Shown piece after piece: positions 1-64,000 of a stretch of 64,000 bases of DNA. Within the stretch, counting starts at the first letter, position 1; each line of letters starts with the position of its first letter. The stretch is taken from assembly GCF_900312815.1 (NCBI RefSeq), contig NZ_OMPE01000007.1, positions 372,001 to 436,000 of the forward strand, given 5' to 3'. A model generated the notes under the pieces. That model had not been told where the DNA came from. It did not search any database and saw nothing but the letters and a program-made list of their open reading frames with translations. This DNA is from Aquimarina sp. AU474. Lineage in GTDB: Bacteria; Bacteroidota; Bacteroidia; Flavobacteriales; Flavobacteriaceae. Position numbers and translations under genes: made by a program.

Positions 1-1
1 A

Positions 2-1021
2 AGAGCATTGGCCAAAAATAAAAACACACTTACGCAAAAGCTACATATTTTTGAACCACCTATAGGATATCAAGCAGCATATCAACAACCAACAGGTACA
101 CGTTTTGGAGGAGATGCATTGTACAGTGCCGAAAATCGTAAAAGCGGAGCACTTATTACATATTACCTTCAAGCAGAAGAAAAGAAAAAAAATGAGATTG
201 AAAAACCCGAAGAAAACGAAAATACTACTGATATAGAAGATGAAAATGATGATACTAAAGTTAAATGGGATTCTATTCGCTTAAAAGTATATAATGGCGA
301 CCGTTTAATACGGACTATTAAACAAAAGACGCCGGATTCTACTGGGTTACATAAGATTCGCTGGGGTATGGATGAAAAAGGAGTTAAAAACCCTTCTAGG
401 AAAATTGAAAAACAAAACAATGAACCTGGGGGAGTATCTGTAAAACCAGGAACATATACTTTGGTAATGGAGTACGGTGATCAGAAATCTAAGACAACAA
501 TCCAGATCAAATCTGATCCTAGATTACAAGTGTCTCAAAAAAATATTGATGAAGTGTATAGTGCTTCAAAAAATATTGAGAACATGAAACAAACTGTATA
601 CGATGCCGTTAAACAATTGGTAGAGAGCAAAGAAATCGCTTCAAAATATCAAAAAGAATTTAGAAAACTAGATAAAAAGAAATACAAAGATCAAATTAAA
701 CTATCTAAAGATATTTCTAAAAAAATTGATAGTGTAGTTGCATTTTATATTGGTAAAGAAGATAAGCGTCAAGGTATAACACGTAATCCCGAAGTAAATG
801 TTTCTCAACGCATTAGAAGTTCGGAATTTTACGTTTCAAGTCGCCAAAACGGTATAACTAATACCGAAACTGTGCTTCTTAAACAAGCAAAAGATGCGTT
901 ACAAGAAGCACTAGACGAGACTAATAATTTTTTTGAAAATGACTGGAAAGCATATCGTACTCAAATAGAACAAATGGATGTTTCGCCATTTAAAAAAACA
1001 GAACGTTTTAGTCTAAAATAA
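2..1021 (+). CDS. C-terminal part of a sortilin/BNR (VPS10-type) beta-propeller protein, 5' truncated by window
   Basis: The reading frame is open to the left edge, so the first in-frame TTG at position 8 is not a real start and the gene begins outside the window. What remains is the tail typical of large secreted Bacteroidetes VPS10/BNR-repeat 'glycosyl hydrolases': a FlgD-like beta-sandwich (Arg-Leu-x-Val-Tyr-Asn-Gly ... Thr-Tyr-Thr-Leu near residues 90-165), then a Lys/Glu-rich helical region and the ending FKKTERFSLK. An acidic stretch of Glu/Asp/Asn lies at residues 57-82. The family is extracytoplasmic, but no enzymatic activity can be assigned from this part. The family call rests on the tail alone. 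Confidence 0.65.
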   Translation, partial: RALAKNKNTLTQKLHIFEPPIGYQAAYQQPTGTRFGGDALYSAENRKSGALITYYLQAEEKKKNEIEKPEENENTTDIEDENDDTKVKWDSIRLKVYNGDRLIRTIKQKTPDSTGLHKIRWGMDEKGVKNPSRKIEKQNNEPGGVSVKPGTYTLVMEYGDQKSKTTIQIKSDPRLQVSQKNIDEVYSASKNIENMKQTVYDAVKQLVESKEIASKYQKEFRKLDKKKYKDQIKLSKDISKKIDSVVAFYIGKEDKRQGITRNPEVNVSQRIRSSEFYVSSRQNGITNTETVLLKQAKDALQEALDETNNFFENDWKAYRTQIEQMDVSPFKKTERFSLK

Positions 1022-1077
1022 ATAAGAAATATAACACACATTATAAAACTATATTCTATTTCAATTATTAATTCAAT

Positions 1078-1764
1078 ATGTTACAGAAAAGATTTTTAAG
1101 CATCCTTATTTTTTTACTAGCCATTAATGTCAATTCTCAAGAAACAGGTGAGGATGAGTTTGGTGCGTGGTATATGTATTTTGGTACAAATAGAATCACA
1201 GAACAATTAAGTATTCATTCTGAAGCTCAATTTCGTTTTTATGAAACCACCTCATCATTTAATCAATTACTATTAAGAACAGGGTTAAACTATCATATCA
1301 ATGATAATGCTATTGCTACTTTTGGATATGGATACATAAGTACTGATGGTACTTTCGAAGATTTCCCAAATGAAGAAAACACCAATGAACATCGAATATT
1401 TGAACAATTTATTTTAAAGAATAAAGTCGGCAAATTTAAATTCGAACATCGTTATCGATTAGAACAAAGATTTATCAGTTCACCTATTGATGATTTCACT
1501 GAACATCGTGCTCGTTACCGTTTACAACTTACTTATCCTATTGATGATAAATGGTTTTTGAATGCATATGATGAAGTATTTATCAATTTGCAAGAACCCA
1601 TTTTTGGTCAAAATAGATTGTATGGTGCCATAGGATATAATGTGAAAAGTAATTTTAGTATCCAATTGGGATACCTTAAAAATCACTTTACCGGTATAAA
1701 TTTTGACAGGTTGCAGTTAGGAGTAATTTATAATACCGACTTTAGAAAAAAAGAAACTAAATAA
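1078..1764 (+). CDS. DUF2490 family outer-membrane barrel protein
   Basis: This 228-residue protein has an N-terminal signal peptide (hydrophobic stretch ending VNSQ) and then alternating aromatic/polar beta strands with the DUF2490 features: an FGAWYMYFGTNRI-like start, LLLRTGLNYHI, a Phe-Glu-His-Arg-Tyr-Arg strand, and a final strand of the LQLGVIYNTDF type. The family is predicted to form a small outer-membrane beta-barrel of unknown substrate. It overlaps the next gene by one base (TAATG), so the two are probably translated together. Family identity is fairly clear, while function is unknown. Confidence 0.8.
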   Translation: MLQKRFLSILIFLLAINVNSQETGEDEFGAWYMYFGTNRITEQLSIHSEAQFRFYETTSSFNQLLLRTGLNYHINDNAIATFGYGYISTDGTFEDFPNEENTNEHRIFEQFILKNKVGKFKFEHRYRLEQRFISSPIDDFTEHRARYRLQLTYPIDDKWFLNAYDEVFINLQEPIFGQNRLYGAIGYNVKSNFSIQLGYLKNHFTGINFDRLQLGVIYNTDFRKKETK

Positions 1765-2336
1765 TGTCAATTTCAATAGAGAACAATCCTGCCCTACTAC
1801 TTATAGATATTCAAAAAGGTTTTGAGAATATAAAATACTGGGGAGGAGAACGAAATAACCCTGGTGCCGAACAAAATATGGAAACTATTCTCAAATTATG
1901 GAGAAAAAGAGAATTACCCGTTTTTCATATCAAACATTGTTCAACCGATCCTATTTCTCCATTATCCAAAAAAAATCCTGGAAATGATTTTCAGGATTTT
2001 AATACTCCATTAGCTAATGAACCTATCATCGAAAAAGATGTTAACAGTGCATTTATAGGTACAGATCTCCAACAGCAATTAAACGATCATAATATCAACA
2101 CGCTAGTTATAGTCGGGTTGACCACTGATCATTGTGTATCTACCACAACTAGAATGGCTGGTAATTTTGGATTTAATACTTTTTTAATAGAAGATGCTGT
2201 GGCTACATTTAATAAGGTAGGTGCTAATGGCCAAGAATATAGCGCCCAATTAATTCATGATACTGCCATAGCTAGTTTAAAAGATGAATTTGCAACGGTT
2301 ATCTCTACAAATAATATTATTGATTTGATCTCTTAA
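1764..2336 (+). CDS. Isochorismatase-like cysteine hydrolase
   Basis: This 190-residue protein has the isochorismatase-like Rossmann fold. It starts with the ALLLIDIQKGF motif, whose Asp is the catalytic aspartate. It has the conserved Lys in the central strand region (EKDVNSAF) and the nucleophile-containing motif GLTTDHCVSTTTR, whose Cys is the expected nucleophile. It ends with a typical helix. Family members hydrolyse amides such as nicotinamide or ureido compounds, and the substrate cannot be chosen here. Its start codon overlaps the stop of the DUF2490 gene by one base, indicating one transcript. No signal peptide is seen, so it should be cytoplasmic. Confidence 0.85.
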   Translation: MSISIENNPALLLIDIQKGFENIKYWGGERNNPGAEQNMETILKLWRKRELPVFHIKHCSTDPISPLSKKNPGNDFQDFNTPLANEPIIEKDVNSAFIGTDLQQQLNDHNINTLVIVGLTTDHCVSTTTRMAGNFGFNTFLIEDAVATFNKVGANGQEYSAQLIHDTAIASLKDEFATVISTNNIIDLIS

Positions 2337-2375
2337 TAGATCTCTAATCCTTAAAAAAACATATTAATTAAGTGA

Positions 2376-3479
2376 TTAGGGTACTTTTTTAACGTACTCT
2401 ATCGGCGTCATCGATGTGTATTTTTTAAAAGCTCTATAAAAACTAGTCTTGCTACTAAAACCGCATTCTTGTCCTATAGCTTGCACTGATAGTTTCTCTA
2501 TAGCCCCAGAACCTAACATATCCTTTGCTTTGCGAATACGATGTTGATTTATCAAATCATAAAAGCTAGAATTCATTTTTTCATTAAGAACCTGAGAAAT
2601 ATGATGTGATGGTATATCGAGGCTATTTGCCATATCTGCAATTTTAAGATCGGGGTCTAAGTATTTTTTATCTTCTTCAAAAAATGCATGTATTAGATTT
2701 TGAATGTTTTGTGATTGCTTATCTGATAATGGAGAAGTCTTATACTTTTTACCTTCTAAAACCGGTAATACTTGTTTAATATCTACGATCCAATACCCAA
2801 GTAAGAGTATTGTGATTGACATTAATCCCGCCAAAACTATCTCTGTAGTAATCGCCGAAGCTCCTGCTAATAAAAACCCGGTTTGTAATACAATTTCTGC
2901 AAAAGACAAAACAATTAGTAGTATACTAAACCTTTTCAATAAGACACTGTTTTTTTTATCTCTTTTATGCACTAATACTAATGCCATACTACTGTAAACC
3001 AATAACAAAACCAAATGCAAACTTGCTTGTAACCAATCTGAAAAAGCAACTGGTCCGTTAGGTAATATTTCATAATAGTATGTAATAATCTCTAGCTTTT
3101 CTTGCGCACTATCAACATATCTTGGAAGAAAAAAAATTAACATTGCCAGAAACGGAAAAATATGTATTCCATCTATTTTTTTTAATCTAAAAGAAACCTC
3201 ACCATAACTATGAACAAACAAATAAAAACAAGGTCCTACCAAAAACAATAGCGGGTATCCAATACCAAATAAATTAGGCCACTGTTTAATGAGTTGAGTT
3301 GTAAATAATAAATATGTAAAAAGATGTTGTATCAATCCAAAAAGAGCAATTGCCAAAAAAAAACGAGATCTATAGAGTGAAGTACTTTTTAAAACTATTA
3401 AAATAACAAAAAGACCTATTAAAATTATACCTCCTAACAAAAAGGTAATTACAAAAGAAAAAGACTCTATACTATTCAT
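2376..3479 (-). CDS. AraC-family regulator with N-terminal multi-pass membrane domain
   Basis: This 367-residue protein has about seven hydrophobic segments over residues 8-235, followed by a cytoplasmic AraC/XylS-type double helix-turn-helix over about 255-365. The C-terminal signature (AIGQECGFSSKTSFYRAFKKYTSMTPIEY) is intact. Membrane-anchored AraC regulators of this build are common in Bacteroidetes and probably sense an envelope or lipophilic signal; this ligand is unknown. It is divergent from the SRPBCC gene at 3627, with 147 bp between them that could hold shared promoters, so that gene is a plausible target (inference). Confidence 0.85.
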   Translation of the reverse strand: MNSIESFSFVITFLLGGIILIGLFVILIVLKSTSLYRSRFFLAIALFGLIQHLFTYLLFTTQLIKQWPNLFGIGYPLLFLVGPCFYLFVHSYGEVSFRLKKIDGIHIFPFLAMLIFFLPRYVDSAQEKLEIITYYYEILPNGPVAFSDWLQASLHLVLLLVYSSMALVLVHKRDKKNSVLLKRFSILLIVLSFAEIVLQTGFLLAGASAITTEIVLAGLMSITILLLGYWIVDIKQVLPVLEGKKYKTSPLSDKQSQNIQNLIHAFFEEDKKYLDPDLKIADMANSLDIPSHHISQVLNEKMNSSFYDLINQHRIRKAKDMLGSGAIEKLSVQAIGQECGFSSKTSFYRAFKKYTSMTPIEYVKKVP

Positions 3480-3626
3480 AGTATAAAAATAGTGCTACTT
3501 AATTAAATGGGAAACACAATCAAATAAGAATCTACCAAAAAAGAGTATCAATTAATTAAGAGCTCCCTATTCACAACAGTTCACGTAATTTTCTTGGGTA
3601 CTTTTATGTCATAAAAACATACAATT

Positions 3627-4202
3627 ATGACACGAAAAATTTTAAAAGGATTAGCATTATTTTTAGTATTAGACATCGTTCTTTTATTAATCTACGGGTT
3701 TGTACAGTATCCAAAAGCCAAAGGAGAACAACACTTTGTTGCCGAGCGCATCATTTATGCCCCCAAAGATCACGTTTGGGAAATTATCGCTGATGTAGGA
3801 AATTATCATGAAGTTACAGCCTCAAACATACATCATGTAGAAATTGTCGAAGGGCAAGGTTTAGGTATGAAACGTGTATGTAGTGCTCCAGATGGTAGTA
3901 GTTGGGAAGAAACCTGTACGGTATGGAAACCAGGTAAAGAGTTTCAATTTAAAGTAGATACTCAAAAAGAAGATTACCCTTTTCCTTTAAAATCATTATC
4001 TGGCTCCTGGATAGTCGAAACCGTAAGCCCTTTACAAACAAGATTGTTATTAGATTTTACTTATGAATTCAAAAGTCCTTTTTTAAGTGGATATTTCCTT
4101 TCATTGGGCATGAAACAAGCTAAAAGAGATACCGAATACTTATTAGATAATTGGCAAAGACTAGCCGAAAGTAAAAGTCAAATTTCAAAATCTACATTAT
4201 GA
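3627..4202 (+). CDS. SRPBCC (START-like) family protein with N-terminal membrane anchor
   Basis: This 191-residue protein has one hydrophobic helix at residues 7-26, then a polyketide cyclase/SRPBCC-like helix-grip domain. The domain features seen are an opening strand FVAERIIYAPKDHVWEIIADVGNYHEV, the strand with GMKRVCSAPDGSSWEETCT, and a long C-terminal helix. Such domains bind hydrophobic ligands. The stop overlaps the next ORF by four bases (ATGA-type junction), so the two genes are probably an operon, divergent from the membrane AraC regulator. The ligand and role are unknown. Confidence 0.8.
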   Translation: MTRKILKGLALFLVLDIVLLLIYGFVQYPKAKGEQHFVAERIIYAPKDHVWEIIADVGNYHEVTASNIHHVEIVEGQGLGMKRVCSAPDGSSWEETCTVWKPGKEFQFKVDTQKEDYPFPLKSLSGSWIVETVSPLQTRLLLDFTYEFKSPFLSGYFLSLGMKQAKRDTEYLLDNWQRLAESKSQISKSTL

Positions 4203-4729
4203 AAACAATAATTATAAACATTTCTATTTTTCTATTTACTATTATTTCTTTCGCCCAGCCAAAAGTTCCTGATTGGTTCATTAAAAATATGGAACAATCG
4301 ATCGGTACATGGGTTACCAGTAACGATATGTATAAGAATAAAAACGAGCCTTTTGATGCATATGAAATGCAATGGGAATGGGGCGTGGGAAAACAAAGTA
4401 TAACCGGGAAATTATACGGGCTTATAGCCAACAAAAGGCAAGGTTTTTTTTGGGAGTTTAGACAATATTGGGATGTAAAAAAACATCAGGGTACTATAGT
4501 GCAATATGGCGGTGATGGCTCCATAGGAATAGGCCCTTTGGTTATGAAAAAAGATCAATTTTTTGAATTAATCCAAGAGTTTGTATCTCCAAAAGGAGAA
4601 AAAACAACTCACGGTCATCGATCTAGTTTTAAAAAAGGTAAATTGACTACTACCTCTTATGGTATCTCTACAAATGGTAAGTGGACAGAAAACCGAACAT
4701 ACGAATGGAGTAATATTAAAAATGATTAA
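4199..4729 (+). CDS. Secreted hypothetical protein (DUF1579/lipocalin-like fold possible)
   Basis: This 176-residue protein begins with a clear signal peptide (MKTIIINISIFLFTIISFAQ). The mature part is rich in beta strands with Trp and Gly (IGTWVTSND, EMQWEWGVGKQSI, FFWEFRQYW, TENRTYEWSN), which resembles DUF1579 or lipocalin-like ligand-binding proteins. I do not recognise it firmly. The four-base overlap with the SRPBCC gene implies translational coupling. It is followed by a strong hairpin between the convergent genes. It probably acts in the periplasm. Confidence 0.7.
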   Translation: MKTIIINISIFLFTIISFAQPKVPDWFIKNMEQSIGTWVTSNDMYKNKNEPFDAYEMQWEWGVGKQSITGKLYGLIANKRQGFFWEFRQYWDVKKHQGTIVQYGGDGSIGIGPLVMKKDQFFELIQEFVSPKGEKTTHGHRSSFKKGKLTTTSYGISTNGKWTENRTYEWSNIKND

Positions 4730-4742
4730 CATTAAATCTACA

Positions 4743-4776
4743 TGTACAGGCTTATATACATATATAAGCCTGTACA
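4743..4776. terminator. Long hairpin between convergent genes
   Basis: Inverted repeat with 16-base perfectly complementary arms (4743-4758 and 4761-4776, core TGTACAGGCTTATA) almost without a loop, so the physical stem is about 14 bp. It sits between the ends of the convergent genes at 4729 and 4783. No good U-tract follows on either strand, so it may be a 3'-end protecting structure rather than a classical intrinsic terminator. Confidence 0.6.
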
Positions 4777-4782
4777 ATAATA

Positions 4783-5805
4783 TTAATTATGTGATCGAAG
4801 CCATTTAAAGATATGTTCTGTTTCATAATTAATACTATGTCCTTCGTTTACTATTCGGTATTCAAAATTCTCTTTCTCATTTAATCTTTCTATTATTTGC
4901 TTAGCATGTGAAACTGGTACTACCTTATCATTTTTACCATGAATTAACAAAAGATGATTAGGGTAATTCTCAATAAAATGTATCGGCGAACTTTTAATCA
5001 TTTTTGCTCTAATCTCTTTAAGTGGTGCTTTTTTACTTAAAAATTGATATTTGTATTGTTTCTCATATCTGTTATACATTTTTTTTGAAAAAAAATCTGT
5101 TGGAGCTGCCATCGATATAACAGCATTAATACTATTGTCTCGTATTCCCATTAATAAGGCTACCGTTCCTCCTCTACTCGCTCCACTTACTACTATTCGT
5201 TTTTGATCAATCGCATTATATTCGGTTTTTGCTACTTCTAATAGGCGCAAGGCATCATCTGTCGCACCATCAAATGCATCTCCAAAAAAACCATCAGAAC
5301 AATATCGTCGGCCATTTGCAACTAATGCCTGCCCACGATATGAAGGAATGATAATAAAATAATTCTGTAGTCTTTTATATAAAGGCCCAAAATTTTGAAT
5401 ATCCACAACTGGATTAGATTGATCTAAACCATTTGCCCAAAGTAATGCGGGATAACTCTTAGAAGCGTCATAATTACTAGGTAATATTACTGCTCCATAA
5501 TGTTTAGTCTCATCTTTAAAATGCCGTATCACCACCAATACCCGCTCATAATAATATGCACTCTTATTTACGATCATATAATAATCACTTTGAGAAGAAA
5601 AGTCATTCCAAGAATTTACAATATTCGATAATTCTTCATTAGTACTAGGAGCATAAATATCGCTTAAAGCCATTTCATTATTGACATCAATCGTTTTGTA
5701 TGAGATTCTATTCTTACAATCGCAAATACTGCTTCTATAATATAAGATGCAGGCCAATAATAACAAACCACAAATCGAAAGGGCTATTTTAATTCTAGTG
5801 TTCAA
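4783..5805 (-). CDS. Alpha/beta hydrolase, prolyl-oligopeptidase-like (S9) family
   Basis: This 340-residue protein has an N-terminal hydrophobic helix (residues 6-23, ending in a Cys-rich region), so it is probably membrane-anchored or exported. The catalytic domain shows the nucleophile elbow GASRGG with Ser210, the acid in HGKNDKVVP (Asp293) and the histidine in NEGHSIN (His323). The substrate, peptide or ester, cannot be decided. The gene stands alone on the minus strand, convergent with the preceding secreted protein gene and divergent from the hydrolase-OsmC fusion at 5982. Confidence 0.85.
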   Translation of the reverse strand: MNTRIKIALSICGLLLLACILYYRSSICDCKNRISYKTIDVNNEMALSDIYAPSTNEELSNIVNSWNDFSSQSDYYMIVNKSAYYYERVLVVIRHFKDETKHYGAVILPSNYDASKSYPALLWANGLDQSNPVVDIQNFGPLYKRLQNYFIIIPSYRGQALVANGRRYCSDGFFGDAFDGATDDALRLLEVAKTEYNAIDQKRIVVSGASRGGTVALLMGIRDNSINAVISMAAPTDFFSKKMYNRYEKQYKYQFLSKKAPLKEIRAKMIKSSPIHFIENYPNHLLLIHGKNDKVVPVSHAKQIIERLNEKENFEYRIVNEGHSINYETEHIFKWLRSHN

Positions 5806-5981
5806 AATTATTTATTATATCAATCCTTAAAATAAGGAATTCTATATATATAAAAGTACAATTTCATGAAAATGTAGTTTCAATTTTAAGACACACAAAT
5901 AATTGAGTTTAACATATTTTTAATACTAGTAACGTTTATTTTAGAATAAAAAATTCGACATTACTAAAAAAAATTACATCT

Positions 5982-7193
5982 ATGAGTCTATCCAAAGTAA
6001 CCTTTACCAATGCCGAAGGTCAAACCCTATCTGGAAGATTAGAACTTCCGGCAGATCAACACCCTCATAATTATGTGTTATTTGCTCATTGTTTTACTTG
6101 TAACAAAAATTTGGGAGCTGTGAGAAATATTAGTAGAGGACTTACATCTAAAGGATTTGCGGTATTGCGATTTGATTTTACTGGCCTCGGAGAGAGCGAA
6201 GGTGATTTTGCGGATACTAATTTCTCTGGTAACGTAGAAGATCTCGTTGCAGCAGCCAATTTTTTAAAAGAAGAATATCAAGCCCCCACTTTGATTATAG
6301 GACATTCATTAGGTGGTGCTGCTTCTATTTTTGCCGCTTCAGAGATTGATTCCATTAAAGCCGTGGTCACAGTTGGAGCTCCATCTAACCCAAAGCATGT
6401 AAAGCACTTGCTAAAAAGTGGTTTAAGTGAAATCGAAGTTAGCGGTAAAGCAGTTGTAAATCTAAGTGGCAGAGATTTTACGATCAAAAAACAATTTATC
6501 GATGATTTGGAGACTAAATCATTACCTGATGTTGCCAAAAATCTTAATAAAGCAATTTTAGTAATGCATTCTCCTCAAGATACAACCGTAAGTATAGTTA
6601 ATGCCGAGGAGATTTATCATGCAGCTAAACACCCCAAAAGCTTCGTTACCCTTGATGGAGCCGATCATTTGTTAATGAGAAAAGAGGATTCTATATACGT
6701 TGGAAATGTTATTGCAGGATGGTCATCAAAGTATATTGATATTCCGGAGGTACAAAAAATAAATAGTAAACATGACGTGGTTGCCAGTTTGGGTAATGCC
6801 AAAGGGTATACCACACAAATGAAAATTGGAAATCATTATATGCTTGCCGATGAGCCTGAAAGTGTTGGTGGAAACGATTTTGGTCCTTCTCCATACGAAT
6901 TCGTATCCGCAGGATTATCTTCTTGTACAGCCATGACCATAAAAATGTATGTTGCGCGAAAAGGTTGGGACCTTCAAAATGTAGAGGTACACACTAGTTA
7001 TGGCAAAACCCATGCAGAAGATTGTGAAAATTGTGAAGACCCCACGGCAAAGATTGATACCTTTCAAAGAGAAATTAAATTAGAGGGTAATTTGGATGAA
7101 AAACAAATCGCCAGAATATTACAAATAGCAGACAAATGCCCAGTACATAAAACATTACATAGCGAGACGCAAGTGATCACAAAGCTGATTTAG
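5982..7193 (+). CDS. Bifunctional alpha/beta hydrolase - OsmC fusion protein
   Basis: This 403-residue protein carries two domains. Residues 1-255 are an alpha/beta hydrolase with GHSLGG (nucleophile Ser109), an acid in HSPQDTTV and a histidine in DGADHLLM. Residues 265-403 are an OsmC/Ohr peroxidase-like domain with the two reactive cysteines Cys315 (SSCTAM) and Cys386 (KCPVHKTL). The OsmC family reduces organic hydroperoxides with dithiol cofactors. The fused hydrolase may release or process the esterified substrate (inference). No signal peptide is seen, so it is cytoplasmic. It is monocistronic as far as can be seen. Confidence 0.9.
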   Translation: MSLSKVTFTNAEGQTLSGRLELPADQHPHNYVLFAHCFTCNKNLGAVRNISRGLTSKGFAVLRFDFTGLGESEGDFADTNFSGNVEDLVAAANFLKEEYQAPTLIIGHSLGGAASIFAASEIDSIKAVVTVGAPSNPKHVKHLLKSGLSEIEVSGKAVVNLSGRDFTIKKQFIDDLETKSLPDVAKNLNKAILVMHSPQDTTVSIVNAEEIYHAAKHPKSFVTLDGADHLLMRKEDSIYVGNVIAGWSSKYIDIPEVQKINSKHDVVASLGNAKGYTTQMKIGNHYMLADEPESVGGNDFGPSPYEFVSAGLSSCTAMTIKMYVARKGWDLQNVEVHTSYGKTHAEDCENCEDPTAKIDTFQREIKLEGNLDEKQIARILQIADKCPVHKTLHSETQVITKLI

Positions 7194-7284
7194 AAATCTG
7201 TGATTACTATTCTATTTTGGAATATCCGTCAATACAACATCGTATCGATATACAGTGTATATTGATGATCTTAAAGGTATTAAA

Positions 7285-7315
7285 TTGGATATACCTCAAT
7301 AAACATACATATTTG
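7285..7315 (+). promoter_or_regulatory. Candidate Bacteroidetes-type promoter for the VOC gene
   Basis: TTG at 7285-7287, a 20-base spacer and CATATTTG at 7308-7315 match the TTTG/TAnnTTTG consensus of the Bacteroidetes primary sigma factor, with one mismatch in the -7 box. It lies 44 bases upstream of the ATG at 7360. This is prediction from pattern only. Confidence 0.45.
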
Positions 7316-7359
7316 TAATAAAGAAACTAGTTTAATAGATATAAATAAAAAAAGTCCAT

Positions 7360-7731
7360 ATGAAATTAGGAGCGTTTTCAATAAGCCTTAGTGTCAAAGA
7401 CATTTTGGCTTCAAAAGAGTTTTATGAGACACTTGGGTTTAAAGTTTTTGCGGGTGATATTGAAAAAAACTACCTCATCATGAAAAATGAAAATTCATTG
7501 ATCGGGCTTTTTCAAGGAATGTTTGAGAATAATATTTTGACTTTTAACCCAGGATGGGATCAAAGTGCTAATCATCTCGAAAACTATGATGATGTTAGAG
7601 AGATTCAACAAAAACTCAAAGAAAAAAAGATCATGTTACAAACCGAAGCAGATCAAAGTAGTACAGGACCAGCAAGTTTAATGATTCTGGATCCAGATGG
7701 AAATACAATTTTGATTGATCAACATGTGTAA
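7360..7731 (+). CDS. VOC (glyoxalase/dioxygenase fold) family protein
   Basis: This 123-residue protein shows the vicinal oxygen chelate fold: the opening ISLSVKDILASKEFYETLGF, a central beta strand with LIGLFQGMF, and the closing MILDPDGNTILIDQ motif, whose family counterpart often carries a metal-ligand Glu. Here that position is not a clear Glu, so metal catalysis is uncertain. Small single-domain VOC proteins include lactoylglutathione lyase relatives and resistance proteins. This one cannot be assigned a substrate. Confidence 0.85.
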   Translation: MKLGAFSISLSVKDILASKEFYETLGFKVFAGDIEKNYLIMKNENSLIGLFQGMFENNILTFNPGWDQSANHLENYDDVREIQQKLKEKKIMLQTEADQSSTGPASLMILDPDGNTILIDQHV

Positions 7732-7837
7732 TTTGTTATAGAAATAAAAGAAAAACATCTCTAGACAACCATTTAAGAAAAACCAACGTCTATTATAATA
7801 TATGATGCTATATATAATAAACTGAAAATCTTAAGGT

Positions 7838-8263
7838 ATGACAGAGATTAAAAAAAAACCTAAAACGAGTGTTGTTTTATGTGCTATTGGTAGCGCTCTT
7901 TTACTAATTATGGCTTTATTTCACGGAAGTGGTTTTGTATATGTTAGTGAAGCTATTAAAAATTCAAATGCCGAAGAATTTCTAAAAGAAATAGTCCCCG
8001 TTTTATTTGCACACCCTTCTATCCACCTCATTAGTCTTACAACTTTTGGCATTTTAACCATTTTCTTGAACTATGATTATAAAAAAGTATCCATTACACT
8101 TTCTTCAATCATCATCATTGATGCTGTGCTGGCGTTTTATCTAGGAGGAATCATTCCTGGGATTCTATTAACTATTGCCGCCACATGCTTTATCCTTGTA
8201 AGTTTAGATTTAATTAAGAAAAAAGAAAATGTATCTAAAAAGGATTTTCCGTTCCCTAATTAA
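7838..8263 (+). CDS. Small integral membrane protein, hypothetical
   Basis: This 141-residue protein has about four hydrophobic segments (near residues 10-28, 47-67, 75-93 and 98-120) with positively charged ends (KKKPKTS at the N-terminus, IKKKENVSKKD at the C-terminus). I do not recognise a family. It is followed directly by a perfect inverted repeat that separates it from the convergent phosphatase gene. It may be cotranscribed with the VOC gene 106 bp upstream, but this is not shown. Confidence 0.7.
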   Translation: MTEIKKKPKTSVVLCAIGSALLLIMALFHGSGFVYVSEAIKNSNAEEFLKEIVPVLFAHPSIHLISLTTFGILTIFLNYDYKKVSITLSSIIIIDAVLAFYLGGIIPGILLTIAATCFILVSLDLIKKKENVSKKDFPFPN

Positions 8264-8264
8264 A

Positions 8265-8298
8265 AAGACCGTCAATTATAAATAAAATCAACGGTCTT
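8265..8298. terminator. Bidirectional terminator-like hairpin
   Basis: Perfect 8-bp arms AAGACCGT (8265-8272) and ACGGTCTT (8291-8298) surround an 18-base A/T-rich loop, placed between the convergent genes ending at 8263 and 8338. The U-tracts are short on both sides. Confidence 0.6.
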
Positions 8299-8337
8299 CT
8301 TGAAAAAGTATCTTTTTGAGATCTGTATAAACTCTAT

Positions 8338-10617
8338 TTATTGCTTTATCAACCTCATTGTTTTAATAATAGTATCATTATCATCACTAACAGATAGTAA
8401 ATATATTCCAGAAGCATTTACTTTTGGAGTAATTGTAAAAACTTGATTTTTGGATGCTTTAGAAATATTTTGCTTATGTATTATTTTTCCGGCCATATTG
8501 TATATGGTAATAGCATAAGTTCTTCCTTCTACGAATAAACTAGTGGATAGACTAATTTTATCTGTAAATGGATTTGGATGTACTCTAGTGTGCAATTCAG
8601 ATATTTGGTGTACGGGCGGAGTTGAATATTTCACCTTGGTTTGATTATTTCTTGTAGCATTACAAGAATCAATAAACTGCCATCCTCCAGAAGTTCTTTC
8701 AAAAAGGTTTCCTTGATAGGTCACTTTGGCTCCAACGGCATAACTTACTCCACTCTGCCATGGAGCTATCCCATCACAAATACTAACAGGTTGTGGTGTA
8801 CTATCAGTGGTATAATTAATAATTATTCTTGCCGCTTTACCTGATCCTCCTTCATATGAATCAGCAACTCTCTTTGCAGAAGTATCCGTTAGGCTCCTTC
8901 CTTTTCCTCTAATAATAAAACTTATGTTATTTCCTGATATCCAATTACTTTTATTAACCAAACTTTGCACCATATTTTTAAGATCGGGAGAACGTTGAGC
9001 ATTTCCACTTTGATTACTTGACCAGGAGTCTGGGTTCCAAACCACTTTATTAGATAAAGTAGTTCGATTGGATACTTTATTAGAATTAGAAAAAGCAGGC
9101 GAATTACTACTATCATGTAACGCTATTTCTAATTCTGCTTCGGCATTATTGCTTTCATCCGCAGTGAATTGAAGATACGCGCTAGTGATTGTGGCATTTT
9201 TAGGCACACCTACGGATCTAAAATACAAACCTATTACTTGGTTTCCCGAATTGCTATAGCTATCATACACCAATTCTAAGTCGCTACTGTTGGTATATAA
9301 ATCCCCATTTTCACTTTCTTCAACATCGTCGTTACCCCCAGAAATTGCAATATCTACCGTATTATTATCCGGATCCGGGTCTACCACAGTTCCTTTATTT
9401 ATAGTAACAACGCTTCCATTAGACGGGTTCCAAATATCCAAATTACTAGGTATTGCAAAAACATTGTCATTAGAAACAGTTCCTACTTGAGAAGCATTAT
9501 CAACTTTAACAGTTCGAGCTTCAATTTTATCTTCATCTACAAAAATCCATTTAAATTGATTAAACCTTGCCGAATTACGAGTCCAGTTTTTATTATCATT
9601 ATTTGATCGTAATGGGGCACCCCAGCAACCTTCACCGGCATATACGGTTCCGTTTTGATTATCTCTTACAAAACCCTCATCACTACCAGACCCTGTAGAT
9701 GGGCGCACTGGCCAAGTTGTTTTTACAGTATGTGCATCACACTCTACTACCAACTTTACTCCCTTATCGTAAAAAAGTTGAGCCCAATTGTTATATTGAT
9801 TATTTCCTTCGGATTTTGAAGAAACATGAGGTCGCATTGGTTTATGGTATTGAGCCATTTTCCAGACGGTATTTGGATTTGCGTCTAGATCATTTCTTAA
9901 CCATGTTGTTTGATTTCCTGAAATCGAAATCTCTGTATTTAATGTATATGTTCTAACTAGATTATTTCCAAAAGTTAAAGCATAGTAAACACTTGTTGAT
10001 GGCACATCAAAAAGATGATAGATACTATTGTTACTATCCTCATGATTACCTCTCGTAGCTACTATAGGAAACATTCTATTATCGCTGGCTATTGTTAGTT
10101 GCCAATCGTTAAACCAATCTCTCCATTCTCCGTTACTATCACCATTAGTCATATCCCCACCAAACAAAACGGCATGTGGCTTTAGTTTTGCCACTAAACG
10201 GTTTGCATTTTGTCTTGGTGTTCGATTATTTCTAGAATCTCCCCCTGCAATAAAAGATAATCTACTATTATCTGCAGGGGCTGTTTTAAACCAAAAACGC
10301 TCACTAGTTCCTTGACTATCGCTTATTACAAAATAATAAGCAGTATTAGGCGATAAGTTCGTAAGGCGGGCAAAATTATTATTCATTCCTTTATAAGAAA
10401 CGGTACGATCTGGAGTTTTTGAATTTGGATAATTAGTATAGTTCGTTCCAAAATCTGTAGTCCCGTAATACACAGTTGGATTATTTCCTGATGTTTGGTC
10501 CCAACCAATGACTATCGATGTTGCTGGGTTACCACGTAACGTCAAACGATATTTACCGTTTGATGAATACAAATTGATTGCAAGCAAAGAAATTACTAGT
10601 ACAAGAATTCTTTTCAT
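8338..10617 (-). CDS. T9SS-secreted purple acid phosphatase-like metallophosphoesterase with accessory modules
   Basis: This 759-residue modular exoenzyme starts with a signal peptide (residues 1-18). Next come an N-terminal fibronectin-like domain as in purple acid phosphatases (about 22-115) and a calcineurin-type metallophosphoesterase domain (about 118-375) with metal-ligand motifs GGDSR, FGGDMTNGD, RGNHED and a late CDAHTVKTTW. A DNRLRE/CBM96-like beta domain (about 420-610), a short Trp-rich chitin/cellulose-binding-like module with APWQSGVSYAVGAKV (about 617-655), and a T9SS type A sorting domain (VHPNPFTDKI to the end) complete it. It should be released or surface-anchored and hydrolyse phosphate esters at a polysaccharide surface. 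Substrate specificity is inference. Confidence 0.88.
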   Translation of the reverse strand: MKRILVLVISLLAINLYSSNGKYRLTLRGNPATSIVIGWDQTSGNNPTVYYGTTDFGTNYTNYPNSKTPDRTVSYKGMNNNFARLTNLSPNTAYYFVISDSQGTSERFWFKTAPADNSRLSFIAGGDSRNNRTPRQNANRLVAKLKPHAVLFGGDMTNGDSNGEWRDWFNDWQLTIASDNRMFPIVATRGNHEDSNNSIYHLFDVPSTSVYYALTFGNNLVRTYTLNTEISISGNQTTWLRNDLDANPNTVWKMAQYHKPMRPHVSSKSEGNNQYNNWAQLFYDKGVKLVVECDAHTVKTTWPVRPSTGSGSDEGFVRDNQNGTVYAGEGCWGAPLRSNNDNKNWTRNSARFNQFKWIFVDEDKIEARTVKVDNASQVGTVSNDNVFAIPSNLDIWNPSNGSVVTINKGTVVDPDPDNNTVDIAISGGNDDVEESENGDLYTNSSDLELVYDSYSNSGNQVIGLYFRSVGVPKNATITSAYLQFTADESNNAEAELEIALHDSSNSPAFSNSNKVSNRTTLSNKVVWNPDSWSSNQSGNAQRSPDLKNMVQSLVNKSNWISGNNISFIIRGKGRSLTDTSAKRVADSYEGGSGKAARIIINYTTDSTPQPVSICDGIAPWQSGVSYAVGAKVTYQGNLFERTSGGWQFIDSCNATRNNQTKVKYSTPPVHQISELHTRVHPNPFTDKISLSTSLFVEGRTYAITIYNMAGKIIHKQNISKASKNQVFTITPKVNASGIYLLSVSDDNDTIIKTMRLIKQ

Positions 10618-10892
10618 TTTGTGTAAATTAAGAGGTTAATGTTTATATTAAGTTGGTGTCTTATTACTTTAAATTTATTCATTCTTAACAAATTGTCCTA
10701 TTACTTTAACAAGTTGAAAAGGTTTTAATTGTTTGACTCTACTTTTTATTGCTGTAAAACTAATTCTCCTACTGTACAAAAATCTACTAAAAAAAGAATC
10801 TTAATTTAGAATTAAATTAGGTAACAAAAGATTTTCTTAAACATAACAATGATTTCAATTGTCCTTAACCTGAATAGAATTTACTTTGTATT

Positions 10893-11774
10893 ATGAAAAA
10901 TTCAAAAGCGCTATTACTTATTAAAATTTCTGTGATATTAATTTTTATTGGCAGAGCTTGGCAACATTTATTTTGGGACGCTCCTTATCGTTCTTTTTTT
11001 TGGGACGAATCTTTGTTAAAACCCATAGTAGAAGGAGTTTTTAACACCTCTTGGAAAGAATATGTCACAAGTAGTAGTACAGATACTTTTATTCAGAATA
11101 TTATACGATGTAATGGCTTACTGTATGCCACAGCTGCCCTTGCGGTACTATCGATTAAAGAAAAAATCAAAATTTGGCAACGAATACCAATACTTATTGG
11201 AGGGATAAGTCTTATTATTCTTTCAATATTAATGACTAAAGAGAAGTTTTATCATACAGCTCAATTTTTTGAACATAGTATTCAATTTGGATTACCATTT
11301 ATCTTACTATTTTGTTACCAAAAATCAATACGTAAGGAACGTATAATCCTGTTGTTAAAAATAGTAATTGCAATCACATTTTTCTCACACGGTTTATATG
11401 CATTTGGGTTCTATCCAGTACCTGGTAAGTTTGTAGATATGGTGATTCAAATTTTTGGTTGTTCAGAGTCTATAGCGATCACCTTTTTATATATCGCGGG
11501 CATTATAGACTTTGTATTAGCTGTACTTATTTTTATTCCGAAACTTGAAAAATATGCGCTATGGTATGCTGTATTTTGGGGATTATTAACTGCTCTTGCT
11601 CGAATAGTGGCTAACTTCTATATAGCCTTTCCACTAGAATCTATTCATCAAAATTTTCATCAAATGTTATACCGATTACCCCATGGCTTAGCTCCTTTGG
11701 CAGTGCTATTTATTACTAATTTTCGAACAAAAAATTATAAATCAAAAAAAGGCCGTCTTACGACGGCCCTTTAG
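10893..11774 (+). CDS. Multi-pass membrane protein, hypothetical
   Basis: This 293-residue protein has about eight hydrophobic helices, many conserved-looking aromatic residues (RAWQHLFWDAPYRSFFWDE near the N-terminus) and a His-rich region near residues 120-130 and 255-270. I do not recognise the family with confidence, and a DoxX-like relation is only a guess. The last codons (KKGRLTTAL) are encoded by the hairpin that acts as terminator for the convergent protease gene, so the C-terminus is shaped by that element. A TTACTTTG -7-like box ends only four bases before the ATG, so the mRNA could be nearly leaderless. Confidence 0.75.
   Translation: MKNSKALLLIKISVILIFIGRAWQHLFWDAPYRSFFWDESLLKPIVEGVFNTSWKEYVTSSSTDTFIQNIIRCNGLLYATAALAVLSIKEKIKIWQRIPILIGGISLIILSILMTKEKFYHTAQFFEHSIQFGLPFILLFCYQKSIRKERIILLLKIVIAITFFSHGLYAFGFYPVPGKFVDMVIQIFGCSESIAITFLYIAGIIDFVLAVLIFIPKLEKYALWYAVFWGLLTALARIVANFYIAFPLESIHQNFHQMLYRLPHGLAPLAVLFITNFRTKNYKSKKGRLTTAL
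11744..11768 (-). terminator. Intrinsic terminator of the M36 protease gene, inside the convergent ORF
   Basis: On the minus strand the 7-bp GC-rich stem GGCCGTC/GACGGCC (11751-11757 and 11762-11768, loop of 4) is followed by seven Us (11750-11744), a textbook intrinsic terminator 30 bases after the protease stop. It lies within the last codons of the plus-strand membrane protein gene. On the plus strand no U-tract follows. Confidence 0.85.
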
Positions 11775-11797
11775 TATCAATTCTCTCAACAAATCAA

Positions 11798-14700
11798 TTA
11801 GTTAATAATAAATTGTTCTACAGTTTTATTCTGCGAATTTTGAATTTTAAGCATATACATGCCTGATCTCAAGAAATCCACATTTATAGAACCATTACTA
11901 TTAAGCTTCCCTTTTCCAACTACTTGCCCCATTAAGTTAATAATAGAATAAGAAGTATCGGAAATATCTTTATTTGGAATAAACACTTGTAACAAGTCTC
12001 CTCTTTTTAATGGGTTTGGTGCTATTCTAATTGTAGCGAAACCATCTTCATCCTCAGTACCTAACAATGCTGTTGTTGGTCCAAAATCTGCAGCTACAGC
12101 AGCAGAAGAACCACAAGAACCCTCATAGATTTTTACATTAGAGAATGTAGAATTATTTCCAGAACCTGCATCATTATCATTGATAAATACAAGTCTATCC
12201 ATACTACCTGTATAGAAATTACCTACCGGAATAACATATGTTGTTGTACCACTAGAATAGTTATCAAAATTTGTAACTCCATAATTTTGAGTACCATGAA
12301 CCTTAAAGTATCTCGTAGAAGTCAAACTGTTATCATTTTCAAAACCAACAGCATGAATCTCTCCTTGAGATGTACTACTAAAATCAAACTCTATAACAGT
12401 ACTTGCTGTTACATTGTAATTTAGTGCAATGTACTTCCAAGTGTTATTGGTCAATGCTAATGAAGCTCCTCCAGTTCCCACAGAGAAATCTCCTGCAGAA
12501 TCTTGATTAGAGAATCCTACAATTTGGAAATCGTTAAAGTTTAACGAATCACATGTTGGATCTGGTCCTCCTGAACCATCTTGAATACTTACTGCATCAA
12601 TGGTTACATCACCTTGCCAGCTACTACCTGTAACTGTATTAAATCTTAACTGAACACTAGCCTCTCCAGCATAAGCCGAAAGGTCGATATCCGCAGCATT
12701 CCAGTCACTTCCTTGTGCTCCCGTTCTGCTAAATACGCTAGTCCAAGTTCCTGTATTATCTGTTCTTGCTTCAACGGCTAAGTTTCCAATTGCGCTACCT
12801 ACCATATGATATTGGAAAGTAAGACTAGGCGAAGTTAATCCACTAAAATTTAAACAAGGAGAATTTAAAATTGCTCTTTTGTTAGGATATCCCGTTCCGT
12901 TTCCTGAAGCCTCTACATAAAGGTAAGTATTACCATCTATTGCGCTACTTGGTCCTGTTCCGTTAGAAGGTGTACCTCCAGAATCTCTTGTCCAGTCTAA
13001 ATCATCTCCTGTAGTTGCATTTGACCACTCTCCAAGGTTAACTTCGAAACTTTCTGCGAATGGGAAAGAAGCTACATCTCCAGAGCAGTTTCCTGGCCCT
13101 GGTCCTGGATCATCACAAGGGTTTACAAAAGAAACCGTTTGATCTGTTTGACCATTTGATCCCCCGTTATTATTTTCGTTGGCACCTTGTCCTACTCCTC
13201 TTTCAGCAAATGCTTTCCAAATTATACAGTTATACTGCCCTCCATAAAGATCTTGATCAGCTTGTAAAATACCGTCACGACCAGAAACAAATCCTGGGTT
13301 GTTTGCTGTATTTTTCAACCCTTCTACAACAAGAGCCATAGCAATATTGTTCCCACCTGTTCCATTATAAAAATCTGCATCAAAACCTTCTTGGTCTATT
13401 AATGCCCATGTCATATCCCAAAGGATAGTTGCAAAAGCATAACCAACTCCATGAGGTCTTGCCAATCCACCTATATCCGCATAATCTGTATCATTAATAG
13501 ATCTGTTGGTAGAATAACGTGTTGGTCTAATACCAGCTCCATCAGTTGCTTGACCAAGAACATAAGCTCCTACACCTCTTCCATCAGTTCCAACATCACC
13601 AGCTCTCATAGATAGCATTAATCCAAAATAGTCAGACCATCCTTCACCCATTTGCTCAGATCCACCAAGTACATTTGATGATGGTCCTCCTACCAAACGA
13701 GTAGAGATACCATGACCATACTCATGTACAATAATTACATTATCAAAAGATCCATCTCTTCCCGGATTAGTACGGTTCCATAAGAACATTTGCATTCTTG
13801 GATTACTACCATCACCTGGTGTTGCAAAATTTGCATTATTAGTACCACTACCATCTTGCGCATCTGCATTTACAGAATCACTTCCTGCACCTCCATTACC
13901 ATAATTGTTTTCCTGGAAGTTTCCACTAGCTTCATCAAAACCATATTGGTAGAATACATCGTGTATAATATTGTTCCAATAGAATAAATTAGTAATAGAA
14001 GCATTTAAATAATTGCTTGGTGCTTGATTTAAGTTAACTGGAAAATCGAAATCCAAACCAGAACCTCCATCAGGAGAAAAACCGGTTCCGTTATTACCAT
14101 TACTATCATCTTGTGCTCTTACATTATTACCTCTTGTTGTTGTAAACTCAGCTCCGGCAGCACCATTAGTATCATGCCATCCAAAAGGAGATGCTGTTGC
14201 ATTAGCAGGATTCGTAACAATAGAACGTCCTCCATGAATTGGACTCTCTACAGGCATTGCATATACGTTATACGAATCTGGTGCCAAAGCTGCAGATTCT
14301 GCTTTCGTTAACGGACCTACTTTTTTAGTGTCGAAAAGTACAGATTCACTGTGTCCATGATTCTTGTGATCAGGTGCATCAAAATTACAGCTAATTACAT
14401 GATCTTCTTCATGAATCACACTGTTAGTTTCGGCATCAACATCACTAACCCACCAGTGTTGTCCGTCTTGCTGATAGATACTAACGTTCCAAGAAAGTCT
14501 TAATTGGCCTTTGTGCAACCTATAAACTTGCTGAACCTTAATTGGTTGATCATCAATAGTGACTCCTGAATTTTTATAAACCAAGACATCACCTAGTTTA
14601 GATTTTCCTACTGTTCTAGAAAGGTTTTTGGCAGCGGCTAATTTGTGCTTGCTCAATACCGTTCTAATTGCCATTTCTGGTGTAATAGACGATTTAACCG

Positions 14701-15025
14701 AAGAAATTTTAGTATTTAATTCGGTAATAAACTGATCTATGGTATAGGTTACCTGATTATTTTCTACAGATAACTTATAACTACCATCCATAATCGGAAT
14801 GTTGTTATACATCTGCCTTAGATAAACATGTGTAAGACCGTCTTTCAACGAAGGAACTTCGTCGGTAATCTTCCATCCAGAATAATCGTTAATGGTGTTT
14901 GCGGATTTTGAAGAAACTGACACCGCATCGCTTAAATGATTTTGGACCACACCATTGAAGTCCTGTGCAAAAGTTGTTTGCCCTATTAGAAAAAATAGAA
15001 TGACAAACGAGTAGACTTTTTTCAT
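11798..15025 (-). CDS. M36 family (fungalysin) metallopeptidase with T9SS sorting domain
   Basis: The ATG at 15025 was chosen over an upstream TTG, because it gives a normal signal peptide (MKKVYSFVILFFLIGQTTFA) and the TTG lies inside the -7 promoter box. The 1075-residue protein has an FTP/PepSY-like propeptide (about 25-175) and a zinc protease domain with HEYGH (His434, Glu435, His438) followed by GEGWSDYFGL carrying the third ligand Glu. After it come two beta-sandwich domains (about 650-800 and 805-970) and a type A sorting domain (IAPNPLKRGD to the end). It is a secreted endopeptidase, autoprocessed by removal of the propeptide in this family. It is monocistronic with its own terminator. 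Confidence 0.93.
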   Translation of the reverse strand: MKKVYSFVILFFLIGQTTFAQDFNGVVQNHLSDAVSVSSKSANTINDYSGWKITDEVPSLKDGLTHVYLRQMYNNIPIMDGSYKLSVENNQVTYTIDQFITELNTKISSVKSSITPEMAIRTVLSKHKLAAAKNLSRTVGKSKLGDVLVYKNSGVTIDDQPIKVQQVYRLHKGQLRLSWNVSIYQQDGQHWWVSDVDAETNSVIHEEDHVISCNFDAPDHKNHGHSESVLFDTKKVGPLTKAESAALAPDSYNVYAMPVESPIHGGRSIVTNPANATASPFGWHDTNGAAGAEFTTTRGNNVRAQDDSNGNNGTGFSPDGGSGLDFDFPVNLNQAPSNYLNASITNLFYWNNIIHDVFYQYGFDEASGNFQENNYGNGGAGSDSVNADAQDGSGTNNANFATPGDGSNPRMQMFLWNRTNPGRDGSFDNVIIVHEYGHGISTRLVGGPSSNVLGGSEQMGEGWSDYFGLMLSMRAGDVGTDGRGVGAYVLGQATDGAGIRPTRYSTNRSINDTDYADIGGLARPHGVGYAFATILWDMTWALIDQEGFDADFYNGTGGNNIAMALVVEGLKNTANNPGFVSGRDGILQADQDLYGGQYNCIIWKAFAERGVGQGANENNNGGSNGQTDQTVSFVNPCDDPGPGPGNCSGDVASFPFAESFEVNLGEWSNATTGDDLDWTRDSGGTPSNGTGPSSAIDGNTYLYVEASGNGTGYPNKRAILNSPCLNFSGLTSPSLTFQYHMVGSAIGNLAVEARTDNTGTWTSVFSRTGAQGSDWNAADIDLSAYAGEASVQLRFNTVTGSSWQGDVTIDAVSIQDGSGGPDPTCDSLNFNDFQIVGFSNQDSAGDFSVGTGGASLALTNNTWKYIALNYNVTASTVIEFDFSSTSQGEIHAVGFENDNSLTSTRYFKVHGTQNYGVTNFDNYSSGTTTYVIPVGNFYTGSMDRLVFINDNDAGSGNNSTFSNVKIYEGSCGSSAAVAADFGPTTALLGTEDEDGFATIRIAPNPLKRGDLLQVFIPNKDISDTSYSIINLMGQVVGKGKLNSNGSINVDFLRSGMYMLKIQNSQNKTVEQFIIN

Positions 15026-15052
15026 AAAAATAAGTTTTGAGTTTGTGTATAG

Positions 15053-15060
15053 CAAAATTA
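15053..15060 (-). promoter_or_regulatory. -7 promoter box of the M36 protease gene
   Basis: The minus strand reads TAATTTTG here, a perfect match to TAnnTTTG, 27 bases upstream of the ATG at 15025. No clear TTTG was found at the usual -33 distance, so activity may need an activator. Confidence 0.5.
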
Positions 15061-15437
15061 AGGATTTTTAAAGGTTTTATTACTATTACTATCAAACACA
15101 TACTAAATTATCATAAATTAACATTTATATTGATTTTATTGCAACACATATGTTAAATCAGCTATTTTAAAGTCTACTGAGCCCCTAGGTATTATAAATA
15201 CTGAGTTAAACAAAAATTGATATCTTGTCTAGCCATAAACCCGTAAAACACAAAAAATAAAAATACCTTTTTAAGATTACGGTAAAAGTGTCGATATTTA
15301 TTTTGTTTTTTTAATTTAATTCGCGAATTCGGGCTATAAAAGAGTTGTTTTGATTAACAAAACCTATCAAACCCTAAACAAGATATTCTTATTATAAAAA
15401 AAGCATATTTGTCGTTTAATCTCATAAATACAACCTA
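15061..15437. other. Divergent intergenic region (377 bp) with two palindromes
   Basis: This gap separates the M36 protease (minus) and YdeI-like (plus) genes and holds no convincing ORF. Two palindromes stand out in the AT-rich background: AATTCGCGAATT (15318-15329, perfect 12-mer) and GTTTTG-N5-CAAAAC (15347-15363). Either could bind a dimeric regulator. CATATTTG at 15405-15412 resembles a -7 box for the plus-strand gene. Confidence 0.4.
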
Positions 15438-15920
15438 ATGAAGACTTTAACTTTCGAAACTTCACTTAATTCTAATCATAGTATTATTGTTCCGGAACAT
15501 ATTGCTCAACATTATTTACAACTGAGATATAAACGAGTAATTACCGAAATTACGTTCAAAAACAAGTCTGTAAGATTTCATGCTGCCTTACAAAAGTATC
15601 ATAATAAGCACCATATTACATTTAATAAAGCCAACCAAAAAAGTATCGGTGTTTTTCCTTCAGATTACTTTAAAGTTGAATTATTTGAAGACACCTCAAA
15701 ATATGGTGTAGAAATGCCTGAAGAATTCGAGGCAGTTCTACAAAGTGATCCTCAAGGTTTTGATATTTTTGAATCTCTAACTGATGGAAAAAAACGAAGT
15801 CTAATTTATTACATTCTAAAAATTAAAAACTCACAAACCAGAATTGATCGTTCTCTACTAATTACAGAAAATTTAAAGTTGGGAATTAGGGATCATAAAG
15901 AATTAATACAAAAGAGATAA
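15438..15920 (+). CDS. YdeI/OmpD-associated-like protein (DUF1905 plus YdeI domains)
   Basis: This 160-residue protein has an N-terminal DUF1905-like beta barrel (about residues 3-90, FETSLNSNHSIIVPEHIAQHY... SIGVFPSDYFKVELFED) and a C-terminal YdeI/OmpD-associated helical domain (about 95-155: MPEEFEAVLQSDPQGFDIFESLTDGKKRSLIYYI). The YdeI family is described as bacteriocin-protection/OmpD-associated, but the biochemical role is unclear. It has no signal peptide. It stands between divergent and unrelated genes and is probably monocistronic. Confidence 0.82.
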   Translation: MKTLTFETSLNSNHSIIVPEHIAQHYLQLRYKRVITEITFKNKSVRFHAALQKYHNKHHITFNKANQKSIGVFPSDYFKVELFEDTSKYGVEMPEEFEAVLQSDPQGFDIFESLTDGKKRSLIYYILKIKNSQTRIDRSLLITENLKLGIRDHKELIQKR

Positions 15921-16036
15921 CGTTCTGTATACGGTGCGCCACTCGCAAGCTAGTAAGATTTCATGCTTAAATTCTTTGCCATAAACTAAAACTACATTAT
16001 CTTACGTTTACAAACGAACATACAAATCATAAAACC

Positions 16037-16627
16037 ATGAAAACGTTACAATTGGTAGTTCTTACCCTTCTATCTATCAGTATTTTTAGCTGTAAAGGAG
16101 AAAAAAAAGAAGCTACAGATCAGGAAAATAATACAGAAACTGTAGAAACTACTTCAAAAAAAGAAGAAGATATTACAAAGACAATAACATTTAACCTAGA
16201 ATCTAAAAGTGAAAGTAACGTGTCTGGTAAAGTTACTTTTATAGAATCCGAAGGACTTGTAAACATGATCGCAGAATTAACAGGACTTACCGAAGGTGAA
16301 CATGCAATACATATACATGAAAAGGCAGATTGTTCATCTGCTGATGGAAAATCAACTGGCGGACATTGGAACCCTACTATGGAACCTCATGGAAAATGGG
16401 GAGCAAAAGAAGGGTATCATAAAGGAGATATTGGAAATTTTAAAGCCGATACAGATGGAAATGGTAGTATTAATTTTGCCACCACTGATTGGTGTATAGG
16501 TTGTGATGATGACAAAAAAAATATTCTTGGTAAAGCAATTATAGTACATCAAGGTGTTGATGACTTTACCTCTCAACCTTCTGGTGCTGCCGGTAGTCGT
16601 GTAAGTTGCGGAGGTATTATTCAATAA
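16037..16627 (+). CDS. sodC: Cu/Zn superoxide dismutase lipoprotein
   Basis: This 196-residue lipoprotein has its lipobox Cys at residue 19 (SIFSCKG) and a charged linker to about residue 45. The SOD domain shows the copper and zinc ligands in order: HIHEKADC, GGHWNPTMEPHG, YHKGDIGN, then the Asp-containing segment, and HQGVDDF near the end. The conserved disulfide partners (DCSS and VSCGG) are present. It converts superoxide to hydrogen peroxide at the periplasmic face of a membrane. It ends at a strong intrinsic terminator, so it is separate from the downstream sigma factor. Confidence 0.92.
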   Translation: MKTLQLVVLTLLSISIFSCKGEKKEATDQENNTETVETTSKKEEDITKTITFNLESKSESNVSGKVTFIESEGLVNMIAELTGLTEGEHAIHIHEKADCSSADGKSTGGHWNPTMEPHGKWGAKEGYHKGDIGNFKADTDGNGSINFATTDWCIGCDDDKKNILGKAIIVHQGVDDFTSQPSGAAGSRVSCGGIIQ

Positions 16628-16640
16628 TTAGAACATAATC

Positions 16641-16680
16641 AAAATAACAAGAGGTTGTTAAAGCAACCTCTTGTTATTTT
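16641..16680 (+). terminator. Strong terminator after sodC
   Basis: Perfect 17-bp inverted repeat (16641-16657 and 16664-16680) with a 6-base loop. The right arm ends in UUAUUUU, so transcription from sodC should stop here. Confidence 0.85.
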
Positions 16681-16731
16681 AAATATTAAAACAATACACT
16701 TACCCACTATTCTTGCAGATCAATATTTTAA

Positions 16732-17262
16732 ATGCAACCAACAGAATTAATCATAGCGTTACAAAACAAAAATCAAGCTGCTTTAAAAAGTATCTATGAT
16801 ATGTATTCTGCAAATGTATATGGGATTGTATTTAACATTCTTAAAGATGAAACTTTATCAGAAGAAGTTGTGCAAGATGTATTCATAAAAATATGGAATA
16901 ATTCTAATTCGTATTCTGAAAAAAAAGGAAGGTTTTTTACATGGATTCTTAATATCGCCCGTAATGCAGCGATCGATAAAACACGATCCAAAAATTTTAA
17001 GAACACTTCACAAAACCTTACTATCGATTATTTCGTAGATATATTAGAAGACAAAACTAATTTCTCTAGTAAAATAGATAGTATTGGAATCAAAAAATAT
17101 ATTACCACATTAGAACCATTGTGTAAAAAGATAATCGATCTATTGTTTTTTAAAGGTTTTACACAAAAGGAAACAGCAGAAGAGTTAGATATTCCTTTAG
17201 GAACAGTAAAAACAAGGAATAGAATTTGTATTGATAAACTAAAACAAGTATTAGAAATATAA
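16732..17262 (+). CDS. ECF-type RNA polymerase sigma factor (SigK-like)
   Basis: This 176-residue protein has sigma region 2 (about 10-80: YDMYSANVYGIVFNILKDETLSEEVVQDVFIKIW... FFTWILNIARNAAID) and region 4 (about 115-172: FKGFTQKETAEELDIPLGTVKTRNR). Region 3 is absent, as in ECF sigmas. The gene lies 7 bp upstream of an RskA-type anti-sigma gene, the usual arrangement in which the membrane anti-sigma holds the sigma inactive. Target genes are unknown. The DUF4331/TPR operon at 19.5-23.3 kb is a candidate, because such pairs often occur near it (inference). Confidence 0.92.
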   Translation: MQPTELIIALQNKNQAALKSIYDMYSANVYGIVFNILKDETLSEEVVQDVFIKIWNNSNSYSEKKGRFFTWILNIARNAAIDKTRSKNFKNTSQNLTIDYFVDILEDKTNFSSKIDSIGIKKYITTLEPLCKKIIDLLFFKGFTQKETAEELDIPLGTVKTRNRICIDKLKQVLEI

Positions 17263-17269
17263 GTAGTAC

Positions 17270-18064
17270 ATGGATATTAAAGCATACATAGCATCTGGTA
17301 TTTTAGAACTTTATGTTTATGGTTCTCTTTCTGAAAAGGAGAATGCTGAAGTATACCTAGTACTACAAAAATACCCTGAAGCTATTGCCGAGGTAGAACG
17401 CATCGAAAAATCTCTACAACAATTATCCGGAGCTGTAGCGCCAGAAGATACTCATGATCTTTTTTCTAAAATTGAAAACAAAATACAAACTGATAGTGAT
17501 CCTGTCATTCCTATTCATCGTAAACGTACTAATTGGACGACCTATATTGGGTGGGCTGCATCAATTGCTCTGCTAATTGGGTTATTTAATCAATTAAACA
17601 AGAACAGAGTATTAAGAGAAAAAATAGTCAAAAACCAAATAGAACAACAATTACTAGAAGGAAAAATTAATGTAGCAGAGGAAGATCTTAATACTGCTAA
17701 AACTATTTTGAGTGTTTTAAGAAATAAAGATATTCTTCAAATTCCTTTACAAGCACAACAAGTAGATCCAAATGCATACGCCGCTGTATACTGGGATAAA
17801 GAAAATGAAAAAACATATATTGATGTTGCTGGCTTACCAACCCCACCCCCAGGGAAAGTATATCAAGTATGGTCTCTAAAGTTAAGTCCTCTTACTCCAA
17901 CAAGTTTAGGAACTTTAGATACATTTAATGAAAATGATCACAAAATCTTTTCTCTAGCCAATCCAAATGATTCTGAAGCTTTTGGAATTACTCTTGAGCC
18001 AGAAGGAGGAAGTGACTCCCCAACATTAGAAATGTTATACACTTTAGGTACGGTAACATCATAA
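17270..18064 (+). CDS. Anti-sigma-K factor RskA-like membrane protein
   Basis: This 264-residue protein has a cytoplasmic N-terminal zinc-finger-less anti-sigma domain (ASGILELYVYGSLSEKENAEV), one transmembrane helix (about residues 91-106, YIGWAASIALLIGLF), a short coiled-coil stretch and an extracytoplasmic RskA domain (about 150-262) with the motif VAGLPTPPPGKVYQVWSL. It should bind and inhibit the ECF sigma encoded 7 bp upstream and release it on an envelope signal. Most of the gene's C-terminal half lies outside the cytoplasm. Confidence 0.9.
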   Translation: MDIKAYIASGILELYVYGSLSEKENAEVYLVLQKYPEAIAEVERIEKSLQQLSGAVAPEDTHDLFSKIENKIQTDSDPVIPIHRKRTNWTTYIGWAASIALLIGLFNQLNKNRVLREKIVKNQIEQQLLEGKINVAEEDLNTAKTILSVLRNKDILQIPLQAQQVDPNAYAAVYWDKENEKTYIDVAGLPTPPPGKVYQVWSLKLSPLTPTSLGTLDTFNENDHKIFSLANPNDSEAFGITLEPEGGSDSPTLEMLYTLGTVTS

Positions 18065-18068
18065 AAAA

Positions 18069-18098
18069 AAGGAACTAAGAATTAAATCCTAGCTCCTT
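18069..18098 (-). terminator. Terminator of the lipoprotein gene at 18125
   Basis: On the minus strand the arms AAGGAGCTAGGA (18098-18087) and TCTTAGTTCCTT (18080-18069) pair over 12 bp with two G-U wobbles, followed by a U-run. On the plus strand the same pairs become A-C mismatches, so it serves the minus-strand gene better. Confidence 0.75.
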
Positions 18099-18124
18099 CA
18101 ATATTTTATCTAAAGTAAATCTTC

Positions 18125-19279
18125 TTAGTTCGCCTCCGTAATTTGAGCTCCACTATTCATATAGATATTTGCTCCAGCAAGTCTATCTATTTCAAAACTA
18201 AAAGATGTAGTAGGCGTATCAAATTGCTCAGAATAGTTATTTGGTGTATTAAATCTACCCGTTCCATAACTAAAACTTAATTCACACATTTCATAACCCG
18301 CTTCTACCTGATACTTTATTTTTAGTTTAGTGTCACTTACAGCCGATACATTAATGTGACCAACTTCAGTACTACCAGAGATATCACATCCGTTAACATC
18401 GGTAATAAGCTCAATATCTACACCTGTTTCTCCACGACTATTTATAAAGGTATATGCTAAGAATGTATTAAATACATCATTCTCACAAAAACCACATTCT
18501 TCATGGAAACCATATGCCTGAACACACTCAGCTTCACATTTTTGCGTACAATATTCAAAAGATCTTACCCAATCTTGGTAGTAATAACATCCTGAATAGT
18601 AAGAATAGTTATAACGTTGTGTACGGCTTTTATTGTAAGCAAAAGCAGAATAAAAACAACTACTATTTTTATCATAAATTTTTGAATAAGCTACTATTTC
18701 AAAACAATCTAAGTTAATAGAAGATAATGGAATAACGTAAGTCGCTTTTTTAGATCCTCCGTAGTAATATGGAAAAGCTTTGAAGTTAAATTTACGAAGG
18801 TTTGGAAAACCATTAGAATAGAAAGGCACTTGCCCTTTTTCTCCAATATAAAGATATACTTTTTTCATATACCTAGATTTATTTGCTCTAAATGTTAGGT
18901 ACAAGTTTTCATCGTCATTAGACACTTCTACTCTACCTACTCTTTTCTTGTAAGAACCAACCAATAAAGGCATGATTTTAGTTTCTCCACAAGCACGAGT
19001 TTTCACATCTTCCGAAGATAATTCTGAAGGCTTTAATAAAGTATAATCATAGTTCCAGTATGTTTTTCCTTCGAATTCTTCTGGAGCATTTTCTTCTTCC
19101 GTTTCTCCGCCTTCGGCTTTTGATAATCCCATGGAACCATCATTTTCTACAAAATCAGATTCTGCAATCGCTTCTATTGGATCTGCAGTAAGTTCATTTT
19201 CTTCATCTTTGCTACAAGAAGCAAAAACTAATAATAATGCAATAAATGAATAACGTAATACTAAGTAATTTTTTTTCAT
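18125..19279 (-). CDS. Hypothetical lipoprotein, Tyr/Cys-rich
   Basis: The ATG at 19279 was chosen because it gives a lipoprotein signal (MKKNYLVLRYSFIALLLVFASC); the ORF is open 42 codons further upstream without a better start. The mature protein (about 360 residues) has an acidic linker, a middle part rich in Tyr and Cys (YDKNSSCFYSAFAYNKS, then CYYYQDWVRSFEYC and CEAECVQAYGFHEECGFCEND) and a beta-rich C-terminal domain. The Cys cluster suggests disulfides or metal binding. I do not recognise the family. It has its own terminator and a TAATTTTG box upstream. Confidence 0.75.
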   Translation of the reverse strand: MKKNYLVLRYSFIALLLVFASCSKDEENELTADPIEAIAESDFVENDGSMGLSKAEGGETEEENAPEEFEGKTYWNYDYTLLKPSELSSEDVKTRACGETKIMPLLVGSYKKRVGRVEVSNDDENLYLTFRANKSRYMKKVYLYIGEKGQVPFYSNGFPNLRKFNFKAFPYYYGGSKKATYVIPLSSINLDCFEIVAYSKIYDKNSSCFYSAFAYNKSRTQRYNYSYYSGCYYYQDWVRSFEYCTQKCEAECVQAYGFHEECGFCENDVFNTFLAYTFINSRGETGVDIELITDVNGCDISGSTEVGHINVSAVSDTKLKIKYQVEAGYEMCELSFSYGTGRFNTPNNYSEQFDTPTTSFSFEIDRLAGANIYMNSGAQITEAN

Positions 19280-19323
19280 ATTAATGAATTGGTTAAAGTT
19301 GATAATTTTCTCCCCTGAGTAAA

Positions 19324-19331
19324 CAAAATTA
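19324..19331 (-). promoter_or_regulatory. -7 promoter box of the 18125 lipoprotein gene
   Basis: The minus strand reads TAATTTTG, a perfect TAnnTTTG match, 44 bases upstream of the ATG at 19279, and it supports that start over the longer ORF. No clear -33 box was found. Confidence 0.45.
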
Positions 19332-19438
19332 TAAAAAAACAATGGTTTAAAAACGGTAATACATTGTAAAACCGACGTAAGTAAAATAAACTCGACTATC
19401 TTCATGATTACCCAAAAACCAACTAAAGTTTGTAAGGC

Positions 19439-19476
19439 AAAAAAAGCCCGTCTGCGCCCCTGCAGACAAGCTTTTT
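19439..19476 (-). terminator. Terminator of the DUF4331/TPR/barrel operon
   Basis: On the minus strand the arms AAAAAGCTTGTCTGC (19476-19462) and GCAGACGGGCTTTTT (19455-19441) pair over 15 bp with two G-U wobbles around a 6-base loop, followed by Us down to 19439. It lies 28 bases after the barrel gene stop. Confidence 0.85.
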
Positions 19477-19503
19477 AAACATCAAAAAAAACAAAAATCA
19501 ATC

Positions 19504-20529
19504 TTAAAAATTATAGGTCACAGATGCTCCAAAAAAAAGAGTATCATCTGGCACAAAATAATTCCCTTTTTCTGTTTCTAGATCACTTGCCAATCGCAAA
19601 GCTGTTGCAAACTCTGGTTCATACCAAGTATCATTAAAAATATTCTGTATTCCTATTTCTAACCTAAAATTGGATAATTCATAATTAACACCAATATCAC
19701 CAACCATACTACTTTTATTCATATCATTTTGATACGAATATCTATACCCAAAAGTCCCAGAAACATTCTTTGACAAAATAACTTCTAAAACTCCTTCATT
19801 ACTCAACTCCAAATTGTTATTTGCACCGTTTTGATCATAGGCATATGTAAGATTTGATCTTACTATTAAATCATCAGTTAACTTATATTCTGTTTCTAAA
19901 TCTACTCCTACTCTTTCACTCTTGCTATCTGAATTGACTATTCCTTCATCATCTACATAAATAAAACTCTTACTTAGATTAAAACTCCATAAAGAAGTTG
20001 CAATAGAAAGTTTTGAATTTGGTGTCCAAGTCAAGCCAACATCTAATCCATATGCTTTGGGTAATTTTGCTCTATCATCTGTAAGTTGCTCTATTTGACC
20101 CCTATTATTATATCCTATCCTACCATTAAAAAAAAGGTGAACCTTATTGTTAATCATATATGCACTTTTAAATCCCAAAGTCCATACATTTTTATAGTTA
20201 GATTGTTCAATATGATCTTCAAAATACTGCAAGTAATCTATTCTAAAATGACTACTCAATTTGAAGTAATCATTCTCAAAAGTTTTATAAAAAGATCCAG
20301 AAATATTTGTATCATATTCAAAGAAAACCCCTGTAGGTAAATCATTTTGATCCACTGTTAATATTTCTGAGTAATAAGAATAGTTGTGAATACTGGCATA
20401 AACAATCGGATCTTTTTCTTCGTACAATTCTTGTGAAATATGACTAAAGAACTCATATTCCTTTTCGAGAAACTGTGCATTTACGATACCACTACATAGT
20501 AATAATATATTTAGACAAAAAGACTTCAT
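19504..20529 (-). CDS. Plug-less TonB-dependent-receptor-like beta-barrel protein
   Basis: The ATG at 20529 was used, since the longer reading begins with a GTG. This 341-residue protein has a signal peptide (MKSFCLNILLLCSGIVNA) and then only strands like the C-terminal half of a TonB receptor: a YGLDVGLTWTPNSKLSIATSLW strand pair, SERVGVDLETEYKLTDDL, an IGIQNIFNDTWYEPEFA loop as in 'ENLFNxxWxE', and a final aromatic strand ending VTYNF. No carboxypeptidase-like or plug domain and no TonB box are seen. It is the last gene of the operon with DUF4331 and TPR genes. It may form a channel or a partner for the secreted DUF4331 proteins (inference). Confidence 0.75.
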   Translation of the reverse strand: MKSFCLNILLLCSGIVNAQFLEKEYEFFSHISQELYEEKDPIVYASIHNYSYYSEILTVDQNDLPTGVFFEYDTNISGSFYKTFENDYFKLSSHFRIDYLQYFEDHIEQSNYKNVWTLGFKSAYMINNKVHLFFNGRIGYNNRGQIEQLTDDRAKLPKAYGLDVGLTWTPNSKLSIATSLWSFNLSKSFIYVDDEGIVNSDSKSERVGVDLETEYKLTDDLIVRSNLTYAYDQNGANNNLELSNEGVLEVILSKNVSGTFGYRYSYQNDMNKSSMVGDIGVNYELSNFRLEIGIQNIFNDTWYEPEFATALRLASDLETEKGNYFVPDDTLFFGASVTYNF

Positions 20530-20546
20530 AAACAACACTTTTACGC

Positions 20547-21836
20547 TTATAGACTTTTAATCTCCTGATAAGTAACTGGTCCCAATTCATAGGCGCTTTC
20601 TAATAGCTCTTCTTTTAAACCTGTTACTCTTTCGGCTAATTCATTTGATTTAAAGATCTGTGCCATATGCAAATGTGCTGTAGGTTCAAAAGTTTGATCT
20701 ACCACATAAGTATTAGCAATATGAAGAGCTTCTTTATATGACCCTTTTAAGTTTAATATATATGCCTTGAGATCATAGGATTGTGGAGTTGGTCTATTAG
20801 CAATTTCTTTTTCTGCTATTTGTAAGGCTTTATCATAATCTTGATATTCTTCGGCTAGTAATAATGCATTGTGCACATTATACATTTCCCCATATCTTTT
20901 GTCCTTAACAGATTCAAGGTATCCTTCTATATTCGTTCTTTTTGCTTTTTTATTATCCTGAAAACCTACGATCTCGGCTTTAAACAAAAAGTAATCTGGA
21001 CTTTGATACGTTTTCAAAACCTTATTGATAATCCGTAAGGCTTCTTCAGAATTCTTTTCATGCGAATACGCAATCCATGCGATTCCTTTTTTTGCGTATG
21101 CATTAGAAGGATCTATTTGTAACGCCTTCAAATAATGCTCGTACGAATCCTGAATCCTTCCTGCATGCCCATAATAATCAGCAAGATTGGTATACGACCA
21201 TAGCATTAATCCAACCTTTTTACTTTGTTCTGCTATTATTTTCGCCTTTTCCATATTTCGTATAGTAGCATCCAGATTACCTTTGTAATCATTCCATTTA
21301 GCCAATCGAATTAAAAAATTATAATTATTTTGATCTGCAATTTCATTAAGGTACTCCTCTGCTTTTTGATATTCCCCTAACTCCATAGATACATCAAATA
21401 GTACCATTTTTGCACTTATATCAGGGTTCAAGACATAAGCTCCAAAAGCTATATTTTTGGCTTCTTTAAATCGATGCTGAGAAATGTAATTTTGAGCCAA
21501 TGTTAACAGATATCCTTCTTTCTTAATAGCGGCAATATCCACTGTTTTGGTAAGTAATTGTTCGGCTTTCTTTACATTCGAAATATCCCCATTTACTCGA
21601 AATAGTAATGAATACTCCTGAGCTGCATTGGCCATCGCCATAATTTGAAGACTATCTTCTTTTATTTTTTTGTTCCAAAACTGTAATCTTAAATTAGAGT
21701 TTTGCAAAGTTGTATTTTCATTAGTGTCGAGATATACATTATAATCCTTAGGATTTATAATATCGCTCTTTTCCCTATTGCACGAAGTAATGATCAACCC
21801 GATCATTAAAACACATATTATATTACTTATTTTCAT
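20547..21836 (-). CDS. TPR-repeat lipoprotein
   Basis: This 429-residue protein has a lipoprotein signal (IGLIITSCNRE, Cys at residue 19) and then about eight helical TPR-like units, for example GYLLTLAQNYISQHRFKEAKNIAFGAY, YTNLADYYGHAGRIQDSYEHYLKALQIDPSNAYAKKG and ALLLAEEYQDYDKALQIAEKEI. It lies 17 bp upstream of the barrel gene and downstream of the DUF4331 genes in one minus-strand operon. TPR proteins scaffold complexes. Here it would sit at the periplasmic side of a membrane next to the DUF4331 products (inference). Confidence 0.87.
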   Translation of the reverse strand: MKISNIICVLMIGLIITSCNREKSDIINPKDYNVYLDTNENTTLQNSNLRLQFWNKKIKEDSLQIMAMANAAQEYSLLFRVNGDISNVKKAEQLLTKTVDIAAIKKEGYLLTLAQNYISQHRFKEAKNIAFGAYVLNPDISAKMVLFDVSMELGEYQKAEEYLNEIADQNNYNFLIRLAKWNDYKGNLDATIRNMEKAKIIAEQSKKVGLMLWSYTNLADYYGHAGRIQDSYEHYLKALQIDPSNAYAKKGIAWIAYSHEKNSEEALRIINKVLKTYQSPDYFLFKAEIVGFQDNKKAKRTNIEGYLESVKDKRYGEMYNVHNALLLAEEYQDYDKALQIAEKEIANRPTPQSYDLKAYILNLKGSYKEALHIANTYVVDQTFEPTAHLHMAQIFKSNELAERVTGLKEELLESAYELGPVTYQEIKSL

Positions 21837-21865
21837 TTGTTTATTTTGTTTTTTTATATGATTCT

Positions 21866-21925
21866 ATTCTGAACTTGTTGAAGTTTTTGATCATAGAACC
21901 AGTTGGACTACAACAAGCTCAGGAT
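21866..21925. repeat. REP-like inverted repeat between operon genes
   Basis: Arms 21866-21880 and 21911-21925 are complementary at 13 of 15 positions. The sequence CTGAACTTGTTGAAG and its partner ACAACAAGCTCAGGAT are degenerate copies of the widespread REP-like motif CCTGAGCTTGTCGAAGG in opposite orientation. It lies in the 115-bp gap between the second DUF4331 gene and the TPR gene, where it would form a 15-bp stem in the operon mRNA. Confidence 0.55.
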
Positions 21926-21951
21926 AAATATTTAACACTTACAACTACATA

Positions 21952-22560
21952 TTAGCTATGAGGTACTTCTAAATATGGAAATACATTAAGAGGAGTTTCT
22001 CCAGCATTGCTAACACCATCAGTTACCAGAATCGGTAAATCAGGTGTACCATCATTATCAAGATCTTGTCCGTTAAATCGATCTCCGTTTTCACCACCAA
22101 ATATTAATATTAATGAAACATCGATCACATCATCTGTCAACGTTCTACCAGTTAATACATTAGTACCATCAAAATAAGTAGTGGGCGCATTAGGAGCCAC
22201 TTGCAATACATCTGATGCCAGGATAGTAGTTAATGTAGGCGCATCTAATCCTAAAATATTAGTCTCATAAGTGGTTCCAAAAGCATCATGTAATGCTACA
22301 GCTTGATCTAAAAATAATGGCTGGAATGTTGCTCCTTGTTCTGATGGAATAGTAACATTAAAATTATTTTTAATCTCCGAAGTTCCACTTAGCACTGTAT
22401 TAATCCCAGGTCGTCCCATTTGATCTTGTTGTGCAAAAGTTCCTGAAAAATCTATCGAAGGCACTACTGGTCCTACTCCTTCGTCATCATTATTGCAGCT
22501 TACTAGTCCTATTGTTAGAAATAAAGATGCTACTATATGTTTTATATTATTAAATTTCAT
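21952..22560 (-). CDS. DUF4331-family lipoprotein (C-terminal-half type)
   Basis: This 202-residue lipoprotein (lipobox VSCNN, Cys at 22) carries segments that match the distal half of DUF4331 proteins: QQDQMGRPGINTVLSG, a long helix with FLDQAVALHDAFG, and the closing Asp-rich loop GENGDRFNGQDLDNDGTPDL, which may bind calcium. It lies 25 bp downstream of a gene with the N-terminal half motif of the same family, so one fold seems split in two secreted proteins. Function of DUF4331 is unknown. Confidence 0.82.
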   Translation of the reverse strand: MKFNNIKHIVASLFLTIGLVSCNNDDEGVGPVVPSIDFSGTFAQQDQMGRPGINTVLSGTSEIKNNFNVTIPSEQGATFQPLFLDQAVALHDAFGTTYETNILGLDAPTLTTILASDVLQVAPNAPTTYFDGTNVLTGRTLTDDVIDVSLILIFGGENGDRFNGQDLDNDGTPDLPILVTDGVSNAGETPLNVFPYLEVPHS

Positions 22561-22585
22561 AATGTCTGTTTTTGAAAATTTTTAA

Positions 22586-23269
22586 TTATTGTTTTCTTTT
22601 TGCTTCTACCCAGGTGTTGAACACCTCTACTCCCGTTCCTGCTGGATGACTAAATGTTCCTCCTAAGAAAGAATTCGGAACCTCTATTACTATTGAAAGT
22701 ACATTTGTACCATCAAAATCGTCATTTCCAGGGTTATTAAATCCGTTCGGAGCCATTCCTCCTATCACTGCATTAAACTGAGTGAAATCAAAAAAGAATG
22801 GATCTTCTCTTAATCCAGCGAAATATGAAATTCCGTTCGAAGAAGAAGTAATTGCAGCTGGTCCTGTACTGATTTCTACCTGGCCCAAATACTGTGCTTC
22901 TTCATTAATAACACTATTCAAACCAGTTTGAGAAGGTGCATATGGCCCAAAAAAATACATGATACCATTTCTTGGTATTGCCTGAATAATAAGATCTTCT
23001 ACCAAATCTCCATCATTATCAATATTAACCTCTACCAATACATTTTCGTCAAAAGTTGCCGAATCTCCAGCCGGAGCTAAAGAACTCTGCACATTGGCTA
23101 CAAAGACTGTATTGTCTTGATTTGCTCCCTCAAAAGCATAAAAATCAGTTATATCTGCAGTAGTACCCATTACTGCGGGTGCATCCAAATGATCAGCCGC
23201 CATAAGCACGGCCCCTATAGAAAGCAGCCCTCCGATAATAAATAAGTTTGTTTTTTTAATACTGTACAT
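22586..23269 (-). CDS. DUF4331-family secreted protein (N-terminal-half type)
   Basis: This 227-residue protein has a signal peptide (ending VLMAADH) and begins its mature part with the DUF4331 signature ADHLDAPAVMGTTADITDFYAFEG. It ends with IVIEVPNSFLGG and NTWVEAKRKQ. An Asp-rich loop (NIDNDGDLVEDL) may bind calcium. It is the first gene of the minus-strand operon DUF4331 - DUF4331 - TPR - barrel. The pairing with an ECF sigma/anti-sigma module about 4.5 kb away is a recurrent neighbourhood for this family as far as I know. Role unknown. Confidence 0.85.
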   Translation of the reverse strand: MYSIKKTNLFIIGGLLSIGAVLMAADHLDAPAVMGTTADITDFYAFEGANQDNTVFVANVQSSLAPAGDSATFDENVLVEVNIDNDGDLVEDLIIQAIPRNGIMYFFGPYAPSQTGLNSVINEEAQYLGQVEISTGPAAITSSSNGISYFAGLREDPFFFDFTQFNAVIGGMAPNGFNNPGNDDFDGTNVLSIVIEVPNSFLGGTFSHPAGTGVEVFNTWVEAKRKQ

Positions 23270-23403
23270 TTTTTTAATTTTAAAAGTTTACATCCATACA
23301 TACGAGGCTAATGTTATTCCGGTTTTCTTTGATTTGTTAAAAATTTGTTAAACAAAATCATAGACTTCATAACGTATACGTTACCTATAGAAAAAAATAA
23401 AAC

Positions 23404-23411
23404 TAACTTTG
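23404..23411 (+). promoter_or_regulatory. -7 promoter box of the LETM1-related gene
   Basis: TAACTTTG is a perfect TAnnTTTG match 17 bases upstream of the ATG at 23429. A -33 TTG is not obvious at the right distance. Confidence 0.5.
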
Positions 23412-23428
23412 TATTAAACCTGTAACCA

Positions 23429-24613
23429 ATGAATCCTTCAACTTCTGGTTGGATAGAAAAATTTCTTAGGGATTTAGATAATAATCCCAGTTTGGCGCAA
23501 TGGTCAATGGATGAACTGTACTCTGACCTTAGAAAAGTGGGGTTTATTTATGGTACTTCTATAAGTACCATTATTTCTAATGATTCGGATATTACTCACT
23601 CTGAAGAAGAAAAAACGAAAATCAATTTACTTACTGGGTTGGTTATTACTTATTATGATACTATCGAAAATGCCAACAAAAAAGACTGTATCGAAGCATT
23701 ATTGCAGTATTACGACTTTTTAGATACTAAAAAATCTATTTTTTCTTTTGGCAATGTGTTGACCACTAATAAAACCGAAAAGTTAGAAAAGATCATTCAT
23801 GCCCGTATTCAAACAAATGAATCTATTTTCAAGAAAAACTTTAGTCATCTATTAACCAATGCATTATTATTTATAGATGTACTAGCTTTTGATTATTACC
23901 TCATTCATGACAAAAATCCCTTTAAATATGCGGCAAAATTAGAGGAGACATTAACAAACACTGTTTTTCTAGCCTTAAATTCTAAAGAAAAACAGGATGA
24001 TTATGATCAACTTTTGGTAAAACTATTTGCTTCATCTGTACGTTATACCAATATTTCGACAGAAGAAGAAGCCAGTTTTGATTTTATCGATTTTGACAGC
24101 TATACTGATGAAATTGAAAAAAGATATATTTTGGACCTCACTAGTTTAGCCGTTTGGAATGATCAAAAACTAGATAAAGGAGAGCAAATTTTTATGACAG
24201 CTCTTGGAGCCGAATTAGAATTAAAAAATGATACTGTTAAGGAATCAATAGATCTGGTTCAAAAGTTCATTAATGAGCATAAAGAGGATATTGCTTTTTT
24301 CAATTATTCTCACCCTGCTTTGCATTTTTATCAGCAAACTTCGAGAACAGTTAGCGTATTGGTATTAAGAAACAAAAAACGTTTGATCAAAGAAATCACC
24401 GAAAGTAAAGAACTTATGATACTGCTTGGACAATCGGCTGTAAGAGATCTATCTAAAGATGAAAAGCAACAAGTAAAACAACAACTATTAGATATCTGTA
24501 AAACAATACCATCACTTGCCATTTTTATCCTGCCGGGAGGAAGTTTATTACTCCCTTTATTAGTGAAATTTATCCCGCAGCTTTTACCTTCAGCTTTTAA
24601 TGAGAATAAATAA
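23429..24613 (+). CDS. LETM1-related, biofilm-associated-like protein
   Basis: This 394-residue protein is mostly helical. Its C-terminus holds the LETM1-like segment (about 350-390): VKQQLLDICKTIPSLAIFILPGGSLLLPLLVKFIPQLLPSAF, with one hydrophobic hairpin and the Pro-Gly-Gly turn conserved in this family. Bacteroidetes relatives are annotated as LETM1-related biofilm-associated proteins. The mechanism is not known, and the mitochondrial family moves cations. No signal peptide is present. The stop abuts directly the stop of the convergent gene at 24614, with no base between them. Confidence 0.83.
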   Translation: MNPSTSGWIEKFLRDLDNNPSLAQWSMDELYSDLRKVGFIYGTSISTIISNDSDITHSEEEKTKINLLTGLVITYYDTIENANKKDCIEALLQYYDFLDTKKSIFSFGNVLTTNKTEKLEKIIHARIQTNESIFKKNFSHLLTNALLFIDVLAFDYYLIHDKNPFKYAAKLEETLTNTVFLALNSKEKQDDYDQLLVKLFASSVRYTNISTEEEASFDFIDFDSYTDEIEKRYILDLTSLAVWNDQKLDKGEQIFMTALGAELELKNDTVKESIDLVQKFINEHKEDIAFFNYSHPALHFYQQTSRTVSVLVLRNKKRLIKEITESKELMILLGQSAVRDLSKDEKQQVKQQLLDICKTIPSLAIFILPGGSLLLPLLVKFIPQLLPSAFNENK

Positions 24614-25243
24614 TTACACTTCTAACTTTTCTAACTCGGTATAGTTTCTTTTTAATCTACGCGTTAGGATACCATAGATTAGTCTATAAAATAAAGCTAT
24701 AAAACCTACAAAAACCAATCCAGATAGTATTGCAGAAATAACAATTACCTTAATAGGAACAGCCTCTAGGTCCCCTTGCTGTTGGTAAAATGTTGTAAAA
24801 AATGCTAAATATGTTATTAGAGAGACCAATGTTACCATAAAGAAACCAATATTGAACCAAACATAATACTTTACTGTCTTTCTAGTTTTCAATATATTTT
24901 TCATCAACACTTTGGCAGAATCTGTTGTTTGAATTTTTTTATAATTCAAATAAAATCTCACGATAAAAAACACTATAATCGAATAATAAAGAACTGATAA
25001 TATAACTGTAATACTTTTTATATTAGCTTCTTCAAGTACTTCTTCTCCTGCAAAGCCATTTAATCTTAAGGCAATATCCAAAAATATCCAAAGAGCAAAC
25101 TCTAATAAACTTATAATGAAAATCCATTTTACCATTGATGAAGATTTTTTCAAAATCATCTGGTAAATCTCGTTGTACGATAGCTTTGGAAGCCCCTCAT
25201 TTTGCTTCTTCCAATCCTGCTTTAATAATTCTAATTCATCCAT
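24614..25243 (-). CDS. Four-TM membrane protein, probable partner of ECF sigma factor
   Basis: This 209-residue protein starts MDELELLKQDWKKQNEGLPKLSYNEIYQMI, a soluble N-terminus that is typical of membrane proteins encoded directly behind ECF sigma factors in flavobacteria. Four hydrophobic helices follow (about 40-58, 79-98, 124-150 and 162-190). It lies 6 bp downstream of the sigma gene, so an anti-sigma role is a reasonable inference. No known anti-sigma domain is visible. The carotenoid monooxygenase name given to such proteins in some databases has no support here. Confidence 0.78.
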   Translation of the reverse strand: MDELELLKQDWKKQNEGLPKLSYNEIYQMILKKSSSMVKWIFIISLLEFALWIFLDIALRLNGFAGEEVLEEANIKSITVILSVLYYSIIVFFIVRFYLNYKKIQTTDSAKVLMKNILKTRKTVKYYVWFNIGFFMVTLVSLITYLAFFTTFYQQQGDLEAVPIKVIVISAILSGLVFVGFIALFYRLIYGILTRRLKRNYTELEKLEV

Positions 25244-25249
25244 ATGGGG

Positions 25250-25744
25250 TCAGGGATTTAATATTTTTTTCAATTTTGTCTTAACTCGATTCATTTTTAC
25301 CCTTGCATTTACTTCACTTATACCCATTGTATCTGCAATTTCTCTATAGGACTTATCTTCGAGATATAAAAAAACTAATGCTTTTTCGATATCATTTAAT
25401 TGTTTTACCGCTGTGTACATCAATTTAAGTTGCTGCTCCACCTCATCATCATATTCCTCGGCTTTTATCTTAAAATTCATAGTATCAAGATCCGAAGTCT
25501 TAATACTTCTTTTAGATTTACGATATAAAGTAATGGCAGTATTTAAAGCCACTCTATACATCCAGGTACTAAACTTAGCATCTCCTCTAAACTTAGGATA
25601 AGCTTTCCAAAGCTGAATAGTTATTTCTTGAAACAAATCATTATGGGCATCCTGATTACTTGTATAAATACGGCACACCTTGTGCACAATATTCTGATTT
25701 TGCTCAAGATTCGTTACAAAACTATGTTCTAATTCTTTATTCAC
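25250..25744 (-). CDS. ECF-type RNA polymerase sigma factor
   Basis: This 164-residue protein shows region 2 (NDLFQEITIQLWKAYPKF... STWMYRVALNTAITLYRK) and region 4 (LVFLYLEDKSYREIADTMGISEVNARVKMNRVKTKLKKIL). It is the first gene of a two-gene minus-strand operon with the membrane protein at 24614. It is divergent from the BLUF photoreceptor gene, with 177 bp between them that contain a palindrome and a promoter for BLUF. A link between light sensing and this sigma factor is only a thought. Confidence 0.92.
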   Translation of the reverse strand: MNKELEHSFVTNLEQNQNIVHKVCRIYTSNQDAHNDLFQEITIQLWKAYPKFRGDAKFSTWMYRVALNTAITLYRKSKRSIKTSDLDTMNFKIKAEEYDDEVEQQLKLMYTAVKQLNDIEKALVFLYLEDKSYREIADTMGISEVNARVKMNRVKTKLKKILNP

Positions 25745-25853
25745 TTCGGTCAGTTACATCTTATAGGTAGTCAAGAAAGCATTTCTGTTACAATCTAATA
25801 AAAAAGTTTTATAACTTTTCCTTCAAATGACCTGAAAATTAAATGGTTGCAGC

Positions 25854-25885
25854 AGAACATTTGTTCTTTATATCTGTTATATTTG
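25854..25885 (+). promoter_or_regulatory. Palindrome and -7 box upstream of the BLUF gene
   Basis: TATATTTG at 25878-25885 is a perfect -7 box 36 bases upstream of the ATG at 25922. The palindrome AGAACA-TT-TGTTCT (25854-25867) covers the position where a -33 element would sit, so a dimeric regulator bound there could control the gene. Prediction from pattern only. Confidence 0.5.
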
Positions 25886-25921
25886 AGTATAATTTTATGT
25901 ACCCCTCATTTCTAAAACGAT

Positions 25922-26320
25922 ATGATAAAATTTGCTCTTTACATTAGTAATGTTTCAATTGGTCTATCAAATATTGAATTTAATGACCTGATTATTGCAG
26001 CTCGACGTTATAATAAAACACACAAAATTTCAGGTATTTTATTACGTATTGATGAGATTTTTTTGCAGTATATAGAAGGGCCAGAAAAAAGCATAGATAT
26101 ACTTTATCAAAAAATAATAAAAGATCATAGACATACTTCTATAAAATTATTAGAAACAGGGAAAATTGAATCAAGAAAATATGAAAATTGGGAAATGCTT
26201 TTAAAGAAAACCTCTTTAAAAGAAATAAACCAAATTTTAAAAAAAAATACAATAGAAGCACACAAAAATAGTATTGATCATAACATGGCAAGACTTATCC
26301 TTGAAGAATTTATATCTTAA
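25922..26320 (+). CDS. BLUF-domain blue-light sensor, stand-alone
   Basis: This 132-residue protein is a single BLUF domain that binds FAD and senses blue light. All key residues are present: Tyr7, Asn31, Gln49, Trp90 and Met92. Each is offset by exactly 14 from AppA Tyr21, Asn45, Gln63, Trp104 and Met106, so there is no insertion. A short helical tail (about 98-132) is the only addition; there is no effector domain, so output must go through a partner protein. Neighbours are an ECF sigma operon (divergent) and a LytTR regulator 344 bp downstream. Confidence 0.93.
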   Translation: MIKFALYISNVSIGLSNIEFNDLIIAARRYNKTHKISGILLRIDEIFLQYIEGPEKSIDILYQKIIKDHRHTSIKLLETGKIESRKYENWEMLLKKTSLKEINQILKKNTIEAHKNSIDHNMARLILEEFIS

Positions 26321-26462
26321 CTAGAAAAATCATATCTCTGCTAAAATTGATGTCATGAGTAGTTTATTATCGTATTGTTATTTAAAAAAATAAATATTAA
26401 ACAACCGCCTGATAATTTATTTGATCTTGATGAATTATTAATCACACTTTTTTCTTACATTT

Positions 26463-26492
26463 AATTGTTTGCTTGTAACTAAGCAAATAATT
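26463..26492. repeat. Inverted repeat upstream of the LytTR regulator
   Basis: Arms AATTGTTTGCTT (26463-26474) and AAGCAAATAATT (26481-26492) are complementary at 11 of 12 positions (the exception can be a G-U pair) around a 6-base spacer. No U-tract follows. It lies 27 bases in front of the short serine ORF and could be an operator or an mRNA leader structure. Confidence 0.45.
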
Positions 26493-26518
26493 ATTAAAGA
26501 GTACTGCCCCTTATTCTT

Positions 26519-26578
26519 ATGAATATACCTCCGCTCTTCAGTAGTAGTAGTAGTAGTAGTACGATGTCACCTTTTTAG
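26519..26578 (+). CDS. Possible 19-residue leader peptide with seven consecutive Ser codons
   Basis: ATG at 26519 opens a 19-codon frame closed by TAG at 26576-26578. Codons 8-14 are seven identical AGT serine codons, made by the (AGT)7 tract, followed by Thr-Met-Ser-Pro-Phe. It precedes the LytTR regulator by 85 bases. By analogy with amino-acid leader peptides it could report serine-tRNA supply, but no terminator/antiterminator pair was recognised behind it, so translation is unproven. The alternative is a chance frame over a microsatellite. Confidence 0.3.
   Translation: MNIPPLFSSSSSSSTMSPF
26540..26560. repeat. (AGT)7 trinucleotide microsatellite
   Basis: Seven perfect tandem copies of AGT. 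It is the only such trinucleotide run I noticed in the window outside coding genes, and it lies about 100 bases upstream of a regulator gene. A change in copy number would keep the short ORF in frame but change promoter or leader spacing. Confidence 0.85.
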
Positions 26579-26663
26579 TCTTGATGCAGCATCCAAACAC
26601 ATTGTTATGACTTCTCTTTTATAGGGATTAATGCATTTTTATGTAATCATTAAACTCGATAAA

Positions 26664-27398
26664 ATGAGATGTTTTCTAATTGGAAGCGATAAAAATTTAC
26701 TTGATAAAATTGAGGAGTTTTTACAAACTCATTTCTTTTATATAACAGCTTGTGAAAAATCTGATTCTTACCTTAAAACTGAAGAAATACTAAAAAAAAC
26801 GAAACCAGATGTAATCATAGTAGATATTGCTGTAGGTATAGATGATTTAGCAAATTTCTTAAAAATAGTGAAGAAAAATGTTATTGACTGCATATTTATT
26901 ATACCCCAATGCCCGCTTACTATTGATTTTCTTGAACAAAACAAACTATCCTATTTAATAAAACCCATAGATTACACTCAACTACGATTTTGCATCAATA
27001 CAGCCTATGTTAATCGATCCAGAGCTATAGAATTGCAGAAAGTATTAACCAATATACAAAGAACAACTCCAAAAAAAAGAATAGCCGTACCTCAAGAAAA
27101 GCAGATACAAATGATTCCTACTCAGGATATTCTATACATAGAGGCAGATATAAATTATTCCCACATTCACATAATCGATAAAAAATCTATGTGTGTTTCT
27201 AAAACACTAAAAAGCTTTGAGCAACTATTAATCAATAACAAAGAGTTCTATAGAATACATCAATCCTATATTATTAACTTAAATTATATCAATACTATTA
27301 TTAAAACGAAACTACCGCAGGTTTTAATGACAAATGGAGATATTCTTACTGTCTCTAGATCGAAAAAAACAAATTTTCTAAAACTCATACTTCAATAA
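26664..27398 (+). CDS. LytTR-family regulator with degenerate receiver domain
   Basis: The ATG at 26664 was chosen because the receiver fold starts there (MRCFLIGSDKNLL); an in-frame ATG exists at 26631. The 244-residue protein has a receiver-like domain with the phosphoacceptor Asp54 (VIIVDIAVG) and a late Lys-Pro (LIKPIDY). The usual acidic pair near the first strand is reduced to one Asp (GSDK), so phosphorylation may be weak or absent. The C-terminal LytTR DNA-binding domain (about 140-244) shows DILYIEADINYSHIHII and FYRIHQSYIINLNYI. No kinase gene is adjacent. It ends in a hairpin terminator. Confidence 0.85.
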   Translation: MRCFLIGSDKNLLDKIEEFLQTHFFYITACEKSDSYLKTEEILKKTKPDVIIVDIAVGIDDLANFLKIVKKNVIDCIFIIPQCPLTIDFLEQNKLSYLIKPIDYTQLRFCINTAYVNRSRAIELQKVLTNIQRTTPKKRIAVPQEKQIQMIPTQDILYIEADINYSHIHIIDKKSMCVSKTLKSFEQLLINNKEFYRIHQSYIINLNYINTIIKTKLPQVLMTNGDILTVSRSKKTNFLKLILQ

Positions 27399-27405
27399 AA
27401 AGAAT

Positions 27406-27435
27406 AAAACCATTATCAAAAATGATAACGGTTTT
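27406..27435 (+). terminator. Terminator after the LytTR regulator
   Basis: Arms AAAACCATTATCA (27406-27418) and TGATAACGGTTTT (27423-27435) pair over 13 bp with one mismatch around an AAAA loop. The right arm ends in UUUU. Confidence 0.75.
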
Positions 27436-28377
27436 ACTACTCAATCGAACTCAAAAATAAATCACACACAATCGTTGTACTGTTTATCAATGCCATTGAT
27501 ATTAATAGCTTTTCTTATAAAGTATAAGAACTCAATATTTCAGATTGATTTTTTTAACTAAAACATGTACAACATTATCCTGAGTTCCAAAACTCATATT
27601 CCAATTTTAATAATGTCCTAACTCGTTACTATAATCACTGTAGTTAATGACAGTATAACAAGAAATATAACATATCCATCCATCCTTTTCATGATTAATT
27701 ACTTTTATGATTATCTGGTATTCTTTAAGGTTATAAAGTTGACACATATCAACCCCTACTCTTATAACAAACTACCTATTTTGCATAAACCATTGTAATA
27801 CCAATAGTATATTGTAGTTTATAATTATCTATTCTGATGTATCTGTATACAGCGGTGCGTTAGTCGTTGCTAATACATCCGTTTCAAGTGCGGTTAATAC
27901 CGAAGCAATAAGATAGTATGATTTTTTTCATAATAAAACATTTTAGGTTTGACAAGTTTCTAGATTTGGACTTAATCTTATTTCATTATGACGAAGTAAA
28001 AAAGAACTTTTAATTTCTTTTTGAGGCTGCGATAAATACGTTAAGATTTCGCTAATACTAAGTTGAATATTAATATCATTTTTACAAAAAGTAAATTATT
28101 ATCTGGTTGTTTTACTCTATTTTTTAAGTAATTACAATTATTATATTGCTTTTTTTAAGCTTTAGCAAGATCTCTTTAAGTATCATAAATACATTATAAC
28201 CATAATATAAGTATGGTATAACAGTATTAATATTTGTTTTTTAATAAAGACTTCTTGTATTTGTATCAACAAAGCAGAAAAACATTACTCGAAAACCATA
28301 AAATTATGATTATGATAATTCTTCAAAATCATTAAATGATTCTTCAAAAAAATAGGAAATCTATCATTTTAAGAGTT
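27436..28377. other. Gene-poor region of about 940 bp
   Basis: No ORF with a believable start and length was found. Two short coding-like frames without ATG are visible: 27818-27916 plus (32 codons, ending VNTEAIR) and 27943-28095 minus (50 codons, with SQPQKEIKSSFLLRHNEIRL). They may be remnants of decayed genes or chance. The rest is very AT-rich with short repeats such as (TCCA)3 near 27676. Confidence 0.4.
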
Positions 28378-28385
28378 TATCTTTG
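28378..28385 (+). promoter_or_regulatory. -7 promoter box of the NADH dehydrogenase gene
   Basis: TATCTTTG is a perfect TAnnTTTG match 20 bases upstream of the ATG at 28406. An in-frame GTG at 28385 overlaps this box, which argues against that GTG as start. Confidence 0.5.
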
Positions 28386-28405
28386 TGCAACAACTAGAAT
28401 ACATT

Positions 28406-29704
28406 ATGAATATTCCTTTCACTAATTTGCCACGATTAGTTATTATTGGCGGTGGTTTTGCTGGAGTCGCTTTAGCAAGAAAAATATTAAAAGAAGATGT
28501 CCAATTAGTTCTATTAGATCGGCATAATTATCATACATTTCAACCCTTATTATATCAGGTTTCAACTTCTTCCTTAGAACCTGATTCTATAGCTTATCCT
28601 CTTCGAAAAATTGTGAAAAAAGCAAAAAATACTTTTTTCAGAATGGCAGAGGTAACATCTATAGATGCAGATGCCAAAAAAGTACATACAAATATTGGTG
28701 ATGTCTCTTTTGATTATTTGGTTATTGCTACAGGTGCTAGAACAAACTTTTTTGGAAACACCACTATAGAGAATAATGCAATGCGGATGAAAAACTTACC
28801 GCAAGCTCTAAATCTGCGAAGTTTAATGCTCGAAAATCTTGAGCAAGCTGTTATAACTACAGATCTGGACAAAAGAAAAGAGTTATTAAATTTCGTTTTG
28901 GCAGGTGCTGGCCCTACCGGAGTCGAATTAGCAGGAGGAATCGCAGAGTTAAAACTAAATGTTCTGCCCAAGGATTATCCCGACATGGATTTTAGCGAGA
29001 TGGAAATTCATTTAATCGAAGGAGCTCCTAGAGTACTTCCTCCTATGAGTGAGCATGCCTCAGAAAAAGCAACCAAATTTTTACAAAGATTAGGTGTTCA
29101 TATTCATTTAAATACCCAAGTAAAAAACTATGAAGATAATATCGTAACTACAAATACCGATTTAACTATAAAAACTGCTACTTTTATATGGTCTGCAGGG
29201 GTTACAGGAGCACCAGTCTCGGGAATTAATGCAGCCTCTTTAATTCCAAGAGCAAATCGTTATAAGGTAAATGAATATAACCAGATCGAAGGTTACAAGG
29301 ATATTTTTGCTATTGGAGATATTTCAGTTATGGAAACTAAAACATATCCCAAAGGACATCCTATGGTTGCGCAACCTGCCATACAACAGGGTAAGCACTT
29401 GGCGAAAAACTTAAAATTACATCTCAAAGGTAAAACCATGGTTCCTTTTCAATATTTTGATAAAGGATCAATGGCAACAATAGGAAGAAATAAAGCAGTA
29501 GTAGATATTGGTAAATTTAAATTTGGAGGATTCTTTGCCTGGTTTGTATGGATGTTTATCCACTTATGGTTTTTAGTAGGTTTTAGAAATCGTTTTGTTA
29601 CTTTTTTTAATTGGACATATAATTACATCAATTATGATAAAGCGGCACGTCTAATCGTACGTCCTTTTAAGAATAAAGAGGAAAACAAAATAGAACGTGT
29701 GTAA
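28406..29704 (+). CDS. ndh: Type II NADH:quinone oxidoreductase (NDH-2)
   Basis: This 432-residue protein has an N-terminal FAD-binding Rossmann motif (VIIGGGFAGVALARK), the ATGA-type strand (YLVIATGARTNFFG), a second NADH-binding GxGxxG (LAGAGPTGVELAGG), a Trp-Ser-Ala-Gly-Val segment and the C-terminal FAD motif FAIGDISVM. The C-terminal part (GGFFAWFVWMFIHLWFLVGF) is a hydrophobic amphipathic membrane anchor as in NDH-2 enzymes. It passes electrons from NADH to quinone without pumping protons. The start was set at the ATG because the upstream GTG lies in the promoter box. Confidence 0.9.
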   Translation: MNIPFTNLPRLVIIGGGFAGVALARKILKEDVQLVLLDRHNYHTFQPLLYQVSTSSLEPDSIAYPLRKIVKKAKNTFFRMAEVTSIDADAKKVHTNIGDVSFDYLVIATGARTNFFGNTTIENNAMRMKNLPQALNLRSLMLENLEQAVITTDLDKRKELLNFVLAGAGPTGVELAGGIAELKLNVLPKDYPDMDFSEMEIHLIEGAPRVLPPMSEHASEKATKFLQRLGVHIHLNTQVKNYEDNIVTTNTDLTIKTATFIWSAGVTGAPVSGINAASLIPRANRYKVNEYNQIEGYKDIFAIGDISVMETKTYPKGHPMVAQPAIQQGKHLAKNLKLHLKGKTMVPFQYFDKGSMATIGRNKAVVDIGKFKFGGFFAWFVWMFIHLWFLVGFRNRFVTFFNWTYNYINYDKAARLIVRPFKNKEENKIERV

Positions 29705-29977
29705 ACAAAAACTATTTACCAACTTAGATTTTTTAGTAAAACTACCATAAACTGATTCGTCAAGTTGTAATATATACTTTTCTTCAGAAATTCTTTCTCC
29801 AGTATCAGTAATTACAAATCTTTTCCCATTCAAGAACTCCGATTCAGCATTAAAGTCAAGTTCACTAATCTGTTCTTCGATTGCTACATCATCAATAGCT
29901 TCTTTGGTGTCACAAGACTCTATAAAAACAGAGAGAATTAATAGTAGTATGAAATAAATAGGTTTTAAGGTTTTCAT
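29651..29977 (-). CDS. Small lipoprotein-like hypothetical protein
   Basis: This 108-residue ORF has a convincing lipoprotein signal (YFILLLILSVFIESCDT, Cys at residue 22) and an acidic mature part with Asp/Glu and ITDTGERISEEKYILQLDES. Its last 18 codons run antisense into the 3' end of the ndh gene and turn hydrophobic and aromatic (FCLHTFYFVFLFILK), which suggests the natural stop was lost or the C-terminus drifted. I know no family for it. It has fair support as a gene because of the lipobox. Confidence 0.5.
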   Translation of the reverse strand: MKTLKPIYFILLLILSVFIESCDTKEAIDDVAIEEQISELDFNAESEFLNGKRFVITDTGERISEEKYILQLDESVYGSFTKKSKLVNSFCLHTFYFVFLFILKRTYD

Positions 29978-30347
29978 ATTTTTAATTTAAATTCATTTAC
30001 CTACTTTATATTAGGATTTTCGGTTACCTCCATTTTTAATCAATAACCCAAAGGAACCTGCAAATACCCAGTCACTTATTCTTTTCTACGTTTAAGTTCT
30101 AAAATGTATGTAATGGTATTGTTTTAATTAAAATTCAAATCAATAAGATAATTAAGTATTGGCAGACTAATGGTTATTTAGTACATAATGAAGATGTATA
30201 AATATTAAATCCCCTCTTAGTTTCTAATGTTATTTTTCAAAAGGTATCAATCCATTCCATTTTTTCTACAGTTCGGTAAGGTTTTGTTTTAATTTCTTAA
30301 TTGATCAGGCATTTTTGACTTATCAATCAACAAATACATATAAAAAA
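29978..30347. other. Intergenic region (370 bp) before the TonB receptor gene
   Basis: No complete ORF was found. On the minus strand two short frames in different registers near 30040-30120 read like the end of a protein (one ends ITYILELKRRKE, another reads SDWVFAGSFGLLIKNGG), which might be a frameshifted remnant. No clear promoter of TAnnTTTG type was found near the ATG at 30348. Confidence 0.3.
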
Positions 30348-32501
30348 ATGAGATCAATACTAACCTTAATCTTTCTTTCTGTTTTATTTTCTACGCACGC
30401 TCAAACGGATATTACGGGAACGGTAACAGACCCATCGGGCATCCCTATCCAGGGTGCTAACATATATTTAGAAGGTACCTATGACGGTGCTTCATCAGAT
30501 GAGAATGGATCCTTTTCTTTTACATCTTCAGAAACAGGGCAACAAAATTTGGTAGTATCATTTTTATCCTTCGAAACCTATAGTCTAATCCAAGATGTAA
30601 CGTCAATGACTGATTTAAAAATTGTGCTAAAAGAAGATGTAAACTCATTAGATAGCGTAGTACTAAACGCTGGAACTTTTTCGGCAGGAGATAATAGTAA
30701 AGCTTCTGTTTTAACTCCGTTAGATATAGTAACCACAGCCGGGGCAGATGGGGACTTTATTGGAGCTTTACAAACATTACCCGGTACATCAAACAATGAA
30801 GAAGATGGAAGGCTTTTTGTTCGTGGTGGAGATGCCAATGAAACCAATATTTATATCGATGGTTTACGAGTTTTTCAACCGTTTGCCGCTACAACCAATA
30901 ATCTTCCAACTAGAGGTAGATTCTCTTCGTTTCTTTTTAAGGGTACCAATTTTTCAACCGGGGGATACTCTGCAGAATATGGAGATGCATTATCTAGTGT
31001 TTTACAATTAAATACTATTGATGAACCTGATCAAGAAAAAACCGAACTTCAATTTATTAATGTCGGATTAGGAGGTGGAAACACTCAAAAATGGGGTAAG
31101 AATTCTTTAAGTCTAAACGCTTTTTATCTTAATCTAAAGCCTTATCAAGAAATTATATCACAACGTGTAGAATGGATCAAACCTTACGAATCATTATCGG
31201 GTGAAGCTGTGTATCGTCACAAATTTAATAACGGACTTTTAAAAGTTTATGGAGGACTTAGTTATTCTAACTTCGAATTTATCCAGGAGGATATTAATGT
31301 ACCCGAAGGAGTAAATTTTGGTTTAAAAAATCGGAACTTATATGTAAACACATCGTATAAAGGGACTCTCGGTAATGATTGGAGCATAGCCTCTGGTATT
31401 AGTTATGCAAATGATTATAACAACATTGATATCATTAATACGGATGTGAACGATCGCGAAAACAGTTTTCACCTTAAACTAAAGTTAAGAAAGAGGTTTA
31501 GTAATAGAGTTAAATTAAATTTTGGGGCAGAACAATTTATCAATACTTTCTCTGAAGATGTAGAGGTTTCAGATGTCGATACAATTAAAACGAATTACGA
31601 CAATAACAGTACAGCTGTCTTTACAGAAGCAAATGTGTTTTTTAGTAAAAAACTTGCTATGCAAGTAGGTCTTAGAGGAGTACATAACAGTTTATTAGAT
31701 TATACCAAAGTATCTCCTAGAGTGTCTCTAGCCTATAAAACTTCGTCTAAATCGCAAATATCGCTTGCCTATGGAGATTTTTATCAAGCCCCTCAACAAA
31801 ACGTATTAAAATTTAACTCCACTCTAGATCCCGAAAAATCATCACATTACATTCTAAACTATTTATATCAAAACAATGGACGAACCTTTAGAGCTGAAGG
31901 TTACTATAAATCTTATGAAAGCTTAATCAAATTTGATACAGAAATCCCCGAATTTGACAGTGTATTTAACAATAATGGCGATGGATACGCAACTGGTATT
32001 GATATATTCTGGAGAGATAATAAATCAATAAAAAATCTTGAATATTGGATTAGTTATTCATACTTAAACACCGAAAGAGATTACAGAAATTATCCAAATA
32101 GAGCTACTCCTAATTTTGCAGCAGAACACAACTTGTCTCTAGTTACTAAATACTGGATTAGGGATTGGAAATCTCTATTAAGTACCACCTATAATTTTGG
32201 TTCAGGGAGACCATATAACGATCCAAACGAAAGTGTTTTTCAAAATCAAAAAACAAGAACGTTTAATTCTCTCAACTTTAGTTGGGCATATCTAATTAGC
32301 CAACAAAAGATTTTGTACTTCTCTGTTTCAAACGTATTAGGTTTTGATAATGTTTTTAATTATCAGTATGCCAATACTCCGGATGTTTCGGGAAATTTTG
32401 CAAGAAGACCGATTAGGCCAAATGCAGATCGATTCTTTATCGTTGGTTTCTTTTGGACTATTAGTGATGATAAGAAAGATAACCAATTAGACAATCTATA
32501 A
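30348..32501 (+). CDS. TonB-dependent outer-membrane receptor with carboxypeptidase-like domain
   Basis: The ATG at 30348 was chosen, since the longer frame begins with TTG and hides the signal peptide (MRSILTLIFLSVLFSTHAQ). The 717-residue protein has a carboxypeptidase-regulatory-like N-terminal domain (DITGTVTDPSGIPIQGANIYLEG, about 22-105), a plug (LFVRGGDANETNIYIDGLRVF, about 115-215) and a beta-barrel that ends with an aromatic strand near GFFWTI. A last tail of charged residues (SDDKKDNQLDNL) follows. The substrate is unknown. It leads a cluster with DUF2141, TPR and LytS/LytTR genes, so it may be regulated with them. Confidence 0.9.
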   Translation: MRSILTLIFLSVLFSTHAQTDITGTVTDPSGIPIQGANIYLEGTYDGASSDENGSFSFTSSETGQQNLVVSFLSFETYSLIQDVTSMTDLKIVLKEDVNSLDSVVLNAGTFSAGDNSKASVLTPLDIVTTAGADGDFIGALQTLPGTSNNEEDGRLFVRGGDANETNIYIDGLRVFQPFAATTNNLPTRGRFSSFLFKGTNFSTGGYSAEYGDALSSVLQLNTIDEPDQEKTELQFINVGLGGGNTQKWGKNSLSLNAFYLNLKPYQEIISQRVEWIKPYESLSGEAVYRHKFNNGLLKVYGGLSYSNFEFIQEDINVPEGVNFGLKNRNLYVNTSYKGTLGNDWSIASGISYANDYNNIDIINTDVNDRENSFHLKLKLRKRFSNRVKLNFGAEQFINTFSEDVEVSDVDTIKTNYDNNSTAVFTEANVFFSKKLAMQVGLRGVHNSLLDYTKVSPRVSLAYKTSSKSQISLAYGDFYQAPQQNVLKFNSTLDPEKSSHYILNYLYQNNGRTFRAEGYYKSYESLIKFDTEIPEFDSVFNNNGDGYATGIDIFWRDNKSIKNLEYWISYSYLNTERDYRNYPNRATPNFAAEHNLSLVTKYWIRDWKSLLSTTYNFGSGRPYNDPNESVFQNQKTRTFNSLNFSWAYLISQQKILYFSVSNVLGFDNVFNYQYANTPDVSGNFARRPIRPNADRFFIVGFFWTISDDKKDNQLDNL

Positions 32502-32531
32502 AATCAATAATAAATTCTAAATAAAAGACAT

Positions 32532-32957
32532 ATGAAAACTAAACATTACATCGTGCTCGTCTTTGCTCTAGTACTTTCAATAACCAGTACTGCTCAAAAC
32601 ACATTGCAAAGTATTGAAGTTACCATTACCAATGTACAAACAGATGAAGGAACTATTATGATCGGACTTTATAATGCAGAAAGTAATTTTTTAAACAAAC
32701 CCTATAAATCAATATCAATCAAGGCCAATAAAGGACCCTTAAAAGCCAGTTTTAAAAATATTCTCGAAGGAGAATATGCTATTTCATTATATCATGATCA
32801 AAATAACAACAATGAATTGGATACCAATTTTTTTGGGATCCCCAAAGAACCATATGGTACTAGCAATAATGCAAAAGGAAGGTTTGGTCCTCCTAAATGG
32901 GTAGATGCTAAATTTTTAGTTTCAAAAAAGACCGTAATACAATCGATTAGCCTCTAA
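32532..32957 (+). CDS. DUF2141 family secreted protein
   Basis: This 141-residue protein has a signal peptide (MKTKHYIVLVFALVLSITSTAQ) and the whole DUF2141 pattern: VTITNVQTDEGTIMIGLYNAES, then GEYAISLYHDQNNNNELDTNFFGIPKEPYGTSNN, then FGPPKWVDAKF. The Asp/Asn loop (HDQNNNNELD) looks like a metal (calcium) site. It is 30 bp behind the TonB receptor gene. A paralogue lies at 53085-53510. The biochemical role of DUF2141 is unknown. Confidence 0.88.
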   Translation: MKTKHYIVLVFALVLSITSTAQNTLQSIEVTITNVQTDEGTIMIGLYNAESNFLNKPYKSISIKANKGPLKASFKNILEGEYAISLYHDQNNNNELDTNFFGIPKEPYGTSNNAKGRFGPPKWVDAKFLVSKKTVIQSISL

Positions 32958-33053
32958 TACATTTTATCCATAAAAAACGACACTTCGGTATTCTTTAATT
33001 TCAAAACTATGTAAAACGAAGGATCTTTATACTATAAATAAACAACATACATC

Positions 33054-33677
33054 ATGAGAACAATAATCATATTACTTACATTTTTTGCAATTAATACTAT
33101 ACATGCTCAAAATGCTTATGAAAAAGGAATGAAAAAAGCTTTTGAGTTATGGGAAACTAAAAAACCGGATGAAGCCATCAACCTTTTTGAACGTATTGCT
33201 AAAGCCGAAAAAGAAAATTGGTTGCCATATTACTATGCCGCGCAAGTACATATCATTACAACCTTTGGGATAAAAGATGCTGAAGAGATTGAATCACGAT
33301 TAAAAAAAGCACAAGATTTTTTAAATGAATCCAAAACGTTTTCAAAAGAAAATGCCGAAATTTTGATCATGGAGGCTATGTTAAACACTGCATATGTAGC
33401 TTATAATCCTTCGGTTTATGGTCCTACACTTTCAGGTAAAGTCGAAGAGTTATATAGAACAGCAAAAACATATGAACCCGAAAATCCTAGAGCTACATTA
33501 TATCATGCCGAATGGAAAATGGGGGGTGCCAAATTCTGGGGTAAAGATCCTAAGTCTTTTTGTCCTGAGGTAGAAAAAGCTATCTTGTACTTTGAAAAAG
33601 AACCAGAAAAAAAGGTTCCTTTTTATCCACAATGGGGTAAGAATCAAATAAAAAGGATTCAACAAAATTGCAAGTAA
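33054..33677 (+). CDS. Secreted TPR-like protein
   Basis: This 207-residue protein has a signal peptide (MRTIIILLTFFAINTIHAQ) followed by helical repeats of TPR type (YEKGMKKAFELWETKKPDEAINLFERIAKAEKENWLPYYYAAQ, then EILIMEAMLNTAYVAYNP). A C-terminal part carries CPEVEKAILYFEKEPEK. Because it has no lipobox, it should be soluble in the periplasm. It sits between DUF2141 and the kinase gene with 19 bp to the latter, which suggests one transcript with the sensor system. Confidence 0.78.
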   Translation: MRTIIILLTFFAINTIHAQNAYEKGMKKAFELWETKKPDEAINLFERIAKAEKENWLPYYYAAQVHIITTFGIKDAEEIESRLKKAQDFLNESKTFSKENAEILIMEAMLNTAYVAYNPSVYGPTLSGKVEELYRTAKTYEPENPRATLYHAEWKMGGAKFWGKDPKSFCPEVEKAILYFEKEPEKKVPFYPQWGKNQIKRIQQNCK

Positions 33678-33696
33678 TAAAGTAAGATCCAAACAC

Positions 33697-35064
33697 ATGA
33701 AAGACGGAGGTATTCTAAAAATAGCAAAAATCAGTTTCATCATTGCAATTGTCATAGAGGTAATTGATGTCCTGTTCAATTTGGATACTCCCATGACCTG
33801 GAAAGGGGAGTTAGAAGATAGTATTATACACTTCGCCTTCGCTTTTCCCTTGGCCGCAGTAAATTCTTATTTCTTTAGATTTTTAGGAATATTATATACT
33901 TGGGAAAAACAACCGCAGAAAAGATTATGGTTTGGAGCGATTGGATCCATTATTTTAACCATGATTACTTTAGCACTAATACGCACCGTACTAGTTGTAG
34001 GTTACTATGGTAAACCTCTAGAGAAATTTATACAGGAAGAAAGGCTAAGCTATTATATGGTAGGCTTTATTATAACGCTAATATTTACATTGTTTTTTCA
34101 TGCATTCTATTTTTATAAAGAGCTTCAGAAACAAAAAATTACTGAGCAAAAAATAATTGCAGGAACCGCTTCGGCAAAATTCGCAGCTTTAAAAAATCAA
34201 TTGGATCCTCATTTCTTATTTAATAGTTTAAATGTATTAACGTCTTTGATTGAAGAAAACCCAAAAATGGCTCAGAAGTTTACGACTTCATTATCTAAGG
34301 TTTATCGATATGTTTTGGAGCAAAAAGATAAAGAGTTAGTTACGGTAGATGAAGAATTAAACTTTGCAAGAACATATATGACCCTGGTACAATTACGCTT
34401 TGAGGATAGTATCGTATTTGATATTCCTGAAAATGCTTCAAATCCCGAAGCCCGAGTGGTACCATTATCGTTACAAATCTTGCTAGAAAATACTATAAAA
34501 CACAATGTAGTAATGTCTTCAAAACCTTTACATATTAAAATCTATGAAAAAGGTGGGTTTTTAATCGTAGAGAATAATCTACAACCCAAAGAAGTAATTA
34601 AACAAAGTAGCGGTGTAGGGCTAGGAAATGTGCAACAGAGATATGCTTTATTAACCAAAAGAAAATTCTCGGTGTATAAAACGGAGAACGCCTTTATAGC
34701 GGAGCTTCCAATATTAACCAAAAAAATAAAATTCGCTGATATGCAAGCATCACAAACATTAGAAAATATAGAACATACTAAAAGTCTTAAATACGAACGT
34801 GCAAAGGAACAAGTAAAGAAGATTAAAGAATTTTACGGTAACCTTTCAGCTTACTGTATAGTAATTCCATTTTTAGCATTTATAAATTATAATACCACTG
34901 GATTTGCTTTACCATGGGTTATCTTCCCAATAGCTGGATGGGGAATTGGTATTGTTTTTCATTATATGGAAGCCTTTGATCACCATTTAATATTTGGTAA
35001 AGGATGGGAGAAAAGGAAAATAAAAAAATATATGGACGCATCAAAAAGAAAACGTTATGACTGA
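33697..35064 (+). CDS. LytS/YehU-type sensor histidine kinase fused to a C-terminal 2TM domain
   Basis: This 455-residue protein has four N-terminal membrane helices (about 6-26, 45-66, 82-105 and 120-140), the His_kinase (PF06580-type) phosphoacceptor motif LDPHFLFN with His172, the N-box LENTIKHN (263-270) and a G-box GVGLGNVQQRY. After residue about 365 it continues into a complete 2TM domain (KYERAKEQVKKIKEFYGN, two hydrophobic helices, then WEKRKIKKYMD). The same module follows as four separate genes. The stop overlaps the next gene by eight bases. The likely partner is the LytTR regulator at 36877. Confidence 0.93.
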   Translation: MKDGGILKIAKISFIIAIVIEVIDVLFNLDTPMTWKGELEDSIIHFAFAFPLAAVNSYFFRFLGILYTWEKQPQKRLWFGAIGSIILTMITLALIRTVLVVGYYGKPLEKFIQEERLSYYMVGFIITLIFTLFFHAFYFYKELQKQKITEQKIIAGTASAKFAALKNQLDPHFLFNSLNVLTSLIEENPKMAQKFTTSLSKVYRYVLEQKDKELVTVDEELNFARTYMTLVQLRFEDSIVFDIPENASNPEARVVPLSLQILLENTIKHNVVMSSKPLHIKIYEKGGFLIVENNLQPKEVIKQSSGVGLGNVQQRYALLTKRKFSVYKTENAFIAELPILTKKIKFADMQASQTLENIEHTKSLKYERAKEQVKKIKEFYGNLSAYCIVIPFLAFINYNTTGFALPWVIFPIAGWGIGIVFHYMEAFDHHLIFGKGWEKRKIKKYMDASKRKRYD

Positions 35065-35383
35065 TTTTAATACAGAACAAGCATATAAACAAGCTAAACT
35101 AAGATTAAAAGAAGAAAGAGTTTTTTATGTACATGTTGGAGTATATATTACAATTAATATAGCTTTCATTATCTTTTTTTTGACATCAAAACAATATCTA
35201 GATAATTGGTCATTTTGGTGGCTAAGCGCACTTAGACCCTTCTTATGGGGTATAGGGATATTATGTCACGGCCTTTGGACATTTAGGAGAAATATTAAAT
35301 GGCTTAAAAACACAATATATAGTAAACGCTGGGAAGAGCATAAGATTACAGAAATTATGAATGACGACGATTTAAAACTTTAA
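35057..35383 (+). CDS. 2TM-domain membrane protein, copy 1
   Basis: This 108-residue protein shows the 2TM module: an amphipathic charged helix (AYKQAKLRLKEERVFYVHVGVY), two hydrophobic segments (about 29-47 and 62-82), then a Trp-Glu-Glu-His-Lys-Ile tail (KRWEEHKITEIMNDDDLKL). It overlaps the kinase gene by eight bases. It is the most divergent of the four copies in its loop. It should be an inner-membrane protein with both ends in the cytoplasm. Function unknown. Confidence 0.88.
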   Translation: MTDFNTEQAYKQAKLRLKEERVFYVHVGVYITINIAFIIFFLTSKQYLDNWSFWWLSALRPFLWGIGILCHGLWTFRRNIKWLKNTIYSKRWEEHKITEIMNDDDLKL

Positions 35384-35393
35384 AACTACCACA

Positions 35394-35693
35394 ATGGATA
35401 ATCTTGAACAACAGCGCTATGAAAAAGCAAAGAAACGAGTAGAAAATGAAAAAGGGTTCTACGGCCATTTAACGGTGTATTTAATTATCAATATTGCTTT
35501 ACTTCTTATTAATGCAGATGTTTTAGATAATGGTATAAGTTCATTATTGAGATGGGAACTATACATTACTCCGGTAGCATGGGGAATTGGTGTTTTCGCT
35601 CATGGTATGTCTGTATTTGGTAAACGTATTTTTTTTAATAGACAATGGGAACAACGAAAGATTAAAGAACTTATGGATAAGGATGATTTCTAA
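35394..35693 (+). CDS. 2TM-domain membrane protein, copy 2
   Basis: This 99-residue protein has the 2TM order: charged helix (EQQRYEKAKKRVENEKGFYGHLTVYL), two membrane helices with the intervening turn, the PVAWGIGVFAHG motif and the tail QWEQRKIKELMDKDDF. It lies 10 bases behind copy 1. Its N-terminal helix is nearly identical to copy 3 (KRVENEKGF), which points to duplication in place. Confidence 0.9.
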   Translation: MDNLEQQRYEKAKKRVENEKGFYGHLTVYLIINIALLLINADVLDNGISSLLRWELYITPVAWGIGVFAHGMSVFGKRIFFNRQWEQRKIKELMDKDDF

Positions 35694-35710
35694 AATCAAA
35701 ATTCATTACA

Positions 35711-36040
35711 ATGAAAGAAATTGAAGAACAAAAAGTTTTTGACGAAGCAAAAAAAAGAGTAGAAAATGAAAAAGGTTTTCACACTCATTTGATTGTATAT
35801 GTCCTATTAAATATTGTCATTATATTTTTTAAACACAAAATTTTAATATTCATTAATGCAGATCCAAACGATAAAGATTTTTTTGAATTCTGGTGGTTAG
35901 GTAACGTGTTAACTCCAATTTTATGGGGAATAGGATTGTTATTTCATTGGTTGTGGGCATTCAAAAAAACGTTCCTATTTAATGACAAATGGGAAAAGAA
36001 AAAAATAGAGAGACTAGTAGAAGAAGACGAAGAAATTTAA
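35711..36040 (+). CDS. 2TM-domain membrane protein, copy 3
   Basis: This 109-residue protein carries the 2TM module: EQKVFDEAKKRVENEKGFHTHLIVY, a first helix around residues 26-44, a longer loop with charged residues (DPNDKDFFEFWWLG), a second helix with PILWGIGLLFHW and the tail KWEKKKIERLVEEDEEI. It is 17 bases behind copy 2. The tail is more acidic than in the other copies. Confidence 0.9.
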   Translation: MKEIEEQKVFDEAKKRVENEKGFHTHLIVYVLLNIVIIFFKHKILIFINADPNDKDFFEFWWLGNVLTPILWGIGLLFHWLWAFKKTFLFNDKWEKKKIERLVEEDEEI

Positions 36041-36052
36041 AAAATAATCATC

Positions 36053-36361
36053 ATGAAAAATTTTGAAGAACAAAAAAGATATGAACGTGCAAAAGACCGT
36101 GTAGAAGAATTAAAAAAATTCTATAATAACCTGATATCATATATCATTGTGATAGGATTTCTAGCAGGATTGAATTATTATCAAAACGAATGGAGATATG
36201 CATGGTTTTTATGGGCAGCTTTTGGCTGGGGAATCGGTATCGCATTTCACGCAGCTAAAGCCTACCGTATAAACCCAATATTTGATAAAGATTGGGAAGA
36301 ACGTAAGATTAGAAAATATATGGACGAAGAGCAAGATGATCAAAAACAATTGTGGGAATAA
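36053..36361 (+). CDS. 2TM-domain membrane protein, copy 4
   Basis: This 102-residue protein reads EQKRYERAKDRVEELKKFYNNLISY, then two helices with AAFGWGIGIAFHAAKAY and the tail DWEERKIRKYMDEEQDDQKQLWE. It resembles the 2TM part fused to the kinase most closely (KEFYGNLSAYCIV and WEKRKIKKYMD there), so that fused domain and this copy are probably the nearest relatives. It is 12 bases behind copy 3. Confidence 0.9.
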   Translation: MKNFEEQKRYERAKDRVEELKKFYNNLISYIIVIGFLAGLNYYQNEWRYAWFLWAAFGWGIGIAFHAAKAYRINPIFDKDWEERKIRKYMDEEQDDQKQLWE

Positions 36362-36399
36362 ATAACGAATCAATTTCAATACTATAAATAAGATTAATA

Positions 36400-36873
36400 A
36401 TGATTCATAGTACCATAGGCCTTATTCATACTATTTTTGCGATTATTTCATTAATCACAGGAACATATGTTATTTTAACCACAAAGGGTACTAAAACCCA
36501 TGTAAACGTTGGATACATTTATGTTGTTTCGATGTTAATTATGAATTTAACAGGCTTTGGGATTTATCATCTCTTTGGAGGTTTTGGTATTTTTCATATT
36601 ATGATTCTTATAAGTCTCTTTGCCCTAGTTTGTGGGATGTACCCAGCGTTATATAGAAAAAAGGTAAAAAATTGGTACATACAACATTTAAAAGTTATGA
36701 GTTGGAGTATTGTAGGTTTGTATGCTGCTTTTGTATCTGAAATGTCTGCTCGCATTGTTCCCGCTCCTTATGGCATTTGGTTTTTAGGGTTCGGAACAGC
36801 AGTTGTTTGCATAAGTGGATCAATTTTAATTAAAAGAAAAATAAAAAAAGAACTAAATTTAAGATACAGTTAA
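36400..36873 (+). CDS. DUF2306-family membrane protein
   Basis: This 157-residue protein has four hydrophobic helices (about 5-26, 38-55, 64-84, 100-120) and a final one (about 125-145) followed by a Lys/Arg-rich tail. The order HSTIGLIHTIFAIISLITG, GTKTHVNVGYIYV, and WYIQHLKVMSWSIVGLYAAFVSE is typical of DUF2306, including His residues that could hold a heme or metal. It lies three bases before the LytTR regulator, so the two are co-translated. Role unknown. Confidence 0.85.
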   Translation: MIHSTIGLIHTIFAIISLITGTYVILTTKGTKTHVNVGYIYVVSMLIMNLTGFGIYHLFGGFGIFHIMILISLFALVCGMYPALYRKKVKNWYIQHLKVMSWSIVGLYAAFVSEMSARIVPAPYGIWFLGFGTAVVCISGSILIKRKIKKELNLRYS

Positions 36874-36876
36874 ATT

Positions 36877-37632
36877 ATGAATGTTATTATTATAGAAGAT
36901 GAAAAACCAGCAGCTAGGCGATTAAACAGAATGCTAAACGACCTTGATATTGAGGTGAATACTATGTTACATTCTGTACAAGAATCTATCGATTGGTTTA
37001 GTAATAACGAACATCCCGATCTTATCTTTTTAGACATTCAATTAAGTGATGGGTTGTCTTTCGAAATTTTTGATACCATTACTATAAAAAGCTCTATTAT
37101 ATTTACTACAGCATATGACGAGTATGCGCTTAAAGCTTTCAAATTAAATAGTATCGATTATCTATTAAAACCAATAGATGATGATGAACTTGAAACAGCA
37201 ATTACCAAATACAAAGAACAAGTACCTACTAAGAAACAAATCCAAATAGACTTTGATGATATCAAAAAACTCTTAGTAAACCCAATGGATCGAACATACA
37301 AGAAACGTTTTACTACAAAAGTTGGGCAACACCTCAAAATATTTGCGGTAGAAGATATTGAGTGTTTTTATTCTGAAAACAAAGGAACATACTTACACAC
37401 TACAGATAATCGCAATTACTTAATAGACAACACATTAGAATCATTAGAAGATGAATTAAACCCTCAACAATTTTTTAGAGTAAGTAGAAAATTCTATATC
37501 AATATCAATGCAATTAAAGATATTATATCCTATACAAACTCTAGGTTACAAGTAAAATTAAATCACTTTAATGAACAAGAAATTATTGTGGCTAGGGAAC
37601 GTGTTAAAGATTTTAAGGAATGGCTAGAATAA
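36877..37632 (+). CDS. LytTR-family response regulator
   Basis: This 251-residue protein has a full receiver domain with acidic pair Glu7/Asp8 (IIIEDEKPA), phosphoacceptor Asp53 (LIFLDIQLSDG) and Lys98 (LLKPIDD). A LytTR DNA-binding domain follows (about 148-250: DIECFYSENKGTYLHT, FFRVSRKFYINI). It is the last gene of the 2TM cluster and the clear cognate partner of the LytS-type kinase at 33697. Unlike the LytTR protein at 26664, all phosphorylation residues are intact. Confidence 0.93.
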   Translation: MNVIIIEDEKPAARRLNRMLNDLDIEVNTMLHSVQESIDWFSNNEHPDLIFLDIQLSDGLSFEIFDTITIKSSIIFTTAYDEYALKAFKLNSIDYLLKPIDDDELETAITKYKEQVPTKKQIQIDFDDIKKLLVNPMDRTYKKRFTTKVGQHLKIFAVEDIECFYSENKGTYLHTTDNRNYLIDNTLESLEDELNPQQFFRVSRKFYININAIKDIISYTNSRLQVKLNHFNEQEIIVARERVKDFKEWLE

Positions 37633-37662
37633 TCAATTACGCAAGTAAACTTTGAAAAAAGA

Positions 37663-37695
37663 AAAGAACCCAAGAGATGTACTCCTGGGCTCTTT
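37663..37695 (-). terminator. Terminator of the GH18 lipoprotein gene
   Basis: Minus-strand arms AAAGAGCCCAGGAG (37695-37682) and CTCTTGGGTTCTTT (37676-37663) form a 14-bp stem with two G-U pairs and a 5-base loop, followed by a U-rich stretch. On the plus strand the same pairs are A-C mismatches, so stopping of the 2TM operon here would be weaker. Confidence 0.75.
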
Positions 37696-37778
37696 AAAGA
37701 AAGTAATAACTATAAGCATTTAACAAAATCACTGATATAACAACAATTTTATTTTATAAATAATAATTGCGTTTTCAA

Positions 37779-38744
37779 TTAATTTTTTAGTGTACCGGTT
37801 AATTTGGTTTTTTTACCATATAAACCTTGAGATATCCCGTTAAGATAACTTTCGCGATTTACCCCGTCTAAATTATACATTACAAAAGCTCCGTAACGAT
37901 CATTTTTTGTTCTTTGGGCAAAACTTCGAGCTGTAGAAGCCGCCGTTCGGGTAACATCTACAGCAGCAGCAGCTAGTTTTCCTTTTCCCAGCCCAGGAAC
38001 TGAAATATTAGTATAAGAACCATAAAACGGTTGAAAAGCATAATCCAAAAATTGACCAGCTCTTTTACCACCAGAAGTCATTTGACTTGTAGACTCTCCT
38101 ATGCGATAGTAAGTAATTATTTTATTACTTGGCATGGCTGCCCTTAATTCTTGCAATAACCAAATAAATGATCTGCTATTTATTGCTGGTCTCCCACCAA
38201 TAGTACCATACTTTGCGAACTCATCATCCAAATCTACTCCATCAAGACCATTGTTTCTAACGACGTTAGCTACTTGTCTGGCAAATTTTCTAGCCATATT
38301 ACGAGAAGGGAAATTTGCAATACCTACGGCCTGATGATTTCCTAAAATAGAAAGAAGTACTTTAATACCTTTTCTTTGCAAAGGTTTAATGGTGGTATTT
38401 TTATTTCTTAATACTCGTTTCACATTTTCATTCATAGATAATACATGTGTTCTTGAAGCATTTTTATAATTAACATTAGCTGCAAAAATTACAGCGATAT
38501 CAATCATTGGTTTTCCATTAGGTAATGTATAAGCGGCCGCATTTTCCATGGCATTATCATTTACCTCGATATACATAACCGATGCTGGGGTTTTTAAACC
38601 ATGTGCCTTAGCATTTACCTCAGTCGCATCTTCGGTTAGGTTAAGTTCTTCTTCATTAATATCATCTTTTGAACATGATACCATTAAGAGCATGGTAAGA
38701 AAAGTGAATACTCCTACCCTAAATTTGTTAAATTGTGTGTACAT
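37779..38744 (-). CDS. GH18 endo-beta-N-acetylglucosaminidase-like lipoprotein (EndoH/F1 type)
   Basis: The ATG at 38744 gives a lipoprotein signal (FTFLTMLLMVSCSKDD); an in-frame ATG 16 codons earlier adds no signal features. The 321-residue protein has a TIM-barrel of the EndoH/EndoF1 branch of family GH18. The catalytic motif DGVDLDDE is complete (Asp168 to the acid/base Glu175), with GLDGVDLDDEFAKYG around it as in EndoH. Such enzymes cleave the chitobiose core of N-glycans. It should sit at the cell surface. Nothing in the neighbourhood shows a glycan utilisation locus. It has its own terminator. Confidence 0.88.
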   Translation of the reverse strand: MYTQFNKFRVGVFTFLTMLLMVSCSKDDINEEELNLTEDATEVNAKAHGLKTPASVMYIEVNDNAMENAAAYTLPNGKPMIDIAVIFAANVNYKNASRTHVLSMNENVKRVLRNKNTTIKPLQRKGIKVLLSILGNHQAVGIANFPSRNMARKFARQVANVVRNNGLDGVDLDDEFAKYGTIGGRPAINSRSFIWLLQELRAAMPSNKIITYYRIGESTSQMTSGGKRAGQFLDYAFQPFYGSYTNISVPGLGKGKLAAAAVDVTRTAASTARSFAQRTKNDRYGAFVMYNLDGVNRESYLNGISQGLYGKKTKLTGTLKN

Positions 38745-38955
38745 TATATTTAATTTAAAGGTTAATAATAACATCAAGATATTTAATGACATTTTACTTC
38801 CCTAAAAAAAAAGCTGAACGACTGTACCATACAGTCGAATGTTAAATAAAGTACTTCAAAATCAAAATTTTGACTCTAAAAACAAAAAAGAAATTCTACA
38901 ATGAGATGTTTGATTTATCCAAAAAACAATGAAGACATAATAAAATAAAAAAACA

Positions 38956-38985
38956 ATGCCAGGAGTACAAAATGACTCCTGGCAT
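38956..38985 (-). terminator. Terminator of the lactonase-like gene
   Basis: Minus-strand arms ATGCCAGGAGT (38985-38975) and ACTCCTGGCAT (38966-38956), a perfect 11-bp stem with an 8-base loop, followed by a long U-rich run. It lies 40 bases after the stop at 39025. Confidence 0.88.
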
Positions 38986-39024
38986 GTAAAGGAAAAGCAA
39001 TGTGTAAAAAAACACTCCTTTGAT

Positions 39025-40398
39025 TTAAATAGCTACTATTCCTTGAGTGTTAGTATCAGGAAGATTTCCTGATTCTTCACCAATAAACTCTAAGGACGCG
39101 CCATTTACTCTATATATCCCAATAGTACCATCTAATCCGTATAGTTGATATAAAAATTGTCCGTCATCACTAATCCACATATCAATCCAGCCATCTGTAC
39201 GAGCAAATGCATCTGGACCATTGTCTGCTCCACCAGTACCTGTACCAGACGCAGCAGTTTGATTTATAAGCTCTACAGCTCCGTTATTAAAACTAAAAGA
39301 AGCGAGACCCGCTTCAATAGCATTAGACACAAAGAATGTATTACCATCTGCCGAAAAATCTAACCAACATGCTGTTCTTCCCGTATTATTTTCACCAGAT
39401 CTAACGTCTAATGTTATAGGAGTTAAACTACCATCTCCTTGGATTTGCCATGTAGATACAGAACCATCTTGCAATGCGGGAAAAGCCGGAGGTGTTCCAT
39501 CGGGTTGAAATTCTCTCGCTTCTGTTACTACCACATAATTGTTTCCTACTATCTGAAAACCAATTGCCGATGGAAGATTTCTTCCTTCGGTATTTCCTCG
39601 TAAGGTAGATGTAGCACCACTTAATTGATTTGTAGATAATGTTCCATCTGTATTTACGGAATACACTACTATTTCGTCTTCACTTCCTGAAGCTAAAGCA
39701 GCAGCCCCAGAGTTAATTGACGCCACCACTAACCAGTTACCATCAGGTGAAAACTGTAATGCAGATGGTCTATTAGATAAATTTCTTGTAGATCCTGCTA
39801 TTGGAGATAATGATCCGTCATTTAATAACCAAAAACCGGTTACAGTACCTTGTTGTTCTGGTTCTCCTCCTGCCAAAAACTCCTGACGTGTAATATTAGA
39901 AACATAAACGATTCCTTTTACTCCATCTGTATCACGTTCTGAATATGCTATACTATTTGGCCCCACAGCTCCTGTTGATTGAGATGAACCTGCGATTTCT
40001 AGAGAAAAATCATCTAATATATTAAATGAAGTAATGGTATTACTTCCTGCATTTACTGCAAGTAAATTTTGATTATCATCTGTCTTTGTAAGTGCGTAAG
40101 CAGAAATAAGAGGGTCTAAACCTTCTCCCCCATCATAATCTCCACCATTTCCTCCTGTAAGTATAGGGCCTATCGGAGTTAAACTACCATCTTCACTCCT
40201 TCCATAGGCTATAATTGTATTTGGTCCTTGTACATTGGTACCAGTGATTTGCCCATCACCATTGGTCATAGCGTATACTGCCCCTACAAAATCTGTAGGT
40301 TCACCTCCACCTGGTAAGGTATCGTCATCGTCACTGCAGGATGCAACTATCAGGGATATAGCCAAAAGTGCAAATACGTTAAATTTTAAATTTTTCAT
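39025..40398 (-). CDS. Lactonase-family beta-propeller lipoprotein
   Basis: This 457-residue lipoprotein (lipobox IVASCSDDDD, Cys at residue 21) has an acidic/Gly linker and a seven-bladed propeller of the 6-phosphogluconolactonase/YVTN type. Repeated blade units read like ALQFSPDGNWLVVASINSGA, DEIVVYSVNTDGTLS, DFSADGNTFFVSNAIEAG and ISDDGQFLYQLYGLDGTIGIYRV. A periplasmic or surface location follows from the lipobox. Enzymatic activity is not certain, because such propellers also serve as binding scaffolds. Confidence 0.85.
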   Translation of the reverse strand: MKNLKFNVFALLAISLIVASCSDDDDTLPGGGEPTDFVGAVYAMTNGDGQITGTNVQGPNTIIAYGRSEDGSLTPIGPILTGGNGGDYDGGEGLDPLISAYALTKTDDNQNLLAVNAGSNTITSFNILDDFSLEIAGSSQSTGAVGPNSIAYSERDTDGVKGIVYVSNITRQEFLAGGEPEQQGTVTGFWLLNDGSLSPIAGSTRNLSNRPSALQFSPDGNWLVVASINSGAAALASGSEDEIVVYSVNTDGTLSTNQLSGATSTLRGNTEGRNLPSAIGFQIVGNNYVVVTEAREFQPDGTPPAFPALQDGSVSTWQIQGDGSLTPITLDVRSGENNTGRTACWLDFSADGNTFFVSNAIEAGLASFSFNNGAVELINQTAASGTGTGGADNGPDAFARTDGWIDMWISDDGQFLYQLYGLDGTIGIYRVNGASLEFIGEESGNLPDTNTQGIVAI

Positions 40399-40812
40399 CT
40401 TTTTTGAGTTTTATAAATTAATGTTAACCTAGCATCAATAGCAATTATGCTTATTAGATACTTTACACATTTATAAATTCGGCCGAATATGATGTGAGGA
40501 TCAAGAAAAAAAGTGTGTTGCCATATACTTTTCTCGACTACCAGTTGGTACGGAGGTAGTTTTTTTACTTACAAGAGGAAAAAAATATTGTAACTATAAG
40601 CTTTATTAAAGAATAATCAAAAAACATGATTAAACCACTGTAAAACAGTTTTTTAGCTTCAATAAAGTCATAAAAAAACAGAGTTGTGATTATCCTAACA
40701 ATCTTGTTTTTTATAAAAAAATTAACAAAACAGTAAGATAACTATAACAGTTCTAGTGCATAGTGAATGTTAGATAGCTAACAAAAAGAGAGGCCCAAAA
40801 ACAAGCGATATA
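40399..40812. other. Intergenic region (414 bp) without a gene
   Basis: No ORF was found between the start of the lactonase-like gene and the end of the acyltransferase gene, both on the minus strand. It contains one terminator-like hairpin on the plus strand (40537-40566) described separately. Nothing else was recognised. Confidence 0.5.
40537..40566 (+). terminator. Orphan plus-strand terminator-like hairpin
   Basis: ACTACC (40537-40542) and GGTAGT (40555-40560) form a 6-bp stem with a 12-base loop and are followed by TTTTTT. No plus-strand gene ends upstream, so this could end a small RNA starting in the region 40430-40530. Confidence 0.4.
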
Positions 40813-41616
40813 CTAGTATTCCCAGCGTCTTTTTTTGTTTAACTCTTCTTCAGCTTCCAACTCTTCTTGAGGTATCACTTTAAGGAAAGATTGATGTTGT
40901 TCTATTGCATATTCTAATTTACCTACAATATCATCTATCGAATCATTTTCATAATCAATATCCAAAGGTTCTTTAATAACCATTGATTGTAGTATTCCTC
41001 GCTTTTTGATTCGTATTCCTTTTTTATCAAAAGACCTTCTGAATCCATCAATAACAATAGGAATAACAATAGGTTTGTATTGTCTAATAATATGTGCGGT
41101 TCCTTTTCGAATAGGCTTAAACGGTTTTGTTGTTCCTTGAGGAAAAGTAATTACCCAACCATCTTCTAGGGCTCTTTTGATATTTGTAATATCACTCAAT
41201 TTTACTTGTCGATTGACATCCTTACCCTTTTCTCTCCAAGTACGTTCTACAGTAATAGCTCCGGCATAAGCCAAAACTCTTGCTAGTAAACCAGCTCTCA
41301 TAGTTTCTTTTGCAGCAACATAATATAGATTAAGTTTCGGTTTCCATAAATATCCAATGTTCTTTATAGAATCTGTACGACCACTTAAACTAGCATTAAA
41401 AACATGAAACATGGCGACTACATCTGCAAAATAAGTTTGATGATTAGAAACAAATAATACGTTATTATCAGGAAGGTCTTTAAATATCTCACTCCCTTCT
41501 ATTTGAAGCTCATTAAAACCACGATAACGTCTATGAGTCATGGCTCCCATAATGCGAATGAGCCAGGTTTTTAAAAACAATATATGACCAAATGGATTTC
41601 TTTTAAATAATCCCAT
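40813..41616 (-). CDS. Lysophospholipid acyltransferase (PlsC-like) family protein
   Basis: This 267-residue protein has the acyltransferase fold with an acceptor/catalytic motif NHQTYFAD (His59 and Asp65), so five residues instead of the usual four lie between His and Asp. It has the later motif FPQGTT (158-163) where most PlsC proteins have FPEGTR. The rest (IERTW-like VERTWREKG and PIVIDGFRRSF) fits the flavobacterial branch. It would acylate lysophosphatidic acid or a related lipid at the inner membrane. It ends in an Arg/Glu-rich tail. It is 42 bp behind the Nudix gene and probably in one operon with it. Confidence 0.88.
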   Translation of the reverse strand: MGLFKRNPFGHILFLKTWLIRIMGAMTHRRYRGFNELQIEGSEIFKDLPDNNVLFVSNHQTYFADVVAMFHVFNASLSGRTDSIKNIGYLWKPKLNLYYVAAKETMRAGLLARVLAYAGAITVERTWREKGKDVNRQVKLSDITNIKRALEDGWVITFPQGTTKPFKPIRKGTAHIIRQYKPIVIPIVIDGFRRSFDKKGIRIKKRGILQSMVIKEPLDIDYENDSIDDIVGKLEYAIEQHQSFLKVIPQEELEAEEELNKKRRWEY

Positions 41617-41658
41617 ATGTAGAAAACAGGTTGTATTTAGCTTGCCAAAGATACAAAA

Positions 41659-42303
41659 TCATAATTCCATAGAGGTCTTTAAAAACATTTTAAGCTCACT
41701 TAACATCATAGCCGTTGCTCCCCAAACTGTATAACCATTTAATTTAAAGGAAGGTACTTCTATATTTTCTGCATAAGAAGTGGATAACTTCTTTAAAACT
41801 ACATTGTCATCATCCAGCAATTCGTTCAAAGAAACCTCTATTACCTCTGCTACTTCTTCTTCTTGAGGTACAAATTGTGGTCTATTTTCGGTAAAACCTA
41901 AAAAAGGGTGTACCCAAAAATTTGAAGGCGGTATATATACTTTTGTAAGTGTTTTTAGCACTTCTACCGTTTTAGTATGTACACCAACTTCTTCGTAAGT
42001 TTCTCTTAGTGCAGTTTCTGTATAATTTCGATCGTACGTTTCTACTTTTCCTCCTGGTAATGCAATTTGCCCAGAATGAACACCTTCATACTGCGGTCGT
42101 AAAATTAATACGATATGGGTTAATGCTTCTTTTGGATAAAAAAGCATCATTACTGCTGCATTTCTCGGGTTTCTTTCTTCTATTTTTAAACGTTTTAGCT
42201 CTTTTGCACGAATCTCTGGAGCCATAATAAAATGTGAAGAGTCTCCCGGTACTGACATTTTCTTTATTTTTGGAATTAATTTTTTAAATGTTTCAAATGT
42301 CAT
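41659..42303 (-). CDS. Nudix hydrolase, CoA diphosphatase-like
   Basis: This 214-residue protein has a complete Nudix box GGKVETYDRNYTETALRETYEEVG preceded by VLILRPQYEGVHSGQIALPGG, as in the NudL/coenzyme A pyrophosphatase group. The substrate is probably CoA or another nucleotide diphosphate. It has no signal peptide. Its start overlaps the start of the divergent cyclophilin gene by a few bases, so neither gene can have a promoter between them. The acyltransferase gene follows in the same direction. Confidence 0.88.
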   Translation of the reverse strand: MTFETFKKLIPKIKKMSVPGDSSHFIMAPEIRAKELKRLKIEERNPRNAAVMMLFYPKEALTHIVLILRPQYEGVHSGQIALPGGKVETYDRNYTETALRETYEEVGVHTKTVEVLKTLTKVYIPPSNFWVHPFLGFTENRPQFVPQEEEVAEVIEVSLNELLDDDNVVLKKLSTSYAENIEVPSFKLNGYTVWGATAMMLSELKMFLKTSMEL

Positions 42304-43037
42304 TTACCAGATCGATTTTAGTCTTTTGTTTTAGTTTTCTTCTATTCTCTAATTGTGAAGATACACATTCTAAAAAAAATAAAAAGAATGTTTTCAAAAC
42401 AGCTTCAGATAAAAAAGAAGATACTACAGAAACTTTATTTATAAAAAAAGATAGTTTAAAAAGTCAAAAAAATGATGATCAAGAGCCTTTTAAACTTACT
42501 AATGAGAATTTAAGAGAGTTTATGGCAGTATACGGAAAAGCAAATCCAGAAACTTTAGTGAGGATAAAAACGCGTTACGGTGATATTGATATTAAGTTAT
42601 ACAAAAAAACTCCAATTCATAGAGCCAATTTCATCTATTTAGTAAAAGAAAAATATTTTGATGAGACCTTTTTCTATCGTGTGGCCAAAGGTTTTGTTAT
42701 TCAAGGAGGTAATAGTGATAGGCAACAAATGGCTACTAGGCGTTTTGAAATTGGTGAATATTCGATTCCTCAAGAACAAATAAAAGGTCTAAAACATGTT
42801 CGAGGTACAGTTGCCTTATCAAAGCAATGGGTCGACAATCCTTCTAATCGCTCTACTCCATATGAATTCTTTATTGTTCTTGCCAAAAAAGGTGCACATC
42901 ATTTAGATGGTGAGCATACTATATTTGGTAGAGTAGTAAAAGGTATGAATGTAGCTGATAAAATATCACAAGTGCCTGTTGATGGTAGCGAATGGCCAAA
43001 AGAAAACATTTTTATTAAAGCCGAAGTGATTAGGTAA
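42297..43037 (+). CDS. Cyclophilin-type peptidyl-prolyl isomerase lipoprotein
   Basis: The ATG at 42297 gives a good lipoprotein signal (ILVFCFSFLLFSNCED); an ATG at 42288 adds three residues. The 246-residue protein has a Lys/Ser-rich linker (about 25-75) and a cyclophilin domain (about 80-246): VRIKTRYGDIDIKLYKKTPIHRANFIYLVKEKYFDETFFYRVAKGFVIQGG, SNRSTPYEFFIVLAKKGAHHLDGEHTIFGRVVKG. It assists folding of secreted proteins at the periplasmic side. It overlaps the Nudix gene head to head and ends at a bidirectional terminator. Confidence 0.92.
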   Translation: MSFTRSILVFCFSFLLFSNCEDTHSKKNKKNVFKTASDKKEDTTETLFIKKDSLKSQKNDDQEPFKLTNENLREFMAVYGKANPETLVRIKTRYGDIDIKLYKKTPIHRANFIYLVKEKYFDETFFYRVAKGFVIQGGNSDRQQMATRRFEIGEYSIPQEQIKGLKHVRGTVALSKQWVDNPSNRSTPYEFFIVLAKKGAHHLDGEHTIFGRVVKGMNVADKISQVPVDGSEWPKENIFIKAEVIR

Positions 43038-43107
43038 TAAATAGTATTAATTTACGAATCCCTTTATCCTAAGTCAACACTTTAAATCAATGAAAACAAC
43101 TTTGTAA

Positions 43108-43135
43108 AAAAAGGCGGACCTAAGTCCGCCTTTTT
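43108..43135. terminator. Bidirectional terminator between cyclophilin and GG-leader peptide genes
   Basis: AAAAAGGCGGAC (43108-43119) and GTCCGCCTTTTT (43124-43135) form a perfect 12-bp stem with a CTAA loop. It is flanked by A/T runs on both strands, so it stops transcription from the left gene and from the minus-strand peptide gene. Confidence 0.9.
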
Positions 43136-43138
43136 CAT

Positions 43139-43300
43139 TTAACATGGCTCAGCAATGGTTTCGCATTGACATGTATTTCTTGTCCCTACATACCATTTTA
43201 CTCGTTCTTTGTACTCACCCATTGGGTGTGCCAAACCTCCTCTTAACTGTGCTACCGCCTTTTTACTTAATTCTAGTTTTTTAAAATTGTTTTTTTTCAT
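43139..43300 (-). CDS. 53-residue GG-leader peptide, candidate RiPP/natural-product precursor
   Basis: This 53-residue peptide starts with a leader MKKNNFKKLELSKKAVAQLRGG. The KK-x-x-F-x-K-L-x-L-(S/N)-K-K-x-(V/I)-x-x-L pattern with a double Gly at residues 21-22 is that of the GG-type Bacteroidetes natural-product precursors and of some class I lanthipeptide leaders. The 31-residue core (from LAHPMGEY) has three Cys in a CxC...C arrangement near its end and three Thr and no Ser to serve as ring donors. The stop is 4 bases from a strong terminator. No radical SAM, LanB/C, YcaO or ABC-transporter gene was found in the window, so the modification and export genes must be elsewhere if it is a RiPP. 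Confidence 0.75.
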   Translation of the reverse strand: MKKNNFKKLELSKKAVAQLRGGLAHPMGEYKERVKWYVGTRNTCQCETIAEPC

Positions 43301-43321
43301 GATATGAAAATTTTATGATTT

Positions 43322-43333
43322 ATATGATCATAT
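43322..43333. promoter_or_regulatory. 12-bp palindrome upstream of the GG-leader gene
   Basis: ATATGATCATAT is a perfect palindrome 21 bases upstream of the peptide ATG (minus strand). It may be an operator. A clear TAnnTTTG box was not found near it. Confidence 0.35.
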
Positions 43334-43452
43334 CAATTCAATTAGAAAAATGTTACCCTGTATAGAATAAAATTGTAAAAAACTCATCCGCAACGTCATG
43401 AATTAAATTATAACACGCTTAACAACAAAAATTAAAATATTATAAGCGATTA

Positions 43453-44175
43453 CTATTGTTGAGTGTAGTAGTTGTAATCTTTTAGGATAGTATCAATAAA
43501 TTGACGATCATAAAGGTCTGATTTCACTTCTAGAACCTGCTCTATCTTATCTCTAAGTGCAGTTAATGTTTTAAAATCATTAGATTTTTTTGCAATTAAA
43601 TACGTTTCTTTTATTAATCGAACATCCTTATCAGAAAGTTTAGTAACATTCGTAAATTTTGGCTGGTAATCTTCTGTAAGGTCTTCTAAAATTGTGTGTG
43701 AGATTTTCACCTTTTGTTTGTTCGAAATAACTACCGTACCTGCTGCAGCGTCACCCAATCGCTGTCGTTTTTCTGAAAACAAAATAGTCAAAATGCCGAC
43801 CGAAGCAAGAAAAATCCAGATATCCACTAATCGCAACATCCACCTCACTAAATAATTACTCCAATGTGCTGGCAACCCATCAATACGCACAACTCGTATT
43901 TTTAAAATCATTTTACCAACGGTTCTACCATTAAAAATAATGTGCATTACCAAAGAATAAAACATAACAGGCAATAGCAACAAAGATTGTATTCCAAAAA
44001 CCGTCCAGTTGTCTTTAAAAGCAATACCAACAAGTGATGTAATAAAGTTCACTATAAATAAGTATAACCAGAAAATAGCAAAATCTATTAGCGCTGCTAA
44101 CATTCTTTCTCCTATACTAACCGTTTTATAGTCTAGGTTAACGTTTTGTGTTGTGTTGATTGCTAAATTTGCCAT
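43453..44175 (-). CDS. RDD-family membrane protein
   Basis: This 240-residue protein shows the RDD domain: VSIGERMLAALIDFAIFWLYLFIV with Arg and Asp in the first helix, NGRTVGKMILKIRVVRIDGLP and ILFSEKRQRLGDAAAGTVVI. Two more hydrophobic segments lie between. The last third is helical and soluble. The gene is divergent from the SpoIIM-to-DUF58 operon, which is a usual arrangement, so the protein may belong to the same membrane system. Its own function is unknown. Confidence 0.88.
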   Translation of the reverse strand: MANLAINTTQNVNLDYKTVSIGERMLAALIDFAIFWLYLFIVNFITSLVGIAFKDNWTVFGIQSLLLLPVMFYSLVMHIIFNGRTVGKMILKIRVVRIDGLPAHWSNYLVRWMLRLVDIWIFLASVGILTILFSEKRQRLGDAAAGTVVISNKQKVKISHTILEDLTEDYQPKFTNVTKLSDKDVRLIKETYLIAKKSNDFKTLTALRDKIEQVLEVKSDLYDRQFIDTILKDYNYYTQQ

Positions 44176-44198
44176 TTACAAGTAAGTCATTATCTTTA
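44168..44198 (+). promoter_or_regulatory. Candidate promoter of the SpoIIM-DUF58 operon
   Basis: TTTG (44168-44171), a 19-base spacer and TATCTTTA (44191-44198, one mismatch to TAnnTTTG) lie 16 bases upstream of the ATG at 44215. The -33 box overlaps the first codons of the divergent RDD gene. Confidence 0.5.
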
Positions 44199-44214
44199 AC
44201 CAAAAATTGTTTAG

Positions 44215-45189
44215 ATGCGGGAAGCAGCTTTTGTGAAGCAAAATAAAGAAAAATGGATCGCTTTTGAAAAGGCTATTAGTGAAAATTTAAATATAAGCCC
44301 AGATAAACTAGCCGATTACTATATCCATTTGACTAATGATTTGTCTTATGCGCAAACATACTATCCCGATAGTAAGACATTATTATACCTTAATTCTTTA
44401 GCCTCTCAGGCGCATCAAAAAATCTATATCAATAAAAAAGAAAATAAGAATAGAATCATTAGTTTCTGGAAAACAGAATTCCCTTTATTCTTTTATAAAC
44501 ACCAAAAAACCTTATTATATACTTTTTTAATATTTGGTACAGCTTGTTGCATCGGTATTATATCCGCATTAAATGACGCTTCATTTCTTAGGCTCATTTT
44601 AGGTGATGCTTATGTAAACGAAACACTTAATAATATTGAGAAAGGAGATCCTACAGGAATTTATAAGAGTGGTAGCATGGTGGGCTCTTTTTTGGGTATA
44701 ACCATCAATAATATTAGAGTAGCTTTTTTAGCTTATGCTTTTGGGGTGATTACTTCTGTAGGTACAGGCTATATAATATTTAGCAATGGTATTATGCTTG
44801 GCGCTTTTATGACATTTTTTTATACAAAAGGTATGTTATTCGAAGCATCAAAATCAGTATGGCTTCATGGTACTATAGAAATCTCGGTAATTGTTATTGC
44901 AGGTTGCGCTGGATTGGTGATGGGAAATAGTATTTTATTTCCAAAAACGTATTCTAGAAGAGTTTCTTTTATGAAAGGTGCAAAAGACGGTTTAAAGATA
45001 GTGGTTAGTACTATACCTTTTTTCATTATTGCTGGTTTCATAGAAGGATTCATTACAAGATACTCTAATATGCCTACATGGCTGGCAATGTCAATTATTT
45101 TTGGTTCATTAGCCTTAATTCTATTTTATTATATAATCTACCCTATAATTTTAAACAAAGCCTATGAGCGACAAATACATAGAGCTTAA
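44215..45189 (+). CDS. SpoIIM-like (stage II sporulation protein M family) membrane protein
   Basis: This 324-residue protein begins MREAAFVKQNKEKWIAFEKAI, the usual start of the Bacteroidetes branch of the SpoIIM/DUF95 family, followed by a long helix and at least six membrane segments. The centre has NDASFLRLILGDAYVNETLNNIEKGDPTGIYKSG and INNIRVAFLAYAFGV, as in the family. No sporulation exists in this phylum, so the link is to the MoxR/DUF58 operon. It is the first gene of the operon and overlaps the next by 26 bases. Confidence 0.88.
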   Translation: MREAAFVKQNKEKWIAFEKAISENLNISPDKLADYYIHLTNDLSYAQTYYPDSKTLLYLNSLASQAHQKIYINKKENKNRIISFWKTEFPLFFYKHQKTLLYTFLIFGTACCIGIISALNDASFLRLILGDAYVNETLNNIEKGDPTGIYKSGSMVGSFLGITINNIRVAFLAYAFGVITSVGTGYIIFSNGIMLGAFMTFFYTKGMLFEASKSVWLHGTIEISVIVIAGCAGLVMGNSILFPKTYSRRVSFMKGAKDGLKIVVSTIPFFIIAGFIEGFITRYSNMPTWLAMSIIFGSLALILFYYIIYPIILNKAYERQIHRA

Positions 45190-46087
45190 ACAAATCAGAG
45201 ATCTAGGTGAGATCATTTCTACCTATTTTGACTTTTTTAAGCAAAATCTTAAAAGCTTTACCAATATATTTATTAGTTATAATGGTATTTTTATACTCCT
45301 TTTATTAGGCTGTAGTTACCTTATGGTAACAGGGTTTATTGGGGCTTTCAGTTCAGAAACAGGGTTTGAAGGTACTCCTGATATTGATTCTAGTTTTTTA
45401 ATTGGGATCGGTGCCATACTATTTTTCTTTGTTTTTATTGGTACTGCAACCCTTAATTATAGCTTAGCATCTTCTTATATTATTAAGTATGATCAAGATA
45501 AAAAAGTAGTAGAAAACAAAAAAGAAGTCTGGAATATGGTTACCAGTAACTTTGGAAATATTATTGTTTTTATTATCCTGCTAGTTCTCATTTATATTGT
45601 ATTCATGATAGTATCTGTAATCTTAGCGATTATACCATTATTAGGCACCTTGGTCCAGTATGTTATTCAATTTTGGGTAACCTCATGGTTAGGTGTTTCG
45701 TTCATGGTCATGTTATATGAAAACAAAAGCCCTACGGATGCTTTAGGAGAAGGTTGGGATTTGGTGAAAACTAATTTTTGGAAATGCGTTGGAGTGAACT
45801 TTGTTCTTGGTTTATTGGTGGGTATTTTACTTTTACTTTTGTTAATGATTCCAGGAGTCTTGGTCGGGCTTTATTCATATCATGTTGTAGAAAACGGTAC
45901 CGTAATTGCCGAATCCGCAGTGGCTAAAATCATATATACGATTGCCTTATCGGTTTTCTTGATCGTAATGGCTTATTCGCAATCATTATCGCAGTTCATT
46001 AATGGGATTTTATACTTCTCATTACATGAACAAAAATATAATATTAATACTCGAGAAAAGATTGATCAAATTGGTATTGGTGAGTAA
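45164..46087 (+). CDS. Multi-pass membrane protein of the MoxR/DUF58 operon
   Basis: This 307-residue protein has six or seven hydrophobic helices after a soluble N-terminus (KYIELKQIRDLGEIISTYFDFFKQNLKSF), a layout typical of GdpDB-membrane-domain or DUF975-like proteins. I do not recognise it firmly. Its start overlaps the SpoIIM gene by 26 bases, and the next gene starts inside its last codons, so it is a regular part of the operon. Confidence 0.82.
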   Translation: MSDKYIELKQIRDLGEIISTYFDFFKQNLKSFTNIFISYNGIFILLLLGCSYLMVTGFIGAFSSETGFEGTPDIDSSFLIGIGAILFFFVFIGTATLNYSLASSYIIKYDQDKKVVENKKEVWNMVTSNFGNIIVFIILLVLIYIVFMIVSVILAIIPLLGTLVQYVIQFWVTSWLGVSFMVMLYENKSPTDALGEGWDLVKTNFWKCVGVNFVLGLLVGILLLLLLMIPGVLVGLYSYHVVENGTVIAESAVAKIIYTIALSVFLIVMAYSQSLSQFINGILYFSLHEQKYNINTREKIDQIGIGE

Positions 46088-46814
46088 CAAAATCATATAC
46101 ATAACATTTAGTTCTTTATTACTTCTTTTAAGTACGCCTTGCTGGTCACAAAAGGATTCATTAGAGGTTGCCATAGATAGCAGTAAGATATCTATTGTTG
46201 ATTTTTCTGAAGATTTGTCCAAAAAATATACAGGAGAAGAATTCGACTATGACACTGCCGAAGGAGAAACACAAAATTTCTTAGTTCGAATTCTTGATTG
46301 GTTTTTTGAGGGGTTACAAAGTATATTTGGTGTAGAGGTAAGTCCAGAATTAACCAAACTGGTAGAAAACTTGATTTATATATTACTTATTGGTTTTGCA
46401 ATTTATCTCATCATACGTGTTTTGGCCGGAAAAGAAGCTGTGTCATTTTTTGGAAAAAAGAATACTATTGTTGCTCCTATTAATATTACCGAAGAACATA
46501 TTGAAAAAATAAACTTAGATGAGCTTATAAAAAACGCTCTAAAAGAGAATAATTATAGATTAGCAATACGCTATATGTATTTAAAAACACTACAGGATCT
46601 ATCTATTAAAAAAGTGATTGATTATCATTTTGAGAAAACAAATACAGATTATTATAGAGAAATTGCGGATGTAACGCTAAAACAAAATTTTAGTAGAGTT
46701 TCGTATTTGTATGATTATATATGGTACGGAAAATTTGAATTAGATGAATCTGGTTATCAAAGTGCAAAAAAATCATTTGATCAACTACATACAAAAATGA
46801 ACTCCATTGGATAA
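46080..46814 (+). CDS. DUF4129-domain membrane protein
   Basis: The start is placed at GTG 46080 because it gives a signal peptide (SNKIIYITFSSLLLLLSTPCWSQ) and an 8-base overlap with the previous stop. The frame is open to an ATG at 46002, which would add 26 unlikely residues. The 244-residue protein has one further transmembrane helix near residues 96-115 and a C-terminal DUF4129 helical domain (IKNALKENNYRLAIRYMYLKTLQDLSIKKVI... YLYDYIWYGKFELDESGYQSAKKSF). DUF4129 is a hallmark of MoxR/DUF58/transglutaminase-type operons. The role is unknown. Confidence 0.82.
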   Translation: MSNKIIYITFSSLLLLLSTPCWSQKDSLEVAIDSSKISIVDFSEDLSKKYTGEEFDYDTAEGETQNFLVRILDWFFEGLQSIFGVEVSPELTKLVENLIYILLIGFAIYLIIRVLAGKEAVSFFGKKNTIVAPINITEEHIEKINLDELIKNALKENNYRLAIRYMYLKTLQDLSIKKVIDYHFEKTNTDYYREIADVTLKQNFSRVSYLYDYIWYGKFELDESGYQSAKKSFDQLHTKMNSIG

Positions 46815-48000
46815 AAGATCGAGAAACATATTGATCCTTTTTGGAATTGCTCTTTTAGCCATTATTGTGACTGAATTAGTACGACCTAAACCGATTAATT
46901 GGAACGACAGTTATACTTCTACAGATAAGATCCCTTTTGGAAGTTATGTTCTTTTTGAAGAATTAAAGGAGATAAAAGATGAAAACAATATTCATTTAAT
47001 TACTCAAAATCCATATGATTTCTTAAGTGATTCAGAATTACAAACCAATTCGTCCTACATTTTTATCAATTCTAACATTGGTCTAGATAAACGTTCTTAT
47101 GAAAAGTTAATAGCCTTTGTAAGAAATGGTAATTCTGTCTTTATGGCCGCTCAAAATTTTGGTAGGATCATCTCTGATTCTTTGCATATAGAAACAGAAG
47201 TAGATTATCAAATAGTCGAAGAAGAAATTACACCTACATTCTTTTCGTCATTTATTAAGGAAGATTCTTTATCCAAATTCAAAAAGAAAATATATAAGAC
47301 CGTTTTTAAAAATTTCGACACAATAAAAACCACAGCGTTAGGATACTACAAAAATGATCAAAGTGAAGATAATCTAGCTGAAGTTAATTTTATTAAAGTA
47401 ATAGAAGGAAAAGGTAATTTATATCTAAATACACTGCCTCAAGCTTTTTCTAATTACTATATGCTTAACGGAAATCAAAAATACGCCTCAACATGCTTGT
47501 CGTTTTTAAATGTTTCTGAAACCATATATTGGGATGATTATTTAAAAGATGGTAGAAAAATAATTGATTCCCCGATGCGTTTTGTCTTAAATCAAGTTCC
47601 TTTACGATGGGCATATTATTTGCTCCTAATTGGTATTTTAGTTTTTGTAATATTTACAGGAAAAAGAGAACAAAGAATTATTCCTATTGTTAAACCTTTA
47701 GAAAACACTTCAATAGAATTCACCAAAACTATTGGTGATTTATATTTTCAACATAAAGATTATAGTGATATTATATCCAAAAAAATCACGTACTTACTAG
47801 AAAAAATAAGAAGTACATATTACATAAGTACCAATAATCTGGACAAAAAATTTATCGATAAACTGGCTATTAAAACAAATCACTCAATTGATGAAACCAC
47901 CAAGTTTGTTGATTATATTAATGCTTTAAAAAGTAAAGCATTTCATACTGAAGAAGATCTGGTAGAATTAAATAAAAAAATAGAAGAATTTACACTATAG
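46807..48000 (+). CDS. DUF4350-domain membrane protein
   Basis: This 397-residue protein starts with TTG at 46807; a stop (TGA 46798-46800) three codons before in the same frame leaves no other start. It has a membrane helix at about 9-24, then a DUF4350 domain (PINWNDSYTSTDKIPFGSYVLFEEL... SSYIFINSNIGLDKRSYEKLIAFVRNGNSVFMAA), a second helix near 273-291 and a soluble C-terminal tail. It overlaps the previous gene by 8 bases. It is predicted to bind a ligand with a glutamine-amidotransferase-like fold. The role is unknown. Confidence 0.85.
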   Translation: MDKRSRNILILFGIALLAIIVTELVRPKPINWNDSYTSTDKIPFGSYVLFEELKEIKDENNIHLITQNPYDFLSDSELQTNSSYIFINSNIGLDKRSYEKLIAFVRNGNSVFMAAQNFGRIISDSLHIETEVDYQIVEEEITPTFFSSFIKEDSLSKFKKKIYKTVFKNFDTIKTTALGYYKNDQSEDNLAEVNFIKVIEGKGNLYLNTLPQAFSNYYMLNGNQKYASTCLSFLNVSETIYWDDYLKDGRKIIDSPMRFVLNQVPLRWAYYLLLIGILVFVIFTGKREQRIIPIVKPLENTSIEFTKTIGDLYFQHKDYSDIISKKITYLLEKIRSTYYISTNNLDKKFIDKLAIKTNHSIDETTKFVDYINALKSKAFHTEEDLVELNKKIEEFTL

Positions 48001-48003
48001 ATT

Positions 48004-48996
48004 ATGGAAGAAACTAATGAAAACTCGTTAGAATTTAACAATAGAATAGATCTAAAAAACTTACAGGAAGCGGTTCAAACTATAAAAAATGAACTTGGCA
48101 AAGTCATTATTGGGCAACAAGACATGATAGAATTATTAATCATCTCTATATTGGCCAATGGGCACTCACTAATAGAAGGAGTCCCAGGAGTAGCCAAAAC
48201 GGTTACAGCAAAATTACTTGCTAAGACAATGAATGTAGATTTTAGTAGAATACAATTTACTCCTGACCTTATGCCTAGTGATATTTTGGGAACTTCTATA
48301 TTTAATGTAAAGACCTCAGAATTTGAATTTAAAAAAGGCCCAATATTTTCTAACATTATTCTAATTGATGAAATCAATCGTGCACCTGCAAAAACCCAAG
48401 CAGCTTTGTTTGAGGTGATGGCAGAACGCCAGATCACTATTGACGGCATTGAAAACAAAATGGAACTACCATTTTTAGTTTTCGCCACTCAAAACCCTAT
48501 CGAACAAGAAGGGACATATGCTTTACCTGAAGCTCAATTAGATCGATTTCTATTCAAAATTAATGTAGGATACCCATCTATTGAAGAAGAAGTTACAATT
48601 TTGGAGGGGCATCATCAAAGAAAAAATGCAATTCCAACAGATATTATTCAACCGGTTTTAGATGCTAAACAAATTTATGAATATCAAGATATTATTAAGG
48701 GAATCATTATCGAAAATAACCTATTAAAATATATCGCCTCTATTGTGAATAATACTCGTAATAATGGGAATTTATATTTAGGAGCATCACCAAGAGCATC
48801 AATCGCAATCATGAACGCTTCTAAAGCTATGGCGGCCATTAACGGGAGAGATTTTGTTACTCCCGATGATATTAAAAAAGTCGCTTCATCGGTATTGAGA
48901 CATCGTATCATATTAACTCCTGAAAGAGAAATGGAAGGGTTTACAGCGGAGAAAGCCGTTACGCAGATTATCGAAACTATTGAAATTCCACGCTAG
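48004..48996 (+). CDS. MoxR-family AAA+ ATPase
   Basis: This 330-residue protein has a Walker A of the MoxR type (GVPGVAKTVTAKLLA), the MoxR-specific strand RIQFTPDLMPSDILGTSIF, a Walker B (IILIDEINRAPAKTQAALFEVM), sensor 1 (LVFATQNPIEQEGTYALPEAQLDRF) and sensor 2 (ASPRASIAIMNASKA). It hydrolyses ATP and works with its DUF58 partner, encoded directly downstream, in assembly or activation of other proteins. The start codon follows the previous stop by 3 bases. Confidence 0.95.
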   Translation: MEETNENSLEFNNRIDLKNLQEAVQTIKNELGKVIIGQQDMIELLIISILANGHSLIEGVPGVAKTVTAKLLAKTMNVDFSRIQFTPDLMPSDILGTSIFNVKTSEFEFKKGPIFSNIILIDEINRAPAKTQAALFEVMAERQITIDGIENKMELPFLVFATQNPIEQEGTYALPEAQLDRFLFKINVGYPSIEEEVTILEGHHQRKNAIPTDIIQPVLDAKQIYEYQDIIKGIIIENNLLKYIASIVNNTRNNGNLYLGASPRASIAIMNASKAMAAINGRDFVTPDDIKKVASSVLRHRIILTPEREMEGFTAEKAVTQIIETIEIPR

Positions 48997-50330
48997 TGAA
49001 GACCTTTTTAAAAAGTTTATACCTAAAGAAATTATTTTTTACTGCCTTCTTTTCGATTGCAGTACTGTTTGTAGTATCTTATTTCTTTGAAAACTTATTA
49101 AGTGTCTCAAAACTGTTGCTAACGATTCTTCTTGTCGCTCTTATATTTGATATACTGCTATTGTATCGAAATAAATTAGGAATCCAGGGATATCGTTCTT
49201 TACCCGAAAAATTATCGAATGGAGATGAAAATGTAATCGAAATCCTGGTAACTAATAGATATCGATTTACAAATACTATTAGAATTATTGATGAAATACC
49301 TATACAATTTCAACATCGAAATTTTGCTATTAATTCTAAATTAAAACCTTCAGAGCAGAAAACATTCACTTATAATTTACGTCCAACATTACGTGGCGAA
49401 TATCATTTTGGTAATCTAAATATTTTCACATCATCTCCTATAGGTTTGATAGAAAGAAAACAACAATTTTCTACAGCCGCTATGGTGCCAAGTTATCCTT
49501 CTTTTTTACAGTTAAAGAAATATGATTTTATTGCTTTCACTAATAGACTAAAACTTTACGGGTTAAAAAAAATAAGAAGAATTGGTAATACATTAGAATT
49601 TGAACAGATCAAGGACTATGTATCTGGTGATGATATAAGAAATATTAACTGGAAAGCTACAGCCAAAAGAAATCACTTGATGGTCAATCAATATCAAGAT
49701 GAAAAATCACAACCTATATACTCGGTCGTTGATACAGGTAGGGTAATGAAAATGCCTTTTAATGAATTAAGTCTATTAGATTACGCAATTAATGCAACAT
49801 TAGTAATTTCTAATATTGCGATCAAAAAACAAGACAAAGCAGGTATGTTTACTTTTTCGCGAAAAGTAGAAAATATGGTTGCTGCCCAACGTAGAAAAAG
49901 TCAAATGAATTTGATTTTAGAAACATTGTATAATGTTGATACTGACTTTTCTGAATCTGATTTTGCCAGATTATATGTGGATATAAAAAGAAATATAACC
50001 CATAGGAGTTTACTACTGCTTTATACCAATTTTGAAACACTAGATGGTTTACATAGACAATTACCCTATTTACAAGCCATTGCCAAAACACATCTATTAG
50101 TGGTAATTTTCTTTGAGAACACAGAATTAGAGTCGTTATTAGATAAACCAGCTGTTTCTACCAAACAAATTTTTGAAAAAACAATAGCTGAAAAATTCGT
50201 TTATGAGAAAAAAATGATTGTAAACGAACTAAATAAACACGGGATACATTGTATTCTTACAGCGCCCGAAGACCTTACCATAAATACAATTAATAAATAC
50301 CTCGAAATTAAAGCCAGAGGACTTTTATAA
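48996..50330 (+). CDS. DUF58-domain (VWA-like) protein
   Basis: This 444-residue protein starts with GTG at 48996, overlapping the MoxR stop by one base. Two membrane helices at the N-terminus (about 10-50) are followed by a beta-rich domain (LPEKLSNGDENVIEILVTNRYRF) and the DUF58 region (about 195-300: DYVSGDDIRNINWKATAKRNHLMVNQYQDEK, SVVDTGRVM) with the VWA-like fold. The first metal-site motif DxSxS of VWA domains is changed to DTGRV here. It is the last gene of the operon. Confidence 0.9.
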   Translation: MKTFLKSLYLKKLFFTAFFSIAVLFVVSYFFENLLSVSKLLLTILLVALIFDILLLYRNKLGIQGYRSLPEKLSNGDENVIEILVTNRYRFTNTIRIIDEIPIQFQHRNFAINSKLKPSEQKTFTYNLRPTLRGEYHFGNLNIFTSSPIGLIERKQQFSTAAMVPSYPSFLQLKKYDFIAFTNRLKLYGLKKIRRIGNTLEFEQIKDYVSGDDIRNINWKATAKRNHLMVNQYQDEKSQPIYSVVDTGRVMKMPFNELSLLDYAINATLVISNIAIKKQDKAGMFTFSRKVENMVAAQRRKSQMNLILETLYNVDTDFSESDFARLYVDIKRNITHRSLLLLYTNFETLDGLHRQLPYLQAIAKTHLLVVIFFENTELESLLDKPAVSTKQIFEKTIAEKFVYEKKMIVNELNKHGIHCILTAPEDLTINTINKYLEIKARGLL

Positions 50331-50463
50331 TTTTTTCAAGTATTTTTGATAGTCTCAGTTTCGTATAATTAAATGCAATACAATAACTTCAAAACATTAA
50401 ATTTGAAACAAAATAGTCTAAATCAATTTTTTAGCTATCAGTTAACATAATACATCTGAGCAT

Positions 50464-50844
50464 ATGAAAAATGATATGAAGAAAATTGTACAAAATTACG
50501 TTAATGCCTATAACAAATTTGATATCGTGGGTATGACTAAGGATATACATAATGATGTGGAATTTGAGAATATAACAAACGGACAAGTTGACCTTATACT
50601 TCAAGGAATAGAACAATTTAGAAAACAGGCTGAATCTGCCAAAGAGTATTTTAAAGAAAGAAAACAAATAATTACACGTTGGGAGTTTCAAGATAATGTA
50701 ATAACAATTAACGTAGCTTATGATGCTATTTTGGCTATCGACTTACCAAATGGTATGGCGGCCGGTGATCTTTTGCAATTAAAAGGTCAATCAATTTTCG
50801 AGTTTAAAGAAGGGCAAATAATTAAGATTCAAGATAAAAGTTAA
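50464..50844 (+). CDS. NTF2-like (SnoaL family) protein
   Basis: This 126-residue protein has a typical small NTF2-like cone: helix KKIVQNYVNAYNKFDIVGMTKDIHNDVEFENITNGQVDLILQGIEQFRKQAESAKEYF, then strands up to SIFEFKEGQIIKIQD. Such proteins are enzymes or ligand carriers. It lies 54 bp in front of the AraC-type regulator gene, so the two may work together. No signal peptide. Confidence 0.85.
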   Translation: MKNDMKKIVQNYVNAYNKFDIVGMTKDIHNDVEFENITNGQVDLILQGIEQFRKQAESAKEYFKERKQIITRWEFQDNVITINVAYDAILAIDLPNGMAAGDLLQLKGQSIFEFKEGQIIKIQDKS

Positions 50845-50898
50845 AGAATCTTTTTAATATTAAAACAGAATAAGAAACTAGTACATAGTAATATCCTC

Positions 50899-51951
50899 AT
50901 GGTAGAAAAACTGTTTCCCGAAATCAATAAGGTGTATTTCATGAATACATACACTCTTGTACATGTATTATCGGGCACAGGTAGTATCGAAGTGGATTTC
51001 AAAAATTACTATGATTGGGAAGACAAGGCTATTTATTTAGAAAAAGGACAGTACATAAAATTTCTATCCGAAGATTTCGTTGTTAGAAAAATTGAGTTCC
51101 CCGACCATGAGAAATTTCAAAATACTGAAATTAGAGTACTGTTTAAACATTTAATATCTCTAGGATACATTAACCTTATGGAGTGTAGTGATTGTCAACA
51201 ATATTTAACAAACACTATCTTCTCTGATCGATCCAGTGATATCCTTGATATATCTTCAAAACAATGGTTTTGGCAGAATCCCTTTCATGCCAATAAAGAC
51301 GAATATCAAATCATATTTGATATTAAAGATGTTATCGACAATGAGTTTTCGAACCATCTTACAAATACAGAATTAGTATCTTTCATTAATGCCAAAGGAT
51401 ATGATGCGCAAGCATTAATCAAAAATAAAGTCGGCCTTTCGGTCAAAAATCTTCTAGGCAAAAAACGCCTTACCGAAAGTCAAAAAGAAATCGCTTTTAC
51501 CGATAAAAATATTCAAGAAATCTCTTATGAATTAGGTTTTAAAGATACCGCCTATTTTAATCGGGTATTTAAAAATAACACAGGGCAAACTCCTCTGGAG
51601 TTTCGAGCCAATTTTGATTACCAAAATAAAGATCTATTTACTCAAAATATTATAGATCTTTTAAAAATGCATCATGAGGATGAAAGATCTTTAGAATTTT
51701 ATGCTCAAAAAATGCATCTTTCGGTAAAAACACTTTCCAAAAAAGTAAGGCAAAAAATGAATACTTCTCTAGGGCAACTTATCAGATTCGAGCTTATAAA
51801 TTCTGCCAAAACAATGCTTCTTGAAGGAGAGAGTATCAATGCCATTTCTCAAAAGTTAAATTTTGAAGAACCTAATCATTTCTCTCGTTTTTTTAAGCAC
51901 TATGTTGGTGAACCGCCTTCAGAATTTAAAAATAAAAAGTACAATTCTTAG
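50899..51951 (+). CDS. AraC-type regulator with two tandem DNA-binding domains
   Basis: This 350-residue protein has an N-terminal cupin-like sensing domain (about 1-105, LVHVLSGTGSIEVDFKNYYDW... AIYLEKGQYIKFLS), then two AraC HTH domains. The first is near residues 160-245 (IQEISYELGFKDTAYFNRVFKNNTGQTPLEF), the second near 252-345 (INAISQKLNFEEPNHFSRFFKHYVGEPPSEF). Both have the second-helix signature intact. AraC regulators normally carry one such domain. Two could bridge separate sites. No repressor activity can be inferred. Neighbours are NTF2-like and YHS genes, which are candidate targets. Confidence 0.88.
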   Translation: MVEKLFPEINKVYFMNTYTLVHVLSGTGSIEVDFKNYYDWEDKAIYLEKGQYIKFLSEDFVVRKIEFPDHEKFQNTEIRVLFKHLISLGYINLMECSDCQQYLTNTIFSDRSSDILDISSKQWFWQNPFHANKDEYQIIFDIKDVIDNEFSNHLTNTELVSFINAKGYDAQALIKNKVGLSVKNLLGKKRLTESQKEIAFTDKNIQEISYELGFKDTAYFNRVFKNNTGQTPLEFRANFDYQNKDLFTQNIIDLLKMHHEDERSLEFYAQKMHLSVKTLSKKVRQKMNTSLGQLIRFELINSAKTMLLEGESINAISQKLNFEEPNHFSRFFKHYVGEPPSEFKNKKYNS

Positions 51952-52029
51952 CTCCTTTTTGGTAGGCTTTTTTCTTCATTGCAGCTGCATCTTTGTGGTG
52001 TAATTATTAATTCACCAAAAACATAAAAG

Positions 52030-52383
52030 ATGAATATTAAAGAACAAGTATTAAGTATGGATGCAATAGTAAGCCAAGGAGCTATTGTAGACGCTGTAAA
52101 ACAGTTTTTTGCAGAAAATGCAGTTACTTCAGATTACGGAAGTACGAGCACTAATAACAAATCAGAAATGGTAGCAAAAATGGAAACTTTTGCTGGATCA
52201 ATTGCTCAAGTAAACGGAATAACACATCACCACTCTATTGTTGATGGAGATGTATCCGCATCAGAATTTACTTTTGATTTTAACATGAAAGATGGCAGTA
52301 AAATTTATTGGCACGAAATCATAAGAAGAATCTGGAATGATGAAGGAAAAGTTATTCGTGAAGAATATTTTAACGCACAATAG
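52030..52383 (+). CDS. NTF2-like (SnoaL family) protein
   Basis: This 117-residue protein starts MNIKEQVLSMDAIVSQGAIVDAVKQFFAENAVTSDYGST, continues with HHHSIVDGDVSASEFTFDFNMKDGSKIYWHEIIRRIW and ends EYFNAQ, a compact cone fold. The His-rich strand (THHHSIVDG) is notable. It is separate from the NTF2-like protein at 50464 and not closely similar. A CATCTTTG box at 51988-51995 lies 34 bases upstream of the ATG. It is 31 bp in front of the YHS gene. Confidence 0.83.
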   Translation: MNIKEQVLSMDAIVSQGAIVDAVKQFFAENAVTSDYGSTSTNNKSEMVAKMETFAGSIAQVNGITHHHSIVDGDVSASEFTFDFNMKDGSKIYWHEIIRRIWNDEGKVIREEYFNAQ

Positions 52384-52414
52384 TACAACAAGTTTAATTT
52401 AAAAAAATAAAAAA

Positions 52415-52885
52415 ATGAATACATTAAAATCAATAATCGTAGCATGTACATTGTTATTAAGTACATCAATAATAGCACAAGATAAAATGGCTAATAATAT
52501 CGACAATAGTAATATTGCTTTACAGGGATATAGTCCAGTATCATATTTAGATATGGGAATAGCGCAAAAAGGAGTAAAACAATTTAAATCAGAATATAAA
52601 AAGGTGGTTTATTACTTTACATCTGCAGAACAAAAAACTACGTTCGACAAAAATCCTGCAAAATATACTCCTCAATATGGTGGTTTTTGTGCCTTTGGGG
52701 TATATGCCGGTGCAAAATTTAGACCTGATCCGAACAAATTTATAGTAAAAGACGGAAAATATTTCTTGTACCTATATAATCTAGAATTAGATGCACAACA
52801 ATTATGGTTAGCAGAAAAAAATCACAATAAATTAGTATCAGTAGCTAATACAAATTGGAAGAAATTGCATAACACTCATAATTAA
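52415..52885 (+). CDS. YHS-domain secreted protein
   Basis: This 156-residue protein has a signal peptide (IIVACTLLLSTSIIAQ) and a YHS-like domain: ALQGYSPVSYLDMGIAQKGVKQFKSEYKKVVYYFTSAEQKTTFDKNPAKYTPQYGGFCAFGVY. The metal-binding Cys of YHS proteins is present in GGFCAFG, while the typical His of the YHS triplet is replaced (YSP). It is probably periplasmic and may bind copper or another metal (inference). It is followed by a hairpin terminator. Confidence 0.85.
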   Translation: MNTLKSIIVACTLLLSTSIIAQDKMANNIDNSNIALQGYSPVSYLDMGIAQKGVKQFKSEYKKVVYYFTSAEQKTTFDKNPAKYTPQYGGFCAFGVYAGAKFRPDPNKFIVKDGKYFLYLYNLELDAQQLWLAEKNHNKLVSVANTNWKKLHNTHN

Positions 52886-52906
52886 TAACAAAGTAATACA
52901 TACTTG

Positions 52907-52943
52907 AAATGGGCATTCAAATATTATTTTTGAATGCTCATTT
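52907..52943 (+). terminator. Terminator after the YHS gene
   Basis: Arms AAATGGGCATTCAAA (52907-52921) and TTTGAATGCTCATTT (52929-52943) pair over 15 bp with one G-U, loop 7, followed by a short U-tract. Confidence 0.75.
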
Positions 52944-53084
52944 TATATAAAAGTAGATTATAAGGATTATAAAATAACGGTTCAGCATCGTATATCTACA
53001 ATTCGGCATTTTACTTTATATAATAATCATGGTTTTATAGACATTTGAACTATCAATAATCAAATAACTATTAAATCACATCAT

Positions 53085-53510
53085 ATGAAAACGTTAGCCT
53101 TATTAGTAGCTCTACTTATCTCCAATTTTGCAATTCAAGCTCAAAAAGAAACTAAAGGAATCACAATCACTGTAACAGTACCCAATGTAACAAGCTCTGA
53201 TGGTGAAGTACATTTTGGTTTATATGACGAAAATACATTTATGAAAGCTGCACCTATACAGGGTCAAAAAAGCAACATCGAAAATGGTGTAGCCAAAATC
53301 ACTTTTACCAACGTACCTGCAGGAGTATTTGCTATTTCATGCTATCATGATGCTAATAGCAATAACAGAATGGATTTTGAACCTAATGGAATGCCAAAAG
53401 AAAACTATGGTATTTCTAACAATCAAATGAATTTATATGGCCCTCCAACTTGGACCGAAGCTAAATTTGAAGTAAGTACAGAAAATTTAAATCTGGAAAT
53501 CAGAATGTAA
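53085..53510 (+). CDS. DUF2141 family secreted protein (second copy)
   Basis: This 141-residue protein has the same architecture and length as the product of 32532-32957: a signal peptide (MKTLALLVALLISNFAIQAQ), VTVPNVTSSDGEVHFGLYDENT, the metal-site-like loop HDANSNNRMDFEPNG and YGPPTWTEAKFEV at the end. It is monocistronic between two hairpin terminators. The two copies differ in many residues, so the duplication is old. Confidence 0.88.
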   Translation: MKTLALLVALLISNFAIQAQKETKGITITVTVPNVTSSDGEVHFGLYDENTFMKAAPIQGQKSNIENGVAKITFTNVPAGVFAISCYHDANSNNRMDFEPNGMPKENYGISNNQMNLYGPPTWTEAKFEVSTENLNLEIRM

Positions 53511-53537
53511 ACGTTTATCATAATTCATCAATCAAAG

Positions 53538-53572
53538 AGAAATAGCGTTAAATAAGCGCTATTTCTTTTTTT
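53538..53572 (+). terminator. Terminator after the second DUF2141 gene
   Basis: AGAAATAGCG (53538-53547) and CGCTATTTCT (53557-53566) form a perfect 10-bp stem with a 9-base loop and a T-tract (53566-53572). Confidence 0.85.
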
Positions 53573-53631
53573 AATCAATAGATAAAATAAATTTTTTGCG
53601 TATTACTAATAAATAATATCAATAGCTTTAT

Positions 53632-53639
53632 TATTTTTG
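53632..53639 (+). promoter_or_regulatory. -7 promoter box of the oxyR gene
   Basis: TATTTTTG matches TAnnTTTG exactly and lies 18 bases upstream of the ATG at 53658. No -33 box at the normal distance was found. Confidence 0.45.
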
Positions 53640-53657
53640 TTCTACAAAATATAATTC

Positions 53658-54608
53658 ATGACCATAACACAATTAAAATACGTCCTTGCTGTAGCCGAAC
53701 ATAAAAATTTTACTAAGGCCGCAGAAAAAACTTTTGTTACTCAGCCTACATTAAGTATGCAAATCCAAAAATTAGAAGATGAATTGGATATTTTAATTTT
53801 TGATCGCAGTAAAAAACCTATCGAACTAACTGAGGTAGGAAAAAAATTGGTTCAGCAAGCAAGAAATATTGTTAATGAAAGTGAGCGCATTCAGGACATT
53901 GTGGATCAACAAAAGGGATTCATTGGCGGCGAATTTAAACTAGGGGTAATTCCTACGGTAATGCCTACTCTATTACCAATGTTCTTGAACAATTTTATAA
54001 AAAAATATCCCAAGATTAAATTAAAAATTGAAGAATTAAGCACACAAGCATTAATAGAACGGCTTCTTGATGGACACTTAGACGCAGCTATAGCAGCAAC
54101 TCCTCTAGAAAATGAGAATATCAAAGAACGCGTGTTATATTATGAACCATTCGTTGGTTATATCCCTTCTAACCATAGATTAAATCAAAAGAAAAAAATT
54201 AATGTTACCGATCTTGATATTGATGATATGTTATTATTAGAAGACGGGCATTGTTTCAGAGATGGAATTATTAATCTATGTAAAACACGTAAGAGTTATG
54301 AAGAGGATCATTTTCAACTGGAAAGTGGAAGTTTTGAAACTTTGGTAAAACTAGCAAACGAAGGTTTAGGTATGACTTTATTACCTTATCTACATACTTT
54401 AGACATAAAGGAAAGTGAAAAAATAAATCTACATTATTTTAACGAGCCTTCTCCTGCCAGAGAAGTAAGTTTGATTTTTAATAAGAGTGAATTAAAAATG
54501 CATATTATCGAAGCATTACAATCTACGATTGCCGGAGTAGTAAAAGGAGCAATAACTTTTCAAAACGTACAAATTATCAGTCCTCTATCAAAAATAAAAA
54601 GCGACTAA
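53658..54608 (+). CDS. oxyR: OxyR, LysR-type hydrogen peroxide sensor
   Basis: This 316-residue LysR regulator has an N-terminal winged HTH (MTITQLKYVLAVAEHKNFTKAAEKTFVTQPTLSMQIQKLE) and a periplasmic-binding-like sensor domain. The redox cysteines sit at Cys199 (EDGHCFRDG) and Cys208 (INLCK), the same numbers as in E. coli OxyR. Oxidation to a disulfide activates it in that family. Target genes such as catalase, ahpC or dps are not adjacent in this window. The last bases of the gene take part in a terminator hairpin. Confidence 0.92.
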   Translation: MTITQLKYVLAVAEHKNFTKAAEKTFVTQPTLSMQIQKLEDELDILIFDRSKKPIELTEVGKKLVQQARNIVNESERIQDIVDQQKGFIGGEFKLGVIPTVMPTLLPMFLNNFIKKYPKIKLKIEELSTQALIERLLDGHLDAAIAATPLENENIKERVLYYEPFVGYIPSNHRLNQKKKINVTDLDIDDMLLLEDGHCFRDGIINLCKTRKSYEEDHFQLESGSFETLVKLANEGLGMTLLPYLHTLDIKESEKINLHYFNEPSPAREVSLIFNKSELKMHIIEALQSTIAGVVKGAITFQNVQIISPLSKIKSD

Positions 54609-54620
54609 AAAGTCGCTTTT
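54597..54620. terminator. Terminator overlapping the end of oxyR
   Basis: AAAAGCGACT (54597-54606) and AGTCGCTTTT (54611-54620) form a 10-bp stem with an AAAA loop. A T-rich tract follows on the plus strand. The oxyR stop codon (54606-54608) lies inside the hairpin. It also serves the convergent small gene at 54627. Confidence 0.85.
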
Positions 54621-54626
54621 ATTTTT

Positions 54627-54827
54627 TTATTCTGTTTTTAAATAAATTAAACAAGATTCTAATTCTGGTTGTTTAACCGTTAAAGATTGAATCCAAATTT
54701 TTAATTCTTCAATCTCATGCGGAAGTAGTCTGTTTAGTGCTTTTAGAACTTCCTTTGTAAAAAGATTAACATCAAAACTTACTTTTTTTAGTACAGTTTT
54801 AGTGTAATCAAACATTGCTCTAGCCAT
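54627..54827 (-). CDS. Small conserved hypothetical protein (66 residues)
   Basis: This 66-residue protein reads ARAMFDYTKTVLKKVSFDVNLF, KEVLKALNRLLPHEIEELKIW and ends CLIYLKTE. I recognise it as a small protein widely conserved in flavobacteria, without a known function. It is almost all helical with a Pro break in the middle. It lies between the terminator after oxyR and the AIM24-like gene. Nothing in it shows a membrane or secretion signal. Confidence 0.75.
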   Translation of the reverse strand: MARAMFDYTKTVLKKVSFDVNLFTKEVLKALNRLLPHEIEELKIWIQSLTVKQPELESCLIYLKTE

Positions 54828-54960
54828 AAATTAATAGGGGTTAGAATATTAGGTTTAAAATAAATAACTGTAAGAAAATTCCTACTATTTTAATATTTAT
54901 ATAATCTAATATATGTAAATAAAACGACAAAAACAGTTTTTTGGCCCTTATTTAACATTG

Positions 54961-55761
54961 TTAAAAACTATTATCGCCATCTAAAAGATCTCCTAAACCT
55001 CCTAAAATACTACCTTCACCTTTGCTTTTACCCCCTCCTCTAGGAGCTAATGCTAATACTCGATTGGCAAGTCTACTAAATGGTAATGATTGTATATACA
55101 CAATCCCAGGACCTGTTAGGGTTGCAAAAAATAATCCTTCTCCTCCAAAAATTGTATTTTTTATACCTCCTACAAATTCGATATCATAATTTATTCCTTT
55201 AGAAAAACCTATAATACATCCTGTATCAACTTTTAGTTTTTCACCTGGTTGTAATTCTTTTCTAGCCGTGGTTCCTCCCGCATGAACAAATGCCATACCA
55301 TCCCCTTCTAACTTTTGCATAATAAATCCTTCTCCTCCAAAAAGGCCTCTTCCTAGTTTTCTTGAAAATTCTATACCTATCGAAACCCCTTTTGCTGCAC
55401 ACAAAAAGGCATCTTTTTGACAAATGAATTTGCCACCGTAATTAGTCAAATCTATAGGTATAATTTTACCAGGGTATGGAGAAGCAAAACTCACTTTTTT
55501 CTTCCCTCCAACCTGATTATAAAAGGCGGTCATAAATAAACTTTCTCCCGTAAGCAATCGTTTTCCTGCTCCAAAAATCTTGCCCATGATTCCCTTATCC
55601 TTACTAGAACCATCACCAAAAATAGTGTCCATTTGTATCCCATCGTCCATCATCATAAAACTTCCCGCTTCTGCGATAACACCTTCTTGAGGATCTAATT
55701 CTATCTCCACATATTGCATTTCTTCACCAATAATTTCGTAATCGATTTCGTGTGCTGTCAT
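54961..55761 (-). CDS. AIM24/TIGR00266-family protein
   Basis: This 266-residue protein begins with HEIDYEIIGEEMQYVEIELDPQEGVIAEAGSFMMMDDGIQMDT and continues with KRLLTGESLFMTAFYN and NTIFGGEGLFFATLTGPGIVYIQSLPF, the full TIGR00266/AIM24 pattern of a double-stranded beta-roll. The C-terminus is Gly-rich (APRGGGKSKGEGSILGGLGDLLDGD). The function of the bacterial family is unclear. It is 21 bases behind the serine hydrolase gene, so they may be an operon. Confidence 0.9.
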   Translation of the reverse strand: MTAHEIDYEIIGEEMQYVEIELDPQEGVIAEAGSFMMMDDGIQMDTIFGDGSSKDKGIMGKIFGAGKRLLTGESLFMTAFYNQVGGKKKVSFASPYPGKIIPIDLTNYGGKFICQKDAFLCAAKGVSIGIEFSRKLGRGLFGGEGFIMQKLEGDGMAFVHAGGTTARKELQPGEKLKVDTGCIIGFSKGINYDIEFVGGIKNTIFGGEGLFFATLTGPGIVYIQSLPFSRLANRVLALAPRGGGKSKGEGSILGGLGDLLDGDNSF

Positions 55762-55782
55762 TTTTTTTTGAATTTATATTGA

Positions 55783-56898
55783 TTAATGAATAGTATTTTC
55801 TATTTGTTGCGTTATTTTATCAAAGAAAAAATTTGATGAATTATCCAATATTACCAAACAAGTTTTTTTCTTGGTATTTCTAATTATTACAGTATTTGCA
55901 GCTAACCAGGCTCCGTTATGCCAAACTACATCTTTGTCTATTACCCATCCAAAACCATAATCTGATAACGTACCACTTTTTAGTTTTGGCGTTCCAAAAG
56001 CCTTTTTTAGATTTCCTTTATCGATTAATTCATTATCATACCAGAATTGATCCCAAACCAAAAAGTCATTTACACTACTAAACACCCCTCCATCTCCTGC
56101 TACTCCATCAATAAAAGTAGGTTTCATTTCTTTAAATCGCCCCATAAAGTTTTCAAATCCATTGGTTTTATTTTCAAATGTCTTTTCTGTAGAAAATAAA
56201 TTCCAAACTCTGGTATTTTTCATTCCCAAAGGGTTAAAAACCTCTTTATCCATAAAATCTTCAAATGATTGTCCAGATATAATCTCGATAATCCTGGCAA
56301 GAAGAATGTAATTCGTATTAGAATATTGGTACTTTTCAAAAGGTTCGAACTCTTTTTTTGAAGTATTAGTCACGATGAGATCAACCGCTTTCTCGTTACT
56401 CAATATTTTTATAACTTCCTTATTTTTCTCTGCAAGTGTCAAATATTTATCGGGAACACCAGAGACTTGATTCAATAAACTTCTAATAGTGACCTCTTTA
56501 TACGGGAAATCATCTATATGTTTTGATACCAAATCATCATATTCTATTTGCCCTCTTTCTTCTAAAAGCATAATACCAACGGCCGTAAACTGTTTAGAAA
56601 CTGACGCGAGTCTAAAAGAAGAATTTGCCGTCAGTTTTTCATTCTTCGAATGATTTGTGTATCCATAACCTTTGGCCAAAAGAGTTTTTCCCTCTTTGGC
56701 TATAAGTATGGCTCCGTTAAATTTATTTTTAGTGTTTAATTCTTCTAACCAATCGTCTATCAAAACAATTTTTTCCTCTTCAGATACATTTTCAGGAATA
56801 TTAAGGTCCGGTATTTTATTAAAGAATAAAAAGAACCATGTAAAGAATCCTAAAATTAAGATTCCCAGGGCTAATAGGATATACAGAACTATTTTCAT
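55783..56898 (-). CDS. Class C beta-lactamase-like serine hydrolase
   Basis: The ATG at 56898 was chosen; the longer frame begins with TTG. The 371-residue protein has an N-terminal membrane helix (VLYILLALGILILGFFTWFFLFF) and the penicillin-binding/class C fold with the SxxK motif SVSK (Ser99, Lys102), the YxN motif (Tyr192-Ser-Asn194) and a HNGAW motif in place of KTG. It may be an esterase or D-aminopeptidase/carboxypeptidase. Antibiotic resistance cannot be inferred. It probably acts on the periplasmic side. Confidence 0.88.
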   Translation of the reverse strand: MKIVLYILLALGILILGFFTWFFLFFNKIPDLNIPENVSEEEKIVLIDDWLEELNTKNKFNGAILIAKEGKTLLAKGYGYTNHSKNEKLTANSSFRLASVSKQFTAVGIMLLEERGQIEYDDLVSKHIDDFPYKEVTIRSLLNQVSGVPDKYLTLAEKNKEVIKILSNEKAVDLIVTNTSKKEFEPFEKYQYSNTNYILLARIIEIISGQSFEDFMDKEVFNPLGMKNTRVWNLFSTEKTFENKTNGFENFMGRFKEMKPTFIDGVAGDGGVFSSVNDFLVWDQFWYDNELIDKGNLKKAFGTPKLKSGTLSDYGFGWVIDKDVVWHNGAWLAANTVIIRNTKKKTCLVILDNSSNFFFDKITQQIENTIH

Positions 56899-56980
56899 AT
56901 GTACCAATTAAATACAACTAATTAGTAAACTGTAGTATTAAAATGTTACAATTATTTTATAGTTACAAGAAATAAATTAT

Positions 56981-57436
56981 TTAGTTCTTCACTTTAAGAG
57001 TCCATTCAAAATTAAAAGTAGACACTTCTATTCCTTCAGCATTCGTTCCAATAGATTTCATCCATACGGTTTGTCCCTCACCTGTTTCAATTGTTTTTTC
57101 AATTGCCTTTTTAACCAACTCACCATCATTACATTTAAACGTAATTCTTCCAGTTGCCTTTTTTGTAAAAGTAGCATTGTTATTAGCCACTAACATAGAT
57201 ATGTTTTTGCCACTATTTCTAATATACCCAGTAACTAGGGCTCCAGTAGTAAGTTCTGCAGCCATACCTTGTACTGCCCAAAACATAGATTTAAATGGAT
57301 TTTGATTCATCCAACGATGTTTTACTGTAACAACACAAGAATTTCTATCGATGCTTTTTACTCTTACTCCACATATCCATGCCGATGGTAACTTTAGTAA
57401 TAAAAAGGAATTAAGTTGTCTAGGAGTAATTTTCAT
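56981..57436 (-). CDS. DUF4442 hotdog-fold protein (thioesterase-like)
   Basis: This 151-residue protein begins with helix-turn residues (TPRQLNSFLLLKLPSAWICGVRVKSID) and the hotdog strands VVTVKHRWMNQNPFKSMFWAVQGMAAELTTGALVTGYI, as in DUF4442 proteins. These are relatives of acyl-CoA thioesterases, and the catalytic residue cannot be fixed from sequence. It is alone on the minus strand. CAAAAGTA (57467-57474 on the top strand) gives a TACTTTTG -7 box on its strand 30 bases upstream of its ATG. Confidence 0.83.
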   Translation of the reverse strand: MKITPRQLNSFLLLKLPSAWICGVRVKSIDRNSCVVTVKHRWMNQNPFKSMFWAVQGMAAELTTGALVTGYIRNSGKNISMLVANNNATFTKKATGRITFKCNDGELVKKAIEKTIETGEGQTVWMKSIGTNAEGIEVSTFNFEWTLKVKN

Positions 57437-57530
57437 TGTTTTAGCTTTTAGTTGTTACAATATAGGCAAAAGTAATAGGGATGAGACAGTGTTAAAATCT
57501 TAAATTTATGTTAAATTATGGTACTATGTT

Positions 57531-57562
57531 TTGCATAATACCTTTTTTTAACCATATATTTG
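57531..57562 (+). promoter_or_regulatory. Textbook Bacteroidetes promoter of the DUF4870 gene
   Basis: TTTG (57531-57534), a 20-base spacer and TATATTTG (57555-57562) match both elements of the Bacteroidetes primary-sigma promoter exactly. The ATG at 57591 is 28 bases downstream. This is the best promoter found in the window. Confidence 0.65.
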
Positions 57563-57590
57563 CATAAGAAACTATTATATACTTTTCAAA

Positions 57591-58043
57591 ATGTCAACTA
57601 ACAACCATAAAAATATCGCAACATTCATGCATTTGGGGGCATTTTCCAAATATTTTATCCCATTTGGAAATTACATCGTTCCTATACTGTTATGGACAAC
57701 AAACAAGGACAAATCAGAATTTATTGATCACAATGGTAAGGAAGCTATTAACTTTCAGTTAAGTATTTTACTTTATACAGTAGTACTTGCAATGTTTTCA
57801 TTTCCTTTTTTCATTTTCAATGTACTGGGAGACGCATCAATTTCAGATTTATTTCATTTTCATGATATATCTTTTAATTTTTCGGACGCGGGAGGATTCA
57901 GAACTCTAATAGGTGCATCTTTTATAGGTATTATTGCACTGATTGGTTTTTTTCTTGAAATCATTTTTACAATAACGGCCGCTTTAAAAGCCAACAAAGG
58001 AGAAACATATAGATATCCACTTTCTATAAGATTCATAAAATAA
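57591..58043 (+). CDS. DUF4870-domain membrane protein
   Basis: This 150-residue protein shows the DUF4870 pattern: NNHKNIATFMHLGAFSKYFIPFGNYIVPILLWTTNKDKSEFIDHNGKEAINFQLSILLY, then two further hydrophobic segments and a final KANKGETYRYPLSIRFIK. The C-terminal YRYPL motif is also typical. It is an inner-membrane protein of unknown function and is 4 bases in front of the HExxH gene, so the two share an mRNA. Confidence 0.88.
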   Translation: MSTNNHKNIATFMHLGAFSKYFIPFGNYIVPILLWTTNKDKSEFIDHNGKEAINFQLSILLYTVVLAMFSFPFFIFNVLGDASISDLFHFHDISFNFSDAGGFRTLIGASFIGIIALIGFFLEIIFTITAALKANKGETYRYPLSIRFIK

Positions 58044-58047
58044 TAAT

Positions 58048-58581
58048 ATGGTGTCATCTATCAACATAAAATATATTTTAATAACAGCGCTGGCCGTTGT
58101 GCTTTCATTCTTTTTTCATGAATTAGCGCATTTAGTCACGGGAGAGTTATTAGGATATTCGATGAAGATGACTCTTAATTCGGCCTTTTTATCCGAAGGA
58201 ATATATGAATCTGAATGGCATAATCAACTTGTAAGTGCAGGAGGACCTATTTTTACAATAATATCAGCATTCTTTTTCTTTTATATAATTAGAAAAACGA
58301 AAAATATATACTGGTATCCATTTCTATTCTTTGCTTTCGTTTTTAGATTAATGGCAATGATCGTTTCTATTATGAACCCAAACGATGAGGCAAGAATTAG
58401 TTATTGGTTAGGTCTTGGATATTGGATACTACCGTTAATGGTATGTTTTACATTACTATTTCTAATCATAAAAACATCAAAAGAACAAGGATACAATCTA
58501 AAATTTAACCTAATCAATTATCTTTTAGGGAGCGTTTTTGTAACCGCTATAGTATTCTTAGATCAATATTTATTTAAATAA
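58048..58581 (+). CDS. HExxH-containing membrane protein (site-2 protease-like)
   Basis: This 177-residue protein has five or six hydrophobic helices. The first contains HELAH (His24, Glu25, His28), the zinc motif of intramembrane M50-type proteases. A second part carries SAGGPIFTIISAFF, which resembles the family's NPDG-like loop region but lacks the classic motif, and a later segment carries NPNDEARIS, a possible third ligand Asp. It is shorter than most site-2 proteases, so it is a possible metalloprotease at best. It follows DUF4870 with a 4-base gap. Confidence 0.7.
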   Translation: MVSSINIKYILITALAVVLSFFFHELAHLVTGELLGYSMKMTLNSAFLSEGIYESEWHNQLVSAGGPIFTIISAFFFFYIIRKTKNIYWYPFLFFAFVFRLMAMIVSIMNPNDEARISYWLGLGYWILPLMVCFTLLFLIIKTSKEQGYNLKFNLINYLLGSVFVTAIVFLDQYLFK

Positions 58582-58616
58582 TCATCAATCATTTATCATC
58601 AATCAATCATCAATCA
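58582..58616. repeat. Three copies of TCATCAATCA before padR
   Basis: Perfect 10-base copies at 58582-58591, 58596-58605 and 58607-58616 lie between the HExxH gene and the PadR gene (start 58652). They may be binding sites or just simple sequence. Confidence 0.5.
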
Positions 58617-58651
58617 AAAAATGAACAGTTTAACATTTAAAAATTAGTTTT

Positions 58652-58987
58652 ATGAAGATCGAAAACACAAAAGCGCAGATGCGCAAAGGTGTTCTAGAAT
58701 ATTGCATACTTTCTATCCTAAAGGACGACGATGCTTATGTAGCTGAAATTTTAGAAACCCTTAAAGATGCAAAGATGCTTGTGGTAGAAGGTACTATATA
58801 TCCATTACTTACTAGATTAAAAAATGCTGGATTATTAAGTTACCGTTGGGAAGAATCTACGTCTGGACCGCCGCGCAAATATTATGGACTCACAGAAACG
58901 GGAAAGCTGTTTCTAAAAGAATTAAATGGTACTTGGGATGAATTACGGAATGCTGTAAATCTGGTAACCAAACAAAAAAAGAAGTAA
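58652..58987 (+). CDS. PadR-family transcriptional regulator
   Basis: This 111-residue protein is a PadR winged helix: RKGVLEYCILSILKDDDAYVAEILETLKDAKMLVVEGTIYPLLTRLKNAGLLSYRWEESTSGPPRKYYGLTETGKLFLKEL. Its stop is one base before the start of the PspC protein gene. PadR/PspC pairs are recurrent envelope-stress modules, in which PadR probably represses its own operon. Confidence 0.93.
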   Translation: MKIENTKAQMRKGVLEYCILSILKDDDAYVAEILETLKDAKMLVVEGTIYPLLTRLKNAGLLSYRWEESTSGPPRKYYGLTETGKLFLKELNGTWDELRNAVNLVTKQKKK

Positions 58988-58988
58988 A

Positions 58989-60737
58989 ATGAATAAGACA
59001 ATCAATATAAATTTAGCAGGTATATTTTTTCATATAGATGAAGACGCCTATCTGAAGTTGCAACGATATCTTGACGCTATAAGACGTTCCTTTACGGATT
59101 CACAGGGTAGAGATGAGATCATCGCAGATATCGAAGCGCGTATAGCCGAATTGTTTAGTGAAAAAATAAAAGATGAAAGACAGGTCATCGGAAACAAAGA
59201 GGTTGACGAAGTTATAACGGTAATGGGACAACCTGAAGATTACCGATTAGACGAAGAAATATTTGAAGATGAGCCCAAAACTACTTATGAAAAAACAAAA
59301 AAATCTAAACAATTATTTAGAGATACCACAAACTCTTATGTTGGTGGAGTAAGTTCAGGGTTAGGGCATTATTTGAGTATTGAACCTATGTGGATTAGAC
59401 TAGCATGGATATTATTTACCATATTCTCTAGTGGAGCCTTTATACTAATTTACGTGGCGTTTTGGATTTTTGTTCCAGAAGCAAAAACCACTTCAGATTT
59501 TTTGGCCATGAAGGGTGAAGCCGTTAATATTAGTAACATAGAGAAAAAAATCAAAGAAGGGCTTGATGATGTAACGGATACCGTGAAAAATGTAGATTAT
59601 CAAAAGTATAGCAGCAAAGTAAAAAGTAGTTCAACAACCTTTTTTGATGCTCTAGGCGATGTGTTGTTATTTTTACTTAAGATTTTCGTGAAATTTATAG
59701 GAGTTATTTTTATCATCACGGCCGGTATTACTTTAATTAGTCTATTTGTTGGGCTATTCACATTAGGAACTTTTGGATTTATGGATACACCGTGGGTAGA
59801 ATATTTTGAGGTAGGAAACCATCCAGATGCTCCACTTTGGTTGATGTCTTTACTTACATTTTTTGCTGTAGGAATCCCGTTTTTCTTCCTTTTCATACTT
59901 GGATTAAAAATTCTAATTAGTAATCTAAAATCAATAGGAACACCCGCAAAACTAGGACTATTAGGCATATGGATATTATCATTAATAGGATTGGGAATCT
60001 TAGGTATACGACAAGCTACTCTTGAAGCATATGACGCCGAGGTTATTTCTCAAGTACAACCATTACAGATAAATGGTAAGGATACACTTACTATAAAAAT
60101 GCAGGGTAACAGTAGATATATCAATCATCTTCAACATAGACATGATTTTAAAATCAAAAGGGATAATCAAGGTAATAAGGTAATCGTTGTTCAAGATATT
60201 GAGGTGTATATAAAACCTTCAACCAAAGATTCTATTGCCAGTATTGTAATTGAGAAAAAAGCAGAGGGTAGATCATATGAAGAAGCATCAAAACGTGCCG
60301 AAGAACTTAAGTATTCTTATGAAGTCGAGGGTAATACGCTGTTTTTAAATGGATATGCAATTACAGATTACACTAATAAATATCGAGATCAAGAGGTAAA
60401 AGTTATTTTAACGTTACCTGAAGGAACTACTGTATTTGCTGATGACAATACCTCTGGATACAATAACACCTGGAAATTTGATGATTACATCACCATTGAA
60501 GGACAAGAAGAAGAGTATTTAAAAATTGTTAACGGAAAATTCGACTGTGATGATTGCCCTGATAAAGATGAATGGGAATACAAAGATTCTGACGATGATG
60601 AAGGTGTAAAAATCAACATAAACTCTGATGACAATGATTTTAACCTAAAAATCGATGAAGATGGCGTACAACTCAATAACGAGCCTGTAAAGGTTAAAAT
60701 AGACGAGGACGGAATAGAAATTAAAACCGATAATTAA
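58989..60737 (+). CDS. PspC-domain membrane protein with HAAS-like N-terminus and acidic tail
   Basis: This 582-residue protein has an N-terminal HAAS-like signalling region (about 1-85, LAGIFFHIDEDAYLKLQRYLDAIRR... DEVITVMGQPEDYRLDE), a PspC domain (about 108-165, LFRDTTNSYVGGVSSGLGHYLSIEPMWIRLAWILFTIFSSG) and four more membrane helices. A large extracytoplasmic part follows, ending in a tail with Asp/Glu repeats (DDCPDKDEWEYKDSDDDE, then IDEDGVQL and IDEDGIEIK). The tail may bind calcium. It is operonic with PadR and the head-GIN lipoprotein. Confidence 0.9.
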   Translation: MNKTININLAGIFFHIDEDAYLKLQRYLDAIRRSFTDSQGRDEIIADIEARIAELFSEKIKDERQVIGNKEVDEVITVMGQPEDYRLDEEIFEDEPKTTYEKTKKSKQLFRDTTNSYVGGVSSGLGHYLSIEPMWIRLAWILFTIFSSGAFILIYVAFWIFVPEAKTTSDFLAMKGEAVNISNIEKKIKEGLDDVTDTVKNVDYQKYSSKVKSSSTTFFDALGDVLLFLLKIFVKFIGVIFIITAGITLISLFVGLFTLGTFGFMDTPWVEYFEVGNHPDAPLWLMSLLTFFAVGIPFFFLFILGLKILISNLKSIGTPAKLGLLGIWILSLIGLGILGIRQATLEAYDAEVISQVQPLQINGKDTLTIKMQGNSRYINHLQHRHDFKIKRDNQGNKVIVVQDIEVYIKPSTKDSIASIVIEKKAEGRSYEEASKRAEELKYSYEVEGNTLFLNGYAITDYTNKYRDQEVKVILTLPEGTTVFADDNTSGYNNTWKFDDYITIEGQEEEYLKIVNGKFDCDDCPDKDEWEYKDSDDDEGVKININSDDNDFNLKIDEDGVQLNNEPVKVKIDEDGIEIKTDN

Positions 60738-60804
60738 ACTGATTATAAATCAGAACATCAATTAAAAAACGAACAATCAAATCAACACATTAAAACGTAA
60801 AGTT

Positions 60805-61524
60805 ATGACTACACTAGCCAAAATTTTAATAACCCTTTGCCTATCCATAGCATGTTGCTCTTGCAATATTAATATTAACGGAGTTAAAGGTCAAGGAGAA
60901 GTAATCAAAAAAGAAAGAACTATTAACGCAGACTTTGATGCGGTTAAAGCTAGCAGAGGGTTAGATGTCATCCTAGTAGATAGTAAGGATGGAAAAATTA
61001 TTGTAGAAGCTAATGAAAACTTACATGAACATATAGAAATATATGTGGAAGGAAATACCTTATATGTAACTTCAGACGAGAATATTTACTTTGCTGATGA
61101 AAAAAATGTTTATGTTTCATATGACGAGCTTAATAAAATACATGTAAATAGTGGAGCCAGCGTATCTTCAGAACAAGAAGTAAATCAAAAAGCTATTGCA
61201 CTTACGGCGACCAGCGGAGCCGATTTAAGGCTGAAAATAAAAGCGCAAACCGTGAATTCATCTGTATCAAGTGGAGCCTTAATGGATCTTGAAGGAAATG
61301 TAGAAAATCATATTGCAAGTGCTTCGAGTGGAGCAAATATACGTGCCGAAGACCTTTTAAGTCTTGTAACAGAAGCTAAAGCAAGTAGCGGTGCTAACGT
61401 ACGAGTACATGCAAAAAATGAATTTACAGGAAAAGCCACTAGCGGTGGAAATGTAATTTATTATGGTAAACCTGAAAGAGTATCTGAGGTAGACAACTCT
61501 GGAGGTAATGTAAGAAGACATTAA
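60805..61524 (+). CDS. Head-GIN domain (DUF2807) lipoprotein
   Basis: This 239-residue lipoprotein (lipobox SIACCSCN) has the DUF2807 beta-helix-like head-GIN pattern: FDAVKASRGLDVILVDSKDGKIIVEANENLHEHIEIYVEGNTLYVTSDE, then repeated SGA/SGG motifs (VNSGASVSSEQ, ATSGADLRL, VSSGALMDLEG, ASSGANIRAED, ATSGGNVIYYG) with 20-22 residue spacing, consistent with a solenoid. It is the third gene of the PadR-PspC module and would be on the outer face of a membrane. Function unknown. Confidence 0.9.
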   Translation: MTTLAKILITLCLSIACCSCNININGVKGQGEVIKKERTINADFDAVKASRGLDVILVDSKDGKIIVEANENLHEHIEIYVEGNTLYVTSDENIYFADEKNVYVSYDELNKIHVNSGASVSSEQEVNQKAIALTATSGADLRLKIKAQTVNSSVSSGALMDLEGNVENHIASASSGANIRAEDLLSLVTEAKASSGANVRVHAKNEFTGKATSGGNVIYYGKPERVSEVDNSGGNVRRH

Positions 61525-61566
61525 ATCCCTAACCGCCTAACCAACCAATTAACCAATCAAATTAGT

Positions 61567-61636
61567 ACTGCCCGAAAAACACCCATTGTTGTTTAGTATA
61601 AGTTATTATACATTATCTTTTTCGGGCAGTTTTTTA
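61567..61636 (+). terminator. Compound terminator after the head-GIN gene
   Basis: ACTGCCCGAAAAA (61567-61579) and TTTTTCGGGCAGT (61618-61630) form a perfect 13-bp stem with a 38-base loop. The loop itself carries GTATAA/TTATAC. A T-tract (61630-61635) follows. It is a long-range terminator or a small structured element. Confidence 0.75.
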
Positions 61637-61745
61637 AATTCATCAAAGGATATTCTTAAATCTACTCATCACAGATATTTGAAGAGAAATCCCCAGTACA
61701 ATCATTCATCAATTCACCTATATAAATAGGTCAAAAAGCGTCATC

Positions 61746-62531
61746 ATGATATTTAAAAAAATGCTGCCTTTATTGGCAATAGTTTTACTATCTATTCATA
61801 GTATAACATCCCAAACCAACGATAATAGCAATCAAACTAATCATCTTAATACAACAATTCTACAATTAGATACTCAATTTTGGGAATCGTATAACTCCTG
61901 TAACACTGAAGTATTTAAAACTTTTTTTGTGGATGATTTTGAGTTTTATCATGATAAAGGAGGATTAACCAAAGGGCTTTCTAAAATGATGCAACTTGTC
62001 GAAAATGGTCTTTGTGGGAACAAAAATGTAAGAGTACGGCGAGAAGAAGTAAAAGAAAGTGTACACGTATACCCCCTAAATAATTATGGAGCTATCATTG
62101 CCGGTAAACATCTATTTTATGTAACAGAAAATGGAGGAAAAGAAAGATTAACCGAGGTTGCTAAATTTACTCATGTATGGCAACATAGCAATGATCAATG
62201 GAAAATGACTCGAGTTTTAAGTTTTGACCATCAACCCGCTCCACAAAACACTGATAAAATAACAGTGACTTTACCCAATAAGACATTGTTACAATATGCT
62301 GGAACATATCAAGCTCCTAATACAGGAACCGTTACTGTTTCTGTAAAAAACAATCTTTTAGAAATAAATGCTGATAAAATGCAAGCAATTATTTACCCTC
62401 AAAATGAAACCCTATTTTTCCATAAACAAAGTCCATTAACCTTTGAGTTTATTACAAATAAAGATAATCAGGTTATTAAGTTTATAGTTCGAGAGAACGG
62501 AACTATAGTAGAAGAAGCTAAAAAGAAATAG
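61746..62531 (+). CDS. Secreted NTF2-like (DUF4440) protein with C-terminal DUF3471-like domain
   Basis: This 261-residue protein has a signal peptide (LPLLAIVLLSIHSITSQ), an NTF2-like domain (about 36-165: LQLDTQFWESYNSCNTEVFKTFFVDDFEFYHDKGGLTKG... FTHVWQHSNDQWKMTRVLSFDHQP) and a C-terminal beta domain with YAGTYQAPNTGTVTVSVKNNLLEI, like DUF3471 or the C-terminal module of beta-lactamase-like proteins. The substrate and role are unknown. It has its own terminator. Confidence 0.82.
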   Translation: MIFKKMLPLLAIVLLSIHSITSQTNDNSNQTNHLNTTILQLDTQFWESYNSCNTEVFKTFFVDDFEFYHDKGGLTKGLSKMMQLVENGLCGNKNVRVRREEVKESVHVYPLNNYGAIIAGKHLFYVTENGGKERLTEVAKFTHVWQHSNDQWKMTRVLSFDHQPAPQNTDKITVTLPNKTLLQYAGTYQAPNTGTVTVSVKNNLLEINADKMQAIIYPQNETLFFHKQSPLTFEFITNKDNQVIKFIVRENGTIVEEAKKK

Positions 62532-62582
62532 TACGATTCTATCCTACCCCTATTTGCTTAATCTACATTCTAAATGCTATTT

Positions 62583-62615
62583 AAAAACAGATCTCTTTAT
62601 GGGGTCTGTTTTTTT
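62583..62615 (+). terminator. Terminator after the DUF4440-like gene
   Basis: AAAAACAGA (62583-62591) and TCTGTTTTT (62605-62613) form a 9-bp stem, extended by G-U and C-G pairs, with the T-tract at 62609-62615. Confidence 0.75.
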
Positions 62616-62656
62616 GCGAATACAAAATGTAATTTTCTTTCTAAAAAAGAGTCATT

Positions 62657-62664
62657 TATATTTG
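62657..62664 (+). promoter_or_regulatory. -7 promoter box of the second head-GIN gene
   Basis: TATATTTG matches the consensus exactly. A TTTC at 62633-62636 stands where TTTG is expected. The ATG at 62738 is 73 bases further, leaving a leader of about 65 bases. Confidence 0.5.
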
Positions 62665-62737
62665 TAACAAGTATTCGACAATGCGTATACTTAAAAACTA
62701 AAAAAACTGTTATTTACAGTATAAAATTTCACACAAA

Positions 62738-63598
62738 ATGAGGATATCACTGCTAATATTATGTTCACTTCTAATACTAGGAAGCGCATATGGTCAAAGA
62801 GAAAAAGTTAAGGGAAATAAAATTGTTAGTACCGAAGAATATAACATAGAAAGTTTTCATACCATCGAAATATACGAGGGTTTTGAAGTCACACTAGATG
62901 AAAGTAGTGATAGCCAAGTAAAAATTGAAGCAGATAGTAATATACAACGTGCGATACAAGTAGAGGTCATCGATAGTGTTCTTACAATTAAATCTGATAA
63001 AGATATTCGTCGTGCAAAAGCTTTAAATATGGATATCCTATATGGATCTGAACTAAAAAAAATCATTTTATACGATAAAGTAAATGCTAAATCATTATCC
63101 TCAATAAATTCACCTCAACTTTCAATAGAAGTTAATGACTATGCACAAATATTTTTATCTTCAGATGCAGGAAAATTGAACTGTATAACTAATGGGAAAT
63201 CTACTGCAGAAATCCATGCCACCGCTACTGAAGTAGTGTATCAAATAAATGAAAACTCAGAATTAAAAGGAATTTTAACAGCTGATAATCTAAAAGTTGA
63301 TTTATATCAAAAAGCATCTGCTAAACTAGAAGGTGAAGTGAAATCAATGTTGGTAAGAGCAGATAACACTTCAGATTTTTTTGGTGAAAAATTAAATGCT
63401 ATAAAAACTTCTTTAATTGCCGAAGGCGCCAGTGACTGCTATGTATTAACCAGTGAAGAAATTAATATCGAAGCCAAGGATAAGTCAGAAATTTTCCTTT
63501 TGGGGGAACCAAAAGTTACAATTCAAACATTTGCCAACGAAGCTACTTTATTCAAAAAAAATATAGATTACGTACCCAGTAAACTTAGATTGAATTAG
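62738..63598 (+). CDS. Second head-GIN domain (DUF2807) secreted protein
   Basis: This 286-residue protein has a signal peptide (LLILCSLLILGSAYGQ) and a DUF2807 domain: ESFHTIEIYEGFEVTLDESSDSQVKIEADSNIQRAIQVEVIDSVLTIKSDKDIR, followed by beta-solenoid units without the regular SGA motifs of the first copy (INSPQLSIEVNDYAQIF, GKSTAEIHATATEVV, LYQKASAKLEGEVKSM). It has no lipobox, so it is probably soluble in the periplasm, in contrast to the lipoprotein copy 1.2 kb upstream. Confidence 0.85.
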   Translation: MRISLLILCSLLILGSAYGQREKVKGNKIVSTEEYNIESFHTIEIYEGFEVTLDESSDSQVKIEADSNIQRAIQVEVIDSVLTIKSDKDIRRAKALNMDILYGSELKKIILYDKVNAKSLSSINSPQLSIEVNDYAQIFLSSDAGKLNCITNGKSTAEIHATATEVVYQINENSELKGILTADNLKVDLYQKASAKLEGEVKSMLVRADNTSDFFGEKLNAIKTSLIAEGASDCYVLTSEEINIEAKDKSEIFLLGEPKVTIQTFANEATLFKKNIDYVPSKLRLN

Positions 63599-63607
63599 AT
63601 CAAAAGA

Positions 63608-63649
63608 AAAAGGTATTCTAATGTTATAATATACACTAGAATACCTTTT
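63608..63649. terminator. Bidirectional terminator between head-GIN and trxB genes
   Basis: AAAAGGTATTCTA (63608-63620) and TAGAATACCTTTT (63637-63649) form a perfect 13-bp stem with a 16-base loop, flanked by T-rich sequence on both strands. Confidence 0.85.
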
Positions 63650-63673
63650 CTTATTATTATAAATTAGGTACTA

Positions 63674-64000
<327 letters not shown>

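Follow-up and report, generated by a model that had tools for sequence, protein, structure and literature searches.

This locus raises the question of what a 53-codon open reading frame (ORF), lying among housekeeping-type genes, encodes, and how its product would be switched on, matured and exported. The window, that is the whole stretch of 64,000 nucleotides analysed here, comprises positions 372001-436000 of contig C10 from the 4.84-Mb genome of Aquimarina sp. AU474 (the query genome, G000). A sequence-only reading had described the minus-strand ORF as a possible RiPP or bacteriocin precursor with the leader MKKNNFKKLELSKKAVAQLRGG, a Gly-Gly pair at residues 21-22 and a 31-residue core carrying a CxC...C arrangement at its end, a description that is exact in translation (Table 1). 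The strong terminator placed behind the ORF by the same reading is a real hairpin (-20.5 kcal/mol, z -5.9), although in the computed fold it begins 2 bases past the stop codon and not 4; the pattern-based terminator scan listed none behind the gene. Being tiny, the gene is easily missed by gene finders. No library family reached its cut-off for the peptide, and its predicted structure (AlphaFold) has no confident fold, with a mean pLDDT of 50.

Table 1. Coordinates, in window positions, of the peptide gene, its control elements and its two neighbours.
Feature	Position	Strand	Basis
ECF-type promoter, GGTAACA-N14-TTGATAT, 29 nt before ATG	43330..43357	-	conservation and pattern searches
TATAAATCA, conserved downstream piece of the promoter or 5' leader	43316..43324	-	upstream alignment
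Precursor peptide ORF, 53 aa, stop codon included	43139..43300	-	translation, identical to that of the sequence-only reading
Leader, residues 1-22, Gly-Gly end	43235..43300	-	translation and alignments
LxLxKx5L motif LELSKKAVAQL, residues 9-19	43244..43276	-	orthologue comparison; motif from PMC7268733
Core, residues 23-53	43142..43234	-	invariant Thr40/Thr43/Thr48 and Cys44/Cys46/Cys53 in the full-length copies compared
Terminator hairpin between the peptide gene and the convergent cyclophilin gene; pairs from 43136 down to 43107	43107..43136	-	fold
Cyclophilin-type peptidyl-prolyl isomerase gene, constant neighbour, no functional role claimed	42288..43037	+	
RDD-family gene on the opposite flank of the peptide site, no functional role claimed	43453..44175	-	

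The search set comprised 91 genomes, 52 of them from the genus (the query genome included), drawn from a larger genus group, and 32 of the 91 gave a match at E up to 1; 13 of these matches are weak (E 0.07-0.96), and the 19 strong ones (E 1.1e-19 or better) all fall within Aquimarina, so that 19 of the 52 sampled Aquimarina genomes carry the peptide. Eighteen copies are full length; the copy of G046 (L019) has 50 residues and a divergent end, with R in place of the motif K, a two-residue insertion ahead of the Cys pair and a terminus that falls before Thr48 and Cys53. Across all pairs of the 18 full-length copies pS is 0.64 and pN 0.11, indicating strong purifying selection. Conservation in relatives and a bias towards synonymous change, the two points on which the sequence-only reading had staked the ORF, are thus both found, and judged from these comparisons the 53-codon ORF is a real gene. 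That reading had also proposed comparing leader with core: over the same pairs pN is 0.16 in the leader and 0.08 in the core, and the core is therefore the more conserved part, the opposite of what is expected of a diversifying bacteriocin. A diversifying bacteriocin is not supported by this difference, nor by the five tested neighbours, which belong to housekeeping-type families. Of the proposed RiPP or bacteriocin precursor, the GG-leader, Bacteroidetes-type, RiPP-like part is supported, and the bacteriocin-like role, for a gene kept at one site among such neighbours, is not.

An alignment of 15 of the 19 copies (omitting G030, G002 and G001, whose peptides are identical to kept copies, and the shortened G046) has 32 of 53 columns invariant, including Gly-Gly, His25, Thr40, Thr43, Thr48, Cys44, Cys46 and Cys53; no Ser or Thr of the core is kept beyond the three invariant Thr. 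One additional copy (L037) has one extra core residue. Encoded relatives in named species genomes, scanned for with an exact 8-residue pattern, amount to 18 loci, 17 from Aquimarina and one from a Bacteroidia MAG. Among 397 genomes of the family, a sample with few Aquimarina in which at most 17 candidates per genome were scored, the full peptide was not found outside the query genome; matches in five genomes of three other genera extend over the leader and no further than the first residues of the core, the exception being one match over residues 4-41 that contains an internal stop.

The site of the gene is fixed in the genus. The cyclophilin gene adjoins it in all 19 sampled genomes and all 18 named loci, and the RDD gene lies on the opposite side within about 7 kb in all 18 named loci, with intervening genes in some. 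For all but one of the 33 peptide-less genomes the cyclophilin region was retrieved, and in these 32 regions no pseudogene remnant was detected at the empty site (best nhmmer E 2.6). The RDD gene is present in 22 of the 32, indicating that the site is bounded on both sides there, and the cyclophilin-RDD gap is as short as 15-22 bp. The distribution of the peptide is patchy on a two-gene tree, a proxy built from two genes beside the site in 51 of the 52 genomes (G047 has no cyclophilin match); under an assumed single ancestral gain, it entails 14 losses within the 38-tip clade that descends from the last common ancestor of the peptide carriers. As an observation apart, the cluster running from the RDD gene onward (window 43453-50330) exists in two deeply different versions among L031-L048: the genes at 48004 and 48996 are 84-97% identical to the window in L031 and L038 and 55-69% identical in the other named loci that hold them, which suggests that the cluster has been replaced.

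The 60 bp ahead of the start codon are conserved and consist of GGTAACA, 13-14 bases, TTGATAT, 5 bases and TATAAATCA, and the DNA farther upstream is much less alike between copies. A promoter of this ECF type precedes all 19 peptide genes. The full element occurs once each in 18 of the 52 genomes, every one a carrier of the peptide, and is absent from the remaining 34, with a reversed control of 0; the carrier lacking a full-element match, G012, reads CTGATAT. Within the window there is one exact match, against 0 in 100 shuffles, and 922,579 bp of other fetched Aquimarina loci gave none, as did the reversed control; allowing two mismatches gives four matches in the window for 1.34 expected, no clear enrichment. 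The 12-bp palindrome noted upstream by the sequence-only reading is present, but it is not conserved (the closest relative reads ATATGATAATAT) and falls inside the conserved promoter, and it was rejected as an operator on that account. The Rfam element DUF805b (RF02914) was rejected as a regulator of the peptide gene, since the 301 bases surrounding the start contain no match up to E 5. At another locus, L318 (G002:C18), the ECF-type promoter of a lipoprotein-like gene is followed by a stretch resembling DUF805b by eye; the two may act in series there.

A looser form of the promoter pattern, searched in 13 genomes (nine carriers and four non-carriers), gave 31 matches against 8 in the reversed control. 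Eight belong to peptide genes and 12 to lipoprotein-like genes, with the promoter 21-71 nt before ATG and the lipobox read by eye. The remaining 11 belong to neither; that 11 of the 23 non-peptide matches have no lipoprotein-like gene, with eight matches in the reversed control, weighs against the regulatory scheme proposed below.

An ECF factor often has as its own target the promoter beside its gene. In the query genome, an ECF sigma gene encoding a Sigma70 region 2 domain (C7:229761-230345) is directly adjoined by a second copy of the promoter (reading TTGATCT), which stands before a 189-residue collagen-like lipoprotein-like gene, and a 347-residue lipoprotein-like gene with a looser-pattern promoter lies near it. 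Orthologues of the sigma factor, 62-100% identical, are present in 27 of the 52 genomes (the next listed ECF paralogues reach at most 36%), and in all 27 the promoter type stands divergent from the sigma gene, always with N14 and 46-59 nt away from where the sigma match begins; these loci read TTGATAT in 19 cases, TTGATCT in seven and CTGATAT in one. The orthologue is found in 19 of 19 peptide genomes and in 8 of the 33 others (Fisher 3e-8, a value that ignores relatedness). Each of the seven inferred sigma losses falls where the peptide is missing too, and seven further peptide losses occurred with the sigma factor kept. When random peptide loss was simulated with the sigma pattern fixed, all carriers were sigma-positive in 0.05-2% of accepted runs at rates 2-6 (6 of 13,141, 11 of 7,973, 10 of 3,073, 14 of 915 and 4 of 195), and in none of the 10 accepted at rate 8. 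The eight genomes that hold the sigma factor without the peptide weigh against the scheme proposed below.

Among the other products of the sigma locus, the 347-residue lipoprotein is linked less tightly to the peptide: it is strongly matched in 18 of the 19 peptide genomes, the remaining one, G051, having a 29% relative, and in 7 of the 33 others. A search for solved structures of it gave none at E up to 1. The 246-residue protein encoded behind the sigma gene, for which Pfam gives just weak TPR matches, is presumably anti-sigma-like, as suggested by the order of the genes and a single hydrophobic stretch noticed by eye. Also encoded nearby are a protein with a PKD domain, a CHAT-TPR protein and one resembling aspartyl proteases. 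Linkage of the peptide gene to this remote ECF sigma factor is well supported, and what is new here is the putative ECF-type promoter on the peptide gene, matching the promoter beside one particular ECF sigma gene. No report of the peptide or its sigma link was found in the literature searched, whose coverage leaves out most subscription journals and preprints.

For the fate of the product, the leader is informative. According to PMC7268733, a number of Bacteroidetes class I precursors have a leader with LxLxKx5L, many ending in Gly-Gly, and a C39 protease is often encoded in the cluster. The query leader reads LELSKKAVAQL-R-GG; the motif is kept in 18 of the 19 orthologues, its last residue being L or V, and the Gly-Gly end in all 19. 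The Gly-Gly lies two residues past the motif, and the two precursors next to LanBC in the query genome have it 5 residues further on. The leader scores below the cut-off of both models concerned, with 13.1 of 22 bits for NF038153 (11.2 and 10.9 for the two precursors beside the genome's own LanBC) and 10.0 of 25 bits for TIGR04149.

Candidate enzymes are encoded at a distance. The query genome has one match each to PF14028 (LanB C-domain) and PF05147 (LanC) and four to PF03412 (C39), three of these strong (frames of about 740 codons) and one weak; one of the strong three was confirmed as a C39-ABC exporter. None lies inside the window, in agreement, for these three families, with the earlier statement that it holds no maturation enzyme or peptidase-containing ABC transporter. 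The accompanying proposal that genes elsewhere modify and export the peptide is borne out in so far as the genome has candidate genes for maturation and export outside the window, and not as regards the modification itself. LanB and LanC are on C7 and the peptide gene on C10, and this separation is a point against maturation by these enzymes. A single cluster on C7 (L120 9145-14577) comprises both parts of a split LanB (N-part and C-part), LanC and two precursors sharing the leader motif, and DUF805b (RF02914) precedes each of these precursors. LanB and LanC occur in all 19 peptide genomes and in 22 and 19, respectively, of the 33 others; since in the tree simulations at rates 2-6 all carriers were LanB-positive in 58-89% of runs and LanC-positive in 16-27%, these associations carry no weight. 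A LanB tree of 51 of the 54 hits shows no orthologue common to all peptide genomes, 12 carrying one main type and seven the other, which also counts against the lanthipeptide reading. Generic LanB/LanC co-occurrence was rejected as proof of a maturase on both grounds.

A profile of the peptide detects five more leader-like peptides in the query genome (E 0.0016 to 1.2, individually weak), each opening a short frame with a GG leader. The 19.5-kb stretch around four of them gave no match to LanB, LanC or C39, and the fifth belongs to an array in which nine precursors stand next to a C39 exporter. The four lone peptides lie on C3, C4 and C10 outside the window (L121 9687-9842, L122 9624-9776, L124 9470-9619 and L125 9698-9937), and three have counterparts in another species with a conserved core or place: the core is kept for two (L122/L129 and L124/L130), and one (L125/L132) keeps its place beside a RecQ-like gene. 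The array (L123/L234, on C4) holds nine GG-leader precursors, a C39-ABC exporter and a thioredoxin-like gene; its contig gave no LanB or LanC match, and its precursors, read by eye, also match LxLxKx5L. On a 5.98-Mb contig of G020, the LanB of L139 lies at 0.47 Mb and the LanC of L138 at 4.16 Mb, and a second LanB-type and LanC-type match stand side by side at 5.33 Mb. The lone precursors and the separated LanB and LanC of G020 make it plausible that enzymes act remotely on lone precursors in Aquimarina.

Two further observations concern GG-leader genes at large. TPR proteins with a C-terminal AraC-type HTH are encoded near GG-leader precursors (L126 7788-9521, L123 2327-4045, L120 15342-17099 and L138 3970-5724) and could be sensors of these precursors. 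In another genus of the family, G268 has 10 leader-like matches over seven contigs (L257, L261, L264, L267, L270 and L273-L277) and G441 has five along one contig (L256, L263, L265, L269 and L272), and dispersed GG-leader genes may be widespread in this family.

We propose that the product of the ORF is the precursor of a small peptide that Aquimarina exports. The ECF sigma factor, presumably restrained by the adjoining anti-sigma-like protein, would turn on the peptide gene through GGTAACA-N13/14-TTGATAT and act on lipoprotein-like surface genes as co-targets, a linkage of sigma factor and promoter that we regard as very likely. The leader would then guide the precursor to the class I lanthipeptide enzymes encoded at another locus of the genome: LanB would remove water from Thr40, Thr43 and Thr48, and LanC would link these residues to Cys44, Cys46 and Cys53. 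The Thr-x-x-Thr-Cys-x-Cys stretch of the core is similar to the intertwined rings of nisin. We judge this LanB/LanC modification slightly better than an even bet. A remote C39 peptidase exporter would cleave the precursor behind Gly22 and carry the 31-residue core out of the cell, which we consider likely. The core hardly varies within the genus, and the product would therefore, with reasonable probability, serve its producer in a constant role, for example as a signal of envelope stress, a signal between cells or a peptide acting on the envelope, and not be a diversifying bacteriocin; the gene's own sigma-type promoter and the surface-lipoprotein-like co-targets also speak for such a role.

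The leader motif, the LanB, LanC and C39 genes of the genome and the Thr/Cys core make the lanthipeptide reading the most economical. Given the remote enzymes, the shorter leader, the lack of a common LanB orthologue and the sub-cut-off models, the ORF is best said to work like a class I lanthipeptide precursor and not to be a proven member. Our preferred explanation, with about an even chance of being right as a whole, is a GG-leader peptide under ECF sigma control, whose lanthionine bridging and export would probably be carried out by enzymes in trans. A broader suggestion, more tentative, is a dispersed class I lanthipeptide system in which lone precursors kept among housekeeping genes would be acted on in trans by LanB and LanC encoded at a distance, and in which this peptide would be a near-invariant envelope-stress or signalling lanthipeptide, the direct target of a dedicated ECF sigma/anti-sigma pair that also drives surface lipoproteins.

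The alternative that survives best keeps the gene and its ECF control and has the core exported through C39 without lanthionine, as an unmodified or disulfide-bonded signal or effector. The leader fits the classical C39 double-glycine pattern as well, with hydrophobic residues at -12, -7 and -4; PF03412 matches occur in 48 of the 52 genomes, the LanBC-free array shows GG-leader precursors beside their own C39-ABC exporter, and no LanB orthologue unites the peptide genomes. The class I motif in the leader argues the other way, although the precursors of that array share it, and so do the three invariant Thr and three invariant Cys in a core that keeps no other Ser or Thr; in a disulfide-bonded monomer, one of three Cys would stay unpaired. 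We consider this possible but unlikely. In Bacteroidota, radical SAM, ATP-grasp and YcaO enzymes are also used on GG-leader peptides, and an enzyme of such a type encoded elsewhere might modify the peptide under the same control; the weak similarity to TIGR04149 agrees with this, but its score is below the cut-off, and such a modification appears improbable. Very improbable is a metal-binding peptide: its potential ligands His25, Cys44, Cys46 and Cys53 are all invariant, but the leader is of the export-type GG kind and no confident fold is predicted, by a program (AlphaFold) that does not model metals. A chance ORF or a non-coding RNA, to which shortness and the lack of a library family could point, has a negligible probability and is already refuted by the substitution pattern of the 18 copies, with the fixed site and the gene's own promoter element against it as well.

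RiPP searches limited to enzyme-adjacent precursors miss genes like this one. If the linkage holds, the ECF-controlled, probably lanthionine-bridged peptide would be a concrete case of a conserved lanthipeptide-type product under an ECF sigma factor in Bacteroidota, its job could be read from the sigma regulon, and the other lone GG-leader genes of these genomes would be suggested to be real substrates.

Compared with known systems, the peptide resembles the Bacteroidetes class I lanthipeptides described in PMC7268733 in its leader motif, Gly-Gly end, Thr/Cys core and the presence of LanB, LanC and C39 in the genome, and differs in its shorter leader and nearly invariant core. The survey reported there (Walker et al. 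2020) set a distance limit of seven genes from a LanC-domain protein, whereas the Aquimarina peptide gene stands alone on another contig. TIGR04149 (GG_sam_targ_CFB) also comprises short GG-leader peptides, but the Aquimarina peptide scores 10.0 against its cut-off of 25. Like the prochlorosins (PMC10783134), whose precursor genes may lie dispersed in the genome, it would have its modifying enzyme at another locus; the prochlorosins are class II, with ProcM, Nif11-type leaders and less conserved cores, whereas the Aquimarina candidates are class I enzymes and the core is conserved. A precedent for the regulation is microbisporicin, a lantibiotic system under an ECF sigma/anti-sigma pair (PMC4973701), MibX/MibW, with a similar promoter geometry (GAACC-N15-GCTAC, against GGTAACA-N13/14-TTGATAT in Aquimarina). 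There, the sigma pair lies within the biosynthetic cluster and the precursor operon carries no ECF motif and is not a direct target, whereas in Aquimarina the sigma gene lies far away and a promoter of the type found beside it immediately precedes the precursor gene.
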